Shown here: positions 1 through 64,000 of the stretch, in pieces | Position numbering within the stretch: the first letter of the stretch is position 1 | Layout of the letters: each line of letters begins with the position of its first letter | Assembly (NCBI GenBank): GCA_021801265.1 | Contig: JAJYYE010000001.1 | Span: 310,001 to 374,000, forward strand | DNA length: 64,000 nt | Direction: 5' to 3' | DNA from: Pseudomonadota bacterium | Lineage (GTDB): Bacteria > Pseudomonadota > Gammaproteobacteria > Halothiobacillales > Halothiobacillaceae | Notes under the pieces: generated by a model | Database searches by the model: none | Told to the model about the DNA's origin: nothing | The model's input: only the letters and a program-made list of their open reading frames with translations | Made by a program: the position numbers and the translations under genes

Positions 1-683
1 GTTCACCCGGCAATCCCAGCGGCGCCGTCATCGATCGGGCGCGGGTCAAAACCCTGTTCAATTTAGCCGACCAGCATGATGTCATCATCGCTGCCGATGA
101 GTGTTATTCCGAAATTTATTTCAATGAAGACGCCCCACCGGCGGGTTTCCTGCAAATCGCGCATGAACTCGGCCGAGACGACTTTTCCCGACTCGTCGTA
201 TTCCATAGCCTCTCGAAACGCTCCAACCTGCCCGGCCTGCGGTCGGGTTTTGTGGTGGGCGATGCCGAGATTTTGAGCCGCTATCTTAAATACCGCACCT
301 ATCAAGGCTGCGCGCTCTCGCTGCCCGTGCAGATAACCAGCATCGCGGCGTGGAGCGACGAAGCGCATGTGCAGGAAAACCGCCAACACTACCGCGAAAA
401 ATTTGATGCCGTACTGGATATTCTCGCACCGGTGTTGCCCGTTGTTCGTCCCGATGCGGGCTTTTACCTCTGGACGGATGTGAGCGCACAAGGCAGTGGC
501 GATGAGCGCGAGTTCACCCGAACCCTGTTCGCCGAGCAAGCCATCACCGTGCTGCCCGGTCGTTACCTCTCGCGTCCTTTCGCCGGCATCGATCCCGGCG
601 AAGGGTTTATCCGCATGGCGCTGGTAGCAGAACGGGCGGATTGTGTCGATGCTGCGCAGCGAATTCGGGCGTTTTTGAGGTAA
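1..683 (+). CDS. dapC: Succinyldiaminopimelate transaminase, C-terminal part (5' end outside window)
   Basis: A PLP-dependent fold-type I aminotransferase, read from base 3 and open at the left edge (about 226 residues visible). DapC transfers the amino group from glutamate to N-succinyl-2-amino-6-ketopimelate in lysine/meso-diaminopimelate synthesis in the cytoplasm. The visible part begins with SPGNPSG, continues with ADECYSEIYF, and carries the PLP-lysine motif HSLSKRSNLPGLRSGF, with the SKRSN-PG-RSGF pattern typical of DapC and its close relatives. The next enzyme gene of the pathway group, dapD, lies 12.8 kb downstream on the same strand, which supports DapC over a generic aspartate aminotransferase. 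I see no clear terminator after it. Confidence 0.85.
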   Translation, partial: SPGNPSGAVIDRARVKTLFNLADQHDVIIAADECYSEIYFNEDAPPAGFLQIAHELGRDDFSRLVVFHSLSKRSNLPGLRSGFVVGDAEILSRYLKYRTYQGCALSLPVQITSIAAWSDEAHVQENRQHYREKFDAVLDILAPVLPVVRPDAGFYLWTDVSAQGSGDEREFTRTLFAEQAITVLPGRYLSRPFAGIDPGEGFIRMALVAERADCVDAAQRIRAFLR

Positions 684-757
684 CGCGCTGGCCATGAACT
701 GATTCGACGAGTGCCACGCCTTTGGGGGATTCATCACCGCCATGCACCACCAGCGAA

Positions 758-812
758 TGACAGCAAACTGACAGCCGTTTGAAGGCTCGCTGTCATATAA
801 ATCACATACAAT
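758..812 (+). promoter_or_regulatory. TGACAG direct repeat and -10 element upstream of the P-type ATPase
   Basis: TGACAG occurs at 758-763 and again at 769-774, exactly 11 bp apart. This is the usual half-site spacing for OmpR/PhoB-type response regulators. A -10-like TACAAT lies at 807-812 with no good -35 ahead of it, as expected for an activator-dependent promoter. An inverted TGTCA at 791-795 lies where the -35 region should be. The same repeat in nearly the same sequence (14 of 17 bases) occurs upstream of the efflux operon at 13231-13247. Confidence 0.55.
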
Positions 813-867
813 AATTCGCCAGTCTAATAAACTGACCCAGCGTGATTTTTGTTTTATGGAGGGAGTC

Positions 868-3639
868 ATGTCACTCAATTGGCTCAAAGGGTTATTTGCC
901 GTTTTTTTACGGACTCGGCATATCGACCGACATTTTCGGCGTTTATTATTACTCGAATCACTCACAAAAACCGGTGTGAGCCGCGAGGCTCCCACTTCGT
1001 TGAGTCAAATACTGATTAGAGCCGCGAATCTTACCCCTGACGATTTATTGAGTGAACTTGAGTCGCATCCTGATGGCATCACCGATAACCAGGCCGAGGA
1101 AGTTCGCGCTAAAGTCGGTAACAACGAAGTCGGTCATGAAAAGCCGCTGCCCTGGTGGTTCCATTTATGGTTTGCGTACCGGAACCCATTCAATATTCTG
1201 CTTTCCATCTTGGCGGGCGTATCTGCACTCACCGGTGATGATACGGGTGCATTGATCATTGGTTTCATGGTGGTGTTTTCCACCCTGTTGCGTTTTTGGC
1301 AGGAAATGAAGGCGAATAAAGCCGCTGATTCCTTGAAAGCCATGGTCAGCAACACGGCCACCGTACTTCGTCGGGATATTTCCACTGAAGCCGCACCGGT
1401 ATTCGCGCAATATTATGGCGTATACCTTCATGCCAAGGCAGCGGCACAACAGGAAATCCCGCTCAAGAACCTGGTTCCCGGTGATATCGTGCTACTTTCC
1501 GCTGGCGATATGATTCCCGCCGACTGCCGACTACTGTCTGCCAAAGATTTATTTATCAGTCAATCAGCCATGACTGGTGAGTCCTTGCCGGTTGAGAAAT
1601 ACGCCACACTAAAAACCCCTGAACAAACCAATCCGCTGGACCTCGATAACATCGTGTTCATGGGCACGAATGTCATATCCGGCTCGGCCACCGCCATCGT
1701 CGTCAATACGGGCGACCGCACCTATTTTGGTGCGTTGGCGCAACGCGTTACCGCCACCGACCGCGCACCGACATCGTTCCAAAGCGGTGTGAACAAAGTG
1801 AGCTGGTTGCTCATTCGGTTTATGTTTGTGATGGCGCCTATCGTGTTACTGCTTAATGGGTTTACCAAGGGCAACTGGACGGAAGCTTTGCTCTTTGCGC
1901 TCTCGGTTGCGGTGGGGTTAACCCCTGAAATGCTGCCGATGATCGTCACGTCGACACTCGCCAAAGGCGCGGTCATTTTATCCCGCAAAAAAGTCATCGT
2001 GAAACGCCTGGATGCCATCCAGAACTTTGGCGCGATGAATGTACTCTGCACCGACAAAACCGGTACACTCACCCAGGATAAAATTATTCTGGCGCGACAC
2101 GTCGATGCATTTGGCGATGAATCGGACGAAGTCCTTGAGCACGCCTACCTCAACAGTTACTACCAAACCGGACTCAAAAACCTGCTGGATGTGGCGGTAC
2201 TTGAACACGCCGAAGTTCATCAGGAACTCAATCCCACCCGCAACTATCGTAAAGTCGACGAAATTCCGTTCGATTTCAATCGTCGCCGCATGTCGGTTGT
2301 CGTCTCCGAGCAAGGGGAAAGCGACACGCTGATCACCAAGGGCGCGGTTGAAGAAATTTTGGATGTATGTACCCGCGTCCAGCACCGCGACAAAATTGAA
2401 GTGTTGACGCCGTCTCTTTTGGCCGAACTGCGCATGGTTACCCGTGATCTCAATGCCGAAGGGCTGCGTGTCGTTGCGGTAGCCGCCAAAGAACTCCCCT
2501 CCAGTGGTAGAACCTATGGCGTGAGCGACGAGGCGGAGCTCACCCTAATTGGCTATATCGCTTTCCTTGACCCGCCGAAAGAAACCACGGCCCCCGCGCT
2601 CGCTGCCTTGGCCGAACACGGCGTGGCCGTTAAAGTATTAACCGGCGACAATGAACTCGTTACCGCCAAAGTCTGTAGTGATGTGGGACTCGAAATTCAC
2701 GGCGGCCGCGTTGTTTTGGGTGGGGAAATCGAGCGGATGGATGATGCCGAGCTCGCCCGGCTGGTTGAAACCGCCAACGTGTTTGCCAAGCTCACCCCCA
2801 GCCACAAGGATCGCATCGTGCGATTGCTCAAGGCCAATGGGCATGTAGTCGGTTTTATGGGCGATGGCATCAACGATGCCCCCGCGTTGCGCACCGCCGA
2901 TATTGGTATTTCGGTGGATACCGCCGTGGATATTGCCAAGGAAGCCGCCGACATTATTTTGCTCGAAAAAAGCCTGATGGTGCTCGAAGAGGGGGTTCTC
3001 GAAGGCCGACGTACGTTTGCCAACATGCTTAAATACATCAAAATGACCGCGAGCTCGAACTTCGGCAATGTATTCTCCGTGCTAATCGCGAGTGCTTTTT
3101 TACCCTTTTTACCCTTGCTGCCCTTACAAATTCTGACGCAGAACCTGCTCTACGATATTTCTCAAACCACCATGCCGTTTGATCACGTCGACGAAGAACA
3201 GCTCAAAAAACCGCAACAATGGAACCCCGCCGATATTGGCCGGTTCATGATTTTTTTCGGCCCGATCAGCTCAATTTTCGACATTGTCACGTTTGCCTTA
3301 ATGTGGTTCGTATTCGGTGCGACCACCCCAAATCACCAAAGCTTGTTTCAGTCCGGCTGGTTCATTGAAGGGCTGCTTACCCAAACCATGATCGTGCACA
3401 TGATCCGCACGGCAAAAATTCCGTTTATTCAGAGCATTGCTGCGTTGCCGCTGTTGGTGATGACCACCGTAATCGTGGCATTTGGCATCTTTTTGCCGAT
3501 GGGGCCTTTGGCGGGTTATTTTGGCATGGAACCCTTACCGCTGCTGTATTTTGCCATCCTGCCCTTTATTATTTTCAGCTACATGGTGCTGACCCAAGCG
3601 ATGAAAGGCTTCTACGTTCGCAGGTATGGCTGGCAGTGA
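868..3639 (+). CDS. mgtA: P-type ATPase, MgtA/MgtB-type (P3B) Mg2+ importer
   Basis: An inner-membrane P-type ATPase of about 923 residues, the usual MgtA/MgtB length, expected to drive Mg2+ uptake with ATP. Visible landmarks are the N-terminal cation-ATPase domain (EKPLPWWFHLWFAYRNPFN), the actuator motif MTGESLPVEK, the phosphorylation motif DKTGTLT with Asp at about residue 396, the hinge motif GDGINDAPAL, and the C-terminal membrane bundle with QNLLYDISQTTMPFD, typical of the Mg2+ subgroup. I chose ATG 868 because GGAGGG at 858-863 sits at the correct distance; an in-frame ATG at 856 overlaps that site. The gene follows a TGACAG direct repeat shared with the metal efflux operon. Substrate is inferred from the subfamily; another divalent metal cannot be excluded. 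Confidence 0.88.
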   Translation: MSLNWLKGLFAVFLRTRHIDRHFRRLLLLESLTKTGVSREAPTSLSQILIRAANLTPDDLLSELESHPDGITDNQAEEVRAKVGNNEVGHEKPLPWWFHLWFAYRNPFNILLSILAGVSALTGDDTGALIIGFMVVFSTLLRFWQEMKANKAADSLKAMVSNTATVLRRDISTEAAPVFAQYYGVYLHAKAAAQQEIPLKNLVPGDIVLLSAGDMIPADCRLLSAKDLFISQSAMTGESLPVEKYATLKTPEQTNPLDLDNIVFMGTNVISGSATAIVVNTGDRTYFGALAQRVTATDRAPTSFQSGVNKVSWLLIRFMFVMAPIVLLLNGFTKGNWTEALLFALSVAVGLTPEMLPMIVTSTLAKGAVILSRKKVIVKRLDAIQNFGAMNVLCTDKTGTLTQDKIILARHVDAFGDESDEVLEHAYLNSYYQTGLKNLLDVAVLEHAEVHQELNPTRNYRKVDEIPFDFNRRRMSVVVSEQGESDTLITKGAVEEILDVCTRVQHRDKIEVLTPSLLAELRMVTRDLNAEGLRVVAVAAKELPSSGRTYGVSDEAELTLIGYIAFLDPPKETTAPALAALAEHGVAVKVLTGDNELVTAKVCSDVGLEIHGGRVVLGGEIERMDDAELARLVETANVFAKLTPSHKDRIVRLLKANGHVVGFMGDGINDAPALRTADIGISVDTAVDIAKEAADIILLEKSLMVLEEGVLEGRRTFANMLKYIKMTASSNFGNVFSVLIASAFLPFLPLLPLQILTQNLLYDISQTTMPFDHVDEEQLKKPQQWNPADIGRFMIFFGPISSIFDIVTFALMWFVFGATTPNHQSLFQSGWFIEGLLTQTMIVHMIRTAKIPFIQSIAALPLLVMTTVIVAFGIFLPMGPLAGYFGMEPLPLLYFAILPFIIFSYMVLTQAMKGFYVRRYGWQ

Positions 3640-3690
3640 ACCCAAGCGTTTTGGACATCCAGCACCACCGATGAATCCGTTGATGAACAC

Positions 3691-3718
3691 TTGACATCAC
3701 ACACAAAGCAAATACAAT
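3691..3718 (+). promoter_or_regulatory. Sigma-70-like promoter of the porin gene
   Basis: A perfect TTGACA at 3691-3696 is followed after 16 bp by TACAAT at 3713-3718. The -10 lies about 35 bp before the porin start, so the porin is probably transcribed independently of mgtA. Confidence 0.6.
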
Positions 3719-3752
3719 TGCGAACAATTATTATTTAGATAGTCGTGTCTTA

Positions 3753-5144
3753 ATGCCTCCTGTTCAACGCCCCCAGATCACCAGCCGACCAGCCACAACC
3801 GCAGGGCTCATCGGGCGAATACTGCTGCTGAGTCTGCTTATGTCTGCCAGCAAGATCGACCAGGCCGCCGAACCCGCGACCGAGAGCAACACCCCCATCG
3901 AAAACTGGCAGACGCATGTTCAAACCACAGGGATTGGGCAATACCACCCGAGCTTTAATGCACCATATACCGGCAATAACAGTCTGATCCCGCAATCTGA
4001 ACAAGGTTTTTCGGTTTCAGGCACGGCATTTTTTGGGGCGCGCCTTTTACCCAACACCGAAATTTATTTCAACCCGGAAGTGTTCTCTGGCAAACCGTTT
4101 TCAAACCTTCTGGGTTTGGGCGGGCTGACCAATGGCGAAAACCAGCGCGGCGGCGGTGCGGAGCCGCATGTTTATGTGGCGCGGCTATTTGTGCGGCAAA
4201 CCTGGAATTTAGGCGGCACGGTACAATCCGTGGACGACGATCAAAATCAGCTGGCTGGAGCAGTCGCCAGCCACCGAATGGTGTTCACCTTAGGGCGTAT
4301 TGCCCTGACGGATATTTTTGATACCAATAAATTCACCGGTGATCCACGCACCCAGTTTTTTAACTGGTCATTTTTAGCTGATGGGGCATATGACTACGCG
4401 GGCGATGCGCGCGGCTATACCTCAGGTGCGGCGATTGAAGGCTATTGGGATGACTGGGCGCTCCGCTACGGGCGGTTTTTGCAGCCATCAACCTCAAACG
4501 GCTCGAATTTAAACAATCAAGTGGTGAACACCTACGGCGATCAGTTGGAAATCGAGCACGACCACCTGCTGTTGGATCAGCCGGGTGCGGTGCGGGTACT
4601 GATGATGCGCAACCGCGCGCGCATGGGCAGCTACACCGACGCCTTGGCTTATTGGAATGCCCACGGCCGGCAGGGTGTACCCGATGTGGCGAACGTGCGG
4701 GCGCCGCACGTCAAAATTGCCTATGCACTCAATATCGAGCAAAACATCACCCCCGATGTGGGCATGTTCGTTCGTGCCAGCCGCAATGATGGCCGTTATG
4801 AAACTTTTGCCTTTAGCGAAATTGAACATCAAGTATCGGCTGGATTAGCCATTCAAGGCACAAGCTGGGGGCGTAGCGCCGATACCTGGGGGCTGGCCGT
4901 CGCGCAGAATGGGATCTCCCATCGGCATCGGGCCTATCTTGCCGCCGGTGGTTTAGGTGCCTTTATCGGTGATGGCCAATTGCCAAAATATGGCCCGGAG
5001 CGCGTGTTTGAAACCTATTATTCCGTTGCCGTCAACAAGTTTGCTGCGGTGAGTCTGGATTATCAGCATATGGTCAACCCCGCCTATAATCCCGAGCGCG
5101 GACCGGTCAATGCCTTCGGCATGCGCGCCCATCTGGCGTTTTAG
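3753..5144 (+). CDS. OprB-family carbohydrate-selective porin
   Basis: A predicted outer-membrane beta-barrel of 463 residues. The N-terminus has a hydrophobic export segment (GRILLLSLLMSAS). The mature protein alternates hydrophobic and aromatic residues in the manner of barrel strands and ends in MRAHLAF, a terminal Phe that serves as a barrel-assembly signal. Stretches such as GLGGLTNGENQRGGG and TDIFDTNKFTGDPRTQFFNW match the OprB carbohydrate porin family, which passes sugars or other small solutes. A strong promoter precedes it. It is tail-to-tail with the sensor kinase gene. Its substrate cannot be read from the sequence; a link to the nearby ion transport genes is only positional. Confidence 0.8.
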   Translation: MPPVQRPQITSRPATTAGLIGRILLLSLLMSASKIDQAAEPATESNTPIENWQTHVQTTGIGQYHPSFNAPYTGNNSLIPQSEQGFSVSGTAFFGARLLPNTEIYFNPEVFSGKPFSNLLGLGGLTNGENQRGGGAEPHVYVARLFVRQTWNLGGTVQSVDDDQNQLAGAVASHRMVFTLGRIALTDIFDTNKFTGDPRTQFFNWSFLADGAYDYAGDARGYTSGAAIEGYWDDWALRYGRFLQPSTSNGSNLNNQVVNTYGDQLEIEHDHLLLDQPGAVRVLMMRNRARMGSYTDALAYWNAHGRQGVPDVANVRAPHVKIAYALNIEQNITPDVGMFVRASRNDGRYETFAFSEIEHQVSAGLAIQGTSWGRSADTWGLAVAQNGISHRHRAYLAAGGLGAFIGDGQLPKYGPERVFETYYSVAVNKFAAVSLDYQHMVNPAYNPERGPVNAFGMRAHLAF

Positions 5145-5272
5145 CCTCGTCCTGCACAGTTGATATGGGGGGCTATAGGAGGAAGGGCAATTATTGCGCG
5201 ATGACGTTCGAACGGGGCTTGTACTCATCCTACGGTGAAGAAACAGGCAATCGCTCGCGCGCACCAATGCGC

Positions 5273-6640
5273 TCAAATGGCATGAAAACTCAAACGTATC
5301 CGCGTACCGCGCCCGACCATCGGGCTTAAAATTTCCGTAACGGCATCATGGCGTTTGGCAATTTCCGCCACAATCGCAAGGCCCAGCCCGGAACCCTGGT
5401 TGATGCCTTGGCCCGGCGCGTTGTCGGCACGATAAAAGCGTTGCCATACGCGCTCGCGGTGTTCTGGCGAAATGCCGGGGCCGTTGTCTTCGACATCCAG
5501 AAATACCCGCTCGCCAGCCTGTCGGCAGCGCACCGTCACCACGCTGCCGGGTCCGGCATATTCAAACGCATTATCCAGCAAGTTGGAAATGGCCTCGGTG
5601 AGGAGTGAGGCATTGGCGAAAATCAAAGCGGATTCCAGCTCAAACCCTAAATCAATCGCTTGCGCCATCGCGCGGCGTGACCACTCCTCGACCAGTGCGG
5701 ACACCACTGTTTTCAAATCAATAACCTGCCATTGCCCCACGGCCTGCAGGCCCTGATCGGCACGCGCGAGTGTGAGCAGTTGCGCCGCCAAATGCACTGC
5801 CCGGCTCGCGGCCCGATTGAGGTTTTCCAGCGCGGCGTGCACGGCGGGCGGGTGCGGCTCCAGCAGCGCCAATTCCGCTTCCATTTTAAGTGAGGACAAG
5901 GGCGTGCGCATTTGATGCGCCACATCGGCAATCAGTTGTTGCTGGGCACGATGCGCCTCCTTGAGTTTTGAGATGAGTTGATTCCATGATGCGATCAAGG
6001 GTTCAAGCTCTTTGGGGAGTTGGTCACCCTGCCATAAGATCAGATCATTGGGATCTTGCGCCAGAATATGCGCATTGAGATTAGTCAGCACGACGAGGCC
6101 GCGGCGCACGGCCAGCACCATCACAACAAGGGTAATAAACCCAAATAGCAAGGAATACCCGATGGTGGCAATCAATGCATCAATACGCACTTGATTGCGT
6201 TTAACGAAGGTTTCGGCAATGCGAATCTGGCAAACCCCCGCACCGCAAGGCGTACCAAACACCAGGATGCGCAAGCGGTGCTGATGCAAATGTCCATCAA
6301 TGAACTGCCATTCATCGGGTGCCACCACAAGCGGCGGATCACGCAATTGCTCATCGCCGGCCAGTGCTCGCCCCGCCGGATCCAGCACCAAAAAGTATTC
6401 TTTATCCGATTGGTCGGTGAGCAGGAGTTTCTCGGCCTGTGCGCTGATTTTAAAGGTGACCGTGCCGTTATCGTCATGAATGAATCGGGCCAGCGCCAGC
6501 GCAAAGTCGCCCAGTTGTGCGTCGATTTCGGCCTTTGCCGGTGTCACAATCAACCAATACTGGATGGCGGAGACAGCGGGTAAAATCAATAAAAGCGGGA
6601 TAATCAGCCACAGAAGCAGGCTGCGTTTTAAACTGTACAC
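5273..6640 (-). CDS. Two-component sensor histidine kinase, TctE/QseC-like
   Basis: A membrane histidine kinase of 455 residues, the last gene of the efflux operon. It has one transmembrane helix at residues 8-28 and a second near 165-185. Between them lies a periplasmic domain resembling the 2CSK_N type known from TctE-like kinases. The cytoplasmic part shows the H-box DVAHQMRTPLSSL, N-box SNLLDNAFEYA, G1 DNGPGIS and G2 GSGLGLAIV, so it should be catalytically competent. The start is GTG at 6640, 5 bp after the response regulator stop, so the two are co-transcribed and form a cognate pair. The signal is unknown; the operon suggests a metal. Confidence 0.85.
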   Translation of the reverse strand: MYSLKRSLLLWLIIPLLLILPAVSAIQYWLIVTPAKAEIDAQLGDFALALARFIHDDNGTVTFKISAQAEKLLLTDQSDKEYFLVLDPAGRALAGDEQLRDPPLVVAPDEWQFIDGHLHQHRLRILVFGTPCGAGVCQIRIAETFVKRNQVRIDALIATIGYSLLFGFITLVVMVLAVRRGLVVLTNLNAHILAQDPNDLILWQGDQLPKELEPLIASWNQLISKLKEAHRAQQQLIADVAHQMRTPLSSLKMEAELALLEPHPPAVHAALENLNRAASRAVHLAAQLLTLARADQGLQAVGQWQVIDLKTVVSALVEEWSRRAMAQAIDLGFELESALIFANASLLTEAISNLLDNAFEYAGPGSVVTVRCRQAGERVFLDVEDNGPGISPEHRERVWQRFYRADNAPGQGINQGSGLGLAIVAEIAKRHDAVTEILSPMVGRGTRIRLSFHAI

Positions 6641-6645
6641 GGAAG

Positions 6646-7323
6646 TCAGGCTCGGTCGGCGGGGTTGGTGAGCATATACCCGAAGCCGCGTACGGTTTGA
6701 ATCGAAATTTCCGCCGCACTCAGCTTGGCGCGCAAACGGGATACATACACTTCAGCGGCGTTGGCTGAAGGGGGGTTGTCCCAACCAAAAATCGCATCGA
6801 TAATTTGTTCTTTACTCACCACCCGTCCGATATTGCGGAGCAAATAATGCAGCACGGCCCATTCGCGCGGCAAAAGTTCAATCGACGTATTGGCCACAAA
6901 CACGCGCTTTGCCGACAAATCCATGGTCAGATTGCCCAGCGTCATCTCATTGGTCACAAATGCCGCAGTGCGGCGCACCAAGGCATTAACGCGCGCTAAA
7001 AGTTCCGCAAGTGCAAAGGGTTTAACCAGATAATCATCCGCACCCGCCGACAACCCACGCACCCGATCTTCTACCTGATCGCGGGCGGTCAACATCAACA
7101 CGGGCGTTTTAATACCCGCCGACCGCAGACAATGCAGCGCGGCAAGGCCATCAATACCCGGCAAACCAATATCCAAGAGCAGCACATCAAAAGCCTCTTG
7201 ACGCAGAATACTCGTGAGATTAGCCGCCGACCGCAGCCAATCGACCACCCAGCCTTGGGTCATCAGCGCGCGGTGCGTTACCTCGCCTAATTGCTCGTCA
7301 TCCTCGATAAACAAAATCCGCAT
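6646..7323 (-). CDS. OmpR/PhoB-family response regulator
   Basis: A DNA-binding response regulator of 225 residues. It has a receiver domain (acidic pocket IEDDEQ, phospho-acceptor Asp in LLLDIGLPGIDG, LTARD, and Lys in DYLVKPFA) and a C-terminal winged helix ending in AAEVYVSRLRAKLS...VRGFGYML. The ATG at 7323 is chosen over a TTG one codon earlier because AGGAG lies 8 bp before it. It sits between the outer-membrane factor gene and its kinase, as in metal-sensing CzcR/CusR systems. The 11-bp-spaced TGACAG repeats upstream of this operon and of mgtA are plausible binding sites (inference). Confidence 0.88.
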   Translation of the reverse strand: MRILFIEDDEQLGEVTHRALMTQGWVVDWLRSAANLTSILRQEAFDVLLLDIGLPGIDGLAALHCLRSAGIKTPVLMLTARDQVEDRVRGLSAGADDYLVKPFALAELLARVNALVRRTAAFVTNEMTLGNLTMDLSAKRVFVANTSIELLPREWAVLHYLLRNIGRVVSKEQIIDAIFGWDNPPSANAAEVYVSRLRAKLSAAEISIQTVRGFGYMLTNPADRA

Positions 7324-7353
7324 CAATCCGACTCCTTGCTCGCGCGCCCCCGT

Positions 7354-8799
7354 TCACCATGTGCCACCCAGTGCCTGATAAAGCGCAGCGACATCCATGT
7401 ACATCACCGCCTCGGATTGCACCACCGCCAGAGATGCCTGCCGATAACTCTGCTCTACGCTCAGCACATCGAACGGGCTAATCGCACCGAGTTCGACTTG
7501 TTTTTGCGCCGCCAGCCAGCTTTGCCCGGCGAGCTGCTCTGTTTGCGCGGCCAAGGTACGTGCCGAACTATCCTCTTGCAGGGCATGGAGACTATCGGCC
7601 ACATTCACAAACGCATTCAGCACCGTGGAACGATACTGCGCACGGGCTTGATCATACAGGGCTTCGGCGGCTTTTTGCCGATGCGCCAAACCGCCCGCAT
7701 CAAAGATCGGCTGACTCATACCGCCCACAAGCGACCAAAACTGATTCGGCGAAGAAAGCAACCCCGCAAGCGCCGATCCCACATACCCCCCATCGGCGGT
7801 GAGCGTAATTTGCGGCAAGCGGGCGGCCATCGCCACGCCGACTTGCGCGGCGGCGGCATGCAGACTGGCACCTGCTGCGACAATATCCGGTCGATTGCGC
7901 ACCAGTTCTGCCGGCAGGCTCAAAGGTAATACGTCCGGCAGGTGAAACTCAGCCAGCGATTCAGGCAGCGCCAACGGTTGATTAGGGTATTGCCCAACCA
8001 AGGCGTTCAGTTGATTGCGCTGTAATAATATTTGCTTGTGTAAAGCGACTTGGGTGCTTTGCGTCTGCGCGAGCGCGGTTTGCGCCACCAGCGCCGATGA
8101 CGCCGACAACTGCCCCAGCGCAATTTGCCGGCGCGTACGATCAAGTGCGGTTTGATTGAGCGCCACCAGCATCTCGGTGCACTTGGCCGCGTCAACCAGT
8201 GCAGCATATTGCACCGCACCCAGAATCACGGTGTTGATGAGCGTGATACGCGCCGCATCAACCAGCGCCGCCTGCTGGGCGGCAAGCGCCTGCCCGGCCT
8301 CAACCTGCCGCCGGTTACCGCCAAATACATCCAGGGGGTACGTGATTTGCACCTGGGCGGTATGCAAATTAAACAGGTTGCTGCCGGAACTGAGCGTGGA
8401 AGAAATTTCCCGCGCAACTTTTTGCCGACTCGGGCTAAACCCGGCCTGTACGCTCGGGAAGAGCATACTCTGCCCGGCGGCGGCATATTCCTGTGCGGCC
8501 TTGAGCGCCGCCTGCTGGGCGGCCAGATCCGGATTATGTTGCAGGGCTTGCGCAATCAAGCCATCCAGTTGGGGCGAGTCCAATTGCTGCCACCATTGCG
8601 CAACCGGCGCGGTATTCGCACTGAGACGCAAGCCTGATTCTGGCGACAGGACCACCGGAGCCGCCGTGTATCCGGCATCCGCTGGCAATGTGGGCGGGGC
8701 ACCGACCGGCCCCAGGGTGCAACCGGCCAACAGGGTCAAAGAAACAAATAAAACCAAATAATTCAACTGGTTATTGACAATGCGATTCAACGGATTCAT
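7354..8799 (-). CDS. Outer-membrane efflux factor (TolC/CzcC-type) lipoprotein
   Basis: The outer-membrane channel of the tripartite efflux system, 481 residues. It begins with a lipoprotein signal (LFVSLTLLAGC) and contains two outer-membrane efflux (OEP) repeats rich in Ala, Gln and Leu helices. It belongs to the NodT/CusC-like lipoprotein group by its layout. The ATG at 8799 is chosen because AAAGGAG precedes it at the correct distance; a longer reading frame upstream has no signal peptide. It starts 10 bp after the RND pump stop, so it is in the same transcript. Metal efflux is inferred from the HME-type pump. Confidence 0.85.
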   Translation of the reverse strand: MNPLNRIVNNQLNYLVLFVSLTLLAGCTLGPVGAPPTLPADAGYTAAPVVLSPESGLRLSANTAPVAQWWQQLDSPQLDGLIAQALQHNPDLAAQQAALKAAQEYAAAGQSMLFPSVQAGFSPSRQKVAREISSTLSSGSNLFNLHTAQVQITYPLDVFGGNRRQVEAGQALAAQQAALVDAARITLINTVILGAVQYAALVDAAKCTEMLVALNQTALDRTRRQIALGQLSASSALVAQTALAQTQSTQVALHKQILLQRNQLNALVGQYPNQPLALPESLAEFHLPDVLPLSLPAELVRNRPDIVAAGASLHAAAAQVGVAMAARLPQITLTADGGYVGSALAGLLSSPNQFWSLVGGMSQPIFDAGGLAHRQKAAEALYDQARAQYRSTVLNAFVNVADSLHALQEDSSARTLAAQTEQLAGQSWLAAQKQVELGAISPFDVLSVEQSYRQASLAVVQSEAVMYMDVAALYQALGGTW

Positions 8800-8809
8800 A
8801 CGGGCTCCT

Positions 8810-11800
8810 TTACTGCGTCTGCACGACAGGTTTACGCCGTGAAAACAGCACAATCAGCACGGGCAACACCGTCAAAATCAACACGGGGGCGAGCAGCATC
8901 CCGCCCACGACGACCAGCGCCAGCGGTTTTTGCACCTGCGAGCCAATTCCTGTGGCCAAGGCGGCGGGCACCAGGCCCACCGAGGCGACAATGCAGGTCA
9001 TCAGCACGGGGCGAAACTGTGTGGCCGAAGTTTTGAGCATCGCCGAGGCTTTATCCAACCCCTCTTCCAGCTGACTGTTGTAATACGAAAGCATCAAAAT
9101 GCCATCCATCGCCGAAATACCAAACAACGCCACAAAACCAATCGCAGCCGAGACGCTGAACGGTGTACCCGTAATGAACAGGGCAAAAATGCCACCGAGC
9201 ATGGCCATCGGGATGACGCTCACCGCCAAAAGCACATCCACAAATGAACGGAAGTTGATGTACAGGAGCAGGCCAATCAACAGGAATGCCAGCGGCACCA
9301 CAATCTCAAGCCGCTGCATGGCCTCTTTGAAGTTTTCAAACTGCCCTACCCACTCCATACGGTAGCCGGGCGGCAAGGTGATCTCCTTGGCGATTTTGGC
9401 TTGGGCATCAAGCACCGCACTACCCAAATCCCGCCCCCGCACGCTGAATTTGATCGGGATATACCGCTCCTGATTTTCGCGATAAATAAAGGCTGCGCCG
9501 GACACGAGTTCAATGCGTGCCACCTCACCCAAGGGCACCTGGATGGTGCCGCCATTACCCGATGGATCGGGTGCGCCAATCGGAATGCGGCGCAGCGCGT
9601 CCAAATTATCGCGATACTGCGGCGCGAGGCGCACCACGATGGGGAAATGTCGATCACTGCCCGGCTCGAAAAAATCCCCCGCCGCTTGCCCACCGACGGC
9701 GGCGGCGATGGTCGCGTTGATGTCGCCGGTATTCAGACCATAGCGCGCGGCCGCAGCCCGGTTCACATCGATGCGCACGGTCGGCTGCCCCAGCGATTTA
9801 TACACCCCCAAATCCGTCATGCCCGGCACGGTCGCTGCGGTATCTTTAATGTGCTCGGCGATTTTCTCCAGCGTGGCCAAATCCGGGCCAAAGAGCTTGA
9901 TCGCATTCTCGCCCTTCACCCCCGAAGCCGCTTCCTCGACGTTATCTTCAATGTATTGCGAGAAATTAAAATCCACCCCGGGGAATTTGGCCTTGAGTTC
10001 CGCCGACATTTCATGGGTCAGCTTTTCTTTATCCACGCCCTTGGGCCAGGTATTGAAGGGCTTCAAGGGGACAAAAAACTCGGCGTTGAAATACCCGGTG
10101 GCATCGGTGCCGTCATCGGGGCGGCCATGCTGCGACACCACTTTATCCACCTCGGGGTATTTTTCGATGATCCGGCGCATGGCGTTCACATACGGTTCGC
10201 CTTCATCGAGTGAGATGGTGAGCGGCATGGTGGCGCGAATCCAGAGATTCCCTTCCTCCAGTTTGGGGAGAAACTCGATCCCCAGCGTGCGACCAAGCAA
10301 AAATGTCAGCAGCACAATACCGATCATCGCCACCAACACCATCATCTTGAAGCGCAGTGCCAAGGCCACCAGCGGCGTAAATACCCGCCGCAATCCACGC
10401 ACAACGAGGGTTTCGGTTTCCTCAACATGCTCAGGCAACATAAGGGAAGCCAAAGCCGGGGACACCGTAAAGGTGGCAATCAGGCCGCCGGCAATCGCAT
10501 AGGCGTACGTCGTGGCCATCGGCCCAAAAATATGTCCCTCGATGCCCGACATGGTAAACAGCGGCAAAAACCCGGCAATGATGATGACGGCGGAAAACAA
10601 AATCGATTTTTTCACCTCGACTGCAGCATTGCCAATCGTGCCGTATTTACCAGTCAAACCAATCGGTGTACGCATTCGGTGCAGCAAACTGCCGCCTTCG
10701 TGGCGTGCTGCAGCCGTTTCGGATAAATGGCGAAAAATATTTTCGACCATAATCACCGAGGCATCCACCACCAAACCAAAGTCAATCGCACCCATCGACA
10801 ACAGATTGGCCGATTCGCCGCGCACCACCATCAAAATCACCGCAAACGCCAGCGCGAAGGGGATCGTCATCGCCACGATGATGGCACTGCGCAGGTTGCC
10901 CAAAAACAGCCATTGCAGGAAAAAAATGAGAATAATGCCCGTGAGCATGCTTTCCATCACGGTATGCGTCGTCACCTCGATCAAACTTTTTCGATCATAG
11001 ATGCGCTCGATTTTCACGCCCTCGGGCAGCACGCCGGTGGCATTGATTTTTTTCACCTCGGCTTCCACGCGCTCGATGGTTGGCATACTCTCAGCGCCCC
11101 GGCGCATCAGCACGATGCCCTGCACGATGTCATCCTCGTTATCGAGTCCGGCAACGCCTAAACGCGGCGCATTGCCGACCTTGATCAAAGCTACATCTTT
11201 CAGTAGCACCGGAACGCCTTTGTTCGCTGCCAGCACCGTGTCGCCAATATCCGCCTCGGAGTGAAACAAACCCACCCCACGCACCACCGCTGCCTGCGCA
11301 CCGATGTCCATCGTCTGGCCGCCAACATTGCTATTGCTGTTGGAAATAGCCTGCAAAACTTGCGCAAGCGTGAGGTTATATTCCGCCAACTTGGGCAGAT
11401 TCACATTCACTTCATAGGTTTTGGTTTTTCCGCCCCAGCCGGTGACATCCACCACCCCCGGCACCGATTTGAACCGCCGCTGCAAGACCCAATCCTGCAA
11501 GGTTTTCAGTTCTCGCACCGAGTACCCCGGCGGGCCTTTGAGCTGATAACGATAAATTTCACCAATCGGGCTTGTGGGTGAAATACTGGGTTGGGCGCCA
11601 TTGGGCAAGGGCGATAACTGCGAGAGCCGATTAATCACCCATTGCTGCGCCTGCTCGTGGGTAAAATTGTAGTTAAAGCTGATTTTGATGTCGGACAAAC
11701 CAAACAGCGAAATCGAACGCACACTCGTCACATTCGGGATGCCCGCCATATCGGTTTCAATCGGAATCGTGATGTAGCGCTCCATCTCCTCAGCCGATTG

Positions 11801-11962
11801 CCCCGTGCTCTGCGTAACCAACTCCACCATGGGCGGCACCGGATCGGGATACGCCTCAATATTCAGTTGGGTAAAAGCCACCACGCCGCCGCCAATCGTT
11901 AAAATCAACAGCACCAGCACCAACATCCGCTGGGCCAGCACAAACTTGATGAGCGCGTTCAT
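8810..11962 (-). CDS. Heavy-metal efflux RND pump, CzcA/CusA family (HME-RND)
   Basis: The inner-membrane proton antiporter of the efflux system, 1050 residues with the usual 12 transmembrane segments and two large periplasmic loops. The transmembrane-4 signature DFGLVVDASVIMVENIFRHL matches the HME subgroup, including its conserved acidic residues, and separates it from drug-type pumps. The start overlaps the fusion protein stop by 4 bp (ATGA), so the two are translationally coupled. Metal choice (Co/Zn/Cd, Ni, or Cu/Ag) cannot be settled by eye. The operon lacks a separate periplasmic metal chaperone. Confidence 0.88.
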   Translation of the reverse strand: MNALIKFVLAQRMLVLVLLILTIGGGVVAFTQLNIEAYPDPVPPMVELVTQSTGQSAEEMERYITIPIETDMAGIPNVTSVRSISLFGLSDIKISFNYNFTHEQAQQWVINRLSQLSPLPNGAQPSISPTSPIGEIYRYQLKGPPGYSVRELKTLQDWVLQRRFKSVPGVVDVTGWGGKTKTYEVNVNLPKLAEYNLTLAQVLQAISNSNSNVGGQTMDIGAQAAVVRGVGLFHSEADIGDTVLAANKGVPVLLKDVALIKVGNAPRLGVAGLDNEDDIVQGIVLMRRGAESMPTIERVEAEVKKINATGVLPEGVKIERIYDRKSLIEVTTHTVMESMLTGIILIFFLQWLFLGNLRSAIIVAMTIPFALAFAVILMVVRGESANLLSMGAIDFGLVVDASVIMVENIFRHLSETAAARHEGGSLLHRMRTPIGLTGKYGTIGNAAVEVKKSILFSAVIIIAGFLPLFTMSGIEGHIFGPMATTYAYAIAGGLIATFTVSPALASLMLPEHVEETETLVVRGLRRVFTPLVALALRFKMMVLVAMIGIVLLTFLLGRTLGIEFLPKLEEGNLWIRATMPLTISLDEGEPYVNAMRRIIEKYPEVDKVVSQHGRPDDGTDATGYFNAEFFVPLKPFNTWPKGVDKEKLTHEMSAELKAKFPGVDFNFSQYIEDNVEEAASGVKGENAIKLFGPDLATLEKIAEHIKDTAATVPGMTDLGVYKSLGQPTVRIDVNRAAAARYGLNTGDINATIAAAVGGQAAGDFFEPGSDRHFPIVVRLAPQYRDNLDALRRIPIGAPDPSGNGGTIQVPLGEVARIELVSGAAFIYRENQERYIPIKFSVRGRDLGSAVLDAQAKIAKEITLPPGYRMEWVGQFENFKEAMQRLEIVVPLAFLLIGLLLYINFRSFVDVLLAVSVIPMAMLGGIFALFITGTPFSVSAAIGFVALFGISAMDGILMLSYYNSQLEEGLDKASAMLKTSATQFRPVLMTCIVASVGLVPAALATGIGSQVQKPLALVVVGGMLLAPVLILTVLPVLIVLFSRRKPVVQTQ

Positions 11963-13158
11963 TCCTGAATCCCTGCTGCGGCTTCAATCGCGCGCACCAT
12001 AAAAATGGCACCCTGGGTAATCACGCGATCACCGACGCTCAAACCGGATTTTATTTCTACAAAACCCACGCCATCGTCCCGCCCAATCGTCACAGGACGA
12101 ATCACGAGCGTACCATTGGACTGCACCACGCAAACCACCGTGCGATTTTCTTCGTGGATTACCGAGACCAACGGCACGGCCAGTGTCGGCTCCGGCGAGC
12201 CGGTTTGAATCGAAAACTGCGCAAACATCCCCGCTTTGAGCAATCCATCGGGGTTATCGAGCTCGGCGCGAATGGGAAGCCGGTGGGTACTGGCATCCAG
12301 AGCCGGCGCGATCCAGCGCACCTTCGCGGTAAATTCCTGCCCTGGGAACGCCGACAAATGCACCCGGATTGGCTGGCCCAACCGAACAAAAGGCGCATCG
12401 GACTCGCGCACCCCGGCGATCAGCCACAGTTTGCTCAAATTACCGATGGTGAACACCGGTGTACTGCCACCCGTGGCCGCGCTGTTAATAAACTGCCCCA
12501 CCCCCACCTGACGGGCAATCACCGTGCCATCAATCGGCGCAACCACGAAAGACTCCGGCAACGGCGCGTGCTTCACCTTAGCGCGCAGCATCGCATCAAT
12601 CTCGTGTTCCGATTGCCCCAATACCCGCAGTCGATCACGCACCGCCGCCAAGCCTGCGGCGGCTGATTTCAAATTATTTTGTGCGACCGTCAAATCCGAC
12701 TGGCTTTGCAACCAATCCTTGAGTGCACCCGATTTCGCCTCATATAAACCCTTTTGCCGCACCTCATTGGCCTCAGCCAGTTTTACCTGTGCCGTTGCGG
12801 TTGCCTGCACATCATCCGCAGTTTGCAAATCACTCTGCGCCTGTACAATCTCGCTTGCCGCCACCGCCATCAACGGCTGCCCGCGTTTCACCTCATCGCC
12901 GAGCTTGGTCATCAGCCGCACCACCCGGCCACTAAAAGGCGAGAACACATCCGTTTTGGCATCATCATCAAAGGCGAGGCTCCCATCGGCCCAATACGTA
13001 TCGGCAAACGAGCGCGCCGTCACCCTCAAGGTACCTAAATCTTTCATCTGCGCCGCAGTGGGCTTGAACTCTGCCATCGGCGGCGCAGCAGCCAAAACGC
13101 CAAAACTCCACATGCCCAACACCAACCCGCCGCACCAAGCACCCAAACCCTGCCGCAT
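11959..13158 (-). CDS. Periplasmic membrane fusion protein of the RND efflux system (CzcB-like)
   Basis: The adaptor that links pump and outer-membrane channel, about 399 residues and first gene of the operon. I chose the ATG at 13158, which has GGGGGC as ribosome binding site and gives a clean signal peptide (GLVLGMWSFGVLAAA). The ATG at 13185 would put nine extra residues before it and lacks a ribosome binding site. The body shows a lipoyl half-motif (FSGRVVRLMTKLGDEVKRGQPL), a helical hairpin, the second lipoyl half (APIDGTVIARQVGVGQFI) and the beta-barrel domain. No Met- or His-rich metal-binding N-terminus is seen. Confidence 0.87.
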   Translation of the reverse strand: MRQGLGAWCGGLVLGMWSFGVLAAAPPMAEFKPTAAQMKDLGTLRVTARSFADTYWADGSLAFDDDAKTDVFSPFSGRVVRLMTKLGDEVKRGQPLMAVAASEIVQAQSDLQTADDVQATATAQVKLAEANEVRQKGLYEAKSGALKDWLQSQSDLTVAQNNLKSAAAGLAAVRDRLRVLGQSEHEIDAMLRAKVKHAPLPESFVVAPIDGTVIARQVGVGQFINSAATGGSTPVFTIGNLSKLWLIAGVRESDAPFVRLGQPIRVHLSAFPGQEFTAKVRWIAPALDASTHRLPIRAELDNPDGLLKAGMFAQFSIQTGSPEPTLAVPLVSVIHEENRTVVCVVQSNGTLVIRPVTIGRDDGVGFVEIKSGLSVGDRVITQGAIFMVRAIEAAAGIQE

Positions 13159-13194
13159 ACAGCCCCCTAAAAACGATTTTTTCATTAGCGCACC

Positions 13195-13247
13195 CTAATA
13201 CGCCAACCTGACAAGACCTCAGCAAAAAGCTGACAAAAAGCTGACAG
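13195..13247 (-). promoter_or_regulatory. TGACA direct repeats and -10 region of the efflux operon
   Basis: Read on the plus strand, TGACA occurs at 13209-13213, 13231-13235 and 13242-13246, so the copies are 22 and 11 bp apart, in phase with a helical turn. The pair at 13231-13247 matches the pair before mgtA at 14 of 17 bases. For the leftward efflux operon a TATTAG-like -10 lies at 13200-13195, which places the repeats over the -35 and just upstream. The repeats are inverted relative to this operon compared with mgtA, so the site may have been acquired in either orientation. Confidence 0.5.
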
Positions 13248-13281
13248 AGTCGCATTCGCCCGCAATCCCTTAAGGCTGCGG

Positions 13282-13444
13282 GCAGCCTGTCGGACTTGGC
13301 CATTCGTTACGAAGGAAAGACCGGTTTGAGGCCTGTTTCCCCCGCTTTTGAGGCGAATGGTGGTTCCATTTAACGAAAAAGCGGGGGAAACAGGGCCAAA
13401 TCCGGCTTTTCTGCAGTAGGACTGCGCTAAGTCCGACAGGCTGC
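13282..13444. repeat. MITE-like 163-bp palindromic element
   Basis: The ends form a perfect 16-bp inverted repeat (GCAGCCTGTCGGACTT at 13282-13297 against 13429-13444). Inside is a second perfect 18-bp inverted repeat (CCTGTTTCCCCCGCTTTT at 13332-13349 against 13377-13394) around a 27-base loop. There is no coding frame of its own. Terminal inverted repeats without a transposase fit a miniature inverted-repeat transposable element. It lies between the efflux operon and dapD, and its right end abuts a TAGAAT -10-like sequence at 13445-13450. Confidence 0.75.
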
Positions 13445-13489
13445 TAGAATGCCGCCATCATTTATTTTCCCTTTCCACCGAGATCCCCC

Positions 13490-14323
13490 ATGACCGACAT
13501 CAACACCTTAAAAAGCCTGATTGAAATTGCCTTCGAAGACCGTGCCAACATCACCCCGGCGCAAGCACCCCAAACCGTGCGCGAGGCGGTCAACACCGTG
13601 CTGGGGATGCTCGATAATGGCAGCTTGCGCGTCGCCGAACGGCGCGGCGTGGGCGATTGGGTCGTCAACGAATGGCTCAAAAAGGCTGTGTTGCTGTCGT
13701 TTCGCTTAAATCCAAACCAGGTTGTTGAAAGCGGTGACCTGCGCTATTTCGACAAGGTACCCACCAAATTCGCCAACTGGGATCAAGCCCGCTTTGAAGA
13801 ATCCGGCATTCGCGTCGTGCCCAATGCCGTTGCCCGTCACGGCAGCTTTGTCGCCAAGGGCGCGGTGCTCATGCCCTCATATGTCAATATCGGCGCGTAT
13901 GTTGATGAAGGCACCATGGTCGATACCTGGGCGACCGTTGGCTCCTGCGCACAGATCGGCAAAAACGTGCATCTCTCCGGCGGCGTCGGCATCGGCGGCG
14001 TGCTAGAGCCCCTGCAGGCCGCCCCCACCATCATCGAAGACAACTGCTTTATCGGCGCACGCTCGGAGGTCGTTGAAGGCGTGATCGTCGAAGAAGGCGC
14101 GGTCATCTCGATGGGCGTATACATCGGCCAATCCACCAAAATTTACGACCGCGAAACTGGCGAAGTCCACTATGGTCGCGTACCGGCAGGCTCGGTGGTC
14201 GTATCCGGCAACCTACCCTCAAAATGTGGTAAATACAGCCTGTACTGCGCTGTCATCGTAAAAAAAGTGGATGCCAAAACCCGCAGTAAAGTCGGCATCA
14301 ACGCGCTGCTGCGGGATATTTAA
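13490..14323 (+). CDS. dapD: Tetrahydrodipicolinate N-succinyltransferase
   Basis: Transfers succinate from succinyl-CoA to tetrahydrodipicolinate in the succinylase branch of lysine and meso-diaminopimelate synthesis. Its 277 residues match the family length. After an N-terminal helical domain comes a left-handed beta-helix of hexapeptide repeats ([54 protein letters not shown]). The upstream gap holds only the MITE end and a TAGAAT element; the ribosome binding site is weak. A 7-bp stem (14337-14343 with 14350-14356) follows the stop without a T-run. It was probably adjacent to dapC before the efflux module arrived (inference). Confidence 0.95.
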
Positions 14324-14424
14324 CCCCACCCACAGTGGCGGGCGATTACGCCCGCCGCAGGTCACATAACGCCAACCAAAATACGGTACACTCAAGGCAT
14401 TGCATCAAAAGCAGGGTCAATGCC

Positions 14425-15039
14425 ATGAATGCCGCCGCAACCGCCCACGCCACGCCCTTCTCGCTCCACGATTTTCTCAACTGGGAAGCCGATCAGCCGC
14501 TCCGCCATGAATTCATCGAGGGCGAAGCCTTTGCCAGGACCGGCGGCACCGATGTCCATAATCTGATTACAGGCAATGCCTACCTTGCCCTGCGCGAATA
14601 CGCCAAAGGCAAACCCTGCCGCGTATTCATGGCCGATATGAAACTCGCCGTTGAAGCCGCTGATGCCTGTTTTTATCCCGATATTTTTTTAACCTGCACA
14701 CCCGGCGATGCGGCGAGTGCGCTGGTCAAGCACGATGCCCAGCTGATTATCGAAGTGCTATCCCCCAGCACCGAAGCCTATGATCGCGGTAAAAAATTCG
14801 GCCACTACCGCCTGATCGATACCCTGGCCGCGTATGTACTCATCGCTCAGGATGAATACCGCATCGAAGCCTTCGTGCGCACCCAAGACAACCACTGGAC
14901 ACTCTATGAAGCCAGCGGACTCGAATCCGTCCTTGCCCTGCCGCTGCCCGATGACCATCTCGATTTAGCGCTGGCGCAGATTTATCAAGACATCCCGCTA
15001 CCGCCGATCGCCGCTATCCCGACGGGAGCCCCCGCATGA
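14425..15039 (+). CDS. Uma2-family (DUF820) putative PD-(D/E)XK nuclease, copy 1
   Basis: A 204-residue protein of the Uma2 family, a restriction-endonuclease-like fold whose cellular role is not established. The core shows RHEFIEGEAFARTGG, the PD element in CFYPDIFLTC, and LIIEVLSPSTEAYDRGKK, which carries the second acidic residue and following lysines. The ATG at 14425 is preferred over a longer frame because GCAGGG precedes it and homologous proteins begin near this point. Its stop overlaps the next Uma2 gene by 4 bp, so the two are co-translated. No methyltransferase or other partner is next to it. Confidence 0.82.
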   Translation: MNAAATAHATPFSLHDFLNWEADQPLRHEFIEGEAFARTGGTDVHNLITGNAYLALREYAKGKPCRVFMADMKLAVEAADACFYPDIFLTCTPGDAASALVKHDAQLIIEVLSPSTEAYDRGKKFGHYRLIDTLAAYVLIAQDEYRIEAFVRTQDNHWTLYEASGLESVLALPLPDDHLDLALAQIYQDIPLPPIAAIPTGAPA

Positions 15040-15596
15040 ACACGCCATCGGCGCATCACCCCAAACTCACTGTTCAGGATTACTTGACCGGCGAAGCTCA
15101 CAGCGAGCTTCGGCACGAATACATCGACGGTCAGGTGTACGCCATGGGCGGCGCGAGTGATCGCCATGGCTTGATCACGAATGCGCTCGCCTTCGCCCTC
15201 ACATCCCAAGCCCGTGAAAAAAAATGCCAGCTCTTCATCGCCGACATGAAGGTGCGACTTGAAATCGGCGGCAAGGACATTTTCTATTACCCTGACCTGT
15301 TGCTGAGTTGCGACGCGACGGATCGTGCAAGCCATTACCGCCAAAATCCCTGCCTGATTATCGAAGTGCTGTCCGACGGCACCGAGCGTATCGATCGTCG
15401 CGAAAAAATGCTGGCCTACCAAACCCTGCCGAGCCTGCAAGAATATGTGTTGGTCGCACAAGATTACGCCCAAATCGAAATCTACCGCCGCCGAGCCGAC
15501 TGGCTGCCCGAAATTCATACTGAAGGCGAATTCACCGTCGAATGCCTGAAACTAACCACCACCGTGGCCGAGGTGTATCAGGATGTCGAGGCTTGA
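15036..15596 (+). CDS. Uma2-family (DUF820) putative PD-(D/E)XK nuclease, copy 2
   Basis: A 186-residue Uma2 paralogue starting inside the stop of copy 1 (ATGA overlap). It has LRHEYIDGQVYAMGGAS, the PD element in FYYPDLLLSC and CLIIEVLSDGTERIDRREK, followed by the conserved LPSLQEYVLVAQD. In this copy the usual SPSTE is SDGTE. It is closer in sequence to the third Uma2 gene at 23.2-23.8 kb than to its partner, so the pair is not a recent tandem duplication. Nuclease activity is inferred from the fold family. Confidence 0.82.
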   Translation: MNTPSAHHPKLTVQDYLTGEAHSELRHEYIDGQVYAMGGASDRHGLITNALAFALTSQAREKKCQLFIADMKVRLEIGGKDIFYYPDLLLSCDATDRASHYRQNPCLIIEVLSDGTERIDRREKMLAYQTLPSLQEYVLVAQDYAQIEIYRRRADWLPEIHTEGEFTVECLKLTTTVAEVYQDVEA

Positions 15597-15657
15597 CCGT
15601 GAAGCTGGCAATAGCCCGCACCCCCTCCTATGGCGCAGTTGAGTGGCATAATCTCCT

Positions 15658-15681
15658 GCAGGAGGGGGTTCATCCCCAACA
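15658..15681. repeat. GTAG-type REP-like palindrome, degenerate copy
   Basis: GCAGGAGGGGGTTCATCCCC followed by AACA. It has the same layout as the other dispersed copies: a short head, G-rich arm, ATTCAT-like loop and C-rich arm. It lies in the 172-bp gap before the flippase gene; I see nothing else there. Confidence 0.55.
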
Positions 15682-15768
15682 ATTTGGCTTAAAAACAAAG
15701 CCCGCCACCCCCTCAAGGATCACAATGCAGAACCCCTGCAACACCCCCATCCAGCGAACCCCCGCACC

Positions 15769-17127
15769 ATGAGCGTGCGCGTCGCGAAAAATGCCGCGTG
15801 GAACATCATCGGTGTGAGCTTGCCGCTGGTCGCCGGGGTGCTCGCCGTGCCGCTCTTGCTGCAGGGTTTGGGTCAAGCCAAACTCGGGGTATTCTCATTG
15901 GCGCTGGGGCTGTTTGGCTTTGCGGGCGTGTTCGATTTAGGTCTTGGGCGCGCGCTCACCCAAACCGTCGCCAGCGAGCAAGGCAAAGGTTCAAACCAAC
16001 CCGCCATTGCCGGATTAGTGCGTCGCGGCCTCGGCGCCGTACTGGCCTTGGGCCTATTTTGGGGTCTTGCGCTCTGGTGGGCGGCCAGCCCCATCACCCA
16101 CGATCTTTTTCATCTCGATGGCGCGATTGCCGATGAAACAATACTCGGCATCCACTGGTTAGCGCTCACCCTGCCCTTGATTTTGCTTTCAACCAGCCTA
16201 ACCGGCGTGCTCGAAGGCATGCAACATTTTCGCGCGGTGAATTTACTGCGCGCGCCCATCGGCGCGGCCACTTTTCTCATTCCCGCCCTCATCGCGCAAT
16301 GCACCGATAACCTGGGCTGGGTGATCGCCAGCCTCGCCTTAACCCGTGCCGTGGGCGTGGTGTTATGGGGTTTGCTGGTGTGGCGATTATTCCCGTTATT
16401 CACCCAAAGTTTAGCGCCAAAACTCAACCCCAACGCCATGTGGCGCTTTACCGGCTGGCTTTCGGTGAGCAATTTAGTCGGGCCATTCATGGTGCATGCC
16501 GACCGATTTTACTTGGCCAGCATCTTCCCGCCCGCGCTGGTCGCCCTCTACACCGTGCCGCTCGATGCCCTCGTGCGCGCCACCATACTCCCCAGCGCCG
16601 CCATGAACGCCGCCTTCCCCGCCTTGACGCATTTGGGCACGCAAACTCAGCCCCAATCTGCCCGCGCCCTGATTCGCGGTGCGGGTTTCCTCATGCTGGG
16701 CTTATGGTTTTTACCGATTCTGCTCGTCGGCGTACTGTTACCACAACTGCTTACCCTGTGGCTTGGTACCGCGTTTGCCGACCAAATCATCAGCATGACC
16801 CAATGGCTCATGCTCGGCATTCTCATCAACGGGTTTGCGCATATCCCTTTTGCCTTGCTCCAATCGGCAGGCCGATCCGACATCACCGCCAAAATCCACC
16901 TGATTGAACTCCCGCTGTATGCCGTCGGATTGGTCATACTCACGCACGAATTTGGCATCACCGGCGCGGCCATGGCCTGGTTTGGCCGCGTGCTCTGCGA
17001 CACGGCGCTGCTGTATTTGATAGCCACCGTGCAATTCCCCACCATCAGACCCACCCTAAAACCCCTATTCGCCGCCGCCATTGCCGCCGTGCTCATCCTG
17101 GCGGCTGTGTTCATACTCATGCACTGA
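15769..17127 (+). CDS. Wzx-like polysaccharide flippase (MATE/MOP superfamily)
   Basis: A polytopic membrane protein of 452 residues with about 12-14 hydrophobic helices, of the RfbX/Wzx group of the MOP superfamily. These export lipid-linked oligosaccharide units across the inner membrane. The N-terminus (VAKNAAWNIIGVSLPLVAGV) and the GLFGFAGVFDLGLGRALTQ segment are typical. It opens a plus-strand set with a methyltransferase and a GT2 glycosyltransferase and faces a minus-strand set of sugar-modifying genes, so it probably exports the polysaccharide made by both. No Wzy polymerase is visible in this window. Confidence 0.83.
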   Translation: MSVRVAKNAAWNIIGVSLPLVAGVLAVPLLLQGLGQAKLGVFSLALGLFGFAGVFDLGLGRALTQTVASEQGKGSNQPAIAGLVRRGLGAVLALGLFWGLALWWAASPITHDLFHLDGAIADETILGIHWLALTLPLILLSTSLTGVLEGMQHFRAVNLLRAPIGAATFLIPALIAQCTDNLGWVIASLALTRAVGVVLWGLLVWRLFPLFTQSLAPKLNPNAMWRFTGWLSVSNLVGPFMVHADRFYLASIFPPALVALYTVPLDALVRATILPSAAMNAAFPALTHLGTQTQPQSARALIRGAGFLMLGLWFLPILLVGVLLPQLLTLWLGTAFADQIISMTQWLMLGILINGFAHIPFALLQSAGRSDITAKIHLIELPLYAVGLVILTHEFGITGAAMAWFGRVLCDTALLYLIATVQFPTIRPTLKPLFAAAIAAVLILAAVFILMH

Positions 17128-17154
17128 GGGCTAGCGCCTTCGTAGCGGCCACTG

Positions 17155-17180
17155 GCAGGCGGGGTTTCAACCTCGACACG
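17155..17180. repeat. GTAG-type REP-like palindrome, single copy
   Basis: GGCAGGCGGGGTTTCAACCT followed by CGACAC, a slightly degraded copy of the dispersed palindrome. It lies in the 229-bp gap between the flippase and methyltransferase genes. Confidence 0.55.
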
Positions 17181-17356
17181 ATACCTAAACCGCTGGATAC
17201 CGCTTAACCTTGGGCGGATGTGTGGGTTCGGAGTGCTTCGCATCCATAGTGCGGAACACCTGGCCGTGCTGCCGGAGTAAATCCAACATAAAACCCAGCA
17301 ACGATACACAAGCGCACGGCTGTGTTTATACTGGCACGCAAAGTGAAGGAATAACC

Positions 17357-18397
17357 ATGCAAACACTCAAACCGTGGCCAGTGGATGGGCTTGAATCCGT
17401 ACCGAACTGCCCCGTATGCGGCAACGGTCGGCGCGAATTGCTTTATAACGATTTAACCGACCGCGTGTTCAACGTCGCGCCCGGCCAATGGACGCTTTAC
17501 CGCTGCACGCAGTGTGAATCGGCCTATCTCGACCCGCGCCCAAACCAAACCACCATCGGGCTTGCTTATGAAAATTACTACACACACACAGCGGAGGATA
17601 CCCCCGAAGCGCAACCTAAAAACCTGCTGGTGCGCCAACTCCACGCGTGGGTGAACGATTATATCAACGTCCGTTACGGCCTTGCCCGAAAACCCGCAGG
17701 GTTTGGTGGCCGCTGGCTTGTGCCACTCGTACCTTCATTCAAAGCCAAAGCGGATACCAAGCTACGCCATCTACCGCGCCCACCCCAGGATGGCGGTCGT
17801 CTACTTGATGTGGGTTTTGGTAATGGCGGCTTCTTGAAACTCGCCTCGGAGATGGGTTGGCATGCCGAAGGCATCGACTTTGACCCCAAAGCGGTGGCAG
17901 TAGCAAAAGCACGGGGGCTGAATGTACGTTGCGCCTCGGCAGCCGATTTATCCGATCAAAACGAACAATTCGACATCATCACCCTAAGCCATGTGATTGA
18001 GCATGTGCATGACCCGATCACCTTACTCAAAGACCTATATCGGCTGCTCAAACCCGGTGGGATACTGTGGCTGGAAACGCCTAATTTAGATAGCCTTGGC
18101 GCCAAGCGGTTTGGTCGGAACTGGATGGCGCTCGATCCGCCTCGCCATTTGGTTTTGTTTAATACAGATTCCCTGCGAAATAGCTTGGCGCAGGCGGGGT
18201 TTGGCCAGATTAGCCCGCATTGGAATGGCATGGTGCTGTTTTCAATTTACGCACAAAGCGCAGCTATTGCGCGTGGGCAATGCGGGCAAGACGCAGTGCA
18301 CCAAGTCACACCATCCTTCGCCGCAATTTTAGCGGAATTGCGCGGCATCGTTCAGCCTAAAAAACGTGAGTACATCACCTTTATTGCCCGAAAATGA
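17357..18397 (+). CDS. SAM-dependent methyltransferase with N-terminal zinc-ribbon-like motif
   Basis: A 346-residue class I methyltransferase. The N-terminus has two Cys pairs (CPVCGNG and YRCTQCESAYLDPRP) resembling the treble-clef zinc site found in several sugar or lipid methyltransferases. The SAM-binding core starts with LLDVGFGNGGFLKLA, followed by GIDFDPKAVAVAKARG and the HVIEHVHDPITLLKDLYRLL segment common to methyltransferase type 11/12 domains. I chose ATG 17357, preceded by AAGTGAAGGA. Its stop overlaps the next GT2 gene by 4 bp. It probably methylates a sugar or terminates a glycan chain (inference). Confidence 0.83.
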   Translation: MQTLKPWPVDGLESVPNCPVCGNGRRELLYNDLTDRVFNVAPGQWTLYRCTQCESAYLDPRPNQTTIGLAYENYYTHTAEDTPEAQPKNLLVRQLHAWVNDYINVRYGLARKPAGFGGRWLVPLVPSFKAKADTKLRHLPRPPQDGGRLLDVGFGNGGFLKLASEMGWHAEGIDFDPKAVAVAKARGLNVRCASAADLSDQNEQFDIITLSHVIEHVHDPITLLKDLYRLLKPGGILWLETPNLDSLGAKRFGRNWMALDPPRHLVLFNTDSLRNSLAQAGFGQISPHWNGMVLFSIYAQSAAIARGQCGQDAVHQVTPSFAAILAELRGIVQPKKREYITFIARK

Positions 18398-19326
18398 ATG
18401 CGACAAACTCTAAAATTTACGCCGTCATCGTGGCCTATTTACCAGATGAAACCACCCTCACTCCGCTACTTCAGCGGTTTTCAGACCAAGTCAGCCGCAT
18501 TGTCATCGTCGATAACACGCCAAAAAACGATGATCGTTTAGTTCAGCAATTAATCCGCACCCAATTTGCTCTGGATCAGTTCGCTATCGTGCGGCTGGGC
18601 GATAACCTGGGCATCGCCACCGCCTTGAATGTCGGCATCGAGATTGCGCGCAGCGAGGGTGCCGAATTTGTGGTGTTGAGCGATCAAGATAGCCTGCCCG
18701 CTGCAGATATGGTGCCGAATCTATTAGCCGCCTATCGAACATTAACCGCCGATGGCATACGTGTGGGCGCTGTCGGCCCGACCTTCGCAGATTTACACAC
18801 CGAACTCACCTATCCATTCCAAGCGCATATTTCAGGCAAGTTTTTCTATGGACACATGCGCCCCGTGCCGGAAGCCCCACAGATTGAAGCCATCACGCTG
18901 ATTACCTCCGGCACGCTCATTCCACTTACCGTTTTCGATGAGGTGGGCACAATGCGGGAGGATTTTTTTATCGATCATGTCGATATTGAATGGTGTCATC
19001 GGGCACGTGCACATGGTTACCGGATTTATGGCACGGGTTGGGCACGTATGGCACAACGGATGGGCGATGAACGCTTAAGAGTCTGGTATGGCCGCTGGCA
19101 TGACGAAAGTGCTTATAACCCACTACGAATTTATTATCGCCTACGGAATTTTGTGGCTTTACTTCGGCTGGATTACATCGACTGGCGGTGGAAAACCCGC
19201 AACAGTCTGTATTGGGCCAAAACCATTTACGCACATACGCTCTTTGGCAAACAAAAAAACAAATCACTACACATGGCCTTAAAGGGCATTTGGCATGGGT
19301 TGAGGGGCCGCATGGGGCGGTATTGA
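18394..19326 (+). CDS. Glycosyltransferase family 2, rhamnosyltransferase-like
   Basis: A 310-residue GT-A-fold enzyme of the RfbF-like group, which adds a sugar from a nucleotide donor to a growing surface glycan. It has the N-terminal IYAVIVAYLPDETTL, VDNTPKNDDR (donor binding), LGDNLGIATALNVGIEIA and the DXD metal site in VLSDQDSLPA. The FFIDHVDIEWCHRARAHGY segment is also typical of rhamnosyltransferases. Its ATG overlaps the methyltransferase stop, so the two are coupled. It is the last plus-strand gene before the convergent point at 19.3-20 kb. The donor sugar is inferred only from the subfamily. Confidence 0.85.
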   Translation: MNATNSKIYAVIVAYLPDETTLTPLLQRFSDQVSRIVIVDNTPKNDDRLVQQLIRTQFALDQFAIVRLGDNLGIATALNVGIEIARSEGAEFVVLSDQDSLPAADMVPNLLAAYRTLTADGIRVGAVGPTFADLHTELTYPFQAHISGKFFYGHMRPVPEAPQIEAITLITSGTLIPLTVFDEVGTMREDFFIDHVDIEWCHRARAHGYRIYGTGWARMAQRMGDERLRVWYGRWHDESAYNPLRIYYRLRNFVALLRLDYIDWRWKTRNSLYWAKTIYAHTLFGKQKNKSLHMALKGIWHGLRGRMGRY

Positions 19327-19491
19327 GTCGCTCAACTTAACCAAGCCAAGCCTCATCAGCAGATGGCAGGCACGAAGCAGCGAATGTCATATTCCGCCTG
19401 CAAGTTCACCAAAAAACGTGGTTACATATTAAAGTACCCCCGAACACAGCGCCGTATCAGCGGTGATGGGGCGTTGATCATTGACAAGGAA

Positions 19492-19807
19492 TTAACACTT
19501 CTTGAGAAAAATGACTTGTGGCAACCCCTCAAAATGCGCATCACAGGTGAGCAATTCCGCGCCCTGTATTTGGGCGGTGGCAAGTCGGAACTCACGACGC
19601 ATTTTTCCGTGAGCGCCAGCATTTGATCCGCCTGATCCTCTCCCAGCTCTTGGCACAACCATTTGGTTAACTCCAATTGAATCATTGTAGGGACGATTAG
19701 TTGGGATTTTTCGGGAATATACTCGGACAAGCTGCGCCCCGTTGGGCTGTCAATCAGCCATTCAATCCAGGCTGAGGTATCAACAAACCCGCTTCAAGTA
19801 CGATCAT
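19492..19807 (-). pseudogene. vapC: VapC-type PIN-domain toxin, broken by frameshift and internal deletion
   Basis: Three pieces of a PIN-domain toxin lie in different frames behind the AbrB-type antitoxin. ATG 19807, overlapping the antitoxin stop, gives MIVLEAG and then runs off frame. One frame over, FVDTSAWIEWLIDSPTGRSL follows, with the first PIN Asp, and continues to LALTEKCVV. After that the sequence jumps to ATAQIQGAELLTCDAHFEGL, which ends at TAA 19492-19494. The roughly 30-residue middle, where the other acidic active-site residues lie, is missing. The reading frame cannot be restored by one base change, so a sequencing error alone does not explain it. Confidence 0.75.
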
Positions 19808-20018
19808 CCCGATCTCGATAACCTGCGGTGTTTGCGCCTTTGGCCAAGCCGTGTAATTGAGTCAATTCGGGCACCGGCACAAGTAGAACCGCTACGCCGC
19901 CATTAACCGACTTCGGTAAAAAGACAAACTCCTGCCCTGCGACCCAACGCTGTTGATCCCGAATTTCTTTGGGGATGGATATTTGGAACTTGCTAGAAAG
20001 TGTGGCAGTAGCGGCCAT
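19794..20018 (-). CDS. vapB: AbrB/MazE-type antitoxin (VapB-like)
   Basis: A 74-residue SpoVT-AbrB domain protein: ATLSSKFQISIPKEIRDQQR forms the swapped-hairpin DNA-binding core, and the tail would contact a toxin. AGGGTAAG precedes the ATG at a normal distance. It normally pairs with a PIN-domain RNase toxin; here that toxin is a pseudogene overlapping its stop. It may now act only as an autorepressor or provide cross-protection (inference). It lies downstream of the GT2 gene at the end of the minus-strand polysaccharide set. Confidence 0.8.
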   Translation of the reverse strand: MAATATLSSKFQISIPKEIRDQQRWVAGQEFVFLPKSVNGGVAVLLVPVPELTQLHGLAKGANTAGYRDRDDRT

Positions 20019-20079
20019 TTCTTACCCTGCGTCATCGATAAAAGCAAGCAAGAGTATAAATCAGGTTTTACCGCGCTCA

Positions 20080-21111
20080 CTAACTCATTTTCGGAATGCC
20101 ATGTCGCAGCAGCAGAGTGAGTTTATGGGGCAGCCAGGTAAAAGTTTTGCCATAGCTGACTGTGTGTTTCTTGGCCTGAATAGCTTTGCGTTCGCGGCGC
20201 AATTGACCGAATCGCTGAAGAAGGCTCGCGAACATCGGCACGTAAATTTCTTTCCACGGACGGGCATCTCGTTTAATCAGGCTAATAACAGCACCTTCAA
20301 GTGCCATTAAAACAAGGTGTGAAGGCAATGTGAATGCAAGACGTAACGGAGGGCTACACAAAATCATTACATAGGTTTTGTTGCGCTCGGATAGTCTGCG
20401 GCGGCGGTAGGTAGTCACTAATCGGTTGCCGTTCACGCGATTGCCGCCAAAACTCGCCCCTTGTCGGTGGCGGTAATAACTGGCTGAGGCAACCTGAACC
20501 GAGTGTCCCCATAGGCGGGCTTGGCAGCAAAGCTGAAGGTCCTCGGCAATTGATTCGAACCATTCCGGAAAGCCGCCCAATTCGTTCCATAGTGTGCGGG
20601 GCATCCATAGACAAGCGCCGATAACCATGGCGACATCGCTGCGATTGGGGTCAAGATTTGGCACAGGATTGTAGAACGGGTCGATCAGACAGCCGCAATC
20701 CACAAGCGCTCCAGTTTCCCAGTCGCATTGCGGCAGGGTGAGAATGCCTTGCGCGTCTTGATTTTCTGCCGCAGCAAGCAAGGTGTCGAGCGCATCGGGC
20801 GCAAGCGCCGCATCGTTATTGAGCAGCAGGATATATTCGCCCCGCGCAGCGGCAACCATACGGTTGTTGCTGATGCAAAAGCCGACATTGTCCGTGCTTT
20901 CGATCAAGCGAATCTGCGGGTAGTAGGCTGTGGGATAGTGGGTTTTGATGAATTCGATCGAGGCGTCGGTTGAGGCATCGTCATGGATAATAATCTCAAT
21001 GGGGATTTCGCCTTGTTGAGCCAATACCGATTCGATGCAATCGATCAATACCGCCACGCCGTTGTAATTGGCAATGCAAATGGAGCAAACCGGTTGTGCT
21101 GCTTGGTTCAT
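20080..21111 (-). CDS. Glycosyltransferase family 2
   Basis: A 343-residue GT2 enzyme: CSICIANYNGVAVLIDCIES, IIHDDASTDASIEFI (donor-site Asp pair), STDNVGFCISNNRMVAAARG and the acceptor-side YILLLNNDAALAPDALD. A hydrophobic stretch near the C-terminus (PLRLAFTLPSHLVLMALEGAV) suggests membrane association. The ATG at 21111 overlaps the epimerase stop by 4 bp, which fixes the start against a longer frame. It is the last glycan gene of the minus-strand set and probably adds one sugar of the surface polysaccharide. Confidence 0.84.
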   Translation of the reverse strand: MNQAAQPVCSICIANYNGVAVLIDCIESVLAQQGEIPIEIIIHDDASTDASIEFIKTHYPTAYYPQIRLIESTDNVGFCISNNRMVAAARGEYILLLNNDAALAPDALDTLLAAAENQDAQGILTLPQCDWETGALVDCGCLIDPFYNPVPNLDPNRSDVAMVIGACLWMPRTLWNELGGFPEWFESIAEDLQLCCQARLWGHSVQVASASYYRHRQGASFGGNRVNGNRLVTTYRRRRLSERNKTYVMILCSPPLRLAFTLPSHLVLMALEGAVISLIKRDARPWKEIYVPMFASLLQRFGQLRRERKAIQAKKHTVSYGKTFTWLPHKLTLLLRHGIPKMS

Positions 21112-22046
21112 TGGGCGCGACTGTCTTGCTGGGTTTGCCACCAAGCCCAGGTGTTGGCAAGGCCGGTGTCCAGTGGTGTTTCGGGTATCCAGCCAAACTG
21201 TTCCGCCGCGCATTGCGGATTGAGCACGACCCGCGCCACATCCACTGTACGGCTGTTATCATACTGGGTAAGCAACGTTTGCCCGATGATGCGTTGGATG
21301 GTTTCAATGAGCCTATTCAGGCTGACACCTTCACCACTAGCGGCATTAAAAATCCGACTGCCTGTGGGCATGGGCTTGTCGATGATCGCAAGACACAATT
21401 TTATAAAATCATCGATATAAAGGTAATCACGCACAGCAGAACCATCACCCCAGATATTCAACGGCGTTTGTTTTTGAATGCGATCAAACGCCGTTGGAAT
21501 AACCCCAAAACCACTGCGCAGAGTTTGCCCCGGCCCGTATAAGTTGGAAGGGCGCACGATGCTTGCCGCACGGTTAAATTGCATGGCGTAGGCGTGGATA
21601 AAGTGTTCCGCCGCTGCCTTGCCCGCGCCGTAATAGGATTTGGGTCGGATGGGGTCTTGTTCATCGGCTGGATGCGCCGTCGTATCGCCATACAGGGTGC
21701 CGCCCGAAGATAGATACAGTAAATCGCACTGTGGCGCGTACTGTAAGGCATCCAGCAGCGCGAGTGTCGGCGTGAGGTTGGCGTTCAGTTCAACCAGCGG
21801 CTTGCCTGCGCTGTGCCCCGGCGTAGAGCGGCATGCCGCATGAATGATCATGCGCGCTGTGTTGAGCCATGGTGCGAAGGCATCGGGGGTATTGAACACA
21901 CGGGTGACAAACTCAACACCCGCTATCGGGTTCTTGGGTCGCGCGCCAACCAGCGCGATCACCGGCTCACCACATTGAGCCAGCGCACGAACAAGATGTT
22001 GGCCAACAAAGCCATTCGCGCCGAATACGATGATTGCGTCAGACAT
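21108..22046 (-). CDS. NAD-dependent nucleotide-sugar epimerase/dehydratase
   Basis: An extended short-chain dehydrogenase of about 312 residues. It has the Rossmann motif VFGANGFVGQHLV, a catalytic SYYGAGKAAAEHFI (YxxxK), LYLSSGGTLYGD upstream of it, and IVRPSNLYGPGQTL. It probably converts a nucleotide sugar for the neighbouring glycosyltransferases; the exact reaction (4-epimerase or other) is not readable. The ATG at 22046 overlaps the upstream GT4 stop by 8 bp and the downstream GT2 start overlaps its stop, so the three genes form a tight translationally coupled unit. Confidence 0.82.
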   Translation of the reverse strand: MSDAIIVFGANGFVGQHLVRALAQCGEPVIALVGARPKNPIAGVEFVTRVFNTPDAFAPWLNTARMIIHAACRSTPGHSAGKPLVELNANLTPTLALLDALQYAPQCDLLYLSSGGTLYGDTTAHPADEQDPIRPKSYYGAGKAAAEHFIHAYAMQFNRAASIVRPSNLYGPGQTLRSGFGVIPTAFDRIQKQTPLNIWGDGSAVRDYLYIDDFIKLCLAIIDKPMPTGSRIFNAASGEGVSLNRLIETIQRIIGQTLLTQYDNSRTVDVARVVLNPQCAAEQFGWIPETPLDTGLANTWAWWQTQQDSRAQ

Positions 22047-23172
22047 GAATCGGCCTTTTGAGTAATTCCTCATAAATGGCGGCATAACGCGCCGCACAAT
22101 CATCCCATGTGCCGATTTCCCGTTTTACCCAGTCGCGCGCAGCAAGACCAGCCTGTTGATTGGCTATTTTATTTTCAAAGTATTGAACACTCTTTCTGAC
22201 ATCATCAGCATCATCACATAACCAGCCGGTTGTTGGCTGAAATACGATATTTTCATGCGCAGGCAAGCGCGAGGCAATAATCGGCAAACCTGCAGCCATC
22301 GCTTCCAGCATCACTTGCGGGCGGCCTTCGGCATGTTGGCTCAAGGTGATGAGCCCACAGGCAGTTGGGAACCAATTTTTCGACAGGTCCTCCGGGCTGG
22401 CCGCACCGTGGTAATGCACCCAGAAAGGCAAATCGAGGCTTTCCTGCATGGGGCCAAAAAGATGCAGTTCACGCGACTGCCCATCGAATAACGGTGCGCA
22501 CCATTCGAATAAGGTGCCAAGCTTGGGCTTAGTGAGTCGTGAAACCACCAACCATTTTGCCGGTAGATCGGATGAAATTTTACGCTCTAGCGCGTACCAA
22601 ATCGGATCAATCCCAAAAGGCACAAACCGGATTTCGGCCACATCGGCAAAGGCCGCTTTGAGCGGTTCGACCATCCATTCGGCATTAGGGCAAATCATCG
22701 TAGGGTGCTGCCGAAAGACGCGACGCAGTAAAAAACGCATCCACGGTTTACCGATGAGCTGCATATCCATACCGAGCACACTCACCAGCAAGGGCTTGCC
22801 ATTGGCGGGGAGTGACAGCGCATTTTGTAGCCAATTAATGTGATAAATATCGCCATCGCTTTGCCGCCGATAGGCCTTTCGCAATAAATAAAGTAGCCGA
22901 ATCGGTGTGCCAATTGCCGCTAAACCACCTTGGCGCACCACATGGGCAATACCGCCTGTCCGCATTAAATTGGCCAGCCACGCCGCTTCGTTCGACGTGG
23001 CAACGGTGGTAATACGGGGATGGGTTTCTCCGGGCGGCGCCAACAACGAAACGGTTAAATCGTCGCGCCGCGCCAAGGCATCGGCAAGGTGACGGATGAA
23101 CAAACCCCGCCAGTCTTGCAGATTGGCGGGGTAGGACGTGGCCACAAACAGTGTTTTTATCGGTGTGTGCAT
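22039..23172 (-). CDS. Glycosyltransferase family 4 (GT-B fold)
   Basis: A 377-residue GT-B enzyme. The N-terminal half opens with KTLFVATSYPANLQDWRGLF, where acceptors bind. The C-terminal nucleotide-sugar half shows LSQHAEGRPQVMLEAMAAGL, containing the E-x7-E-like pattern of GT4, followed by PIIASRLPAHENIV. It begins the three-gene coupled unit with the epimerase and GT2 genes, and a Uma2 gene lies just before it. It is probably cytoplasmic or peripheral at the inner membrane and elongates the surface glycan. Confidence 0.83.
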   Translation of the reverse strand: MHTPIKTLFVATSYPANLQDWRGLFIRHLADALARRDDLTVSLLAPPGETHPRITTVATSNEAAWLANLMRTGGIAHVVRQGGLAAIGTPIRLLYLLRKAYRRQSDGDIYHINWLQNALSLPANGKPLLVSVLGMDMQLIGKPWMRFLLRRVFRQHPTMICPNAEWMVEPLKAAFADVAEIRFVPFGIDPIWYALERKISSDLPAKWLVVSRLTKPKLGTLFEWCAPLFDGQSRELHLFGPMQESLDLPFWVHYHGAASPEDLSKNWFPTACGLITLSQHAEGRPQVMLEAMAAGLPIIASRLPAHENIVFQPTTGWLCDDADDVRKSVQYFENKIANQQAGLAARDWVKREIGTWDDCAARYAAIYEELLKRPIHV

Positions 23173-23207
23173 GTCTTTCCTTGACGCATGGGTGGCCGGT
23201 TAAATTG

Positions 23208-23783
23208 CTATTCTGGCGCCGAAAATTCCGACACATCGGCATACACCTCGCCCACATCCAGTGTGGCATTAACACACTCAAGCCGGAATTGGCCTTCGGT
23301 GTATTCCTCAGGTAGCCAATCCTGCGCCCGGCGGTAGATTTCGACCCGCTTTTCGTCTTGCGCCACGAGGATATATTCTTGCAGGCTGGGGATGGTGATG
23401 TATGCCAAGAGCTTTTCGCGCCGGTCGAAGCGTTCGGTACTGGGGCTTAATATTTCCACAATCAAACACGGGCGGGTGGTGAAGTAGTCGTCCCGATCTT
23501 CCGGGTCGCAAGTGAGCACCAAATCCGGGTAATAGAACAGGGTTTTGCCGTGGATTTCAAGACGCACTTTCATGTCGTTGGCGAAAAGCGCACAACCACA
23601 ACCTCGGGCAAAGGGGGTAAGCAAGTAGGCCAAGGCATTATTGATACGCCCGTGCCTTCGGCTCGCGCCGGTCATGGCATGCACGACGCCGTCAATGTAT
23701 TCATGGCGCATTTCGCCGTCTTGTTCACCGGCAAGGTAATCGTCAACCCTGATTAGGGGGTTACGCGCAGGGTGTGGGGGCAT
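23208..23783 (-). CDS. Uma2-family (DUF820) putative PD-(D/E)XK nuclease, copy 3
   Basis: A 191-residue Uma2 protein embedded between two polysaccharide genes on the same strand. It shows MRHEYIDGVVHAMTGASRRH, the PD element in FYYPDLVLTC, CLIIEVLSPSTERFDRREK and IPSLQEYILVAQD. It shares long identical stretches with copy 2 at 15.0-15.6 kb and is the better preserved of the two at SPSTE. The ATG at 23783 gives an N-terminus like that of copy 2; a longer frame adds 21 residues without a family match. The ribosome binding site is unremarkable. Function is unknown beyond the fold. Confidence 0.82.
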   Translation of the reverse strand: MPPHPARNPLIRVDDYLAGEQDGEMRHEYIDGVVHAMTGASRRHGRINNALAYLLTPFARGCGCALFANDMKVRLEIHGKTLFYYPDLVLTCDPEDRDDYFTTRPCLIVEILSPSTERFDRREKLLAYITIPSLQEYILVAQDEKRVEIYRRAQDWLPEEYTEGQFRLECVNATLDVGEVYADVSEFSAPE

Positions 23784-23916
23784 GTTGGGGCTCCGGGGCG
23801 AGTTTGTTTGCCGCAAGCATAACGTGGTTTGAGTTTTTTGGGGCACGGGATTCGTGCGGCATCATAGGATTCCGGCTCCGGTATCGAGCAAGGCGGGAGG
23901 CATCGGTTCGCCGTGC

Positions 23917-23941
23917 TGTCGGGGATGAATCCCCTCCTGCA
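23917..23941. repeat. GTAG-type REP-like palindrome, single copy (reverse orientation)
   Basis: GTCGGGGATGAATCCCCTCC then TGC, the reverse-complement orientation of the family. It lies in the 211-bp gap between the UDP-sugar dehydrogenase and Uma2 genes. Confidence 0.65.
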
Positions 23942-23994
23942 AAATTCGCTCCCATGGAATTACCTATTGCAGAACCGTGTGTTGCGGAGGGGGG

Positions 23995-25278
23995 CTATAA
24001 CCGCAAATCTGCATCACCGCTTGCCAGTATGTGCTTTAGGTCATAAAGCACATGATTTGGTTTACCGTAAGCATGGATTTTTGGCGCACCCAGCGCAGCA
24101 AATTCGCGATGCGCGACAGCCAGCACGATGCCGTCGTAGTGATTTGGTTCGGGCACGGAGGTGAGTGTGATGCCGTATTCGTGGTGGGCGCATTCGGCAT
24201 CGGCCCAGGGATCGAACACATCTACCGCAAGGCCGTATTCCTTGAGTTCGGCAATCACATCGATCACGCGGGTGTTGCGCAGGTCGGGGCAGTTTTCCTT
24301 AAAGGTAAGCCCCAAAATCAGTACGCGCGCGCCCTGGACCACAATGCCTTTTTTGAGCATGGTTTTCACCAATTGCCCAGCGACATACGCGCCCATGCCA
24401 TCGTTGATGCGTCGGCCAGCCAAAATCATTTCGGGGTGGTGGCCTACTTGCTGCGCCTTGTGGGTGAGGTAGTACGGGTCCACGCCAATGCAGTGCCCAC
24501 CCACCAAACCCGGCCTAAAGGGGAGGAAATTCCATTTGGTGCCTGCCGCTTCGAGTACCGCCTGCGTATCCAAACCGAGCTTGCCGAATAAAATCGCCAG
24601 TTCGTTGATGAGTGCGATATTCACATCACGCTGGGTGTTTTCAATGACTTTGGCGGCCTCGGCTACGCGGATGCTGGGCGCGAGATGCGTGCCGGCGGTG
24701 ATGATTTGCCGATACAAGGCATCGACCGTGGCTGCCGTTGCGCGCGTGGAGCCGGAGGTGATTTTTCGGATGTCTGGCAGGCGATGTGCCTTGTCGCCAG
24801 GGTTGATGCGTTCGGGGCTGTAACCGCAAAAAAAGTCCGTGTTGAATGTCAGGCCGGAGTATTTTTCGAGCACGGGCACGCAATCTTCTTCGGTCGCGCC
24901 AGGGTAAACGGTGGATTCATAAATCACGATATCGCCGGGTTTGAGCGCGCGCCCGACTGTTTCGCTGGCGCGAATCAGCGGTGTTAAATCGGGGCGTTTA
25001 TGGGCATCAATCGGCGTCGGTACGGTCACGATAAAGACGGTGGCTTCCCGCAAATCGGCCGGATTGGTGGCGTAGCGCAAATGCCTGGCCTCGGCGAGCT
25101 CCTCGGCATCCACTTCGAGGGTGCGATCATGCCCGGCATTGAGCTCGGCAATGCGCGCCGGGTGAATATCAAACCCGATCACGGATCGAATTTTACCGAA
25201 CGCAACGGCAAGGGGCAGGCCGACATAACCCAGGCCGATCACGGCCAGAGTGCGTTCATCAAGCGGAGTTTGATTCAT
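23995..25278 (-). CDS. UDP-sugar 6-dehydrogenase, TviB/WbpA-like
   Basis: A 427-residue NAD-dependent UDP-sugar dehydrogenase that oxidises C6 of a UDP-hexose or UDP-N-acetylhexosamine to the uronate. It has the Rossmann motif [18 protein letters not shown], the middle segment [34 protein letters not shown], and the catalytic Cys in [20 protein letters not shown] near residue 265. The [10 protein letters not shown] and [12 protein letters not shown] patterns fit the TviB (Vi antigen) and WbpA group acting on UDP-GlcNAc rather than UDP-glucose dehydrogenase; this is a family-level inference. It heads the minus-strand glycan set and implies an acidic sugar in the polymer. Confidence 0.87.
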
Positions 25279-25359
25279 CCTTAAGCGCCTCGTTTCCTTA
25301 TAAAATTCCGATCAACCCGAAAACATCCGTTCACCCCCTCCCCGCGAGCATGGGTATGT

Positions 25360-25491
25360 TGCAGGAGGGGTTTCATTCCCGACAGCACGGCCAAACGCCC
25401 GCGCCCACCCATCCGAAGCACCCCTGCGGCACGGCGTTCGGCCGCGTTCATTGCATTGGGCACCTCGCCGGGGTTGAAACCCCTCCTACAG
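25360..25491. repeat. Inverted pair of GTAG-type REP-like palindromes with conserved spacer (BIME-like)
   Basis: One palindrome lies at 25360-25383 (GCAGGAGGGGTTTCATTCCC) and a reverse copy at 25467-25491 (GGGGTTGAAACCCCTCCTAC). The spacer (GGCCAAACGCCCGCG..., CATCCGAAGCACCCC, GGCCGCGTTCATTGCATTGG) recurs almost base for base at 61019-61086, and more loosely at 44790-44893 and, inverted, at 49955-50045. It fills most of the 272-bp gap between mtgA and the UDP-sugar dehydrogenase gene. Confidence 0.75.
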
Positions 25492-25550
25492 GCGTTTGGG
25501 TTAGGCGCCTCACTCCGTCGATACCCATGGGAGGTATCGTATCGGGTATT

Positions 25551-26258
25551 TTAATGGGGTATACGCGATTGATTCATGCGCGATTCAATGGCGCGAATAC
25601 GTTTTTGCAAACCGCGACTGCCGGGATTACCCTGATAAAAGCGCGGGTCCGGCAACATGGCGGCCAAAATGGCGGCCTCATGCGGGCTGAGCGCGCTAGC
25701 GGGTTGATGGAAATAATACCGGCTGGCGGCTTCGATGCCGTAGATTAAATTACCCCATTCGGCGACGTTCAAATACAGCGCCAATATACGCCGCTTGCCG
25801 AGGGTCGTCTCCAGCATCACGGTGATGAGCGCTTCCTCGCCTTTACGCAGGATGTTTTTGCTGGGCGATAAAAACAGATTGCGCGCCAGTTGCTGGCTGA
25901 TGGTCGAGCCACCCGCGACGAATCCACCTTCCGCCAAATTTTTCTCAAATGCATCTTGTATGCCGGTGAAATCGAAGCCCCAGTGGTCCATGAAGCGGTC
26001 GTCTTCCGAGGCAACCACGGCCCGCTTGGCGATGGGGGCAATTTGGCTGTAATTCACCCACTGATAATTCCATTGGGCGCGCGGGTTACTGCTCTGAATC
26101 AGCGCCAAGCGCTCACGCATAAACGCCGTGCTTTCGGGGTTATGGCTGCGCAAATGCCAAACCTGCACAAAAAACCAGATTTGCACCAGTAAAAACAGGC
26201 CAACAACGAGGCCCAGCGTGAGAAAAATAAAGTGCCACAGGGGATGACGGGATTTCAT
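25551..26258 (-). CDS. mtgA: Monofunctional peptidoglycan glycosyltransferase
   Basis: Polymerises lipid II into glycan strands at the inner membrane. Its 235 residues fit MtgA. One N-terminal transmembrane helix (FIFLTLGLVVGLFLLVQIWF) is followed by a GT51 domain with all main motifs: ASEDDRFMDHWGFD (catalytic Glu), GGSTISQQLARNLFL, KGEEALITVMLE and LYLNVAEWGNLIYGIEAA. There is no transpeptidase domain, as expected for MtgA. The gaps on both sides carry REP-like pairs, so it is probably transcribed alone. Confidence 0.93.
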   Translation of the reverse strand: MKSRHPLWHFIFLTLGLVVGLFLLVQIWFFVQVWHLRSHNPESTAFMRERLALIQSSNPRAQWNYQWVNYSQIAPIAKRAVVASEDDRFMDHWGFDFTGIQDAFEKNLAEGGFVAGGSTISQQLARNLFLSPSKNILRKGEEALITVMLETTLGKRRILALYLNVAEWGNLIYGIEAASRYYFHQPASALSPHEAAILAAMLPDPRFYQGNPGSRGLQKRIRAIESRMNQSRIPH

Positions 26259-26389
26259 ACCAACAGGATACGAGTTTTTGATGCCCCGGTTTTGTTAACA
26301 CGTGACATTTTTGTTGGGGTTCCGCACGCAAGGTTGTCGATTTATGACAATGGCTCATCAAGTACAACGATTGGGCACCCAGAACCGCA

Positions 26390-26520
26390 GTAGGCGGGGT
26401 TTCAACCCAGACCGGGCGCAGAATACGACACCCCCCACTCAACACCATGCGTCAAGCCCGCGGATAAACACCAGCACCCTTGATCTGAGCCTGCTGTCGG
26501 GGATAAATCCCCGCCTACAG
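26390..26520. repeat. Inverted pair of GTAG-type REP-like palindromes
   Basis: A forward copy lies at 26390-26413 (GTAGGCGGGGTTTCAACCCA) and a reverse copy at 26496-26520 (GTCGGGGATAAATCCCCGCC then TACAG). Together they take up the middle of the 288-bp gap between the pilin and mtgA genes. The spacer here differs from that of the pair at 25.4 kb. Confidence 0.72.
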
Positions 26521-26546
26521 GGTTGGTTTCCTGGGGAAAGCGCTGA

Positions 26547-27026
26547 TTAACGCCAGGCTTGTGGCAAGTAGCGCGCGTCAAATCCACACGCGGCACTCCA
26601 ACGAATCGCGCCGGGTGAACTGGTGATGGGGGACAGCGTGCACAGTTTGGCTGAACCTGCAATGGCCGTATTCGCTTTATTTCCATAAGTTAATTCAATT
26701 TTCCCGCCATCGATCACGGTCACCGAGCTGACATAATTACCGGAAATTGAACTCGGCGCGGGCAATCCCAGCGACGTGTTATTGCCCGGATTACCGCTAT
26801 TGGGAAAGCTGGGGTGCGAACTCTGCCACTCCGCCAAGGCCAACTGCGGCCCACCGACAAGGGTCAAGCCCTCCGACACCTGCGCGCGAACGACATAATC
26901 CTGATAGGCGAACAGCGCGATGCTCGCCAAAATGCCGATAATGGCGATCACGATCATCAGCTCAATCAAGGTAAAACCGCGGATTAGCTGCCGTTTGATG
27001 GAATGGCGGGCCTGGAAAGTGTCCAT
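26547..27026 (-). CDS. Type IV pilin-like protein, second pilin gene away from the pilus cluster
   Basis: A 159-residue type IVa prepilin: leader ending [18 protein letters not shown] (cleaved after Gly, Glu5 present), a long N-terminal helix, and two C-terminal Cys pairs candidates in AKLCTLSP and [12 protein letters not shown] that would form the D-loop disulfide. It resembles the main pilin at 50.2-50.6 kb in the first 50 residues ([13 protein letters not shown]) and diverges after that. AGGAG precedes the ATG. A sigma-54 promoter lies just upstream, so it is expressed like a genuine pilin, and not with mscS. It may be an alternative or minor pilin. Confidence 0.87.
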
Positions 27027-27071
27027 GAATGACTCCTGATAAGGTGATTATCGTTTGATCACCATACATAG

Positions 27072-27089
27072 AGCAATTTACAGGCCAAG
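27072..27089 (-). promoter_or_regulatory. Sigma-54 promoter of the second pilin gene
   Basis: On the minus strand the sequence reads TTGGCCTGTAAATTGCTC: TGGC at the -24 position, 7 bases, then TTGC at the -12 position. The spacing matches the RpoN consensus exactly. It lies about 45 bp before the pilin ATG. PilR-type activation is expected from other pilin genes (inference). Confidence 0.65.
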
Positions 27090-27118
27090 CACCTGGAAGG
27101 AGAAACCGTGGTAACCGA

Positions 27119-27796
27119 TTACACGGGGGGATTGCCCTCTCCGGTGGTATCGGGCTGAAGATCGCGGGGCTGCTGCACTGCAACCGCAGCGGTATGCTGC
27201 CCATTTGCACCACGTGTTTGCTCGGCTTCCCAAGCCTCAAAATCTGTCAGTTGCGTTCGGTTTGGCCACCGCCGCGTGGTATTTTGGAAGAACTGATTAT
27301 TCGGCACCATCAGCAAGCTGCCATCAGCCTCACGGATGGTCGTAAACATCAAGCTCCGATCGACAGCGCGGCCTTTGATATTCGCGGGCAGTATTTCGAT
27401 CATCTCCCCCAGCTCATAGGGTCGCCAAATCCAGATAAACAGGCTGGCGGTGATGTTGGATACCATCGTCCAAACCGCCAGCAAGCCGACCCCGATGATA
27501 GCCAGTGTGCTGGCAAGCAGCGCCCAGATGCCATCAACATTGATGCCAGCCTGACGCATAAGCAATAAGAAAAATATCAGCCAAATAGCCAGGTTAAGCG
27601 TGCGTCTAAGTGCAAATACCGTGCTTGGGGATATCGAGGCATGACTGGCCATTTTATTGAAATGGCGCCCCAAGAGTCGCTGTAGAAATAGTGCAAACCC
27701 ACCCCCCAAGATCAGCAAGGTCAAAATGGGTAATAGCGTTTGCCAGGCTGGCAACCAGTGTGTGAGTTGTGTTAAGAAATCGGGGGAATTATTCAT
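27119..27796 (-). CDS. Short MscS-family mechanosensitive channel
   Basis: A 225-residue membrane protein with helices at about 16-38, 60-80 and 88-115. The pore-lining stretch LAVWTMVSNITASLFIWIWRPYELGEMIEI leads into a beta domain (SLLMVPNNQFFQNTTRRWPN) typical of MscS. It is shorter than E. coli MscS: the carboxy-terminal alpha/beta part is replaced by a hydrophilic tail. The ATG at 27796 is preferred because it starts 10 bp after the sucrose-phosphatase stop; a longer frame overlaps that gene. Placement at the end of the sucrose operon suggests release of sucrose on osmotic downshock (inference). Confidence 0.82.
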   Translation of the reverse strand: MNNSPDFLTQLTHWLPAWQTLLPILTLLILGGGFALFLQRLLGRHFNKMASHASISPSTVFALRRTLNLAIWLIFFLLLMRQAGINVDGIWALLASTLAIIGVGLLAVWTMVSNITASLFIWIWRPYELGEMIEILPANIKGRAVDRSLMFTTIREADGSLLMVPNNQFFQNTTRRWPNRTQLTDFEAWEAEQTRGANGQHTAAVAVQQPRDLQPDTTGEGNPPV

Positions 27797-27806
27797 ATAT
27801 TGGGCC

Positions 27807-28682
27807 TCAAAGCTGCATCCAGGGTTGGGTTTCCGGTAAAAAATGCGCGAGTCCTTCCAATACGCCCGCACTGTAATTGCCGTTCATGCCGAATAATCCG
27901 CCCTGGGCAATATATAAGCTTTTTTCTGCACCCGCCGCGACCACCGCCGCACAGGCTTGTGCGCGCACTTGCGCCGGGGCATTGGCCACCAGTACGGCAT
28001 TAATATGGCTACCAAGCACTTCCAGATCATTGCCGGAATCGCCGGCAAATACGGTGCGATCGGGCGTGTAACCTCGTTGATAACTGAGAAACTCAATAGC
28101 ATGCAATTTACTGGCGTTGGCGGGCAGTACATCCAGCAGGCCAGTGCCGGCGGCCTCATCTTCGGACCAAACCAACCGTGCATCAATGCCCAATGTCCAA
28201 AGGCGGCGCGTGAGTTCGGCTTCGAGCACCTCGGTATTCACCGCCGTATCCGTGAAAAAACTGGCCTTAAAGACACCCTGCCGATCCCGACCTTGTGGTG
28301 TGATCGCTGCAATATCAGCGAATAGATCAATGATGTCCGCATGAGTCATCCCATTCCAGGCGGGGCCTATTTCAGCTTCCCACGAGGGCCAAATCGACCA
28401 CGTATTGGTGCGTTCATCCGGGATGTACACGCTGGTACCCACGTCACCAATAATGAAATCGGGATGCGGCAAGTCCCAGTACGTCATGGCCTCCAGCACA
28501 AGGTCAATGTGCCGACCTGTCACCATCACCAAATGAATCTGGGGGTGGGCACATAACGCCCGAAGCCTGGGCCGGGCTTCGGGTGATTCAGGTTGCACCC
28601 CGTTGGGAATGAGGGTTCGATCCATGTCACAGCAGAGCAATATAGGCAATATAGGTTGGAGTGGCGGCGTTATGGGATGCAT
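27807..28682 (-). CDS. spp: Sucrose-6-phosphate phosphatase (HAD superfamily)
   Basis: Removes phosphate from sucrose-6-phosphate to give free sucrose. The 291-residue HAD protein keeps all catalytic motifs: CCDMDRTLIPNG (nucleophile and acid Asp), MVTGRHIDLVLE, and FAGDSGNDLEVLG (Mg2+ binding). Central IIGDVGTSVYIPDE and LVWSEDEAAGTGLLDVLP match S6PP-like cap regions. AGGAGG lies 7 bp before the ATG. It follows the synthase gene by 43 bp and precedes mscS by 10 bp. A related mannosyl- or glucosyl-glycerate phosphatase is possible, but the synthase next to it makes sucrose the likely product. Confidence 0.88.
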   Translation of the reverse strand: MHPITPPLQPILPILLCCDMDRTLIPNGVQPESPEARPRLRALCAHPQIHLVMVTGRHIDLVLEAMTYWDLPHPDFIIGDVGTSVYIPDERTNTWSIWPSWEAEIGPAWNGMTHADIIDLFADIAAITPQGRDRQGVFKASFFTDTAVNTEVLEAELTRRLWTLGIDARLVWSEDEAAGTGLLDVLPANASKLHAIEFLSYQRGYTPDRTVFAGDSGNDLEVLGSHINAVLVANAPAQVRAQACAAVVAAGAEKSLYIAQGGLFGMNGNYSAGVLEGLAHFLPETQPWMQL

Positions 28683-28725
28683 GGGAATTCCTCCTCACGG
28701 AATATCGTTTTGATGACCGTCATCG

Positions 28726-30900
28726 TCAACAGGGCTCAGCACGGGATGTGGGCGCCCGGACGGTACCGAGAAAATCGTAATACTCGATGGCGGCCAAAAT
28801 ACCTGCCGCGCCGGGTTCGGTCGCGAGATACGCAGGGTCATCTGACCACTCTGTCGGCATGGGCGGGGAACCCGGCAACGGGATTTTTGCGCTCAAGGTA
28901 TTCCCACTCAATAAATCCTGGTCGGCAGATGGGCTCCCTGCCACCAAGATACGTTCCAGCGGAATATCGTGCTGCACGGCCAGATAGCGAATGGCGAACC
29001 CTTTGGATGCACGCTGCGGTATGGCGAGAAACTCATCCGTATTAATCGGTGAAAGCCGTACCGCACTATCGGCCTGATGCAGCTCATCGGCCAGCGCGGC
29101 CAGGCCAGCAAAGCGCGTGGGTTGATCAATAAACGCGTGCACGGCATACACGCCTTGCGCACTGCGCGGTTCGAGCCGCACGCCTTCCGTTTCGTTTAAA
29201 AGCTCATAGACGCGGTCGCCTTGCCAATTGTGACTGATGTGGCGACTCCACCCCTTATCGCGCGATAAGCGCGCACCATAATGAATTTGCGTGCCACCTC
29301 GGGTAATCATCACATCGGGCACCGCCAAACCCAGTCCTTTAAGCTCGGCCAGTATTGCGTGCCTTGGCTGGTCGGACACCAAGCCAAACGCCACCTGACT
29401 GCGGCGACGCAGTTGGCGAGTGAGTTCCTGAAACGCGGGGGTATCGCGTTGACCTTTCAGCAGGGTTAAATCAATCAAGAGCATGCGATCCGCTTGCAAT
29501 GAATAGGCAACGACTTGGCTTCCGGCTTCTTGCGTCAACAGATGAGTGGAAGGCGTTAAGGCTCGCAACGCATTCAAGTACTGCGCCACGTGCGTCGGCC
29601 ACGTGTAGTGCGCACGCACCCCACGGATGCCATTCTCGGCGAAGCGCCGCCAACGCGAACGATCGATAATCAGCGCCAGCAATTGCGTGCCTATCGCGTT
29701 GGCATCAAGCGGGTTGACGAGCTCACCGTTTTGGCAGGCGCGGATAATATCTTTCGGGCCGCCATCTTCCGTGGCCAAAATCGGCAGGCCGCAGGCGGCG
29801 GCTTCAATCAGCGTCAGACCAAAAGGCTCGGTAAGCGCCGGATTAATAAATACCCCGCCATTTTTTGCCGCCCAACGATATAAATCAGGCACATCCTGTG
29901 ATTGATGATGGCGTGGATAAGCCACTTTACCGTATAAATCATAGCGATCAATCAGCAGCAACAGCTCGGTCAATACCTGTCGAGAACCGGCATCCATATC
30001 CCGAATATCCTCACGATTGCCCGCGATAATCACCAGATTTGCATGCGCACGCAATTCAGGATTAGTGCCATACGCCCGCACCAGGGTGGCAATATTTTTG
30101 CGCTCATCGGGTCGAGATATTGCCAGGATCGCGGGCTTTTCAGGGCGTTGCAGAAATCGCCGCAACTCGGTGGCAATCGGCGGCTCCTCATCAGCTAAGC
30201 CAGGGCCGAAACGCTCAAGATTCACACCGGGCGGAATCACCATCATGCGTTGCGGATCGGCCCAGTCATACAGACCGTACTGCGTTTCGATTTCATCTTG
30301 GGTACTGACCACCACCAACGAACTCGCAGCCAAGACTTCTTCTTCCACGCGAATGCGCCGAGATAACGCATATTTGGATTCGATGATTTTTGCTGACTCG
30401 CCATTGGCCAGTAACCGCTGCCGCTTGACCCGCCCCAGCGAATGGCCGGTATGCACCAGCGGCACACCCAGTTGATGCGATAAACGCATCCCGACATAGC
30501 CCGCATCTGCGTAATGGCTATGCACCAACGCAAGAGGCAGCCCCGTTTGGCGGATATGATCCAGGGCGTGATCACTGAAGCTATCCAGATGATCCCAAAG
30601 CTGTTCCTTTGGCAGATAATCACCCGGCCCTGCAGGCACACGTATGATGCGCACCTTGGGGTCATCGGCTAAATACTCCTCTGGCACGGCATAATCCTCC
30701 GCCACGCGTGGGTCGCGAATCAGCCGGGTGATTAAATCAACTCGCCCGACTTCCGGGCGCTGCGCCAAGGCGCGGGCCAGTTCAACCACATACAGCGTCT
30801 GACCGCCAGTATCAGCATCTCGCCCCAATTCAAGATCACTGCCTCGAATCAAGCCATGCACACTCATTAACACCAGGTATAACCCCGTTTCCTGCTTCAT
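28726..30900 (-). CDS. sps: Sucrose-phosphate synthase with C-terminal degenerate phosphatase-like domain
   Basis: Makes sucrose-6-phosphate from a nucleotide-glucose and fructose-6-phosphate. The 724-residue protein has a GT4 (GT-B) half with RDADTGGQTLYVVELARALA, HSHYADAGYVGMRLSHQLGV, the KRQRLL segment, SRPDERKNIATLVRAYGTNP and EPFGLTLIEAAACGLPILAT. From about residue 465 a HAD-like domain follows, but its first motif reads LLIDLTLLKG, lacking the second Asp of DxDxT. It is probably structural, while the separate SPP gene does the phosphatase step. AGGAG precedes ATG 30900; a start six codons upstream is weaker. Confidence 0.92.
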   Translation of the reverse strand: MKQETGLYLVLMSVHGLIRGSDLELGRDADTGGQTLYVVELARALAQRPEVGRVDLITRLIRDPRVAEDYAVPEEYLADDPKVRIIRVPAGPGDYLPKEQLWDHLDSFSDHALDHIRQTGLPLALVHSHYADAGYVGMRLSHQLGVPLVHTGHSLGRVKRQRLLANGESAKIIESKYALSRRIRVEEEVLAASSLVVVSTQDEIETQYGLYDWADPQRMMVIPPGVNLERFGPGLADEEPPIATELRRFLQRPEKPAILAISRPDERKNIATLVRAYGTNPELRAHANLVIIAGNREDIRDMDAGSRQVLTELLLLIDRYDLYGKVAYPRHHQSQDVPDLYRWAAKNGGVFINPALTEPFGLTLIEAAACGLPILATEDGGPKDIIRACQNGELVNPLDANAIGTQLLALIIDRSRWRRFAENGIRGVRAHYTWPTHVAQYLNALRALTPSTHLLTQEAGSQVVAYSLQADRMLLIDLTLLKGQRDTPAFQELTRQLRRRSQVAFGLVSDQPRHAILAELKGLGLAVPDVMITRGGTQIHYGARLSRDKGWSRHISHNWQGDRVYELLNETEGVRLEPRSAQGVYAVHAFIDQPTRFAGLAALADELHQADSAVRLSPINTDEFLAIPQRASKGFAIRYLAVQHDIPLERILVAGSPSADQDLLSGNTLSAKIPLPGSPPMPTEWSDDPAYLATEPGAAGILAAIEYYDFLGTVRAPTSRAEPC

Positions 30901-30980
30901 GATTGCTCCTGCTGTCACGTTCCGGACACGGCGCGGTCTCGTCTCAAGTGAAGAGTACCCGCCCCCTTATCCGATACTGT

Positions 30981-32396
30981 TCAAGAAAAATCACGGCCAA
31001 ATCCCAGTCGTTCGAGCGTATCGGGCTCATCCAGCAAATGTCGCGCCAGCAAGAGCCCGGTAGCACTCCATACTTGGCCCACATTGGCACGTCGACCCAT
31101 GAGTCGGCCATAACGGCCGTCATAATATTCCGGCCAAGCATCGCGCAGCAGGCGCTGTTCGGTAATCGCCCACGCTCGCTCGGCCAGATCACGTCGATTT
31201 GATTTCAGCGCGGCGGCCACCAGCGGCCAAATCAATACCGGCCAGTTCCCGCCATTGTGATAAGACCAGGGGATATTTTTCGGGTCAGAGCCAGTAATCA
31301 GCCGCCATTCATGCGATTTGATCGCGGGATAAACAAGCTTCATCGGCATGCGCCCAATCAGATCATCCCAACGCTGTTCGATTAAATTCATCAGGGCCGC
31401 CGCCTGTTCCGGTGACGCCAAATCGCCAACCAGCATCAGCAGATTTCCCTGTGAAAAAAACCGGAAATCGATTCGCCCCGGCCCCAGATTCCCCACAAAA
31501 TAGCCCGCGCCATCCGGCAACCAGTCCGGCACCCAATCGGGAATTGAGTCGGAGTAAATATTGAATAAATTTTCGACATCTTCGCCAAACATTTCGGTTG
31601 AATAACGATAGATTCGATTGAGCACATCCATATCCAGCCAGTAATACCGCTGCAGATAATGCCGCAAAATCTCGCGCCGACGATGCGCCAAATCAATCAG
31701 CCATTGGCTACCTTCTTCGGGAATCAGCAAATCGGCACAGCACAACGTCATATCAAATAACGCCTGGATTTCAATCGGATGACCATTCACACCCATTCGC
31801 CGATCGATCATAAATGATGCATCAGGCACCAACAGGGTTGGGAACACTTCAAAGCGACTTTGCAGACATAAACTCAGAATCATGCGCACCATGCGCTGAA
31901 TTTCGGTGGTTTGTGCAAATGCCGCATCACCGGTGTAACGCACATACGCGCGCAGTAACACAGCCCACCACATCATGGAATCAACGGGCGCAACCCGACC
32001 AATGGCGCGGTCACCGAAATCCGCCATGATGGTTTCATTCCCTTCGGCATCTCGATACACCCGAAACGAAGCAGGTAACACACCGGGGGCAATTTGCTGG
32101 CCTTCCAACGTCTCTTGCTGACCGCGCAACTGCATGATGACCGTCAAAAATGCCCGAACAATATCGGCGCGCCCCTCCAGCAACATAATCAAACCGGCAG
32201 AGAAAAAATCCCGGACAAAACAATCACTGTAATTATCGGCAGGCGCCCGATGATCAGTACTGGCCATTAAGCCCACCGCTTGCCCCTGATAATAAATTAG
32301 CGCGCTATCCATCAGCCGATAGACATCATCCATCGCAGGAGAATAACCCGCGTATTTGGGCTTATCAAAACACGGGGGTTGAGTTTTTTCCGGCAC
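30981..32396 (-). CDS. Alkaline/neutral invertase, glycoside hydrolase family 100
   Basis: Hydrolyses sucrose to glucose and fructose in the cytoplasm. The roughly 471-residue protein has the (alpha/alpha)6 family signatures: NYSDCFVRDFFSAGLIML (catalytic Asp), DDVYRLMDSALIYYQGQAVG, and PWSYHNGGNWPVLIWPL near the C-terminus. It starts with GTG; the codon at 32396 is placed 7 bp after GAGG, while the GTG at 32402 touches that site. It is the first gene of the sucrose operon, 80 bp before the synthase. Making and degrading enzymes in one operon suggests turnover control of a compatible-solute pool (inference). Confidence 0.9.
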   Translation of the reverse strand: MPEKTQPPCFDKPKYAGYSPAMDDVYRLMDSALIYYQGQAVGLMASTDHRAPADNYSDCFVRDFFSAGLIMLLEGRADIVRAFLTVIMQLRGQQETLEGQQIAPGVLPASFRVYRDAEGNETIMADFGDRAIGRVAPVDSMMWWAVLLRAYVRYTGDAAFAQTTEIQRMVRMILSLCLQSRFEVFPTLLVPDASFMIDRRMGVNGHPIEIQALFDMTLCCADLLIPEEGSQWLIDLAHRRREILRHYLQRYYWLDMDVLNRIYRYSTEMFGEDVENLFNIYSDSIPDWVPDWLPDGAGYFVGNLGPGRIDFRFFSQGNLLMLVGDLASPEQAAALMNLIEQRWDDLIGRMPMKLVYPAIKSHEWRLITGSDPKNIPWSYHNGGNWPVLIWPLVAAALKSNRRDLAERAWAITEQRLLRDAWPEYYDGRYGRLMGRRANVGQVWSATGLLLARHLLDEPDTLERLGFGRDFS

Positions 32397-32402
32397 CGGC
32401 AC

Positions 32403-32864
32403 ACCTCGGATTTAATAGACCAATCGGTGTCAGCACCTTAGCACAGCAAGGAAATGAACAGAGAGCGTGCGCCCGACATGATGCTGAAAAGATCAAAGTG
32501 CAGACCGATTTAAAGCATAAGCGGTGCAAAGCAAAATCCACGGCAACCGAGCATCAAGCGGACTTGAGCCTGCGCGAGGAACAATCGCTCAATTCGGCCA
32601 CATCCTGACTTGATTGTGCTGTGTTTCAAGACGCGTCATCTGCCATAAAGATAAGTGGCGCAGTCGTGCTGCGGGGCTTCCTGCAGCGTCAAGGCAATCT
32701 AACCCGAACCGCGCCGCGCCGAACGCTCACAGGGCGGAGGAAACGTCATGCACATAGGGATGACAAGGCGAAAAATCGGCGGTGGCATACAGTAAATGGG
32801 GATTTTCAACCCCTGTTTAACACCGTCTTGTCGAGCGCAATCGTTTTTCCCCACCTGTGCCCTG
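32403..32864. other. 462-bp gap between lolD and the sucrose operon, no gene seen
   Basis: No frame here has a family match or a good start site on either strand. The part next to 32.4 kb should hold the promoter of the invertase operon, but I cannot pick a convincing -35/-10 pair. A short palindrome-like GGGGATTTTCAACCCC at about 32797-32812 resembles the arms of the dispersed REP family and lies downstream of the lolD stop. Confidence 0.5.
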
Positions 32865-33599
32865 TTACCCCACCAGCAAGCCATCCTGCATGGTGAGAAT
32901 GCGCTGCATACGGCCCGCAAGGGCGCGATCGTGCGTGACCAGCACAATCGCGGTGCCCATACTGTGATTCAACTCGAGCATGGCTTGAAACACACTGTCG
33001 CTGCTGTGGCTATCTAAATTCCCCGTGGGCTCATCGGCGAGCACGACCGAGGGTTCTGTGACCAAAGCGCGGGCAATGGCCACCCGTTGGCGCTCTCCGC
33101 CTGAAAGCTCGGCGGGGCGGTGCGCGGCGCGTGCGTCCAAACCCACCGCTTTCAGGAGCGCTTTGGCGCGCGCATGCGCGGCTTTGCGCGGCATCCGGCG
33201 AATCAACAGCGGCATCGCGACATTATCCAGTGCCGTAAACTCAGGCAGCAGGTGATGCGCCTGATACACGAACCCCAAGTGCTGATTGCGCAACTTGCCG
33301 CGCGCGGCTTCACCTTGGGCAGACAGCAGATGCCCCGCCAGCCAGACTTCACCCGCGCTGGGTTGATCGAGCCCGCCCATCAGCTGCATCAGGCTGGATT
33401 TCCCTGAGCCGGATGCGCCGACAATCGCCATCATCTCGCCTTGATGGATGGCCAGATTAATGCCCATCAGAACCGGCACCACGAGATCCCCTTCGCGGTA
33501 CGTGCGGTGTAAATCGCGCGTTTCCAGCACGATGTTTGACGCGGGTCGATTGAGATCCGGCTGATTCTGGCCGAGTTTGTTTTGGGCGGATTTATTCAT
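32865..33599 (-). CDS. lolD: Lipoprotein-releasing system ATP-binding protein
   Basis: The ATPase of the LolCDE machine that extracts mature lipoproteins from the inner membrane for LolA. The 244-residue protein shows Walker [13 protein letters not shown], the LolD motif [12 protein letters not shown], signature [17 protein letters not shown], Walker [13 protein letters not shown] and the H-loop VLVTHD. ATG 33599 overlaps the lolC stop by 8 bp and fits family N-termini; the longer frame adds 49 unrelated residues inside lolC. Operon lolC-lolD. Confidence 0.93.
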
Positions 33600-34839
33600 A
33601 ACGCAAGGCCTCAGCCGGTTGCACGCGTGAGGCGCTCCAAGCGGGGTAAATGGTGGCCAAAAATGAGAGACCGAACGCCATGAGGCCGATGTGCCACACA
33701 TCGTTCCAATCCAGCCGTGAAGGCACTTCACTGATGTAATACACATCGGCTGGCATAAATTGTGTGCCGGTTAAATGCTCAATCCACGGCACGATGGTTT
33801 CCACATTCGCCGCAATCAGCACGCCGATGGCCACACCAATCACCGTGCCCACCAGACCAATAATGGTGCCGGAAATCAAAAAGATGCGCATGATGCTGCC
33901 GGGGCTGGCGCCCAGCGTACGCAGAATGGCGATATCGCCGCGTTTGTCCGTCACCACCATCACCAGGGTCGATACAATATTGAACGCGGCCACCGCCACA
34001 ATCAGCGACAAAATAATAAACATCACCGTGCGCTCCGTTTGCACCGCGCGGAAGAAATTGCCGTTCGCTTGCGTCCAGTCGGACGCGACATAGGGGCTGC
34101 CGAGTTTTAAATTCAAATCGCGCGCCACCCACGGCGCACGGAACATATCATCGAGCTTCAAGCGGAGCCCCGTCACGCCATCGCCCATGCGAAACAGCGC
34201 CTGCGCGTCTTTTAAGTCGATAAACGCCGAGCCGCGATCATATTCATACATGCCGACCTTGAAGATGCCGACCACGGTGAATTGCCGTTGGCGCAGCAAC
34301 CCACCGACGGGCGTGACCGCAACATTGGCCGTAATCAGCATCAGCTGATCGCCCACCGTCACGCCCAAACTTTGCGCCAGCGCATCCCCCAGCACAATGC
34401 CAAAAGTACCCGGTTTCAAATCGCTTAATGTACCGGCCACCATGTGTTTGCCAATATCGGTCACGGCATCCTCATATTCCGGCTCAACCCCGCGAATAAT
34501 CGCCCCCGAGACATTCGGCGGCGCAGACAGCATCGCTTCAGCCTGAATATAGGGCGCCGAGGCCAAGACATTCGGCTCGCCCTTAACGCGTTCGGCCAGC
34601 GTTTGCCAGTCCTGCAGGGCGTGACCACTTTCGCTGATCGTGGCGTGCGCGGTCATCCCTAAAATACGATGGCGCAGCTCGTCCTGGAAACCATTCATCA
34701 CCGAAATCACCACAATCAGCGCCGTTACGCCGAGCGTAATGCCAATAATCGAGGTGGCCGAGATGAACGACACAAAACGATTCCGCCGCTTGGCGCGGGT
34801 GTAGCGCAGGCCGATCACCCATTCAAAAGATCGAAACAT
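33592..34839 (-). CDS. lolC: Lipoprotein-releasing system permease, LolC/LolE family
   Basis: Inner-membrane permease of the Lol system, 415 residues, with one N-terminal helix ([21 protein letters not shown]), a large periplasmic domain and three C-terminal helices of the FtsX type. The opening [23 protein letters not shown] is diagnostic for LolC/E. Only one permease gene is next to lolD here; no second LolE-like gene is visible in the window, so this may be a single LolF-type permease or LolE may lie elsewhere. Confidence 0.92.
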
Positions 34840-34943
34840 TCAGATATATCCGCCCAAATCAATCGGTTAAAATCAAAAAAGCAAAGCATGGCGCAATCAT
34901 TCGCCCCCCTCAAAACGCACACATACCCGTCACCCCAGCCACC

Positions 34944-34968
34944 TGTAGGCGGGGATTCATCCCCGACA
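34944..34968. repeat. GTAG-type REP-like palindrome, single copy
   Basis: TGTAGGCGGGGATTCATCCC then CGACAGCACGGCCAAAC, one of the best-preserved copies. It lies in the 295-bp gap between the divergent lolC and small secreted protein genes; that gap otherwise holds both promoters, which I cannot place exactly. Confidence 0.72.
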
Positions 34969-35134
34969 GCACGGCCAAACAAAACGGGGGGCAGTTTAGC
35001 AGCCAGCGCCACACTCTGACCGCCGCCATACCGAAATGATTCAGTCCGCGCTACACTCTGCACACCCGCTCGGTTATGCTAAACCACAATCTGGCCTATT
35101 ATTGACGCTTAGGACCCAACAAGGAGAACACGTT

Positions 35135-35479
35135 ATGGATCAACCACCCACCCCCATCAATCGAATCGTCACGAAGGGTTTATGCGCTGCTGCGCTCGGC
35201 CTGTCGCTGGGCTTTGGCGCCCATACCGCCGCCGCAGAAACCGTGATGCGGCCGGATATCAACCACGCCAAACCGGGGAGTTCATATTATGTGCATGGCC
35301 TTTCCATGCACCAAATTGCCAAAAGATTTGGCCAGCCAGCCAAAAAACTGCATCCTATCCCCGCTCGGGGGACCAAACACCAACCACCGATTACCCGCTG
35401 GATTTACCCCGAGTTCACCGTGTATTTTGAGCATGGCCGCGCCATTCATCTGGTGAAGGATCACCCGCGCGTCAAATAG
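35135..35479 (+). CDS. Small exported protein of unknown function
   Basis: A 114-residue protein with a clear signal peptide (GLCAAALGLSLGFGAHTAAA). The mature part, GSSYYVHGLSMHQIAKRFGQ...ITRWIYPEFTVYFEHGRAIH, resembles short gammaproteobacterial periplasmic proteins of the form in which a 'G-P-x-ITRWxYPxFTVYFE' stretch follows a helix-turn start; I know no function for them. AAGGAGAA precedes ATG 35135 at good distance. It lies upstream of a DUF2892 gene but 67 bp apart, and no operon partner explains its role. Confidence 0.72.
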   Translation: MDQPPTPINRIVTKGLCAAALGLSLGFGAHTAAAETVMRPDINHAKPGSSYYVHGLSMHQIAKRFGQPAKKLHPIPARGTKHQPPITRWIYPEFTVYFEHGRAIHLVKDHPRVK

Positions 35480-35546
35480 CCAAACAGGATGGCTTAACAT
35501 TGCCCAACCGTGTTTCCTTCACCTTTACTTTTTTTGGAGTGATCAA

Positions 35547-35741
35547 ATGAAAACCAATGTGGGTTCAATCGATAAAATTCTGCGGATTGGGGTTGGCCTC
35601 GTATTAATCGGGCTGGCCGTATTCCATGTGATTGGCTGGTGGGGTTACATCGGTATTGTGCCGTTGCTGACCGGCTTGTTTAATTTTTGCCCTGCCTACA
35701 CGTTGCTTGGCTTGAATACGAAAGGCAAATCTGCCGAATAA
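35547..35741 (+). CDS. DUF2892 (YgaP-like) two-helix membrane protein
   Basis: A 64-residue inner-membrane protein with the start pattern MKTNVGSIDKILRIGVGLVL and two hydrophobic helices separated by GWWGYIGIVPLLTGLFNFCP, ending in CPAYTLLGLNTK. This is the DUF2892 family, often fused or adjacent to rhodanese and sulfur-transfer genes. No rhodanese is next to it here. TTTGGAG precedes the ATG at a suitable distance. Confidence 0.85.
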   Translation: MKTNVGSIDKILRIGVGLVLIGLAVFHVIGWWGYIGIVPLLTGLFNFCPAYTLLGLNTKGKSAE

Positions 35742-35750
35742 TTTTTGCGC

Positions 35751-36821
35751 GTGCTTAACTCATACCCGCCCAAGCCGCTGCACCGATTGATTGGGGCCGC
35801 GGCTTTATACTGCCTGGGTGCCTTGGCCTGGCCACAAAGCCTGACCGCAGACCAAACTGCCAACGCAGCACTGCCCGCCGTCATCAATGAAGCCAGCGGC
35901 CTCACGGCATCGCTGCGCCACCCCGACATCTACTGGACGCACAACGACAATACCGATCTGCCCGCGTCATCCCGAAAAAGCCAGCCCCTTGTGTTTGCGA
36001 TTGATGAATCCGGACAATTGCGCGCCACCCTCACCTTGGCCGGCGTAAACCAACGCGACTGGGAGGCCATCACCGAAGCAAATATTTCAGGCATACCCAC
36101 GCTCATTATCGGCGATATTGGCGACAATCGCGGCACGTGGCCGGATTATCGGCTCTGGTTTATACCAGAACCCACCCTACTCACACCAAAAGCCACCGTA
36201 CCCCCAAGTGGATTATTGCGGTTTCGTTACCCCGATCAAATCCAGAAAAATCCACATCAAACCGATCAGCAAACACACCATCAGGGTAGCTGGAGCGGTG
36301 GTCACGATGCCGAAGCCATGGTGTTTGATCCGCGCGCCCAGGAGCTGCTCATCCTGACCAAGCGGGAAAAACCCGCGCGATTATTTGCAGTCCCCCTCTC
36401 GGCGCGGATATCACTCAAGAATGCCGCCACGGATAGCTTTAGCCAGCAAATTAGGCAAGCGCCGGTCATCACCGCCCACTTTATTACCAATTTACCGCCC
36501 CTGCCCGCCCCCGATTTTATCAGCTGGCTGCTGCACCCCTTCGTGAGCCCCTACGCCGATCAACCCACCGACATGGCGTTATCGCCCTCCGGTGACCAAC
36601 TGGCGGTACTCACCTATAGCGCCCTGTTTTTCTTCCAACGCGCACCCGGAGAACGTTGGCAAGCCGCCTTGGCCAAACCGGTGCGGTCAGTGGCACTGCC
36701 CTTTATCGATCAATGGGAAGGCCTAAGCTACAGCCCCGATGGTAAAAAGCTGCTGATCGTGCGCGAAGGCACTGGCGCAGACACCCTGTTGCACCTACCG
36801 GTGCCGGGTGTAACAGAATAG
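35751..36821 (+). CDS. Exported protein of unknown function, probable beta-propeller
   Basis: About 356 residues. I do not recognise a characterised family. It has a likely N-terminal export signal (LIGAAALYCLGALAWPQSLT). Stretches such as EASGLTASLRHPDIYWTHND, VNQRDWEAITEA, IIGDIGDNRGTW, GGHDAEAMVFDPRAQELLIL and PTDMALSPSGDQLAVLTYSA look like blades of a WD/NHL or esterase-like propeller. The start is uncertain: GTG 35751 or TTG 35745, neither with a strong ribosome binding site. It begins 9 bp after the DUF2892 stop, so the two could share a transcript. Confidence 0.7.
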   Translation: MLNSYPPKPLHRLIGAAALYCLGALAWPQSLTADQTANAALPAVINEASGLTASLRHPDIYWTHNDNTDLPASSRKSQPLVFAIDESGQLRATLTLAGVNQRDWEAITEANISGIPTLIIGDIGDNRGTWPDYRLWFIPEPTLLTPKATVPPSGLLRFRYPDQIQKNPHQTDQQTHHQGSWSGGHDAEAMVFDPRAQELLILTKREKPARLFAVPLSARISLKNAATDSFSQQIRQAPVITAHFITNLPPLPAPDFISWLLHPFVSPYADQPTDMALSPSGDQLAVLTYSALFFFQRAPGERWQAALAKPVRSVALPFIDQWEGLSYSPDGKKLLIVREGTGADTLLHLPVPGVTE

Positions 36822-36899
36822 GCGATCCGAAAAGTCGCCGCGGTATGTACCCCTTCGACAAAGTCCCCGTTCGGTTGGGGGGAAATCCCGCACTTGCGC

Positions 36900-37044
36900 T
36901 GTAGGAGGGGATTTATCCCCGACACGGTGCCAAACGCGCTGAATGCGGCCTAACGCCGTGCCGCATGGGGTTCAGTATCTTCGGATGGCTGGTGCCCCCG
37001 TCGGGGCTTGATCGCAAAGCTGGCGCAAGCCCGCCCCGCCTACA
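36900..37044. repeat. GTAG-type REP-like palindrome with degenerate inverted partner
   Basis: A clean forward copy lies at 36900-36923 (GTAGGAGGGGATTTATCCCC). About 80 bp on, GTCGGGGCTTGATCGC and GCCCGCCCCGCCTACAG (37000-37044) make a rough reverse copy. The spacer GCGGCCTAACGCCGTGCCGC belongs to the same spacer family as at 49.9 kb. It covers the end of the 281-bp gap before the minor pilin operon. Confidence 0.65.
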
Positions 37045-37102
37045 GTATCAGTGTCTGCACAGGAGGAGATACCTTCAAAAATTTGTATCAATACTCGTGC
37101 CA

Positions 37103-37672
37103 TCAAGGCGGAGAACACGCGCCCGCCAAATCGACCGGTTCGACGCGCACCCGCCCCGACTTGGACAAAATCAAATCGCGGGCATTATGTTCAATGCGTG
37201 TTGGGGTACATACCCGAACGGTGCCCGCGCTGAACGCGCCGCCGGGTTGCGTTGCAAAACCCATCGGGGAGAAAATAACCGGCTTTCTCATCGGGGCATT
37301 ACCCTGAATCACCAGACCCACGGGGCTGCTGCTGCCAATCTGCACCACCGGTTCACCGGCATCGCGGGTACCGTCCCGATCTCGATCAATAAACACCAAC
37401 CAGCCTCGCGACCAACTCCATGCTGCGGGCGCATGACAACCCGCCGTCGCATCGCCCGCACACAAAGCCACCGGCGCATTGCGCACAATAGCAGTCTGAC
37501 GCGCCAGGGAAAAAGCCGCGTTTAAATCATTAGCGGCGGTAGCAAGGCGATTTTGCGCCGTCATGGCAGAGAATGAAGGCACGGCAATCCCGATCAAAAC
37601 CACCAAAATAGTGAGGGTGACCATAAGCTCGATCGTAGTGAAGCCCACAACACCCACAAAAAATCGCTCCAT
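37103..37672 (-). CDS. Minor pseudopilin, FimT/GspH family (last gene of the operon)
   Basis: A 189-residue prepilin. Leader GVVG is cut before FTTIELMVTLTILVVLIGIA; Glu5 is present. The GspH/FimT domain shows NDLNAAFSLARQTAIVRNAP and a C-terminal SGRVRV strand region. It is the second FimT-like gene of the cluster, at the opposite end from the first. AGGAGG lies upstream of the ATG. A strong hairpin separates it from pilE, so it may be expressed at a lower level. It should be a tip or priming minor pilin. Confidence 0.86.
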   Translation of the reverse strand: MERFFVGVVGFTTIELMVTLTILVVLIGIAVPSFSAMTAQNRLATAANDLNAAFSLARQTAIVRNAPVALCAGDATAGCHAPAAWSWSRGWLVFIDRDRDGTRDAGEPVVQIGSSSPVGLVIQGNAPMRKPVIFSPMGFATQPGGAFSAGTVRVCTPTRIEHNARDLILSKSGRVRVEPVDLAGACSPP

Positions 37673-37732
37673 CGTGCGCCTCCTGGTATACAGCCGATTT
37701 AGAAGCGAGCGATTGAGCTGACTTCCTAAATA

Positions 37733-37757
37733 AATCCCCCTTTGAAAAAGGGGGATT
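37733..37757 (-). terminator. Hairpin between pilE and the last fimT gene
   Basis: A perfect 11-bp stem (AATCCCCCTTT at 37733-37743 with 37747-37757) closes a 3-base loop, 21 bp after the pilE stop. In the minus direction the stem is followed by TATTTAGG, a poor T-run, so it probably attenuates transcription or protects the 3' end and does not fully stop it. Confidence 0.5.
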
Positions 37758-37777
37758 GAGGGGGGGTCTCAGCAACG

Positions 37778-38269
37778 TTACCAGCAATCTGCCAGCGCGC
37801 CCGTGCCGCTTTCCGTACGCGTACCCGCCTGATCCAGTGTCAGCGTGCCGCATTGGGTATCGCGGGTTGCCTGCACGCCTTTAGGCACGGCTTGAATCGT
37901 GTAGGTATTGGGCGATGCGGCCGTTGGAGCTACGCTAAACGAAAATGCGTATTTCGTATTCATGCCGCTATCGGTGTCACAACCCAAGGCCGGCAGCGTC
38001 GGCCCACCGCCAATTACCGCGCCCGAAGTATCTTTGTAATAGCTTAGGTTGGTTGTGTAATACCGCTCCATGAAATTGGCATGTTCCGATAAACATCCTT
38101 TAGCCGCCGCCCGATTGGTTTTCGTCACGCTGTTGATATATGCGGGATACGCAATCGCCGCGATAATCGCGATAATCGCCACCACAATCATCAACTCAAT
38201 CAAGGTGAAGCCCTGTGTTGGCCGCATCAAGGCCTTGTTGCGGCATAACTGTGTTGAATGCGATTCCAT
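37778..38269 (-). CDS. pilE: Minor type IV pilin PilE
   Basis: A 163-residue type IV prepilin of the PilE kind. The cleavage motif is [20 protein letters not shown], followed by YPAYINSVTKTNRAAAKGCL and a globular domain with ERYYTTNLSYYKD and a late Cys pair (CGTLTL, LADCW). AAGGA precedes ATG 38269; a second ATG 14 codons later would give a more usual short leader. It follows pilY1 by 11 bp and belongs to the fimT-to-pilE minor pilin operon, acting in pilus priming at the inner membrane. Confidence 0.88.
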   Translation of the reverse strand: MESHSTQLCRNKALMRPTQGFTLIELMIVVAIIAIIAAIAYPAYINSVTKTNRAAAKGCLSEHANFMERYYTTNLSYYKDTSGAVIGGGPTLPALGCDTDSGMNTKYAFSFSVAPTAASPNTYTIQAVPKGVQATRDTQCGTLTLDQAGTRTESGTGALADCW

Positions 38270-38280
38270 ATAGTCAATCC

Positions 38281-41200
38281 TTATTGATTAATTAGCTCGC
38301 GCCAAGATACCCGATTCATCGAACCCACGCTGCCGGCAGTTGAAACACTTGAGGTTGAGCCATTGTCAAAGCTCACCAGCATGGTATTTCCCACAAAGAT
38401 CGGGTTATTGGGTAACGAGTTAAACCCCACCCCACCCACGGGCACGGATGTACCATCAGGCAAGGTAATCATATCGGCAGAATCAAACTTGCCGTCGCCG
38501 TTAATATCAAAGAATTTTGATGTCGGGTTCGTGCCCGTAAACGGATCAATCGCCATAATCCAGCCACGTCCGGTGGGGTTACACACATCGGATGCCTGCG
38601 GGATTCGCGAGGTGCCGATCAACAAACTCCCTTGGAACTGATTGGGCGTGACCATGCGCTCGCCTTCGGCGCCATTCACCGGGGAAGTTAAATCAATATA
38701 CCAGCCCGATTCACCGGTCATATCACTTGGCGTAGGTTTCGGGGTAAAGCCCCGCGCGCCCAGGGTGGGTAGAACCGGGGGCGTTGCGGTGGCATTGCCC
38801 GCGGTGGCGGCAACTTCGGCCAAAATTTTACGCTGAACCAGCGCACTGCGACCATTGCTTAAATTGGTCACCAGGCTTGCAGGCTGCCCGGCCCCCGCCT
38901 GCGCGATAATGCCGTACCAAGTCTGCGTGCTCATATCCGTTAAATCCGCGGCATTCAGGTATTCGCCCGTACCGAAGAACAACCACACATTATTGGTGGC
39001 CGGATCTTTACCCGCCAACATACCCGCCGTAATTGGCTGAACTTTTCCACCCGAATCTTTAGCGGTAAACAGCAAGCTGCTGGAATTATTGGCCAAATCG
39101 AACGACCACACATTGCCGAGCAAGTCGCCCGCATAGGCGGTGGTGCTAATCCCGTTGGCGGGGTTGCCAATCCAGACTGCCGGTGCAGCCAATCCATTGC
39201 TTGTCGACGTATTGGTGGTAACAACGGACAACGTACCCGCCGTATCCAGCGCGCCAGCGGATGTAGTTAAAGCGAACTGAAGCAGCGCGGCCGTACCGTT
39301 GGTACTGTTATAGCCATTGCCCATCAACACTTGCCACTGTTTATCGGCGGTTTGCGCAATCACGGGTTTGCCTGTCATCTGGCCGATATAGGCAGCATTC
39401 GTTTTACCATCGCTGGCGGAGCGCTCCCATAAAAACTGAACACTGGAGGGATCAGTAATATCCAGTGCATAAATGGCTTTCGCCGCACCGCGCCCTGTGG
39501 TGCCCACGAGAATGGTGTGCCAACTACCAGAGCCGGCCGATACATAAATATCCGCTGTGGTTACCTCGCCATCGTTAAAGAATTGGTGCGGCGCGGTTGA
39601 AGACGCCCCGTAACTGGGGTTCGACAAGGTAGACAAACCACTCGTAATCACGGCTCCAGGCAGGTAAGCATAGGTTTCTGCGCCGGTTGCGGCATTGAAC
39701 GCGTGGAGCATGCCATCGTTCGCGGCCACATAAACTTGAGGTGATCGGGTTGATTCTGTCGAGGCAAAAGCCGCATAACTACTCGAGCCGGTAAATGTTT
39801 GGCCATAAAATAAGTTGGCATCCGGCGCGCCCACATATACCGGCTGGGAGTTCACGATATCGCCCAGCGGGGTATCGCGATTGCGATACGTGCCGCCCTG
39901 GCTAATCTCCAAAGAATTATCCCCGCGCAGGTAATTAATCATGCCTGTGGAATTGCTCGCGGTGGTTGAGCCGCCCAGCGCCGTATATTCCGCATTTGAA
40001 AGCGTACTGGTTGATTGAAATGCGATGTACCGGCTATTTGCATTATTGCCGTCAGGGTTATAGGTGTAAATATTGCGATTGGCCGCTGTCGGCAGTGCGG
40101 TCACGGCTGTCCAGGTTGGGGTTGTGGTGATCGCACCCGTATTCGGGTCGACCGCAAAGGCTTTTAAATCCCCTTTCCATTTACCGGTGTAGTAGTTGGC
40201 TTGGTAGGTTACCGTGCCCAAGGCCAATTTAGTGCTGTTCGCCGCCAAGCTCGCGCCCGTGCCCACGCGCTCAGAGGCGCGTTTTAAGGCATCGGCAAGG
40301 CCACTGCTAAAAGCCTGCGGACTGGTCGCCGAATAGAACCCACCGTGACCATCCACGGCTGCATGCGCCAAATCAGCAATATTGTTGATCGAGTTGGCCG
40401 AAGGTTGCGGCCAGCTAAAGCCACTAATTGCAGCGCCTCCATTCGCCCAGCTAAAAATCTGGCTGATTGTGGTACCCGCCGGACTGATGCCGGTTGGTGT
40501 GAAACCCAAGCCGAGCGTGAACGTCGTCATATGCTGCCAGAACGCAGGATCTTCGGTACTGGGAGGAACCTCATTGAGTACGGTAGGGCGCAAATCGGTT
40601 TTCCAGTACTTCATCGCCACATCGGCCAAGGTATCGCTGTAGCCATCGGTATAAGGCGCGGCTGCAGTGTAGGTATAAGTCTGGTTATTGGGACCTGTTA
40701 CCGTTGGCCCACTGGTACCATCTGCATTACCGGGACCACTAAAACTGTCATTCCAGAATCCATCAGTCGTCAGAATGGCATACGATTGCCGACAGGCCAA
40801 TTGAGTCGTATCGCTACTGGATGTTTGCCAAGGCTGTGCGGTTTGATAATACTGCCCAACCTGATCCAAAGCCTGCCGTAGCGGCGTGCCGCCACCGGGC
40901 TGCTCTCCAATCACCCAGTTCCAGAAGTTAAGTTTTTGGGTGCCCGATGTACCATCACCAAAAGGCTTGACCTGCGCAATGTAGTTTGTCTGCCCGTTAT
41001 AGGCATCGTAGTAACTATAGGTGTCAGAAGGTAAGCCTGCGATATTCGCACCATCGATTGAGCCAAATCCGATACGGAAGGTAGGATCAATCGTCACAAA
41101 TGCATTCATCAAGCCGCTTTTAGCCATTAAAATACGCGTGTGATAATATGAAAACCAGTTGGCGATATTTTGCCCCGCCGCAATGCCCGCAGGCGCAGCA

Positions 41201-41958
41201 ACCCCTGATGTATCGGATGCAATCACACAATTCGCTTGGCTGCCACAATTTGTATTGGCCACATAATGAACGGTGTAGGGCCCCGCTGCGGCGCCTGTTG
41301 AGTATTGAAATAATCCGATGGTACTTTGGTACTGAAGAGTACAAACCTTGGTTCCGCTGTTATAGCTGTAACCCGTGGCGTTTGGATCCTGGTAATAATA
41401 ATTATTTTTACAAGAACTTTTTGAGCTAACGCCACTGTATGACTGGGTGGTAGTGGTTGTGAAGCTTGTTGAATAATTCACGTATCCGGTGTCATAGGTG
41501 CCGTTATAAGCGGTCAAATCAACCGCACCAGTTGAAACATTGAATCCATCAATCCAAGCATTGGTTAAACCTGCTGCATTAGGATAAGGAGTGCCATCCA
41601 CCTTGACTGGAGGGGGATAAGTAATCGACGGATTATAATAGACACCATTATTGCTTGAGTTAATCATGGCGTCGTTGTTGATTGTGCCTTGAGTGCAATC
41701 AACACCATATAAATAACAGATATCAGGCATAAAATCCCAGGCCATAGAGCCCGAATCATCCAGCATTAATACAATATTCGGCGGCAAGGGCTTCGCGATA
41801 ATCAGCGGCTGTTGATCAACCGTTACGGCAGCATTTGCTAATCCGCTTGAGCCAAATATTGCCGCTGCGGCCATAAAAACGGCTATGGCCAGCCGCGCTA
41901 TTGATCGCAAGGCACTCGCTGGTTGCACTCTGGTTTCCATCCATCGAATTGTGCTCAT
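38281..41958 (-). CDS. pilY1: Pilus tip adhesin/assembly protein PilY1
   Basis: About 1225 residues, exported through the signal IARLAIAVFMAAAAIFGSSG. The N-terminal part has a von Willebrand A-like metal site (NIVLMLDDSGSMAWDF) and is rich in Tyr, Asn and Ser. The C-terminal half is a PilY1-type beta-propeller (from about residue 600, with VYVAANDGMLHAFNAATGAE and GTTGRGAAKAIYALDITDP), and a Ca2+ loop is seen in FDINGDGKFDSADM. I chose ATG 41958, with GAGGAAC ahead of it. PilY1 sits at the pilus tip, with roles in adhesion, surface sensing and pilus retraction control. It lies between pilX and pilE in a complete operon. Confidence 0.92.
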   Translation of the reverse strand: MSTIRWMETRVQPASALRSIARLAIAVFMAAAAIFGSSGLANAAVTVDQQPLIIAKPLPPNIVLMLDDSGSMAWDFMPDICYLYGVDCTQGTINNDAMINSSNNGVYYNPSITYPPPVKVDGTPYPNAAGLTNAWIDGFNVSTGAVDLTAYNGTYDTGYVNYSTSFTTTTTQSYSGVSSKSSCKNNYYYQDPNATGYSYNSGTKVCTLQYQSTIGLFQYSTGAAAGPYTVHYVANTNCGSQANCVIASDTSGVAAPAGIAAGQNIANWFSYYHTRILMAKSGLMNAFVTIDPTFRIGFGSIDGANIAGLPSDTYSYYDAYNGQTNYIAQVKPFGDGTSGTQKLNFWNWVIGEQPGGGTPLRQALDQVGQYYQTAQPWQTSSSDTTQLACRQSYAILTTDGFWNDSFSGPGNADGTSGPTVTGPNNQTYTYTAAAPYTDGYSDTLADVAMKYWKTDLRPTVLNEVPPSTEDPAFWQHMTTFTLGLGFTPTGISPAGTTISQIFSWANGGAAISGFSWPQPSANSINNIADLAHAAVDGHGGFYSATSPQAFSSGLADALKRASERVGTGASLAANSTKLALGTVTYQANYYTGKWKGDLKAFAVDPNTGAITTTPTWTAVTALPTAANRNIYTYNPDGNNANSRYIAFQSTSTLSNAEYTALGGSTTASNSTGMINYLRGDNSLEISQGGTYRNRDTPLGDIVNSQPVYVGAPDANLFYGQTFTGSSSYAAFASTESTRSPQVYVAANDGMLHAFNAATGAETYAYLPGAVITSGLSTLSNPSYGASSTAPHQFFNDGEVTTADIYVSAGSGSWHTILVGTTGRGAAKAIYALDITDPSSVQFLWERSASDGKTNAAYIGQMTGKPVIAQTADKQWQVLMGNGYNSTNGTAALLQFALTTSAGALDTAGTLSVVTTNTSTSNGLAAPAVWIGNPANGISTTAYAGDLLGNVWSFDLANNSSSLLFTAKDSGGKVQPITAGMLAGKDPATNNVWLFFGTGEYLNAADLTDMSTQTWYGIIAQAGAGQPASLVTNLSNGRSALVQRKILAEVAATAGNATATPPVLPTLGARGFTPKPTPSDMTGESGWYIDLTSPVNGAEGERMVTPNQFQGSLLIGTSRIPQASDVCNPTGRGWIMAIDPFTGTNPTSKFFDINGDGKFDSADMITLPDGTSVPVGGVGFNSLPNNPIFVGNTMLVSFDNGSTSSVSTAGSVGSMNRVSWRELINQ

Positions 41959-41996
41959 ATCCGGGTTCCTCGCTGAATAGTTTGCGGCGTTATTCA

Positions 41997-42587
41997 TTAT
42001 TGTTTCACCATGGTTTGTAGGGTCACAATCGCGCGATCGCCAATCGAGGCAGGATCACCGCTGCGTGCGGTAACCCGATAATAAATGGCCGTCGTGGATG
42101 CGCCCTGTGCGCCATATTGGGCCGCATTGGCCGTTTGGCCAAAGCCTGTGCTGGTGTTTGGGTCGGGGTACGCGCCGAAGTTTTCAATCACATATTGGGG
42201 CTGGCTGGCGCTGATCGCACCGGGATTGAACTGCCCCGCGCCCGTGCCGGAAACCACGGTTTGAATACTGTTGGCGGGCAAGTTTGGATCGGTAAACGGA
42301 TTGGCCAAACACACGACACCACCCGAGCCGCAATTGCGCGCGATGGCGGCGGCATTGATTTGAATGGCGGTATCTGCGGCGCGCAACGCGGCCTCTGCAC
42401 TTTGAAATGAAAGCTCTCGATCATAAAAATTGCTGGTCATTTTTTGCTGCATGGTGGTACCGCGAATGGCCGCCAAACCCACCAGGGTAACCAGCACCAG
42501 CAAAACCAGCGCAACCACCAAGGCAACGCCGGCTTGCTGATTGGTTCGCGGCTTTGTTTTGGCTTTTGGTTTAAATGGTGTTTTCAT
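41997..42587 (-). CDS. pilX: Minor pilin assembly protein PilX
   Basis: A 196-residue protein with a PilX N-terminal segment: QQAGVALVVALVLLVLVTLV replaces the usual prepilin cleavage motif but keeps the helix, then GTTMQQKMTSNFYDRELSFQ SAEAALR as two neighbouring blocks, the PilX/PilV-type signature. It starts one base after the pilW stop and ends at the pilY1 gene. It is a core minor pilin of the tip complex with PilV, PilW and PilY1. Confidence 0.88.
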   Translation of the reverse strand: MKTPFKPKAKTKPRTNQQAGVALVVALVLLVLVTLVGLAAIRGTTMQQKMTSNFYDRELSFQSAEAALRAADTAIQINAAAIARNCGSGGVVCLANPFTDPNLPANSIQTVVSGTGAGQFNPGAISASQPQYVIENFGAYPDPNTSTGFGQTANAAQYGAQGASTTAIYYRVTARSGDPASIGDRAIVTLQTMVKQ

Positions 42588-42588
42588 A

Positions 42589-43614
42589 TCATTTCACCCG
42601 ATTACGCAGTGTGACAGTGGTGGTGTATTGCCGCGTTAATGGTTGCACATTGGTGCCCGCCCGTTGATCGGTACTTTGCAGCCAGAGGGTAAGCTGCACA
42701 GCGGTTATATTCGCCCAGTCGGTCGCTGCTACGCCGGATGCGGCCACAAACGCTGCGGCACCCTTCACCAAATAGGTGATTTGCATATCGGTGACATTGC
42801 GTACCATTTCTTGTGGCGTGGCCGCAGGTACGCCACCCGTGGGCGCCACACTCATCCGAAATAACGAGCGGCCACCCGTTGTGTTGTAGTTACCAATGTA
42901 CCAATCCACCGCGGTCAGTTTGGCCAGTTGCGCATTATTGGCATAGGTGTAGGGCGTGCCTGTGGTGGTGCATACGGTGGGGTATCCTAATCCTTTGGAG
43001 CAATTACCCGGAGAACCAACACCCGTATTATGAACAACGGTCACATTGGCGTTGTTGTAATTGGTTACCTGTAAAATCGTCGCTTGGTTAGGGTCGCAAA
43101 CAATCACAATGTCGCCATCAGCTAAATCCGTGCTCGTCTCATTGAGCTTGAATTGTGCTGTCGTTGAGTTCGGTGCATCAACGGTATATCCCGATCCACT
43201 CGCACCCATCAATTGAATTGAATCGGTACCGGCAACACGCTGGCCGATCGCGGTACCTGTGGTGACGGCCGGATCCGCCGCCGCACCGTCGTACCCCATC
43301 ACCGCATTGCCAAAGTTAGCCCACCAATCCGTGCCACCACCGGTGGGGCTATTGTTAAGCACATTGGCCACGCGACCGAGATTCCCACAGCCAGTAAGCC
43401 CGGCATCACGGATATCACGCGCTAAAAATTCAAACGCGGTGCGCGAGTTGTCCTGCACATCACCCAAGGCCTGATTGGTTCGATATGACTGCTGATTGGC
43501 CAAAAATACGCTAATCACACCGCCAACAACCACTAAACCCAATACCAGCGAAATCATCAGTTCCACCAGGGTGAAACCCGACTGCCGCGCAACGGGGGGG
43601 GTATTTAATCTCAT
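42589..43614 (-). CDS. pilW: Minor pilin PilW
   Basis: A 341-residue prepilin: ARQSGFTLVELMISLVLGLV, followed by FLANQQSYRTNQALGDVQDN and FEFLARDIRDAGLTGCG, diagnostic of PilW. The C-terminal half has the VTLRNRV ending. The ATG overlaps the pilV stop (4 bp, ATGA). It is a priming minor pilin of the tip complex. Confidence 0.9.
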   Translation of the reverse strand: MRLNTPPVARQSGFTLVELMISLVLGLVVVGGVISVFLANQQSYRTNQALGDVQDNSRTAFEFLARDIRDAGLTGCGNLGRVANVLNNSPTGGGTDWWANFGNAVMGYDGAAADPAVTTGTAIGQRVAGTDSIQLMGASGSGYTVDAPNSTTAQFKLNETSTDLADGDIVIVCDPNQATILQVTNYNNANVTVVHNTGVGSPGNCSKGLGYPTVCTTTGTPYTYANNAQLAKLTAVDWYIGNYNTTGGRSLFRMSVAPTGGVPAATPQEMVRNVTDMQITYLVKGAAAFVAASGVAATDWANITAVQLTLWLQSTDQRAGTNVQPLTRQYTTTVTLRNRVK

Positions 43615-44075
43615 AGCATGGCCCTTGTGATCACTTGCTGATTTGCCACCCCGCCTGGACCAGCGCGGCTATCGTCAAATTGAATGGTGACTGTGCAATC
43701 GCCCGTAGCGGTGCAATTAACGATACCGGTCGTGGCCGCCGTGGCACTAAGCGCCAGACCTAAATCTGCACACCATTGATTCAACTGAATTTGCGCCAAT
43801 GTCCCCTTGGCTGGGCAGGCATTGGCCGTAACGGTTTGGTTATAACTACCTGCCAAAGCATTGGCGCGATCGGCGCGCATGGCATCCAAAATGGAATAAC
43901 TGGCAACGGTCGCCATAGAACGCGCCATCGCACTGTTATTGGTGGAAAGCGATTTGGCTTGCAAAGCCGCGATACCCAAAAAGCCGATGGATAACACCAA
44001 TACGGCAATCAGGATTTCGATCAGGCCAACGCCGCTTTGGGATTTGTGCATGCTTGTTTTACTTACAGGTCGCAT
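43611..44075 (-). CDS. pilV: Minor pilin PilV
   Basis: A 154-residue prepilin with KSQSGVGLIEILIAVLVLSI, then GFLGIAALQAKSLSTNNSAM, typical of PilV. I chose ATG 44075, with GGAGGG 7 bp before it and overlapping the fimT end; ATG 44051 is an alternative, and a long upstream frame is fimT shadow. It is part of the fimT-pilV-pilW-pilX-pilY1-pilE operon. Confidence 0.87.
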   Translation of the reverse strand: MRPVSKTSMHKSQSGVGLIEILIAVLVLSIGFLGIAALQAKSLSTNNSAMARSMATVASYSILDAMRADRANALAGSYNQTVTANACPAKGTLAQIQLNQWCADLGLALSATAATTGIVNCTATGDCTVTIQFDDSRAGPGGVANQQVITRAML

Positions 44076-44631
44076 TGGGCGTCCCTCCGGTTGCACAGGC
44101 CACCGAATCGGTGCAACTGCTAATCGCCGTGCCCGTGATGACATACACACAACGATGGTTATTGGATGAAATTTGGCTGCTGTTAATGTCAGCGGCGAGT
44201 CCGCCATAACCGGCAGTCGCGCCCGCAACGCGCAGAATCCCCATTGGGGTCGCCTCTAATGCCTGTGCGCTACCGTAATTGATGACCGACGTTTGCACCG
44301 GTATCGCCGCCCGCAAGGTTGTGGTAACCGCCGGACTTCCCGCCGTGATACTCACCGATCCATCGGCATTCACATTGACTACGGTATTGCGTTTAATCGC
44401 CTCGGAACGCGCCACATTCAATGCGGCGACCAGATCATTCGCGGTGGTGGTGAGCTTCGAGGACACAGTGAGGTAGGTAAAACTCGGCACGGCAATGGCC
44501 AGCAAAATGGCGGCCACGGTGAGCGTGACCATCAATTCAATTAACGTGAAGCCACGCGCCTGCCTGTACCGCCGTGCGCGGTGTGCTTCGGCTTTGCCTG
44601 GGCTGAGTTCATTCGGGGTTTTTGTGTGCAT
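44059..44631 (-). CDS. fimT: Minor pseudopilin, FimT/FimU (GspH) family, first gene of the operon
   Basis: A 190-residue prepilin: leader ending in [20 protein letters not shown], then ANDLVAALNVARSEAIKRNT, and a GspH-type globular domain with RAAIPVQTSVIN and a Cys-rich end (VYVITGTAISSCTDSVACAT). The unusually long leader, about 27 residues if ATG 44631 is correct, is odd for type IVa pilins. It opens the minor pilin operon and corresponds to FimU/FimT of other species. Confidence 0.87.
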   Translation of the reverse strand: MHTKTPNELSPGKAEAHRARRYRQARGFTLIELMVTLTVAAILLAIAVPSFTYLTVSSKLTTTANDLVAALNVARSEAIKRNTVVNVNADGSVSITAGSPAVTTTLRAAIPVQTSVINYGSAQALEATPMGILRVAGATAGYGGLAADINSSQISSNNHRCVYVITGTAISSCTDSVACATGGTPNATCK

Positions 44632-44749
44632 TACGGCTGTCCTGTTTCGCGAACCCATCGAACCACGCCCGCGGCGTGTTGCCAAGTGGCTTGGGCATGA
44701 ACGGTTAATTTGAAGGGATAAGCGGTAAGGTGCCTCCGACTGTGCGGCG

Positions 44750-44917
44750 TACGGAGGGGATTTATCCCCGACAAGGGAGGGCGCAAACCCATCCGAAACG
44801 CCCCATCCGCCCGAGGCACCCCCCAGGCCACCGAAGCACCCCGAACCCCCCCATGGCACAGCGTTAGGCCGCGTTCATCACATGGGGCACCGCGCCGGGG
44901 ATGAATCCCCTCCTGCG
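44750..44917. repeat. Inverted pair of GTAG-type REP-like palindromes with conserved spacer
   Basis: Copies lie at 44750-44773 (ACGGAGGGGATTTATCCCCG) and, reversed, at 44894-44917 (CCGGGGATGAATCCCCTCCT). The spacer carries CATCCGAAACGCCCC and GGCCGCGTTCATCACATGGG, related to the spacer at 25.4 and 61.0 kb. It occupies the centre of the 323-bp gap between the GT-C-like gene and fimT; the fimT promoter should lie at its right side, but I cannot place it. Confidence 0.72.
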
Positions 44918-44954
44918 GCAATGGGGCGAGGGGGGAACGTTTCGGCCGCCCGAA

Positions 44955-46928
44955 TCAATCGGCGGGCGCAGCCAAATCCTGCTGCAATGCCGACCGCAAA
45001 TGCGCTTCCGAATCGCTGAAGAAACCCGCATCGCGCAACACCCGGCGGTTGATATCGGGCATCGACCAACCGGTAATATTCGCCAGCGGCGAGGGCACTT
45101 CATCGAGCAATTTAAGCGCGAGTCTTTGCTGATTCGCCGAGGCCAGCTCGGCGGCAAACAACAGGCGCGAACCGGGGTCGGTGCCCGGCAGCAACAGCGC
45201 GGTTTTCATATCGGCAAAGGCGTTATCCGGTGCGTTTTGCTTAAGCCAATACAACGCACGCCGGTGCAGCAGACTGCGCTGTTCGGTCGGATTGTTTGCC
45301 ACAGCGGGATTTTGTAACGCCGCATCAATCAGTTGCATCCCAAAGTTGGCACCAAACACGCTGCAATCGGTTTGCAATCGGCTTAAAAACGTATCGAATT
45401 GGTATCCGGTCACGTTTTGCGCCAAATCGCCGCGCATCGCCAGGTTACGCAAGGCCGATTGAAGACCCGCCGGTGCCGAATTCATATCGCAGGCCACAAA
45501 TGCGCGGTTTGCCAGCACGAGCAAATCATCGGGGTGTTCGGCAAAGGCGCGATCAAGCAGGCGCTCGGCCTCGGAATAGTTGCCGGTTTGTTCCCAGAAA
45601 TTGGCGAGATAACTTTGCGCACGGGCAGAGTCGGGGTGCTGGCTTGCCCAACTCAAGGCCTGCGCAAACGGCTTGCCCCACATATCGGCGCGCTTGAGTG
45701 ACAGCAACGCAAACACCGATAAAATGGCAACCGCCACCCACACCGGCCAACGGTGATGCACATCGGTTTTCTGCACCAGAAATAGTGCCAGGGGCAAAAA
45801 CATCAACCCGGCGGGCAAATAATTGCGGTGCTCGAACATCAGTTCCAGCGGCAACCAGGTCGATTCCAGCAACTGCCCGACAAAATAAAATGCAATCGCC
45901 AAACCTACCGCGCGCAGCCAGGGCGTTTTGCTCAGGCGGGAGAGGACCGCCAGCGCGATGAGCCCGAATATCCCCAGCGTGGCAAACAGCGTCGAAAGCG
46001 GTGTAAACACGCTCGTCGAAATACGAATATCATCGTTGAACAAGCCACCATCGTGCAGGCTCGGCAACCACAAATCGCCCAGATACCCCCACACAATGCG
46101 GGTTTCGGTCAGCAGGCGCTCCCACGGGGTGAAGTCGCGCCCATACGTTTGGCCGGAAAACAGCAGGGGCAACTGGTAAGCCAGATACGCCAGCAACACC
46201 GCGCTGGGCAGAACAATAAAAACCCGTCGCCACCAGATAAAACGCTGGCCGTGGCGGTCGAGCGCGCGGTTGTCCGCATCAAACACAAAGGCCTCGATCA
46301 CCCAGGCCAATAGCGGCAGCAACGCACCGTTTTCCTTGGACAGCACCGCCAACAGCGTACCCAACCCCAGCCCCGTGCTCATCCAGACATAACCGCTGAC
46401 GGTTCGACCTGCCGCCAGTTGCAAGCGCCCATGCACATACGCCCAAAGCCCCGCGAACACAAACAAGGCCGCCAGCATGGCCATGCGCTGGATGATATAC
46501 AACGTGGTACCCACCCAGAAGGGATGCAGCAGCCAACACCCCGCCGCCAACACCGCCACCCAGGCCGCGCGTTTGGGCGCCAAGCCAAAACCCTGCGCCA
46601 GCGCATGGCTCAAACCGGCCAGCAGCATGCCGTTGATTAAATGAATCAGCACATTGGTTTGCTTGAACACCTCCGGCGGCGCGGGCCATACGCGGGTATC
46701 AATCAAAAAACTCGCCAAGGAGATTGGCCGCCCGGTGGGGCCGGCAAAGCCCGAGGTAATCCAGGCCCATGCCTGCCAGGCGTGCTTAATGGGGCCGTAA
46801 TCACCCATCGGCGGCAGGTTGCCGTAATCATCAAATAAAAACGCGCCCGATAAGCCCGGTAGATACACCGCATAAGCCAGCGCCAGCAAAAACGCCCCAG
46901 CGACAAAAGTTTTCCAATCAATACGCAT
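44955..46928 (-). CDS. GT-C-like multi-spanning membrane protein with C-terminal TPR region, copy 1
   Basis: About 657 residues. Roughly 11-12 hydrophobic helices fill the first 430 residues, and a TPR-like helical tail follows (GNYSEAERLLDRAFAEHPDD LLVLANRAF across two blocks). After the first helix comes LFDDYGNLPP, an acidic pair in the first external loop as in GT-C glycosyltransferases; later MFEHRNYLPAGLMF recalls the TMTC/DUF1736-type group. It lies between the minor pilin operon and pilA with a paralogue, so pilin or surface glycosylation is likely but inferred. ATG 46928 follows AAGGGAA; a TTG six codons upstream is less likely. Confidence 0.72.
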   Translation of the reverse strand: MRIDWKTFVAGAFLLALAYAVYLPGLSGAFLFDDYGNLPPMGDYGPIKHAWQAWAWITSGFAGPTGRPISLASFLIDTRVWPAPPEVFKQTNVLIHLINGMLLAGLSHALAQGFGLAPKRAAWVAVLAAGCWLLHPFWVGTTLYIIQRMAMLAALFVFAGLWAYVHGRLQLAAGRTVSGYVWMSTGLGLGTLLAVLSKENGALLPLLAWVIEAFVFDADNRALDRHGQRFIWWRRVFIVLPSAVLLAYLAYQLPLLFSGQTYGRDFTPWERLLTETRIVWGYLGDLWLPSLHDGGLFNDDIRISTSVFTPLSTLFATLGIFGLIALAVLSRLSKTPWLRAVGLAIAFYFVGQLLESTWLPLELMFEHRNYLPAGLMFLPLALFLVQKTDVHHRWPVWVAVAILSVFALLSLKRADMWGKPFAQALSWASQHPDSARAQSYLANFWEQTGNYSEAERLLDRAFAEHPDDLLVLANRAFVACDMNSAPAGLQSALRNLAMRGDLAQNVTGYQFDTFLSRLQTDCSVFGANFGMQLIDAALQNPAVANNPTEQRSLLHRRALYWLKQNAPDNAFADMKTALLLPGTDPGSRLLFAAELASANQQRLALKLLDEVPSPLANITGWSMPDINRRVLRDAGFFSDSEAHLRSALQQDLAAPAD

Positions 46929-46971
46929 TCTGTTCCCTTGATTCAATGGATTTATTATTTGTGCGCATGTT

Positions 46972-47104
46972 CACCCCCTCCCCTTCATGGGGGAGGGACT
47001 TTAATGCCCGAGCCACAAGGAAGCGGGGCAACGCCCTCCCCCTGAAAGAGGTGCGCTTTAACTCCCTCCCCCTTCATGGGGGAGGGTTGGGGTGGGGGAT
47101 GAGG
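46972..47104. repeat. CCCTCCCCC/GGGGGAGGG hairpin repeats between GT-C copy 1 and the DUF559 gene
   Basis: Two hairpin units (CCCTCCCC..ATGGGGGAGGG at 46976-46996 and CCCTCCCCCTTCATGGGGGA at about 47065-47084, then GGGTTGGGGTGGGGG). The right unit overlaps the last codons of the DUF559 gene and provides its SSPTPTLPHEGGGS tail. Confidence 0.7.
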
Positions 47105-47444
47105 TGGGCAATCGCTCAAGCAGCGCCAACCGCACCACCTCCAGCACCCCATCCAACTGCTGCAACACCTCGTTATTCCAAAACCGCAACACCTTAAACC
47201 CTTCCGCCACCAAAAACGCATCTCGCACCCTATCGCTGGCGCTATCCGCATGCTGCCCGCCATCAACCTCAATCACCAGCCTATGAGAAAAACACACAAA
47301 ATCCACGATATAGCGGCCCATAGGCGCTTGACGGCGAAACTTTACGCCCATTTGCTCAGCGCGAAGGTATCGCCAAATCACCCGCTCGGCATCCGTCATA
47401 TTAGCGCGCAACGCGCGGGCGTTTTGGATGAGTGCGTGTGTCAT
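47058..47444 (-). CDS. DUF559 (Vsr-like fold) endonuclease-domain protein
   Basis: A 128-residue protein of the DUF559 family, a PD-(D/E)XK-type fold related to very-short-patch repair nucleases: MTDAERVIWRYLRAEQMGVK FRRQAPMGRYIVDFVCFSHR LVIEVDGGQHADSA read in succession, with the acidic D and E-V-D residues conserved. GAGG lies 7 bp before the ATG. Its last 14 residues, SSPTPTLPHEGGGS, are encoded by a hairpin repeat, so the native C-terminus was replaced. It sits between two GT-C-like paralogues with no partner nuclease or methylase. Function is unknown. Confidence 0.85.
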   Translation of the reverse strand: MTHALIQNARALRANMTDAERVIWRYLRAEQMGVKFRRQAPMGRYIVDFVCFSHRLVIEVDGGQHADSASDRVRDAFLVAEGFKVLRFWNNEVLQQLDGVLEVVRLALLERLPTSSPTPTLPHEGGGS

Positions 47445-47467
47445 GTTTTTGCCTCGTTATTCTTGCC

Positions 47468-47722
47468 TGCCGCACCCCCACCCCAGCCCTCCCCCATGGA
47501 GGGGGAGGGAGTATTTTGGCCCAGCCCTCCCCCATCAAGGGGGAGAGAGTATTTTGGCCCAGCCCTCCCCCATCAAGGGGGAGGGAGTTAAAGCCCCCTC
47601 CTTGGGCACATTAAAGCCTCTCCCCTCGTTAGGTGGGGACACACTAAGCCCCTCCCCTCTGGGGGCGGAGGCGCATTAAAGCCCCTCCCCCCTTGTGGGG
47701 GAGGGGTTGGGGTGGGGGGTCT
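47468..47722. repeat. Array of CCCTCCCCC hairpin repeats with a tandem duplication
   Basis: About six hairpin units between the DUF559 and second GT-C-like genes. Two successive units at about 47505-47590 repeat AGTATTTTGGCCCAGCCCTC with CCCCCATCAAGGGGGAG in tandem, a period near 42 bp. The left end encodes the ETPHPNPSPTRGEGL tail of the GT-C-like gene. Confidence 0.75.
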
Positions 47723-49841
47723 CTTTTTTCACTAACGCCGCTTGTGCCTCGGCAATCACCGCGTCATAAACCCCCTTGCCATTTAATTCCCGCATGCGCT
47801 CGATGCCCACCCGCGCATCGCTCAATTTCCCGGCGGCGGTTTGCAGCGTCACCAGATTTTTCCAATAATCGAATTTTTTCGGATCCAGCGCGACCGCTTG
47901 CTGCATCAAGGTATAGGCCAGCGGGAAATCGTGGGAAATATTCGCCGAATAATTCGCCAGCAGCGTCAAAATGCCGGGGTCTTTGGGGTGGCGTGTCACG
48001 GCGAATTGCAGGGTCTGGCCGAGTTCGGTTATGTCTTGCGCCGTGTATTTACATACCCCATTGGTGCCGCAATTAATCAGGCTATACAGCGCGCTCACAT
48101 CCTCGGCGCTCATCGGTTGGCGGGCGATTTTGGCGCGCAGGTGGTTCCACCAGGCGGTTTGTACGGGCAGGTTGTTTTTCGCGGCCATAAAAATCAGCGC
48201 TTGATCGGCCTGAATGCTCGCACCGGGAATTTTTGCCGTATTTTCCATTTGCGAAAAACCCATCTGAAACATCGGGCTGTCTGTTCCGGGTGCCATAATC
48301 ATCATCACCCGCGCCAGTTCATAACTCGCGCGCGGAGAATCCGGGTGGGTGGTGGATTCAAAATATGCCAGCCGATAGGGATTCCCCCAAATGTGCGCAC
48401 GCAGGGCAGTAAACCCCGCATACAAAGCGATTAAAGCCACCACGCCGCTCACCGTGAGGGTGCGCATCAGGGCACGGCGCTCGGCATCCTTGGGCGCCCA
48501 GGCAAAAAGGAGCCCGAACAGCGCGATAAACACCCCCCAACTGGGCAGATAATTGCGATGCTCATACACCAGTTCCAGCGGGATATAGGTCGAAACCAGC
48601 GCGTGGCCGGCAAAAAACCACAGCACGCCCAGTGCAAACAGGGGCGCGCGCTGGCGCAGTTTTAGCGCGGCCCCCATCAGCGCCACAATCACCGCCCAGC
48701 TTGCCGCCGTCGTCCACGGGGCAAACCAGCCGGTGGAAAGGGCAATATCATCGTGATACAGGCTTAACGCATTGGGCGTGGGGGCGATAATCCAGTGCAC
48801 ATAATCCAATAGCACGCGGCCTTCCGTCCACAGCCGCTGCGCCAAATCAAATGGCCGTGACGCATACGCCGTACCATTCAAAACACCCGGCAAGGTATAG
48901 GCCAGCCCCGCCATGCCCGGCAGCACCAGCACAAGGGCGAACACCAAAATAAACTTAGGCTCAAAGCCCGCCGCCACCCGCCCGCGCAAAACGAGCCACT
49001 CCAGCAAAAACGCGTACACCGGCAACATCACCCCGGATTCCTTGGCGAACACCGCAAGCACCGTACCGCCGAGCAAGCCCGCCAAAATGCGCCACCAGCC
49101 ACCGGTTTGCCCATGGATCAAGCGCATCCGCCCCTGCCAGTACAGCCACAACCCCGCCAGCATAAACAGCGAGGCCAGTGATTCCATGCGCTGAATCACA
49201 TACAGCACCGCCGTGAGCTGCATGGGCGAAAACAACCACGCCGCCGTAATGAGCAAGGCCAGCGTGTTGGGGGCGATTAGCCAGCTTTGGGCCCCTGCCC
49301 CCCCACCCCAGCCCTCCCCCATGAAGGGGGAGGGAGTTAACGCCCCGCTTACTTGCTGCACCGTGGCACCAAAAGGCACGCTCTTAGCCCCTCCCCCCTT
49401 GTGGGGGGCGAAGCGGGTCGCGTTGCCCCGCGACCCCGGACGGGGTTGGGGTGGGGGTGTAGGCAAGCCGCCCGCCCACACCCACCCCAGCACCGCGCGC
49501 GTCAGCAGGTAAATCAGCAGCCCATTGGCCGCATGAATCAACACATTCACGAATTTGAGCGGCCAGGGTGCCAGCCCGGTAAACCCATCCTGAACGGCGA
49601 AGGTGAACATCGAAAGGGGGCGATCGGTCGGTCCCGAACCGCTCGACCACACCGCCGCCCAAAAATGCGCCCGCACCGCGCCCGGCGCAAACGCCGCGTT
49701 ATCCACCAAATTGCCGAAATCATCAAAGGCAAAGCCCCCCGCCAGCCCCGGCCAATACACCAGCACCGTGAACAACAGCAAAGCCACGACCAGCAAACGG
49801 TCACGCAGGGAGAGGGAATCAAAAGGGCGCGCACTGGGCAT
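47676..49841 (-). CDS. GT-C-like multi-spanning membrane protein with C-terminal TPR region, copy 2, carrying an in-frame repeat insertion
   Basis: A paralogue of the 45-47 kb protein, about 721 residues. Shared features are AFDDFGNLVD after the first helix, the VNVLIHAANGLL segment, VLYVIQRMESLASLFMLAG, VYEHRNYLPSWGVF and a helical tail (LDPKKFDYWKNLVTLQ). Between two helices, residues about 127-182 (PTPPPQPRPGSRGNATRFAP ... LTPSPFMGEGWGGGAGAQ) have no counterpart in copy 1 and are encoded by the hairpin repeat at 49297-49462. The last 15 residues also come from a repeat. ATG 49841 follows AAGGA. The likely role is protein or pilin glycosylation (inference). Confidence 0.72.
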   Translation of the reverse strand: MPSARPFDSLSLRDRLLVVALLLFTVLVYWPGLAGGFAFDDFGNLVDNAAFAPGAVRAHFWAAVWSSGSGPTDRPLSMFTFAVQDGFTGLAPWPLKFVNVLIHAANGLLIYLLTRAVLGWVWAGGLPTPPPQPRPGSRGNATRFAPHKGGGAKSVPFGATVQQVSGALTPSPFMGEGWGGGAGAQSWLIAPNTLALLITAAWLFSPMQLTAVLYVIQRMESLASLFMLAGLWLYWQGRMRLIHGQTGGWWRILAGLLGGTVLAVFAKESGVMLPVYAFLLEWLVLRGRVAAGFEPKFILVFALVLVLPGMAGLAYTLPGVLNGTAYASRPFDLAQRLWTEGRVLLDYVHWIIAPTPNALSLYHDDIALSTGWFAPWTTAASWAVIVALMGAALKLRQRAPLFALGVLWFFAGHALVSTYIPLELVYEHRNYLPSWGVFIALFGLLFAWAPKDAERRALMRTLTVSGVVALIALYAGFTALRAHIWGNPYRLAYFESTTHPDSPRASYELARVMMIMAPGTDSPMFQMGFSQMENTAKIPGASIQADQALIFMAAKNNLPVQTAWWNHLRAKIARQPMSAEDVSALYSLINCGTNGVCKYTAQDITELGQTLQFAVTRHPKDPGILTLLANYSANISHDFPLAYTLMQQAVALDPKKFDYWKNLVTLQTAAGKLSDARVGIERMRELNGKGVYDAVIAEAQAALVKKETPHPNPSPTRGEGL
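49297..49462. repeat. Hairpin repeat element inserted inside the GT-C-like gene
   Basis: Contains both units of the family: CCAGCCCTCCCCCATGAAGG with GGGAGGGAGTTAA (49310-49340), and CCCCTCCCCCCTTGTGGGGG then GCGAAGCGGGTCGCGTTGCC, CCGCGACCCCGGACGGGGTT, GGGGTGGGGG (49388-49457). The same long unit is intergenic at 50.94-51.01 and 52.19-52.25 kb. The host reading frame passes through it without a stop. Confidence 0.85.
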
Positions 49842-49935
49842 AAGCAATCCTTGGCCAAAAATAAGCGATTCATAAAAGCAAGCATCGTACCTTACCCCGC
49901 GGCAGGCGATGACCCCCGCCGACAAAATGTACGCT

Positions 49936-50045
49936 GCAGAAGGGGTTTCAACCCCGACGCGGTGCCCAATGCAATGAACGCGGCCTAACGCGGTGCCGCA
50001 GGGGTGCGGGGTGCTGCGGATGGATGGGTGGGTGTGGGGGTTTGG
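49936..50045. repeat. GTAG-type REP-like palindrome with conserved spacer
   Basis: CAGAAGGGGTTTCAACCCCG then ACGCGGTGCCCAATGCAATG, followed by the inverted form of the spacer known from 25.4 and 61.0 kb (GAACGCGGCCTAACGCGGTG, CGGATGGATGGGTGGG, GTTTGGCCGTGC). The expected second palindrome is missing: the spacer ends at GGGGGGCGATAACAGC. It fills much of the 334-bp gap between the GT-C-like gene and the pilA terminator. Confidence 0.62.
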
Positions 50046-50130
50046 CCGTGCCGTATCACATGGGCAGGGGGGCGATAACAGCCCTCATTCGGTTTTGGCT
50101 CTGCGGCCGGGCAGGTTTTTTCACGCAATA

Positions 50131-50156
50131 AAAAACCCCGCCGAGGCGGGGTTTAA
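50131..50156 (-). terminator. Rho-independent terminator of pilA
   Basis: On the minus strand AAACCCCGCC pairs with GGCGGGGTTT around a tiny loop, followed by TTTTTATTG, a proper T-run. It starts about 20 bp after the pilA stop. Confidence 0.88.
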
Positions 50157-50175
50157 CCATCAAGCTAACCGAGAA

Positions 50176-50631
50176 TTAACGGCAAGAAGAAGGCAGGTAT
50201 TTGGCCAACATGGAACCGGCACCCTTACATGTGAATTTAACACTGCCAGTAGCTGTAACCGCACTAAGGACAACTTCAGCGCCCGTAGGAATTGCTGCGT
50301 TGGCTTTTGGCCCGCCAAATTTCACAATGATTTGACCAGGAGTGCTGCCAACGTTTACATCAGTAACATAATTTCCATTGATGGACTGGGAGCTAGCTAA
50401 GCCAGCTGAAACATTGCTTGGGGGGAATTTCCCTAGGTTGTTATAGAACTCAACCAATGCTGTTTTGGAACCATCAGCCAAGCTCATCCCTTCAGAGACT
50501 TGCGCACGGATGGTGTAATCCTGATACGCAGGAATCGCGATGGCGGCCAGAATACCGATAATCGCGATCACGATCATCAATTCAATCAGGGTGAAACCCT
50601 TTTGCACGTTCTTTTGCATTTGCTTCAACAT
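50176..50631 (-). CDS. pilA: Main type IV pilin PilA
   Basis: A 151-residue type IVa prepilin, the major subunit of the pilus fibre. Leader [12 protein letters not shown] is cut before [40 protein letters not shown] follows. The C-terminal Cys pair ([18 protein letters not shown]) closes the D-loop. AAGGAG precedes the ATG, a sigma-54 promoter lies 55 bp upstream and a strong terminator follows, so it is a single-gene, highly expressed unit. Position after the two GT-C-like genes suggests they may modify it. A run of [12 protein letters not shown] could serve as Ser glycosylation region (speculative). Confidence 0.93.
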
Positions 50632-50685
50632 GACATCACTCCTTTGTGACTTGAGATAGGGGCGAAATGCCCTGCGCGAATATTA

Positions 50686-50703
50686 AAGCAATGCTTGTGC
50701 CAA
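50686..50703 (-). promoter_or_regulatory. Sigma-54 promoter of pilA
   Basis: The minus strand reads TTGGCACAAGCATTGCTT: TGGCAC at -24 (50702-50697), 5 bases, TTGC at -12 (50691-50688). This is an essentially perfect RpoN consensus, at the expected distance before the pilA ATG. PilS/PilR activation is known for homologous genes. Confidence 0.85.
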
Positions 50704-50719
50704 TTTGGGTGGGCGGGGG

Positions 50720-51012
50720 CATTAAAAAGTCCCGCCCCCTTGTGGGGGCGAAGCGGGTCGCGCTGCCCCGCGACCCCGGGCTGGGTTGGGGTGGGGGCAT
50801 CGTTAAATGATGGTGCTAAACCCGCACCCCCTCCCCAGCCCTCCCCCATGAAGGGGGAGGGAGTTCATGCGTTTAAGCCTTCCCGCATTGAGAGGAGGGC
50901 GTTAAAACTCCAATCCGCTCCACAAGGGGTTGGGCATTAAAGCCCCTCCCCCCTTGTGGGGGGCGAAGCGGGTCGCGCTGCCCCGCGACCCCGGACGGGG
51001 TTGGGGTGGGGG
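50720..51012. repeat. Cluster of CCCTCCCCC hairpin repeats upstream of pilA
   Basis: Two long units (CCCCCTTGTGGGGGCGAAGC ... GACCCCGGGCTGGGTTGGGG at 50728-50795; and 50944-51012) and one short unit (CAGCCCTCCCCCATGAAGGG at 50833-50852). They fill the rest of the 414-bp gap between the SDR and pilA genes beyond the pilA promoter. Confidence 0.8.
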
Positions 51013-51058
51013 TGTCACTTTGTGACATTTGCGCCGGGTGATTTGTCACTTTGTGACG
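51013..51058. repeat. Two TGTCACTTTGTGAC palindromes
   Basis: TGTCACTTTGTGACA at 51013-51027 and TGTCACTTTGTGACG at 51044-51058, 31 bp apart. Each is a 5-6-bp inverted repeat around TTT. The second overlaps the last codons and stop of the SDR-family gene, and so encodes its VTK ending. The ATTTGCGCCGGGTGATT spacer is unrelated. Confidence 0.7.
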
Positions 51059-51975
51059 TTTTTGGTGGGTGCGCCGTGTTCCCGAGGAATATTAGCCGGA
51101 GTGTCCGCTAGGGTGCTGGCCAGGTTGGGGTAGCTCGGTTGCCAGTTGAGGGCGCGTTGGATGGCGCTGGCGTCGATGCGTTTGGATTCGGTGAGAAACT
51201 CCCGCGCCATGGCGGTGGATTGCGCGAGCACTTCACTCAGCGGCAGGCAGGGCGGCGCGTGCAGGCCAAAATGCGCGGCAGTGGCCAGATACAGCTCGGT
51301 CATGGGGCGCGGGGTGTTGTCGCTCACGTTGTAGATGCCGGTAACGGGGGTGCTGGCTTCGATTCGGCGGATGAGGGCGGCGTAGATTTCGGCCAGATCA
51401 TCGGCGTGGATGCGGTTGCTCCACGGGGATTGCTCAAGGCACACCACGGGGGTGCGGGCTTTAATGCGCGCAATCGGCAGGCGATCGGCGGCGTAGATGC
51501 CGGTGATGCGCAGGATGCTGAGCGGAATCGCGCGGGCGGCACACCATTGGGTGAATTGGTGCTCGGCATTCAGCCGGCGCCGCGCGCGATCGTGCGCGGG
51601 GCGGGCGGGTGTGGCCTCATTCACCCAGCCGCCTTGGTGATCGCCATACACGCCGGTGGTGCTGGCGTAGATGACGGCGCGGGGCAGTTGGCCGGCAGCA
51701 GTGAGCCAGTGCGCTACGCGGGTGTCGGTTTCACCGGTATTGGGCGGCGGGGCGAGGTAAAGCCAAATGGCGTGGGCGGGCAGTTCAGGCAGCGCGGTGG
51801 GGGTATCAAGATCATACAAAATGCCGTGCCACGCGCCGCTGTGGTTGTGCGGGCGCGGGGCGGGGCGGCGGGCCAGTGCGTAGATGCGGTGCAAAGGGTG
51901 GCGGTGGGCGATGCGGGCAGCAATATCACCAAAACCTGTGAGGATGAGGGCGGGAGACGGTGAATGAGGTGGCAT
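51046..51975 (-). CDS. NAD(P)-binding epimerase-like protein (atypical SDR, YeeZ-like)
   Basis: A 309-residue protein with an atypical Rossmann start (LILTGFGDIAARIAHRHPLH) instead of GxxGxxG in full form, then VIYASTTGVYGDHQGGWVNE, LSILRITGIYAADRLPI and a YNVSDNTPRPMTELYLAT C-terminal part. This layout fits the YeeZ/SDR_a5-like group of unknown substrate. The classic YxxxK is not clear: the Tyr in GVYGD is not followed by the Lys at the usual place. GGAG precedes the ATG. Its last residues come from a TGTCACTTTGTGAC palindrome. It stands alone between repeat arrays. Confidence 0.72.
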   Translation of the reverse strand: MPPHSPSPALILTGFGDIAARIAHRHPLHRIYALARRPAPRPHNHSGAWHGILYDLDTPTALPELPAHAIWLYLAPPPNTGETDTRVAHWLTAAGQLPRAVIYASTTGVYGDHQGGWVNEATPARPAHDRARRRLNAEHQFTQWCAARAIPLSILRITGIYAADRLPIARIKARTPVVCLEQSPWSNRIHADDLAEIYAALIRRIEASTPVTGIYNVSDNTPRPMTELYLATAAHFGLHAPPCLPLSEVLAQSTAMAREFLTESKRIDASAIQRALNWQPSYPNLASTLADTPANIPREHGAPTKNVTK

Positions 51976-52029
51976 GCCAGCTCCGGTGGTTGATGTGGAC
52001 AGGATTAAAGCTTGGTGTGGGTGCTAGCC

Positions 52030-52382
52030 CCGCACCCCCTCCCCAACCCTCCCCCATCAAGGGGGAGGGAGTTTGTGGGTTTAAACCCTCCCCCATTGAG
52101 GGGGAGGGAGTTGAAACCCCATTTCCTTGTGGGGAGGGAGTTTACGCCCCACTTCCTTGTGAGGTGGCGGCCTCTCTCTTAGCCCCTCCCCCCTCGTGGG
52201 GGGCGAAGCGGGTCGCGTTGCCCCGCGACCCCGGACGGGGTTGGGGTGGGGGGCGTCGTTAAATGAGGGTGCTAACCCCGCACCCCCTCCCCAGCCCTCC
52301 CCCATCAAGGGGGAGGGTGTTTGTGCAGCACTCCCTCACACATCAAGGGGGAGGGTGTTTGTGCAGCACCCCACCCCAGCCA
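52030..52382. repeat. Array of CCCTCCCCC hairpin repeats between the SDR and prenyl synthase genes
   Basis: At least four short hairpins (for example CAACCCTCCCCCATCAAGGG at 52044, and copies at 52086, 52292 and 52340), and one long unit (52187-52252) with GCGAAGCGGGTCGCGTTGCC and GACCCCGGACGGGGTTGGGG. Together they take up most of the 494-bp gap; I see no gene in it. Confidence 0.82.
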
Positions 52383-52469
52383 TACCACCTCGTGTGATAG
52401 AGGGTTAATTGGTTGCTGCTGCTCGAAGTCCGAGCAACGTAATGTTTCTCCAGCCTGCCCGGCGACTCA

Positions 52470-53447
52470 TTAATGATTGCGCTGCACGGCGGCATTAGCC
52501 AGCGCCATGAGGGCGGTTTTGTAGGGGCTTTCAGGCAAGGCGGCTAAGGCGGCTTGCGCTAATTCCGCCTGCTTTTGCGCTTGCGCCGTGGTGTGGGCGA
52601 GTGCGCCGGTGTGGTTAATGGCGACGACAATCGCGGCCATTTGGCTCGCATCCTGCTCGGTAATGGCGCGGCGAATGAGTTCGCGCGTGGCGGCATCGCC
52701 GCGCTGCATGGCGATAATCAGCGGCAGGGTGGGTTTGCCTTCACTTAAATCATCGCCCACGTGTTTGCCGGTGTGGGCTTCATCGCCGGTGTAGTCAAGT
52801 ACATCGTCGATGAGCTGGAACGCGGTGCCTAAATGCAGGCCATAGGCAGCAAGCGCCTGTTCAATGGCGGGCGGTTGTTTGGCCAGCACGGCGGCAAGCT
52901 GGGTGGCGGCTTCAAACAGGGTGGCAGTTTTGCGCACAATCACATCCAAGTAACGCGCTTCATCGACATCGGGGTCGCCCATGTTCATGAGTTGCAACAC
53001 TTCGCCTTCGGCAATGCGGTTGGTGGCTGCCGCGAGGATGGCCATGACGCGCGGTTCTTCGACTTCGACCATCATTTCAAACGCACGGGAATAGAGAAAA
53101 TCGCCCGTGAGCACGGAGGCCGCATTGCCGAACAGGGCGTTGGCGGTATCGCGTCCCCGGCGCAGGGTGGATTCATCGACCACATCATCGTGCAGCAAGG
53201 TAGCGGTGTGGATCAGCTCGACCACGGCAGCCATTTGCGCAGCCCACGGCGAAGGCAAGCCGATTGCCCGCGCCGCCAGCACCAGCACCATGGGCCGGAA
53301 GCGTTTGCCGCCCGCATGAATGATGTACTGCGACAGCTGATTGATGAGCGCGACATCGGAAGCGAGCTTGGTTTGAATCACGGTATCCACTTGCGCCATG
53401 TCGTGTGCGGCAAGATGACGGATGTGGTCGATGGTCATGAGGGGCAT
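52470..53447 (-). CDS. ispB: Polyprenyl (octaprenyl) diphosphate synthase
   Basis: Extends farnesyl diphosphate with isopentenyl diphosphate to the long side chain of ubiquinone. The roughly 325-residue trans-prenyltransferase has both Asp-rich motifs, LLHDDVVDESTLRRG (FARM) and QLIDDVLDYTGD (SARM), plus AGGKRFRPMVLVLAA. The start is ATG 53447 or 53438; a longer open frame upstream translates a hairpin repeat (TPSPLVGEGWGGG) and is not part of the family. Chain length cannot be fixed by eye, but IspB-type is usual in this position. Confidence 0.9.
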   Translation of the reverse strand: MPLMTIDHIRHLAAHDMAQVDTVIQTKLASDVALINQLSQYIIHAGGKRFRPMVLVLAARAIGLPSPWAAQMAAVVELIHTATLLHDDVVDESTLRRGRDTANALFGNAASVLTGDFLYSRAFEMMVEVEEPRVMAILAAATNRIAEGEVLQLMNMGDPDVDEARYLDVIVRKTATLFEAATQLAAVLAKQPPAIEQALAAYGLHLGTAFQLIDDVLDYTGDEAHTGKHVGDDLSEGKPTLPLIIAMQRGDAATRELIRRAITEQDASQMAAIVVAINHTGALAHTTAQAQKQAELAQAALAALPESPYKTALMALANAAVQRNH

Positions 53448-53559
53448 AGGGCGGGCTTCAATAGGGGCATGGGGTGCCGTGGGCTTAGTTTGAGTGTAAG
53501 GATAATGCACCACGCACCGAGATAGGCAATGCGCGCAATAAAATTTATGTTTTAGGGGG

Positions 53560-53722
53560 TATCCCCCACCCCAGCCCTCCCCCACAAGGGGGGAGGGAGT
53601 AAACCCCAAAATTCATTGGGGAGGGAGTTAATGCCAAAGCCCTCCTCCTCGTGGGCAGGAAGTGGGCACATACTTAGCCCCGCCCCCTTGTGGGGAGGGG
53701 TTGGGGAGGGGGATGGGCGGGC
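53560..53722. repeat. CCCTCCCCC hairpin repeats between ispB and ligA
   Basis: Short hairpins (CAGCCCTCCCCCACAAGGGG at 53571 and CCCCGCCCCCTTGTGGGGAG at 53679, then GGGTTGGGGAGGGGG). They occupy most of the 279-bp gap before ispB and fall about 5 bp short of the ligA stop. Confidence 0.72.
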
Positions 53723-53726
53723 AACG

Positions 53727-56842
<3,116 letters not shown>

Positions 56843-56845
56843 ATT

Positions 56846-59800
56846 TTAAGACTCTAATAATTGCACGGCGCGGTCCACATCAACCGAGACGATCCGCGAG
56901 ACACCCGCTTCGCGCATCGTAACCCCAATCAGGGCTTGAGCGCTGGCCATCGTGGTTTTATTGTGGGTAACGAACAGGAATTGCACCCGATCTGACAAGG
57001 CCGAAACCATAGCACAAAATCGCCCCACGTTGGCCTCATCGAGCGGCGCATCGACTTCATCCAAAATGCAAAACGGCGCCGGATTGAGTTCGAATAACGC
57101 AAAAATCAGCGCTACCGCCGTCAACGCCCGCTCACCGCCGGATAATAGCGACAAATGGGTGACCTTTTTCCCCGGGGGCCGCGCGAAGAGTTCGACCCCG
57201 GCATTCAGCTCATCGTCGCCACTGAGGCCAAGTCGTGCTTCGCCGCCGCCGAATAATTGCACAAATAACGGCCCAAGTCGGGTGTTAACCTCATCAAAAA
57301 CACGCCGGAATTGGGCGCGTGTTTGCCGATCCAGCGTGCGAATCGCCTCGGTCAATTGGCTTAGGGCCGTCTGTACATCAGCCATTTGTGCTTCCAATTC
57401 CGTTTTGCGGGTGTGCGTTTCGGCAAACGCGGCAATGGCCGTGAGATTCACCGCACCGAGCCGGTCGATTTGCTGCACCAACGATTCCCGCATCGCGGCT
57501 TGCTGCGCGGGGGTATCCGGTTGGTCCGCAAGCCGCTCTATCGTGGCCGAATCCAGGGTGACGCGATCATCCTGCAGCGGCATCAGCGCTTCGGTAAGCG
57601 CCTGTTCGGTATGCTCAGAACGCACCTCGGCTTGCGCGTGCTGCATCGCCGCAGTTTGCGCAGTGAGTTGAGCCTGACTGTACGCGAACTGGGCGGTTTG
57701 ACGCTCGGCCTGTTTTTTTTGCAGATATTCGGTATGTTGCGCCACCTCAGACAGCGCGCTGGCTTCTTGAATCGCGATGGCTTCCTGCTTGAGCAGGATG
57801 CGGGCGTGCTCGGCTTGACGCTCGGTTTTTTGAGCGACGAGTGCGTCGATTTTGTCGCCAAACTGCGTCATGCGTGCATCAATTTGGGCTAATTGGGCCT
57901 GATCGCGCGCTAAAAACTGTTGAGTCTGGGCGATTTGATGGCGATTTAAGTCCCCCGCACGTTCAGCCGCTTGTGTGTGCTGCGCCGCTTCCCCCGCCAG
58001 ACGGCGGAGGGTTTGCACCGCTGCCTCGGCCACTTGCTGCTGAGTGTTCAGCTGGTCACGGGTGTGCGTTGCCGCGTCCACGGCCTGCGCGAAGACTTGT
58101 GTGGTGCGCCCAAGCTCGGCACATTCGGCGGCCAATCGGGCCAGCTCATCCCGGCGCTGCGCTGCGCTGGCGTGTTGTTCCGCCTGAATCTGCACGAGAT
58201 GCTGATATTTTCGGCGGGCATCCGCACGTTGAGATTGCAGGCGCAGGGCATGTTGCTCGTGGTCAAGCAGGCTGCGGTTGAGTTCGGCAAGCCGCTGACG
58301 CGCCGCGTTGAGTTCGGCTTGCTGTTGGGCAAGCACCGCCTGTTCGGCGTGAGCTCGGTGTTCCGCTGCGGCGCATTCGGTATGCAATGCGTTCAGGCGC
58401 GCATGCTGCGCGAGGCGAATGGCCGCTTGATCGTGTGCGACACGCCCCAACCAATGCCGCCCCACCTGCCAGCCGTCAGCCAAGACAAAACAATGACCAA
58501 GCGGCAGGCGATGACGGGCAGCCAAGGCCTCGGTTATCGATGTGGCGGGATGGCGGCTATGCTGCCAGTCGGTCAACCAGGGCGTCAAGGCTGCGTCGCT
58601 GAGCACAGCGGCCGGTAATTCATGCGATTGATGTGGCGCTTCCGGCCCCTCTTCGGGCAACGTCAGCGGCGATACCCAAAAGCCGCTCGGGGGGAGGCTT
58701 CCCGCCCTCGCCCACTCGGCCCCCAGCACATCCAAATCGTCTACGCACTGCGCCTCAATCCGCGCACCCAGCGCATGTCCCCACCAGGCATCGGCTCGGG
58801 CGCTGGCCAAGCGTTCGATCAAGGGTTCGAATGGAGATTCGGCAGCAGGCGTTTTTGTCCCTGATTTATGCGCGGGCTGATGCGTCAACAGCTGTTCCAG
58901 ACCTTTGAGTTCGGCCTGCAGCGTATCCCAGGTTTTTTGCGCGACCTGCGCCTGGGCTTGTGTCGCCGCGCCCTGGACTTCTTGCTCGGCCAGGTCGGCT
59001 TGCTGGGTATGCAGGGCTGCTTCTACTGCGGCTTGATCGGAATTGACCTGCGTTAATTGGCTTTCAAGCGCCAGGGCATGTTGCTGCAATGCCGCAATTT
59101 CATGCGCCGATGCCGCAACGGTGGGTGGACTGGCCTCAAGGCGTTGGCGTTGACGATCCAGCGCCGCGTGCTCGGCGCGCGCAGCCGCCCAGTGCTGCTG
59201 GGGTTGGGCGAGCTGTTCATGCGCTTGACGCCAAGCGTCGCGAATCTCGCTCAGCCGAACATCGGCGGCACGCAATTCTGACTGCGCATCGGCGCGGGCT
59301 TCCTGCAGGGCTTGGCGCTGTTGCTCGAGTGCGCTGCGCGCGGCTTCCCACTGCGTGTGTTCACGTTGTTGTTGGGTGATGGCCGTGGCCAACCGCTCGC
59401 GTTGGACTAAATCATCCTGCCGTTGTTGTACTACGGAATCGAGTCGGGCTGCCAACGCCCCCAAATGCCCTTCACACTGCGCCCGCTCTGCCGCGATAGG
59501 ATATTGCTGCGCTTGAACGTGCTGCAGGTGCTGCTGCGCGGTTTGCCGGGTTTGCTCCGCTGCGGCGAGTGTCTGCTCCAGTGTGGCCAATTGGGTGGCA
59601 AGGGTTTGTGCGTGGGTGTCGGCAGCCTGCCAGGCATCGAATATCACTGCTCGCGCGCGTTCGGCCAGTACATGCTGCACAGCGGCTTGTTCGGCCAGAA
59701 GACGCCGACGCTGTTGTTGCAATACGCGATACCGCTCGGCCGCCTTGGCCTGGCGCTCCAGTTGACTTTGCTGCCGCCCCAATTCCTCGGCAAGATCCGC

Positions 59801-60382
59801 TAACCGGCTGAGGTTATCCTGGGTTTGCGCAATGCGCGTTTCGGTCTCACGACGGCGTTCCCGGTAGAGCGAAATACCGGCGGTTTCTTCCAAATACCCG
59901 CGCAGCTCTTCGGGGCGGGCATCAACAATGCGATTAATTTGTCCCTGTTCAATCACCGAATACGAGCGCGCGCCCACGCCGGTGCCCAAAAAAAGCTCGA
60001 CCACATCACGCCGTCGCACCCGAATTTGATTAATTTCATATCGCGATTGACCATCTCGTCCCAGGCTGCGGCGAATCATGATGTGATCAAACGCCGCAAA
60101 TGCGCCACTCAAGCGGCGTTCGCTGTTATCAAACGTGAGCTCGACCACGGCAAGACTCGCCGGCGGACGCTGGCCGCTGCCCGCAAAAATCACATCATCG
60201 AGCGCCTGGCCGCGCAATTGGCGCGCCGAGGACTCCCCCAGCACCCAGCGAATGGCATCAATCAAATTTGACTTGCCGCAACCATTGGGGCCGACAATGG
60301 CCACCCGCGCGTCGGGCAGTAAAATTTCAGTGGGGGCGGCGAAGGATTTGAACCCGGCCAAGTACAAACGCATTAGGCGCAT
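56846..60382 (-). CDS. smc: Chromosome segregation ATPase SMC
   Basis: A 1178-residue SMC protein that condenses and arranges the chromosome with ScpAB. It has Walker A in IVGPNGCGKSNLIDAIRWVL, long coiled coils rich in Gln, Ala and Glu (about 165-490 and 650-990), a hinge in between, signature SLLSGGERALTAVALIFALF and Walker B FCILDEVDAPLDEANVG. ATG 60382 aligns with the family start (MRLxxLxLAGFKSF). The presence of SMC suggests that MukB is not used in this organism. It is divergent from queF, with a 104-bp gap. Confidence 0.95.
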   Translation of the reverse strand: MRLMRLYLAGFKSFAAPTEILLPDARVAIVGPNGCGKSNLIDAIRWVLGESSARQLRGQALDDVIFAGSGQRPPASLAVVELTFDNSERRLSGAFAAFDHIMIRRSLGRDGQSRYEINQIRVRRRDVVELFLGTGVGARSYSVIEQGQINRIVDARPEELRGYLEETAGISLYRERRRETETRIAQTQDNLSRLADLAEELGRQQSQLERQAKAAERYRVLQQQRRRLLAEQAAVQHVLAERARAVIFDAWQAADTHAQTLATQLATLEQTLAAAEQTRQTAQQHLQHVQAQQYPIAAERAQCEGHLGALAARLDSVVQQRQDDLVQRERLATAITQQQREHTQWEAARSALEQQRQALQEARADAQSELRAADVRLSEIRDAWRQAHEQLAQPQQHWAAARAEHAALDRQRQRLEASPPTVAASAHEIAALQQHALALESQLTQVNSDQAAVEAALHTQQADLAEQEVQGAATQAQAQVAQKTWDTLQAELKGLEQLLTHQPAHKSGTKTPAAESPFEPLIERLASARADAWWGHALGARIEAQCVDDLDVLGAEWARAGSLPPSGFWVSPLTLPEEGPEAPHQSHELPAAVLSDAALTPWLTDWQHSRHPATSITEALAARHRLPLGHCFVLADGWQVGRHWLGRVAHDQAAIRLAQHARLNALHTECAAAEHRAHAEQAVLAQQQAELNAARQRLAELNRSLLDHEQHALRLQSQRADARRKYQHLVQIQAEQHASAAQRRDELARLAAECAELGRTTQVFAQAVDAATHTRDQLNTQQQVAEAAVQTLRRLAGEAAQHTQAAERAGDLNRHQIAQTQQFLARDQAQLAQIDARMTQFGDKIDALVAQKTERQAEHARILLKQEAIAIQEASALSEVAQHTEYLQKKQAERQTAQFAYSQAQLTAQTAAMQHAQAEVRSEHTEQALTEALMPLQDDRVTLDSATIERLADQPDTPAQQAAMRESLVQQIDRLGAVNLTAIAAFAETHTRKTELEAQMADVQTALSQLTEAIRTLDRQTRAQFRRVFDEVNTRLGPLFVQLFGGGEARLGLSGDDELNAGVELFARPPGKKVTHLSLLSGGERALTAVALIFALFELNPAPFCILDEVDAPLDEANVGRFCAMVSALSDRVQFLFVTHNKTTMASAQALIGVTMREAGVSRIVSVDVDRAVQLLES

Positions 60383-60419
60383 AACGGTGCTTCAGTACGT
60401 AAGTTCAGGGAACAGTATC

Positions 60420-60425
60420 TATAAT
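60420..60425 (+). promoter_or_regulatory. -10 element of queF
   Basis: A perfect TATAAT at 60420-60425, about 60 bp before the queF ATG. No convincing -35 is seen. I see no preQ1 riboswitch fold in the leader. Confidence 0.45.
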
Positions 60426-60486
60426 GGCGGCTCGAAATTCATTCATCTGTCATCCCTCGTTTAACGCACTTAAAAGGCCATCGATT

Positions 60487-60876
60487 ATGAGCACCCGTCC
60501 CAGCAAAACGCTTGAAACCTTCGCAAACCCTTTTCCGGAGCGCGACTATACCATCCACATGCGCATCCCTGAGTTCACTTGCCTGTGCCCAAAAACCGGC
60601 CAACCGGATTTTGCCACGATTCTTATCGATTTCGTGCCTGACCAGCTCTGCGTGGAGTTAAAAGCGCTGAAAATGTACATGTGGTCGTTCCGGGAAGAAG
60701 GCGGCTTTCACGAGGCCATGACCAACGGCATTTTGAATGATCTCGTCGCGGCGATTTCTCCGCGCTTTATGCGGGTGACCGGCGAATGGAATGTGCGTGG
60801 CGGCGTGTACACCAATGTCGTCGCCGAGCATCGCCAAGCCGGTTGGATGCCTGCGCCCAAAGTCGAACTGCCTTAG
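60487..60876 (+). CDS. queF: NADPH-dependent 7-cyano-7-deazaguanine reductase
   Basis: Reduces preQ0 to preQ1 in queuosine synthesis for tRNA. The 129-residue protein is of the short, single-domain QueF type. It has the catalytic Cys in [18 protein letters not shown], the NADPH-binding [33 protein letters not shown] region, and the late [13 protein letters not shown]. The start at 60487 matches family N-termini; a longer frame to 60424 contains no match. It is a single gene, divergent from smc. Confidence 0.94.
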
Positions 60877-60944
60877 GAAACCGGATTAAAGCGCCCCGCC
60901 ACAGCGGACACCCCAAATTAACCAACACCCGAAGACAGGTGTGG

Positions 60945-61112
60945 TGTAGGCGGGGATTCGACCCTAACGCGGACTAACGTCAGCTGTGCGTTAAGCTGAC
61001 GAAGCCCGACAACTCGGCCAAACGCCCGCACCCATCCGAAGCACCCGCGGCACGGCGTTTGGCCGCGTTCATCGCATTGGGCACCGTGTCGGGGTTGAAA
61101 CCCCTCCTACAG
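60945..61112. repeat. Inverted pair of GTAG-type REP-like palindromes with conserved spacer (BIME-like)
   Basis: Copies lie at 60945-60968 (TGTAGGCGGGGATTCGACCC) and, reversed, at 61087-61112 (GTGTCGGGGTTGAAACCCCT then CCTAC). The spacer at 61019-61086 repeats that of the 25.4-kb pair almost exactly. A small inverted repeat CGTCAGC/GCTGACG lies at about 60978-61001 inside it. It fills the front of the 481-bp gap before the FHA gene; the rest shows no gene I can support. Confidence 0.75.
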
Positions 61113-61357
61113 TGCATCAGTATCTGCACACGGGGAGAGGCTGGTGCCAAAAGGCGGGAGAAAACACCATGAAAAAGTTGTGTCGATACCTATACCTTCA
61201 CGGGGGAAGGCGTTTTAGTATTTTCGGCGTTAATCAGAGGCGCATTAACCCGCGCTGGTCAGATTCTCCCTACAAATCAAACCGCTGCACGGAAGCCGTA
61301 TTTCCCCTCTTAAGCCGCGTAGAATGCAGTATCTCTTAATCCACACAGGGGGCAGGT

Positions 61358-61873
61358 ATGGAAAACACGTATCAGAGTACAAAATCCAAATATTCCGGTA
61401 CACAAGGCACGTTGCTGGTGGCCAAAAATGACGAGCGGATCCCCGACTTCACGGACGACGCGGGTTCGGCGCCCATTAATTTGGATCAGCCCGCGCTGAT
61501 TGGGTTAACCCCGCCATTCAGCACGCGGCGATTCCCTTTGCGCCCCGGCAAAACGTCGATTGGACGGCGGGACGATAACGACATCGTGCTGGCCGATGGC
61601 AGCGTTTCCAGCCTGCACGCCTGGGTCATTGAAGACAATGGCAGCTACCGCCTCATGAATATTTTGTCGACCAATGGCAGCTTCGTGAATAATGAGCGCG
61701 TTACCGAGGCGCCCCTCAAGGAGGGTGACCGCATCCGCTTTGGCGGCGTGGAATTGCAATTGCACACCGGCATTTCGACCAGAAAGTCACACGCTGCCCC
61801 GCGCATTTGGGTGGTGGTGGGCATGATGGGATTGATTGGGCTGGTTGCGCTGGGCTGGTTTTTGACACGTTAA
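61358..61873 (+). CDS. FHA-domain protein with C-terminal membrane anchor
   Basis: A 171-residue protein. The cytoplasmic FHA domain at about 65-135 shows FPLRPGKTSIGRRDDNDIVL (GR motif), GSVSSLHAWVIED (S-x-x-H phosphothreonine pocket) and LMNILSTNGSFVNNERV (N-G motif). A transmembrane helix near the C-terminus (IWVVVGMMGLIGLVALGWFL) anchors it. It lies 68 bp before a Ser/Thr kinase gene on the same strand, so it is a probable reader or substrate of that kinase at the membrane. GGGGGCAGG precedes the ATG. Confidence 0.86.
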   Translation: MENTYQSTKSKYSGTQGTLLVAKNDERIPDFTDDAGSAPINLDQPALIGLTPPFSTRRFPLRPGKTSIGRRDDNDIVLADGSVSSLHAWVIEDNGSYRLMNILSTNGSFVNNERVTEAPLKEGDRIRFGGVELQLHTGISTRKSHAAPRIWVVVGMMGLIGLVALGWFLTR

Positions 61874-61941
61874 GGAACCACACCTAGCGCGCTGTTCCCC
61901 GGCAATACCTGGAACGCCAAAAAATCCGAGGGAGATGGATT

Positions 61942-63666
61942 ATGTCGAGAATGTTTGGCCGCTTTGAAATTCAAGGCGAATTGGGTCGCGGCGCCATGGC
62001 GATCATCTATCGCGGGTATGACTCCAAAATTGAGCGCACCGTCGCACTCAAAACCTTACGCCCCGAATTTTCTGCACACCCGGAGTACCGCGCGCGCTTT
62101 CTGATCGAAGCCAAGGCGGCGGGTACACTCAATCACCCGCATATTGTCACGATTTTCGATGTCGGCGAAGTCGATGGTATCCCATTCATTGCGATGGAGT
62201 TATTAACCGGCGCCACGTTAGGGCAATTCGCCGAGCGTCAGCCGCAAGGCATTCCCTTGCCCATTTTGCTGAAAATCGCGATTCAGATTACCGACGCGCT
62301 CGATTTTTCCCATCGCCATGGCGTGGTGCATCAAGACATCAAGCCCGACAACATTGTGCTGGTCAATGACACCAGCGACATCAAAATGATGGATTTCGGC
62401 ATTGCCCGCATCTTGCGGCAAACCGATGTGCCCTCCGACGAAGGTGCGCGCGCTTTTTTATCGGGCACGCCGCAGTATATGTCGCCCGAACAAATTACCG
62501 ATCAACCCATCGACGGCCGCAGCGATTTATACGCGTTGGGCGTTTTGCTGTATGAGTTGGTTGCGGGGCATTGCCCCTTTCAAGACGATGACCACTTCGC
62601 TCTGTGGCAAAAAGCGCTGAAAGATCCGGTTCCATGCTTAAAACCCCGTGATCCACACACGCCGCCCGAGCTCATTGAGCTGGTCAACACGTTGCTCGCC
62701 AAAGATCCCAATGCCCGGTATCAATCCGCCTCTGGGCTGGCCGCCGATTTGCGCTCGCTGGCGCAACGGCAAAATGAACGCGCCGAACATTGGTTTTCCA
62801 AACGCATTATCCCTTTGAGCGTGCGGTGGCCGTTGGTGATGGCGGTGGTCGTCACTGCGGCCATGCTCCTGGGCCTGCTCGGGGTCTATCACAAGCAAAA
62901 ACAAGCGATGACCAATCTGGCCTACGATTATGGCTTTAGTTTATCGGAATGGGTCGCCGTACAAACCGCTGAGGATTTACTCCTGCAAGATAAACTCGCG
63001 CTGCAATCCTGGGTCGATAGCATGAGCAAAAACCGCGAAATTGTGTACATGTCCATTAAAGACCTCAGCGGCCGAACCGAAGCACAAACCCGCGGCGATC
63101 GCCTGGCCGAGCAAATGGCCACCCAATTGCGCGATGATCATGTGGTGCTGAATCGGGGTGACATGCGGGTGTATGCGGTGCGCCAAATCGATGGTGCACC
63201 GTTTTATGTGTTTGAAATGCCGATTGAATACCAGGATCGGCGGGTAGGGCAATTGCGCATTGGCCTGGCAACGGATGCGCTCACCACCGCGAGCCGCGTC
63301 ACCCTACTCACCTTGCTGGGCTGGATTGTGGTGATTTTGCTCATTGTGATCGCGGGCACGTACTGGCTTACCCGGCGCATTCAAATGCCGCTGGATGTGG
63401 TGAGCAACGCCCTGGAGCAAATCAAACTGGGGCATCTCGAACATCGCATCCGACTGCATCGGCGCGATGATTTTGAACGACTATTTTCTGCCTATAACGC
63501 CATGGCCGATGTACTGGAGGCAAGGCAACTGCAACAAGATGCCCATGTGGCCGAGATCCAGTCCGGGGTGACCACCGCCCCGACCATCAGCGAACAGTCG
63601 ATTCGCCCGCGAGCCGCCCATACCATCACACTGGATTTGGCCAAACCCAATTCCAAGGGAACCTGA
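61942..63666 (+). CDS. Membrane Ser/Thr protein kinase with periplasmic sensor and HAMP domain
   Basis: A 574-residue bacterial Hanks-type kinase. The kinase domain spans about 7-275: P-loop ELGRGAMAIIYRG, Lys37 in VALKTL, Glu56 of helix C, catalytic VVHQDIKPDNIVL (Asp132, Asn137) with Gln in place of the usual Arg, DFGIAR (Asp151), and GTPQYMSPEQ. A transmembrane helix at about 297-316, an extracytoplasmic segment to about 455, a second helix (LLGWIVVILLIVIAGTYWLT) and a HAMP domain (RIQMPLDVVSNALEQIKLGH ... DDFERLFSAYNAMADVLEA) follow. GAGGGAGA precedes the ATG. It pairs with the FHA protein upstream. Confidence 0.9.
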   Translation: MSRMFGRFEIQGELGRGAMAIIYRGYDSKIERTVALKTLRPEFSAHPEYRARFLIEAKAAGTLNHPHIVTIFDVGEVDGIPFIAMELLTGATLGQFAERQPQGIPLPILLKIAIQITDALDFSHRHGVVHQDIKPDNIVLVNDTSDIKMMDFGIARILRQTDVPSDEGARAFLSGTPQYMSPEQITDQPIDGRSDLYALGVLLYELVAGHCPFQDDDHFALWQKALKDPVPCLKPRDPHTPPELIELVNTLLAKDPNARYQSASGLAADLRSLAQRQNERAEHWFSKRIIPLSVRWPLVMAVVVTAAMLLGLLGVYHKQKQAMTNLAYDYGFSLSEWVAVQTAEDLLLQDKLALQSWVDSMSKNREIVYMSIKDLSGRTEAQTRGDRLAEQMATQLRDDHVVLNRGDMRVYAVRQIDGAPFYVFEMPIEYQDRRVGQLRIGLATDALTTASRVTLLTLLGWIVVILLIVIAGTYWLTRRIQMPLDVVSNALEQIKLGHLEHRIRLHRRDDFERLFSAYNAMADVLEARQLQQDAHVAEIQSGVTTAPTISEQSIRPRAAHTITLDLAKPNSKGT

Positions 63667-63732
63667 TCAACAGCGCCCTCCCGGCGTTCGAAGCGGGCCG
63701 GGGTGGGGAACTGGCACCTTGACCTTACCCCC

Positions 63733-63755
63733 GTAGGAGGGGGTTTATCCCCGAC
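63733..63755. repeat. GTAG-type REP-like palindrome, single copy
   Basis: GTAGGAGGGGGTTTATCCCC then GACAGCACGGCCAAACC, a well-preserved copy. It lies in the 163-bp gap between the convergent kinase and TPR genes and may end transcription from both sides. Confidence 0.7.
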
Positions 63756-63829
63756 AGCACGGCCAAACCAAGAAGCGCGATTGAGCGAGATTATGCGCAG
63801 GCTCCAAGACTGTTTCACATCCTGCCCCG

Positions 63830-64000
63830 CTAGTTCGGCCCCAATTGATGCAGGCGGTGTTTCAGCTCGAGGGCGCGCGCGCGATAACCCAAGGCGGGCT
63901 CGTAATCGGGATCGAGCGCCAAGGCTTTATTCCAGAGCGCAATCGCTTCATCAAGATTTTGCTTACGGTAGGCAACCAAGGCGGCCTCGTGGTATTGCTG
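63830..64000 (-). CDS. TPR-repeat protein, C-terminal part (5' end outside window)
   Basis: The last 56 residues of a protein that enters from the right edge and stops at TAG 63832-63830. The sequence QYHEAALVAYRKQNLDEAIA LWNKALALDPDYEPALGYRA read in succession is one complete tetratricopeptide repeat (A-L-Y-NLDEAI-W-KAL-LDP pattern) followed by RALELKHRLHQLGPN. TPR proteins scaffold other proteins; function cannot be told from this fragment. It is convergent with the kinase gene. Confidence 0.8.
   Translation of the reverse strand, partial: QQYHEAALVAYRKQNLDEAIALWNKALALDPDYEPALGYRARALELKHRLHQLGPN

Follow-up and report, generated by a model that had tools for sequence, protein, structure and literature searches.

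The Rickettsia palindromic elements (RPE) are repeats found both between and inside genes, where they are read in frame, occupy the same site in orthologues and fall in exposed or loop regions of the protein, and orthologous sites may hold different repeat types (Ogata et al. 2000, as far as it is relayed in PMC3767692 and PMC2229807). RU-1, RU-2, RU-3 and Correia are small non-autonomous repeats whose open reading frames are fused in frame to genes, and the variants with an open frame are those found in genes (Delihas 2007, PMC2759123, PMC2229807). TM_ECO/PIT, a repeat with the pattern 5'-CCCTCNCCCN3-6GGGNGAGGGN3GGGNGAGGG, is always intergenic in E. coli MG1655 (K-12); it is tied to variable loci and instability, and no association with mobile elements was found (PMC4666352). 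Holder et al. (2015, PMC4666352) examined the E. coli motif by CD or NMR for triplex formation in vitro, and their work did not support triplexes that are stable in vivo.

We analyzed a stretch of 64,000 nucleotides (the window) from a Halothiobacillus genome, referred to as G000, whose nearest named relatives are Halothiobacillus, together with related genomes. The reading that stands after these comparisons is that of a translated, in-frame repeat whose frame would be held by selection on the gene, a triplex-motif repeat with RPE-like behavior. The features of the locus are collected in Table 1.

Table 1. Genes and repeats of the window (strand "." where no direction is assigned).
Feature	Position	Strand	Basis
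TGTAGGAGGGGTTTCAACCCCGACA-core repeat (separate family)	25,358-25,491; 36,897-36,969; 44,850-44,918; 49,932-50,004; 61,044-61,112; 63,730-63,771		
GT-C-like paralogue without insert	44,958-46,928	-	alignment
DUF559 (PF04480) endonuclease-like gene, repeats on both sides	47,058-47,444	-	Pfam E 9.9e-40
Perfect triplex motif at 3' end of DUF559 gene	47,064-47,098	+	triad scan
Three repeat units upstream of DUF559 gene	47,475-47,591	.	repeat matches, triad scan
Repeat at 3' end of GT-C-like gene, giving last codons PHPNPSPTRGEGL and stop	47,676-47,720	+	repeat and triad scan
GT-C-like/TPR membrane protein, 721 aa, host of insert	47,679-49,841	-	orthologues, alignment, VIA-align, TPR matches, synteny
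In-frame insert as delimited by orthologues, 64 codons, residues 123-186	about 49,284-49,475	-	alignment with G007, G020, G022, paralogues
Repeat-derived part of insert, most of its length	49,297-49,462	-	repeat matches
Perfect 9-triad intrastrand triplex motif, CCCTCCCCC-TTCAT-GGGGGAGGG-CTG-GGGTGGGGG	49,300-49,334	- (coding)	triad scan, 0 in shuffles
Long form of repeat inside GT-C-like gene, 77 nt	49,381-49,457	+	identity to intergenic copies
Type IV pilin gene, upstream of GT-C-like gene	50,179-50,631	-	TIGR02532 match; synteny
Intergenic repeat array	50,721-51,012	.	repeat matches
Intergenic repeat array with 52,176-52,252, closest copy of intragenic long form	52,036-52,370	.	repeat matches
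Intergenic repeat array, last in cluster	53,563-53,714	.	repeat matches and triad scan

The host of the insert is a 721-residue protein with TPR repeats at its C-terminus (domain matches). In its AlphaFold model (mean pLDDT 76.8), residues 9-487 matched best Pmt4 (Z 14.6, 326 aligned, rmsd 5.0) and STT3A (Z 14.4) with VIA-align. Foldseek against the PDB returned only TPR chains in its top rows, and the GT-C match emerged only with VIA-align. Because Z scores of 13-14 are little above noise for helical proteins and Foldseek gave TPR chains, there is moderate support for a GT-C membrane fold of the PMT/STT3 kind in the modeled residues 9-487. The acidic motif of the first extracytoplasmic loop is present, D40 and D41 being invariant in 13 sequences. 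The gene order pilin, GT-C, second GT-C is kept across the genus, including the repeat-free G007, and in G020 of the same family; the protein is probably a pilin-linked glycosyltransferase with a putative role in pilin glycosylation. In the model, helices 92-124 and 191-204 enclose the insert, which from GT-C topology would be in the first cytoplasmic loop. This loop is unstructured in the model, with pLDDT below 50 at residues 137-185.

A sequence-only reading of the locus had placed a repeat segment in frame inside this gene, absent from the neighboring paralogue, intergenic elsewhere, and with the frame intact through both hairpins. The placement was correct, and the alignment bore out that the paralogue lacks the segment. 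The long form inside the gene is 98.7% identical to an intergenic copy 2.8 kb away and 93.5% identical to another at 50,936-51,012. The coding frame runs through the insert without a stop, and the two other forward frames contain 2 and 1. The hairpins of the segment gave an RNA minimum free energy of -103.2 kcal/mol (z = -4.1 against 200 shuffles). A tblastn search with the insert peptide against plasmid records gave no match.

Repeat copies in the genomes were counted by pattern search, and the stretches around the copies were then read. The repeat is strongly clustered, with 15 of the 16 matches in the window's genome falling in about 7 kb. A scan of the window for triads found nine triplex-motif sites, all at 47.06-53.71 kb, of which eight have no mismatch; five shuffles of the window gave 0. 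In the window variant, CCCTCCCCC-n5-GGGGGAGGG-n3-GGG(T/A)GGGGG, the nine triads are all preserved; opposite A the third strand has either T or A, and the motif permits both there. Copies in two other genes, encoding a Mod-type DNA methyltransferase and the phosphomannomutase of G009, fit the published TM_ECO/PIT pattern literally. By pattern fit, the repeat is a member of the TM_ECO/PIT class of intrastrand-triplex motifs, and a triplex is predicted for the window variant. No Rfam family matched in the window. Most copies are intergenic and several are inside genes, as opposed to MG1655, where all are reported to be intergenic. We also observed a separate repeat family with the core TGTAGGAGGGGTTTCAACCCCGACA, which resembles GTAG-tagged REPs, in this genome without a RAYT gene.

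Alignment with insert-free orthologues showed repeat peptide at the common site in five species and a short loop in three other genomes. The insert is 64 residues long in the window and 74, 90, 89 and 223 residues in G001, G002, G006 and G008, and those four inserts are built of the common peptides TPPPQPSPMKGEG, PPPLWGRGWGGG and PSPxxGEGWGGG. It is absent from G007 of the same genus, where the loop has 8 residues, from G020 and G022 of the same family, and from the paralogues. No distant orthologue carried a segment unlike the repeat at this site. The genomes compared are mostly draft or metagenome assemblies, in which repeats may be misassembled, though five separate assemblies agree.

The repeat is poor in stop codons, and the open frame might reflect this property only, in a pseudogene or a gene that is not expressed. 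A frame taken at random through the intergenic arrays of this repeat was open over 165 nt in 21% of cases, over 240 nt in 12% and over 270 nt in 10%. The coding frame of the insert is stop-free in all five species, and each other forward frame contains 1-14 stops; these figures illustrate the point and were not multiplied, because the five GT-C inserts share ancestry and are not independent trials. On both flanks of the insert dN/dS was about 0.1-0.2 in close pairs (Nei-Gojobori), with dN/dS of 0.10/0.78 and 0.12/1.03 for the two flanks between the window and G006, suggesting that the genes are functional. This constraint, the long open frames in five assemblies and the conserved synteny with pilin argue against a pseudogene, and we regard that reading as extremely improbable.

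The content of the insert tracks each genome's own repeat pool, not the orthologue. The loop CTCAA occurs in G008 in 37 of 42 copies outside the GT-C gene and in 3 of 4 inside it, and was not seen in seven other genomes sampled. The 98.7% identity of the window's long form to its intergenic copy stands against an identity of 65-79% among the orthologous proteins of the insert-bearing species. The long form inside the G002 gene has a tail one T short (GGGTGGGGTGGGGG) compared with GGTTGGGGTGGGGG in the other G002 copies found, and the reading frame downstream of it is correct. The published instability of the motif fits such a turnover of inserts.

Taken together, these data make it likely that a repeat of the triplex class entered the GT-C loop in an ancestor and stayed there as a translated, unstructured linker. 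A G/C-rich interspersed repeat would have inserted into the first cytoplasmic loop in the ancestor of the five Halothiobacillus species and been kept as a Pro/Gly-rich segment. Copies would since have been gained, lost and exchanged with the intergenic copies of the genome, perhaps by recombination or by replication slippage at the hairpins, with frame-breaking variants removed by selection and the peptide presumably tolerated rather than selected for. With lower confidence, the spread of the repeat may have been aided by the DUF559 nuclease, whose gene the repeats flank. The empty-site junctions (G007 for GT-C, G005 for Mod) are too diverged for a target-site duplication to be read.

Repeat peptide was found in other genes as well, those in a Mod methyltransferase and a phosphomannomutase being independent in-frame cases. 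The Mod-type DNA methyltransferase of G002 (L120:725-2761, +) carries a 147-residue in-frame repeat array, and its orthologue in G005, a genome with no strict repeat, is a clean empty site in which the counterparts of residues 455 and 603 are directly adjacent. The array in G002 consists of the literal E. coli-type motif CCCTCTCCC...GGGAGAGGG, a variant unlike that in the GT-C gene of the same genome. In the phosphomannomutase, G003 and G009 carry differing inserts at a single site that has no insert in G005. At this site the G003 protein exceeds the solved phosphoglucomutase 5kl0 in length, and the predicted G009 protein would yield peptides such as ADSTPSPLVGEGWGEGENTPKPHGK. In G003, a repeat insert is also probable at the N-terminus of an ABC ATPase. 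For a TamB-like protein of G008 (L150:1-2373, -), about 110 residues of repeat peptide are only probable, a weaker case than the Mod and phosphomannomutase inserts; its downstream flank has 64 residues at the contig end, and Pfam found no domain.

C-terminal repeat tails occur in MurU-like, LigA, GDSL lipase, APH-like and second GT-C proteins. In the window's own genome, the DUF559 protein ends in the repeat-encoded TPTLPHEGGGS and a MurU-like protein has a repeat-encoded C-terminus. The sequence-only reading had mentioned neither the repeat-encoded ends of the GT-C-like and DUF559 proteins nor the clustering of the repeat. The MurU-like nucleotidyltransferases of G000 and G003 (L126:1624-2415 and L111:1840-2688) both have repeat peptide ends, TTPTPALPHEGGGS in G000, so that repeat-derived stop codons are common to the two species. 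G003, Halothiobacillus sp. KUB_Bin10, has an NAD-dependent DNA ligase (L114:1710-3812, -) with the repeat-encoded tail TPTPTPPPQGGRG. Long antisense open frames over known genes (e.g., L153, L164 and L142) were set aside as not coding.

The peptide might have been domesticated, a Pro-rich cytoplasmic loop being useful for docking a partner or tuning the enzyme and kept for that use. Polyproline segments often bind partners, and the insert has been kept in all five species of one lineage, whose orthologous proteins are 65-79% identical. However, its length varies from 64 to 223 residues, its content is replaced by the local repeat type, the loop is disordered in the model, G007 lives without the insert, and similar peptides occur in unrelated proteins. 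We consider domestication unlikely. Because the loop is unstructured in the AlphaFold model, tolerance fits better than function, and neutrality of the peptide is most likely.

The phase in which the repeat is read differs between inserts and tails. Among gene-internal palindromes, 17 of 21 are read in phase 0 as PSPxxGEG, and the tails of the TLPHEGGGS type (DUF559, MurU-like, GDSL lipase) are read in another phase. Inspection of the codons suggests a reason for this bias, in that a phase 1 reading would meet a stop at GGGAGTTAA after the stem, and a phase 2 reading would meet one in the common loops ATGAA and ATAAA. Insertions in phases 1 and 2 end the protein, which matches the look of the C-terminal tails. 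Spacings between neighboring units were divisible by three in all 5 cases of the Mod array (45, 45, 66, 93 and 138) and in 3 of 4 of the GT-C array of G008, as compared with 11 of 29 in intergenic DNA.

Phase variation is classical for pilin glycosylation and type III mod genes, and the locus might act as a contingency locus, in which a change in unit number shifts the frame and switches the glycosyltransferase, and likewise the Mod methyltransferase, on and off. The reported instability of the motif (PMC4666352) would suit such a switch. Nonetheless, every state observed was ON, switching is not typical of phosphomannomutase or ABC ATPase genes, and because the Mod spacings are all multiples of three, gain or loss of a unit would not switch Mod. 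We hold this explanation to be very improbable, and return to an insert that is tolerated and turned over.

The repeats on both sides of the DUF559 gene may bear on how the repeat spreads. The DUF559 protein matched the endonuclease-like protein of PDB 3hrl (E 4.6e-28). All nine DUF559 genes found in the genus have C-first palindromes within 250 bp on both sides. These palindromes fall into two matched types: CCCTCCCCC at the GT-C locus of five species, and CCCCCCTTT...AAAGGGGGG in G009, G003 and G006. The CCCCCCTTT...AAAGGGGGG palindrome, which has a GGGGGGATTTA tail, flanks a second DUF559 subfamily (L208, L209, L210 and L211); translation of the frame upstream gives the repeat peptide SPFEKGGLRGI in L209 and L211. 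Among 29 further loci, sampled evenly across the class, 26 had a palindrome within 250 bp of DUF559, and 19 had one on both sides. With both sets pooled, 96 palindromes were counted in 18.8 kb near DUF559 (5.1/kb), where the near zone includes the gene's own ends, and 9 in 77.5 kb farther out in the same loci (0.12/kb); control loci had 0 in 41.8 kb. The DUF559 loci (L203-L240) were the best-scoring matches, and runs of N were left out of the counts. Only 2 palindromes in the DUF559 loci of both sets had the opposite, G-first orientation, and 69 of 99 carried a G-rich tail. These results demonstrate a strong association between DUF559 and the palindrome.

As to its direction, DUF559 may mobilize the repeats, travel with them as cargo, or favor sites of this kind. 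Repeats are present in G004, which gave no DUF559 match, and the motif-bearing E. coli gave none in the DUF559 control search, suggesting that repeats can exist without DUF559. A search of the literature for DUF559 together with palindromic repeats found nothing relevant, which is not proof of absence. RAYT was considered as a mobilizer and rejected, there being no Y1_Tnp (PF01797) gene in the window's genome; this family is absent from most repeat-bearing congeners and present in G006 and G007 only. We tentatively propose, as a possibility somewhat short of even, that DUF559 and the TM/PIT palindromes make up a mobile system of two parts: the nuclease would recognize its cognate hairpin or triplex and spread copies, much as RAYTs spread REPs, and the arrays inside genes would be a by-product. 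If true, a widespread repeat that has no known mobilizer would gain its partner. DUF559 as a mobilizing partner of the repeat may thus be a novel lead: a repeat that occurs in more than 260 known proteobacterial genomes is tied to one nuclease family, and its spread is now a testable question.

In REP/RAYT systems, short hairpin repeats flank a single small nuclease-type gene. The DUF559 loci share this arrangement of hairpin repeats around one small nuclease-type gene, but DUF559 is another nuclease family, and the motif starts without a GTAG or CGTC tag. With TM_ECO/PIT the window repeat has in common the order stem, loop, stem, 3-nt loop and third strand, the inverted pairs and the link to instability. 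It differs from the literal pattern by one base in its third strand, GGG(T/A)GGGGG, with the triads kept, and, unlike the motif in MG1655, Halothiobacillus copies are also translated in frame. RU and Correia elements are likewise small non-autonomous repeats in frame in genes; their sequences and hosts are different, and an orthologue series with changing arrays is found only in the Halothiobacillus case.

Conversion of repeats to protein-coding DNA has so far been seen mainly in Rickettsia and Wolbachia, with scattered enterobacterial cases; Halothiobacillus adds a further lineage, and the repeat is not the same. Because there are empty sites and several host genes, and because insert content stays in step with the genome's repeats, one can follow directly how new peptide segments arise and turn over. 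The sequence-only reading had likened the segment to RPE. The likeness holds for its behavior, as seen in the orthologue pattern, and fails for the repeat itself, which is a proteobacterial triplex motif (PMC4666352). As far as RPE are described in the sources cited above, both are palindromes found between genes and in frame inside them, and both share a site among orthologues, with outgroups here lacking the insert. The Halothiobacillus repeat belongs to a different lineage, is a proteobacterial triplex motif of short units, and has a content that follows its own genome's pool. Given its fit to the triplex motif, we do not file it as an RPE.
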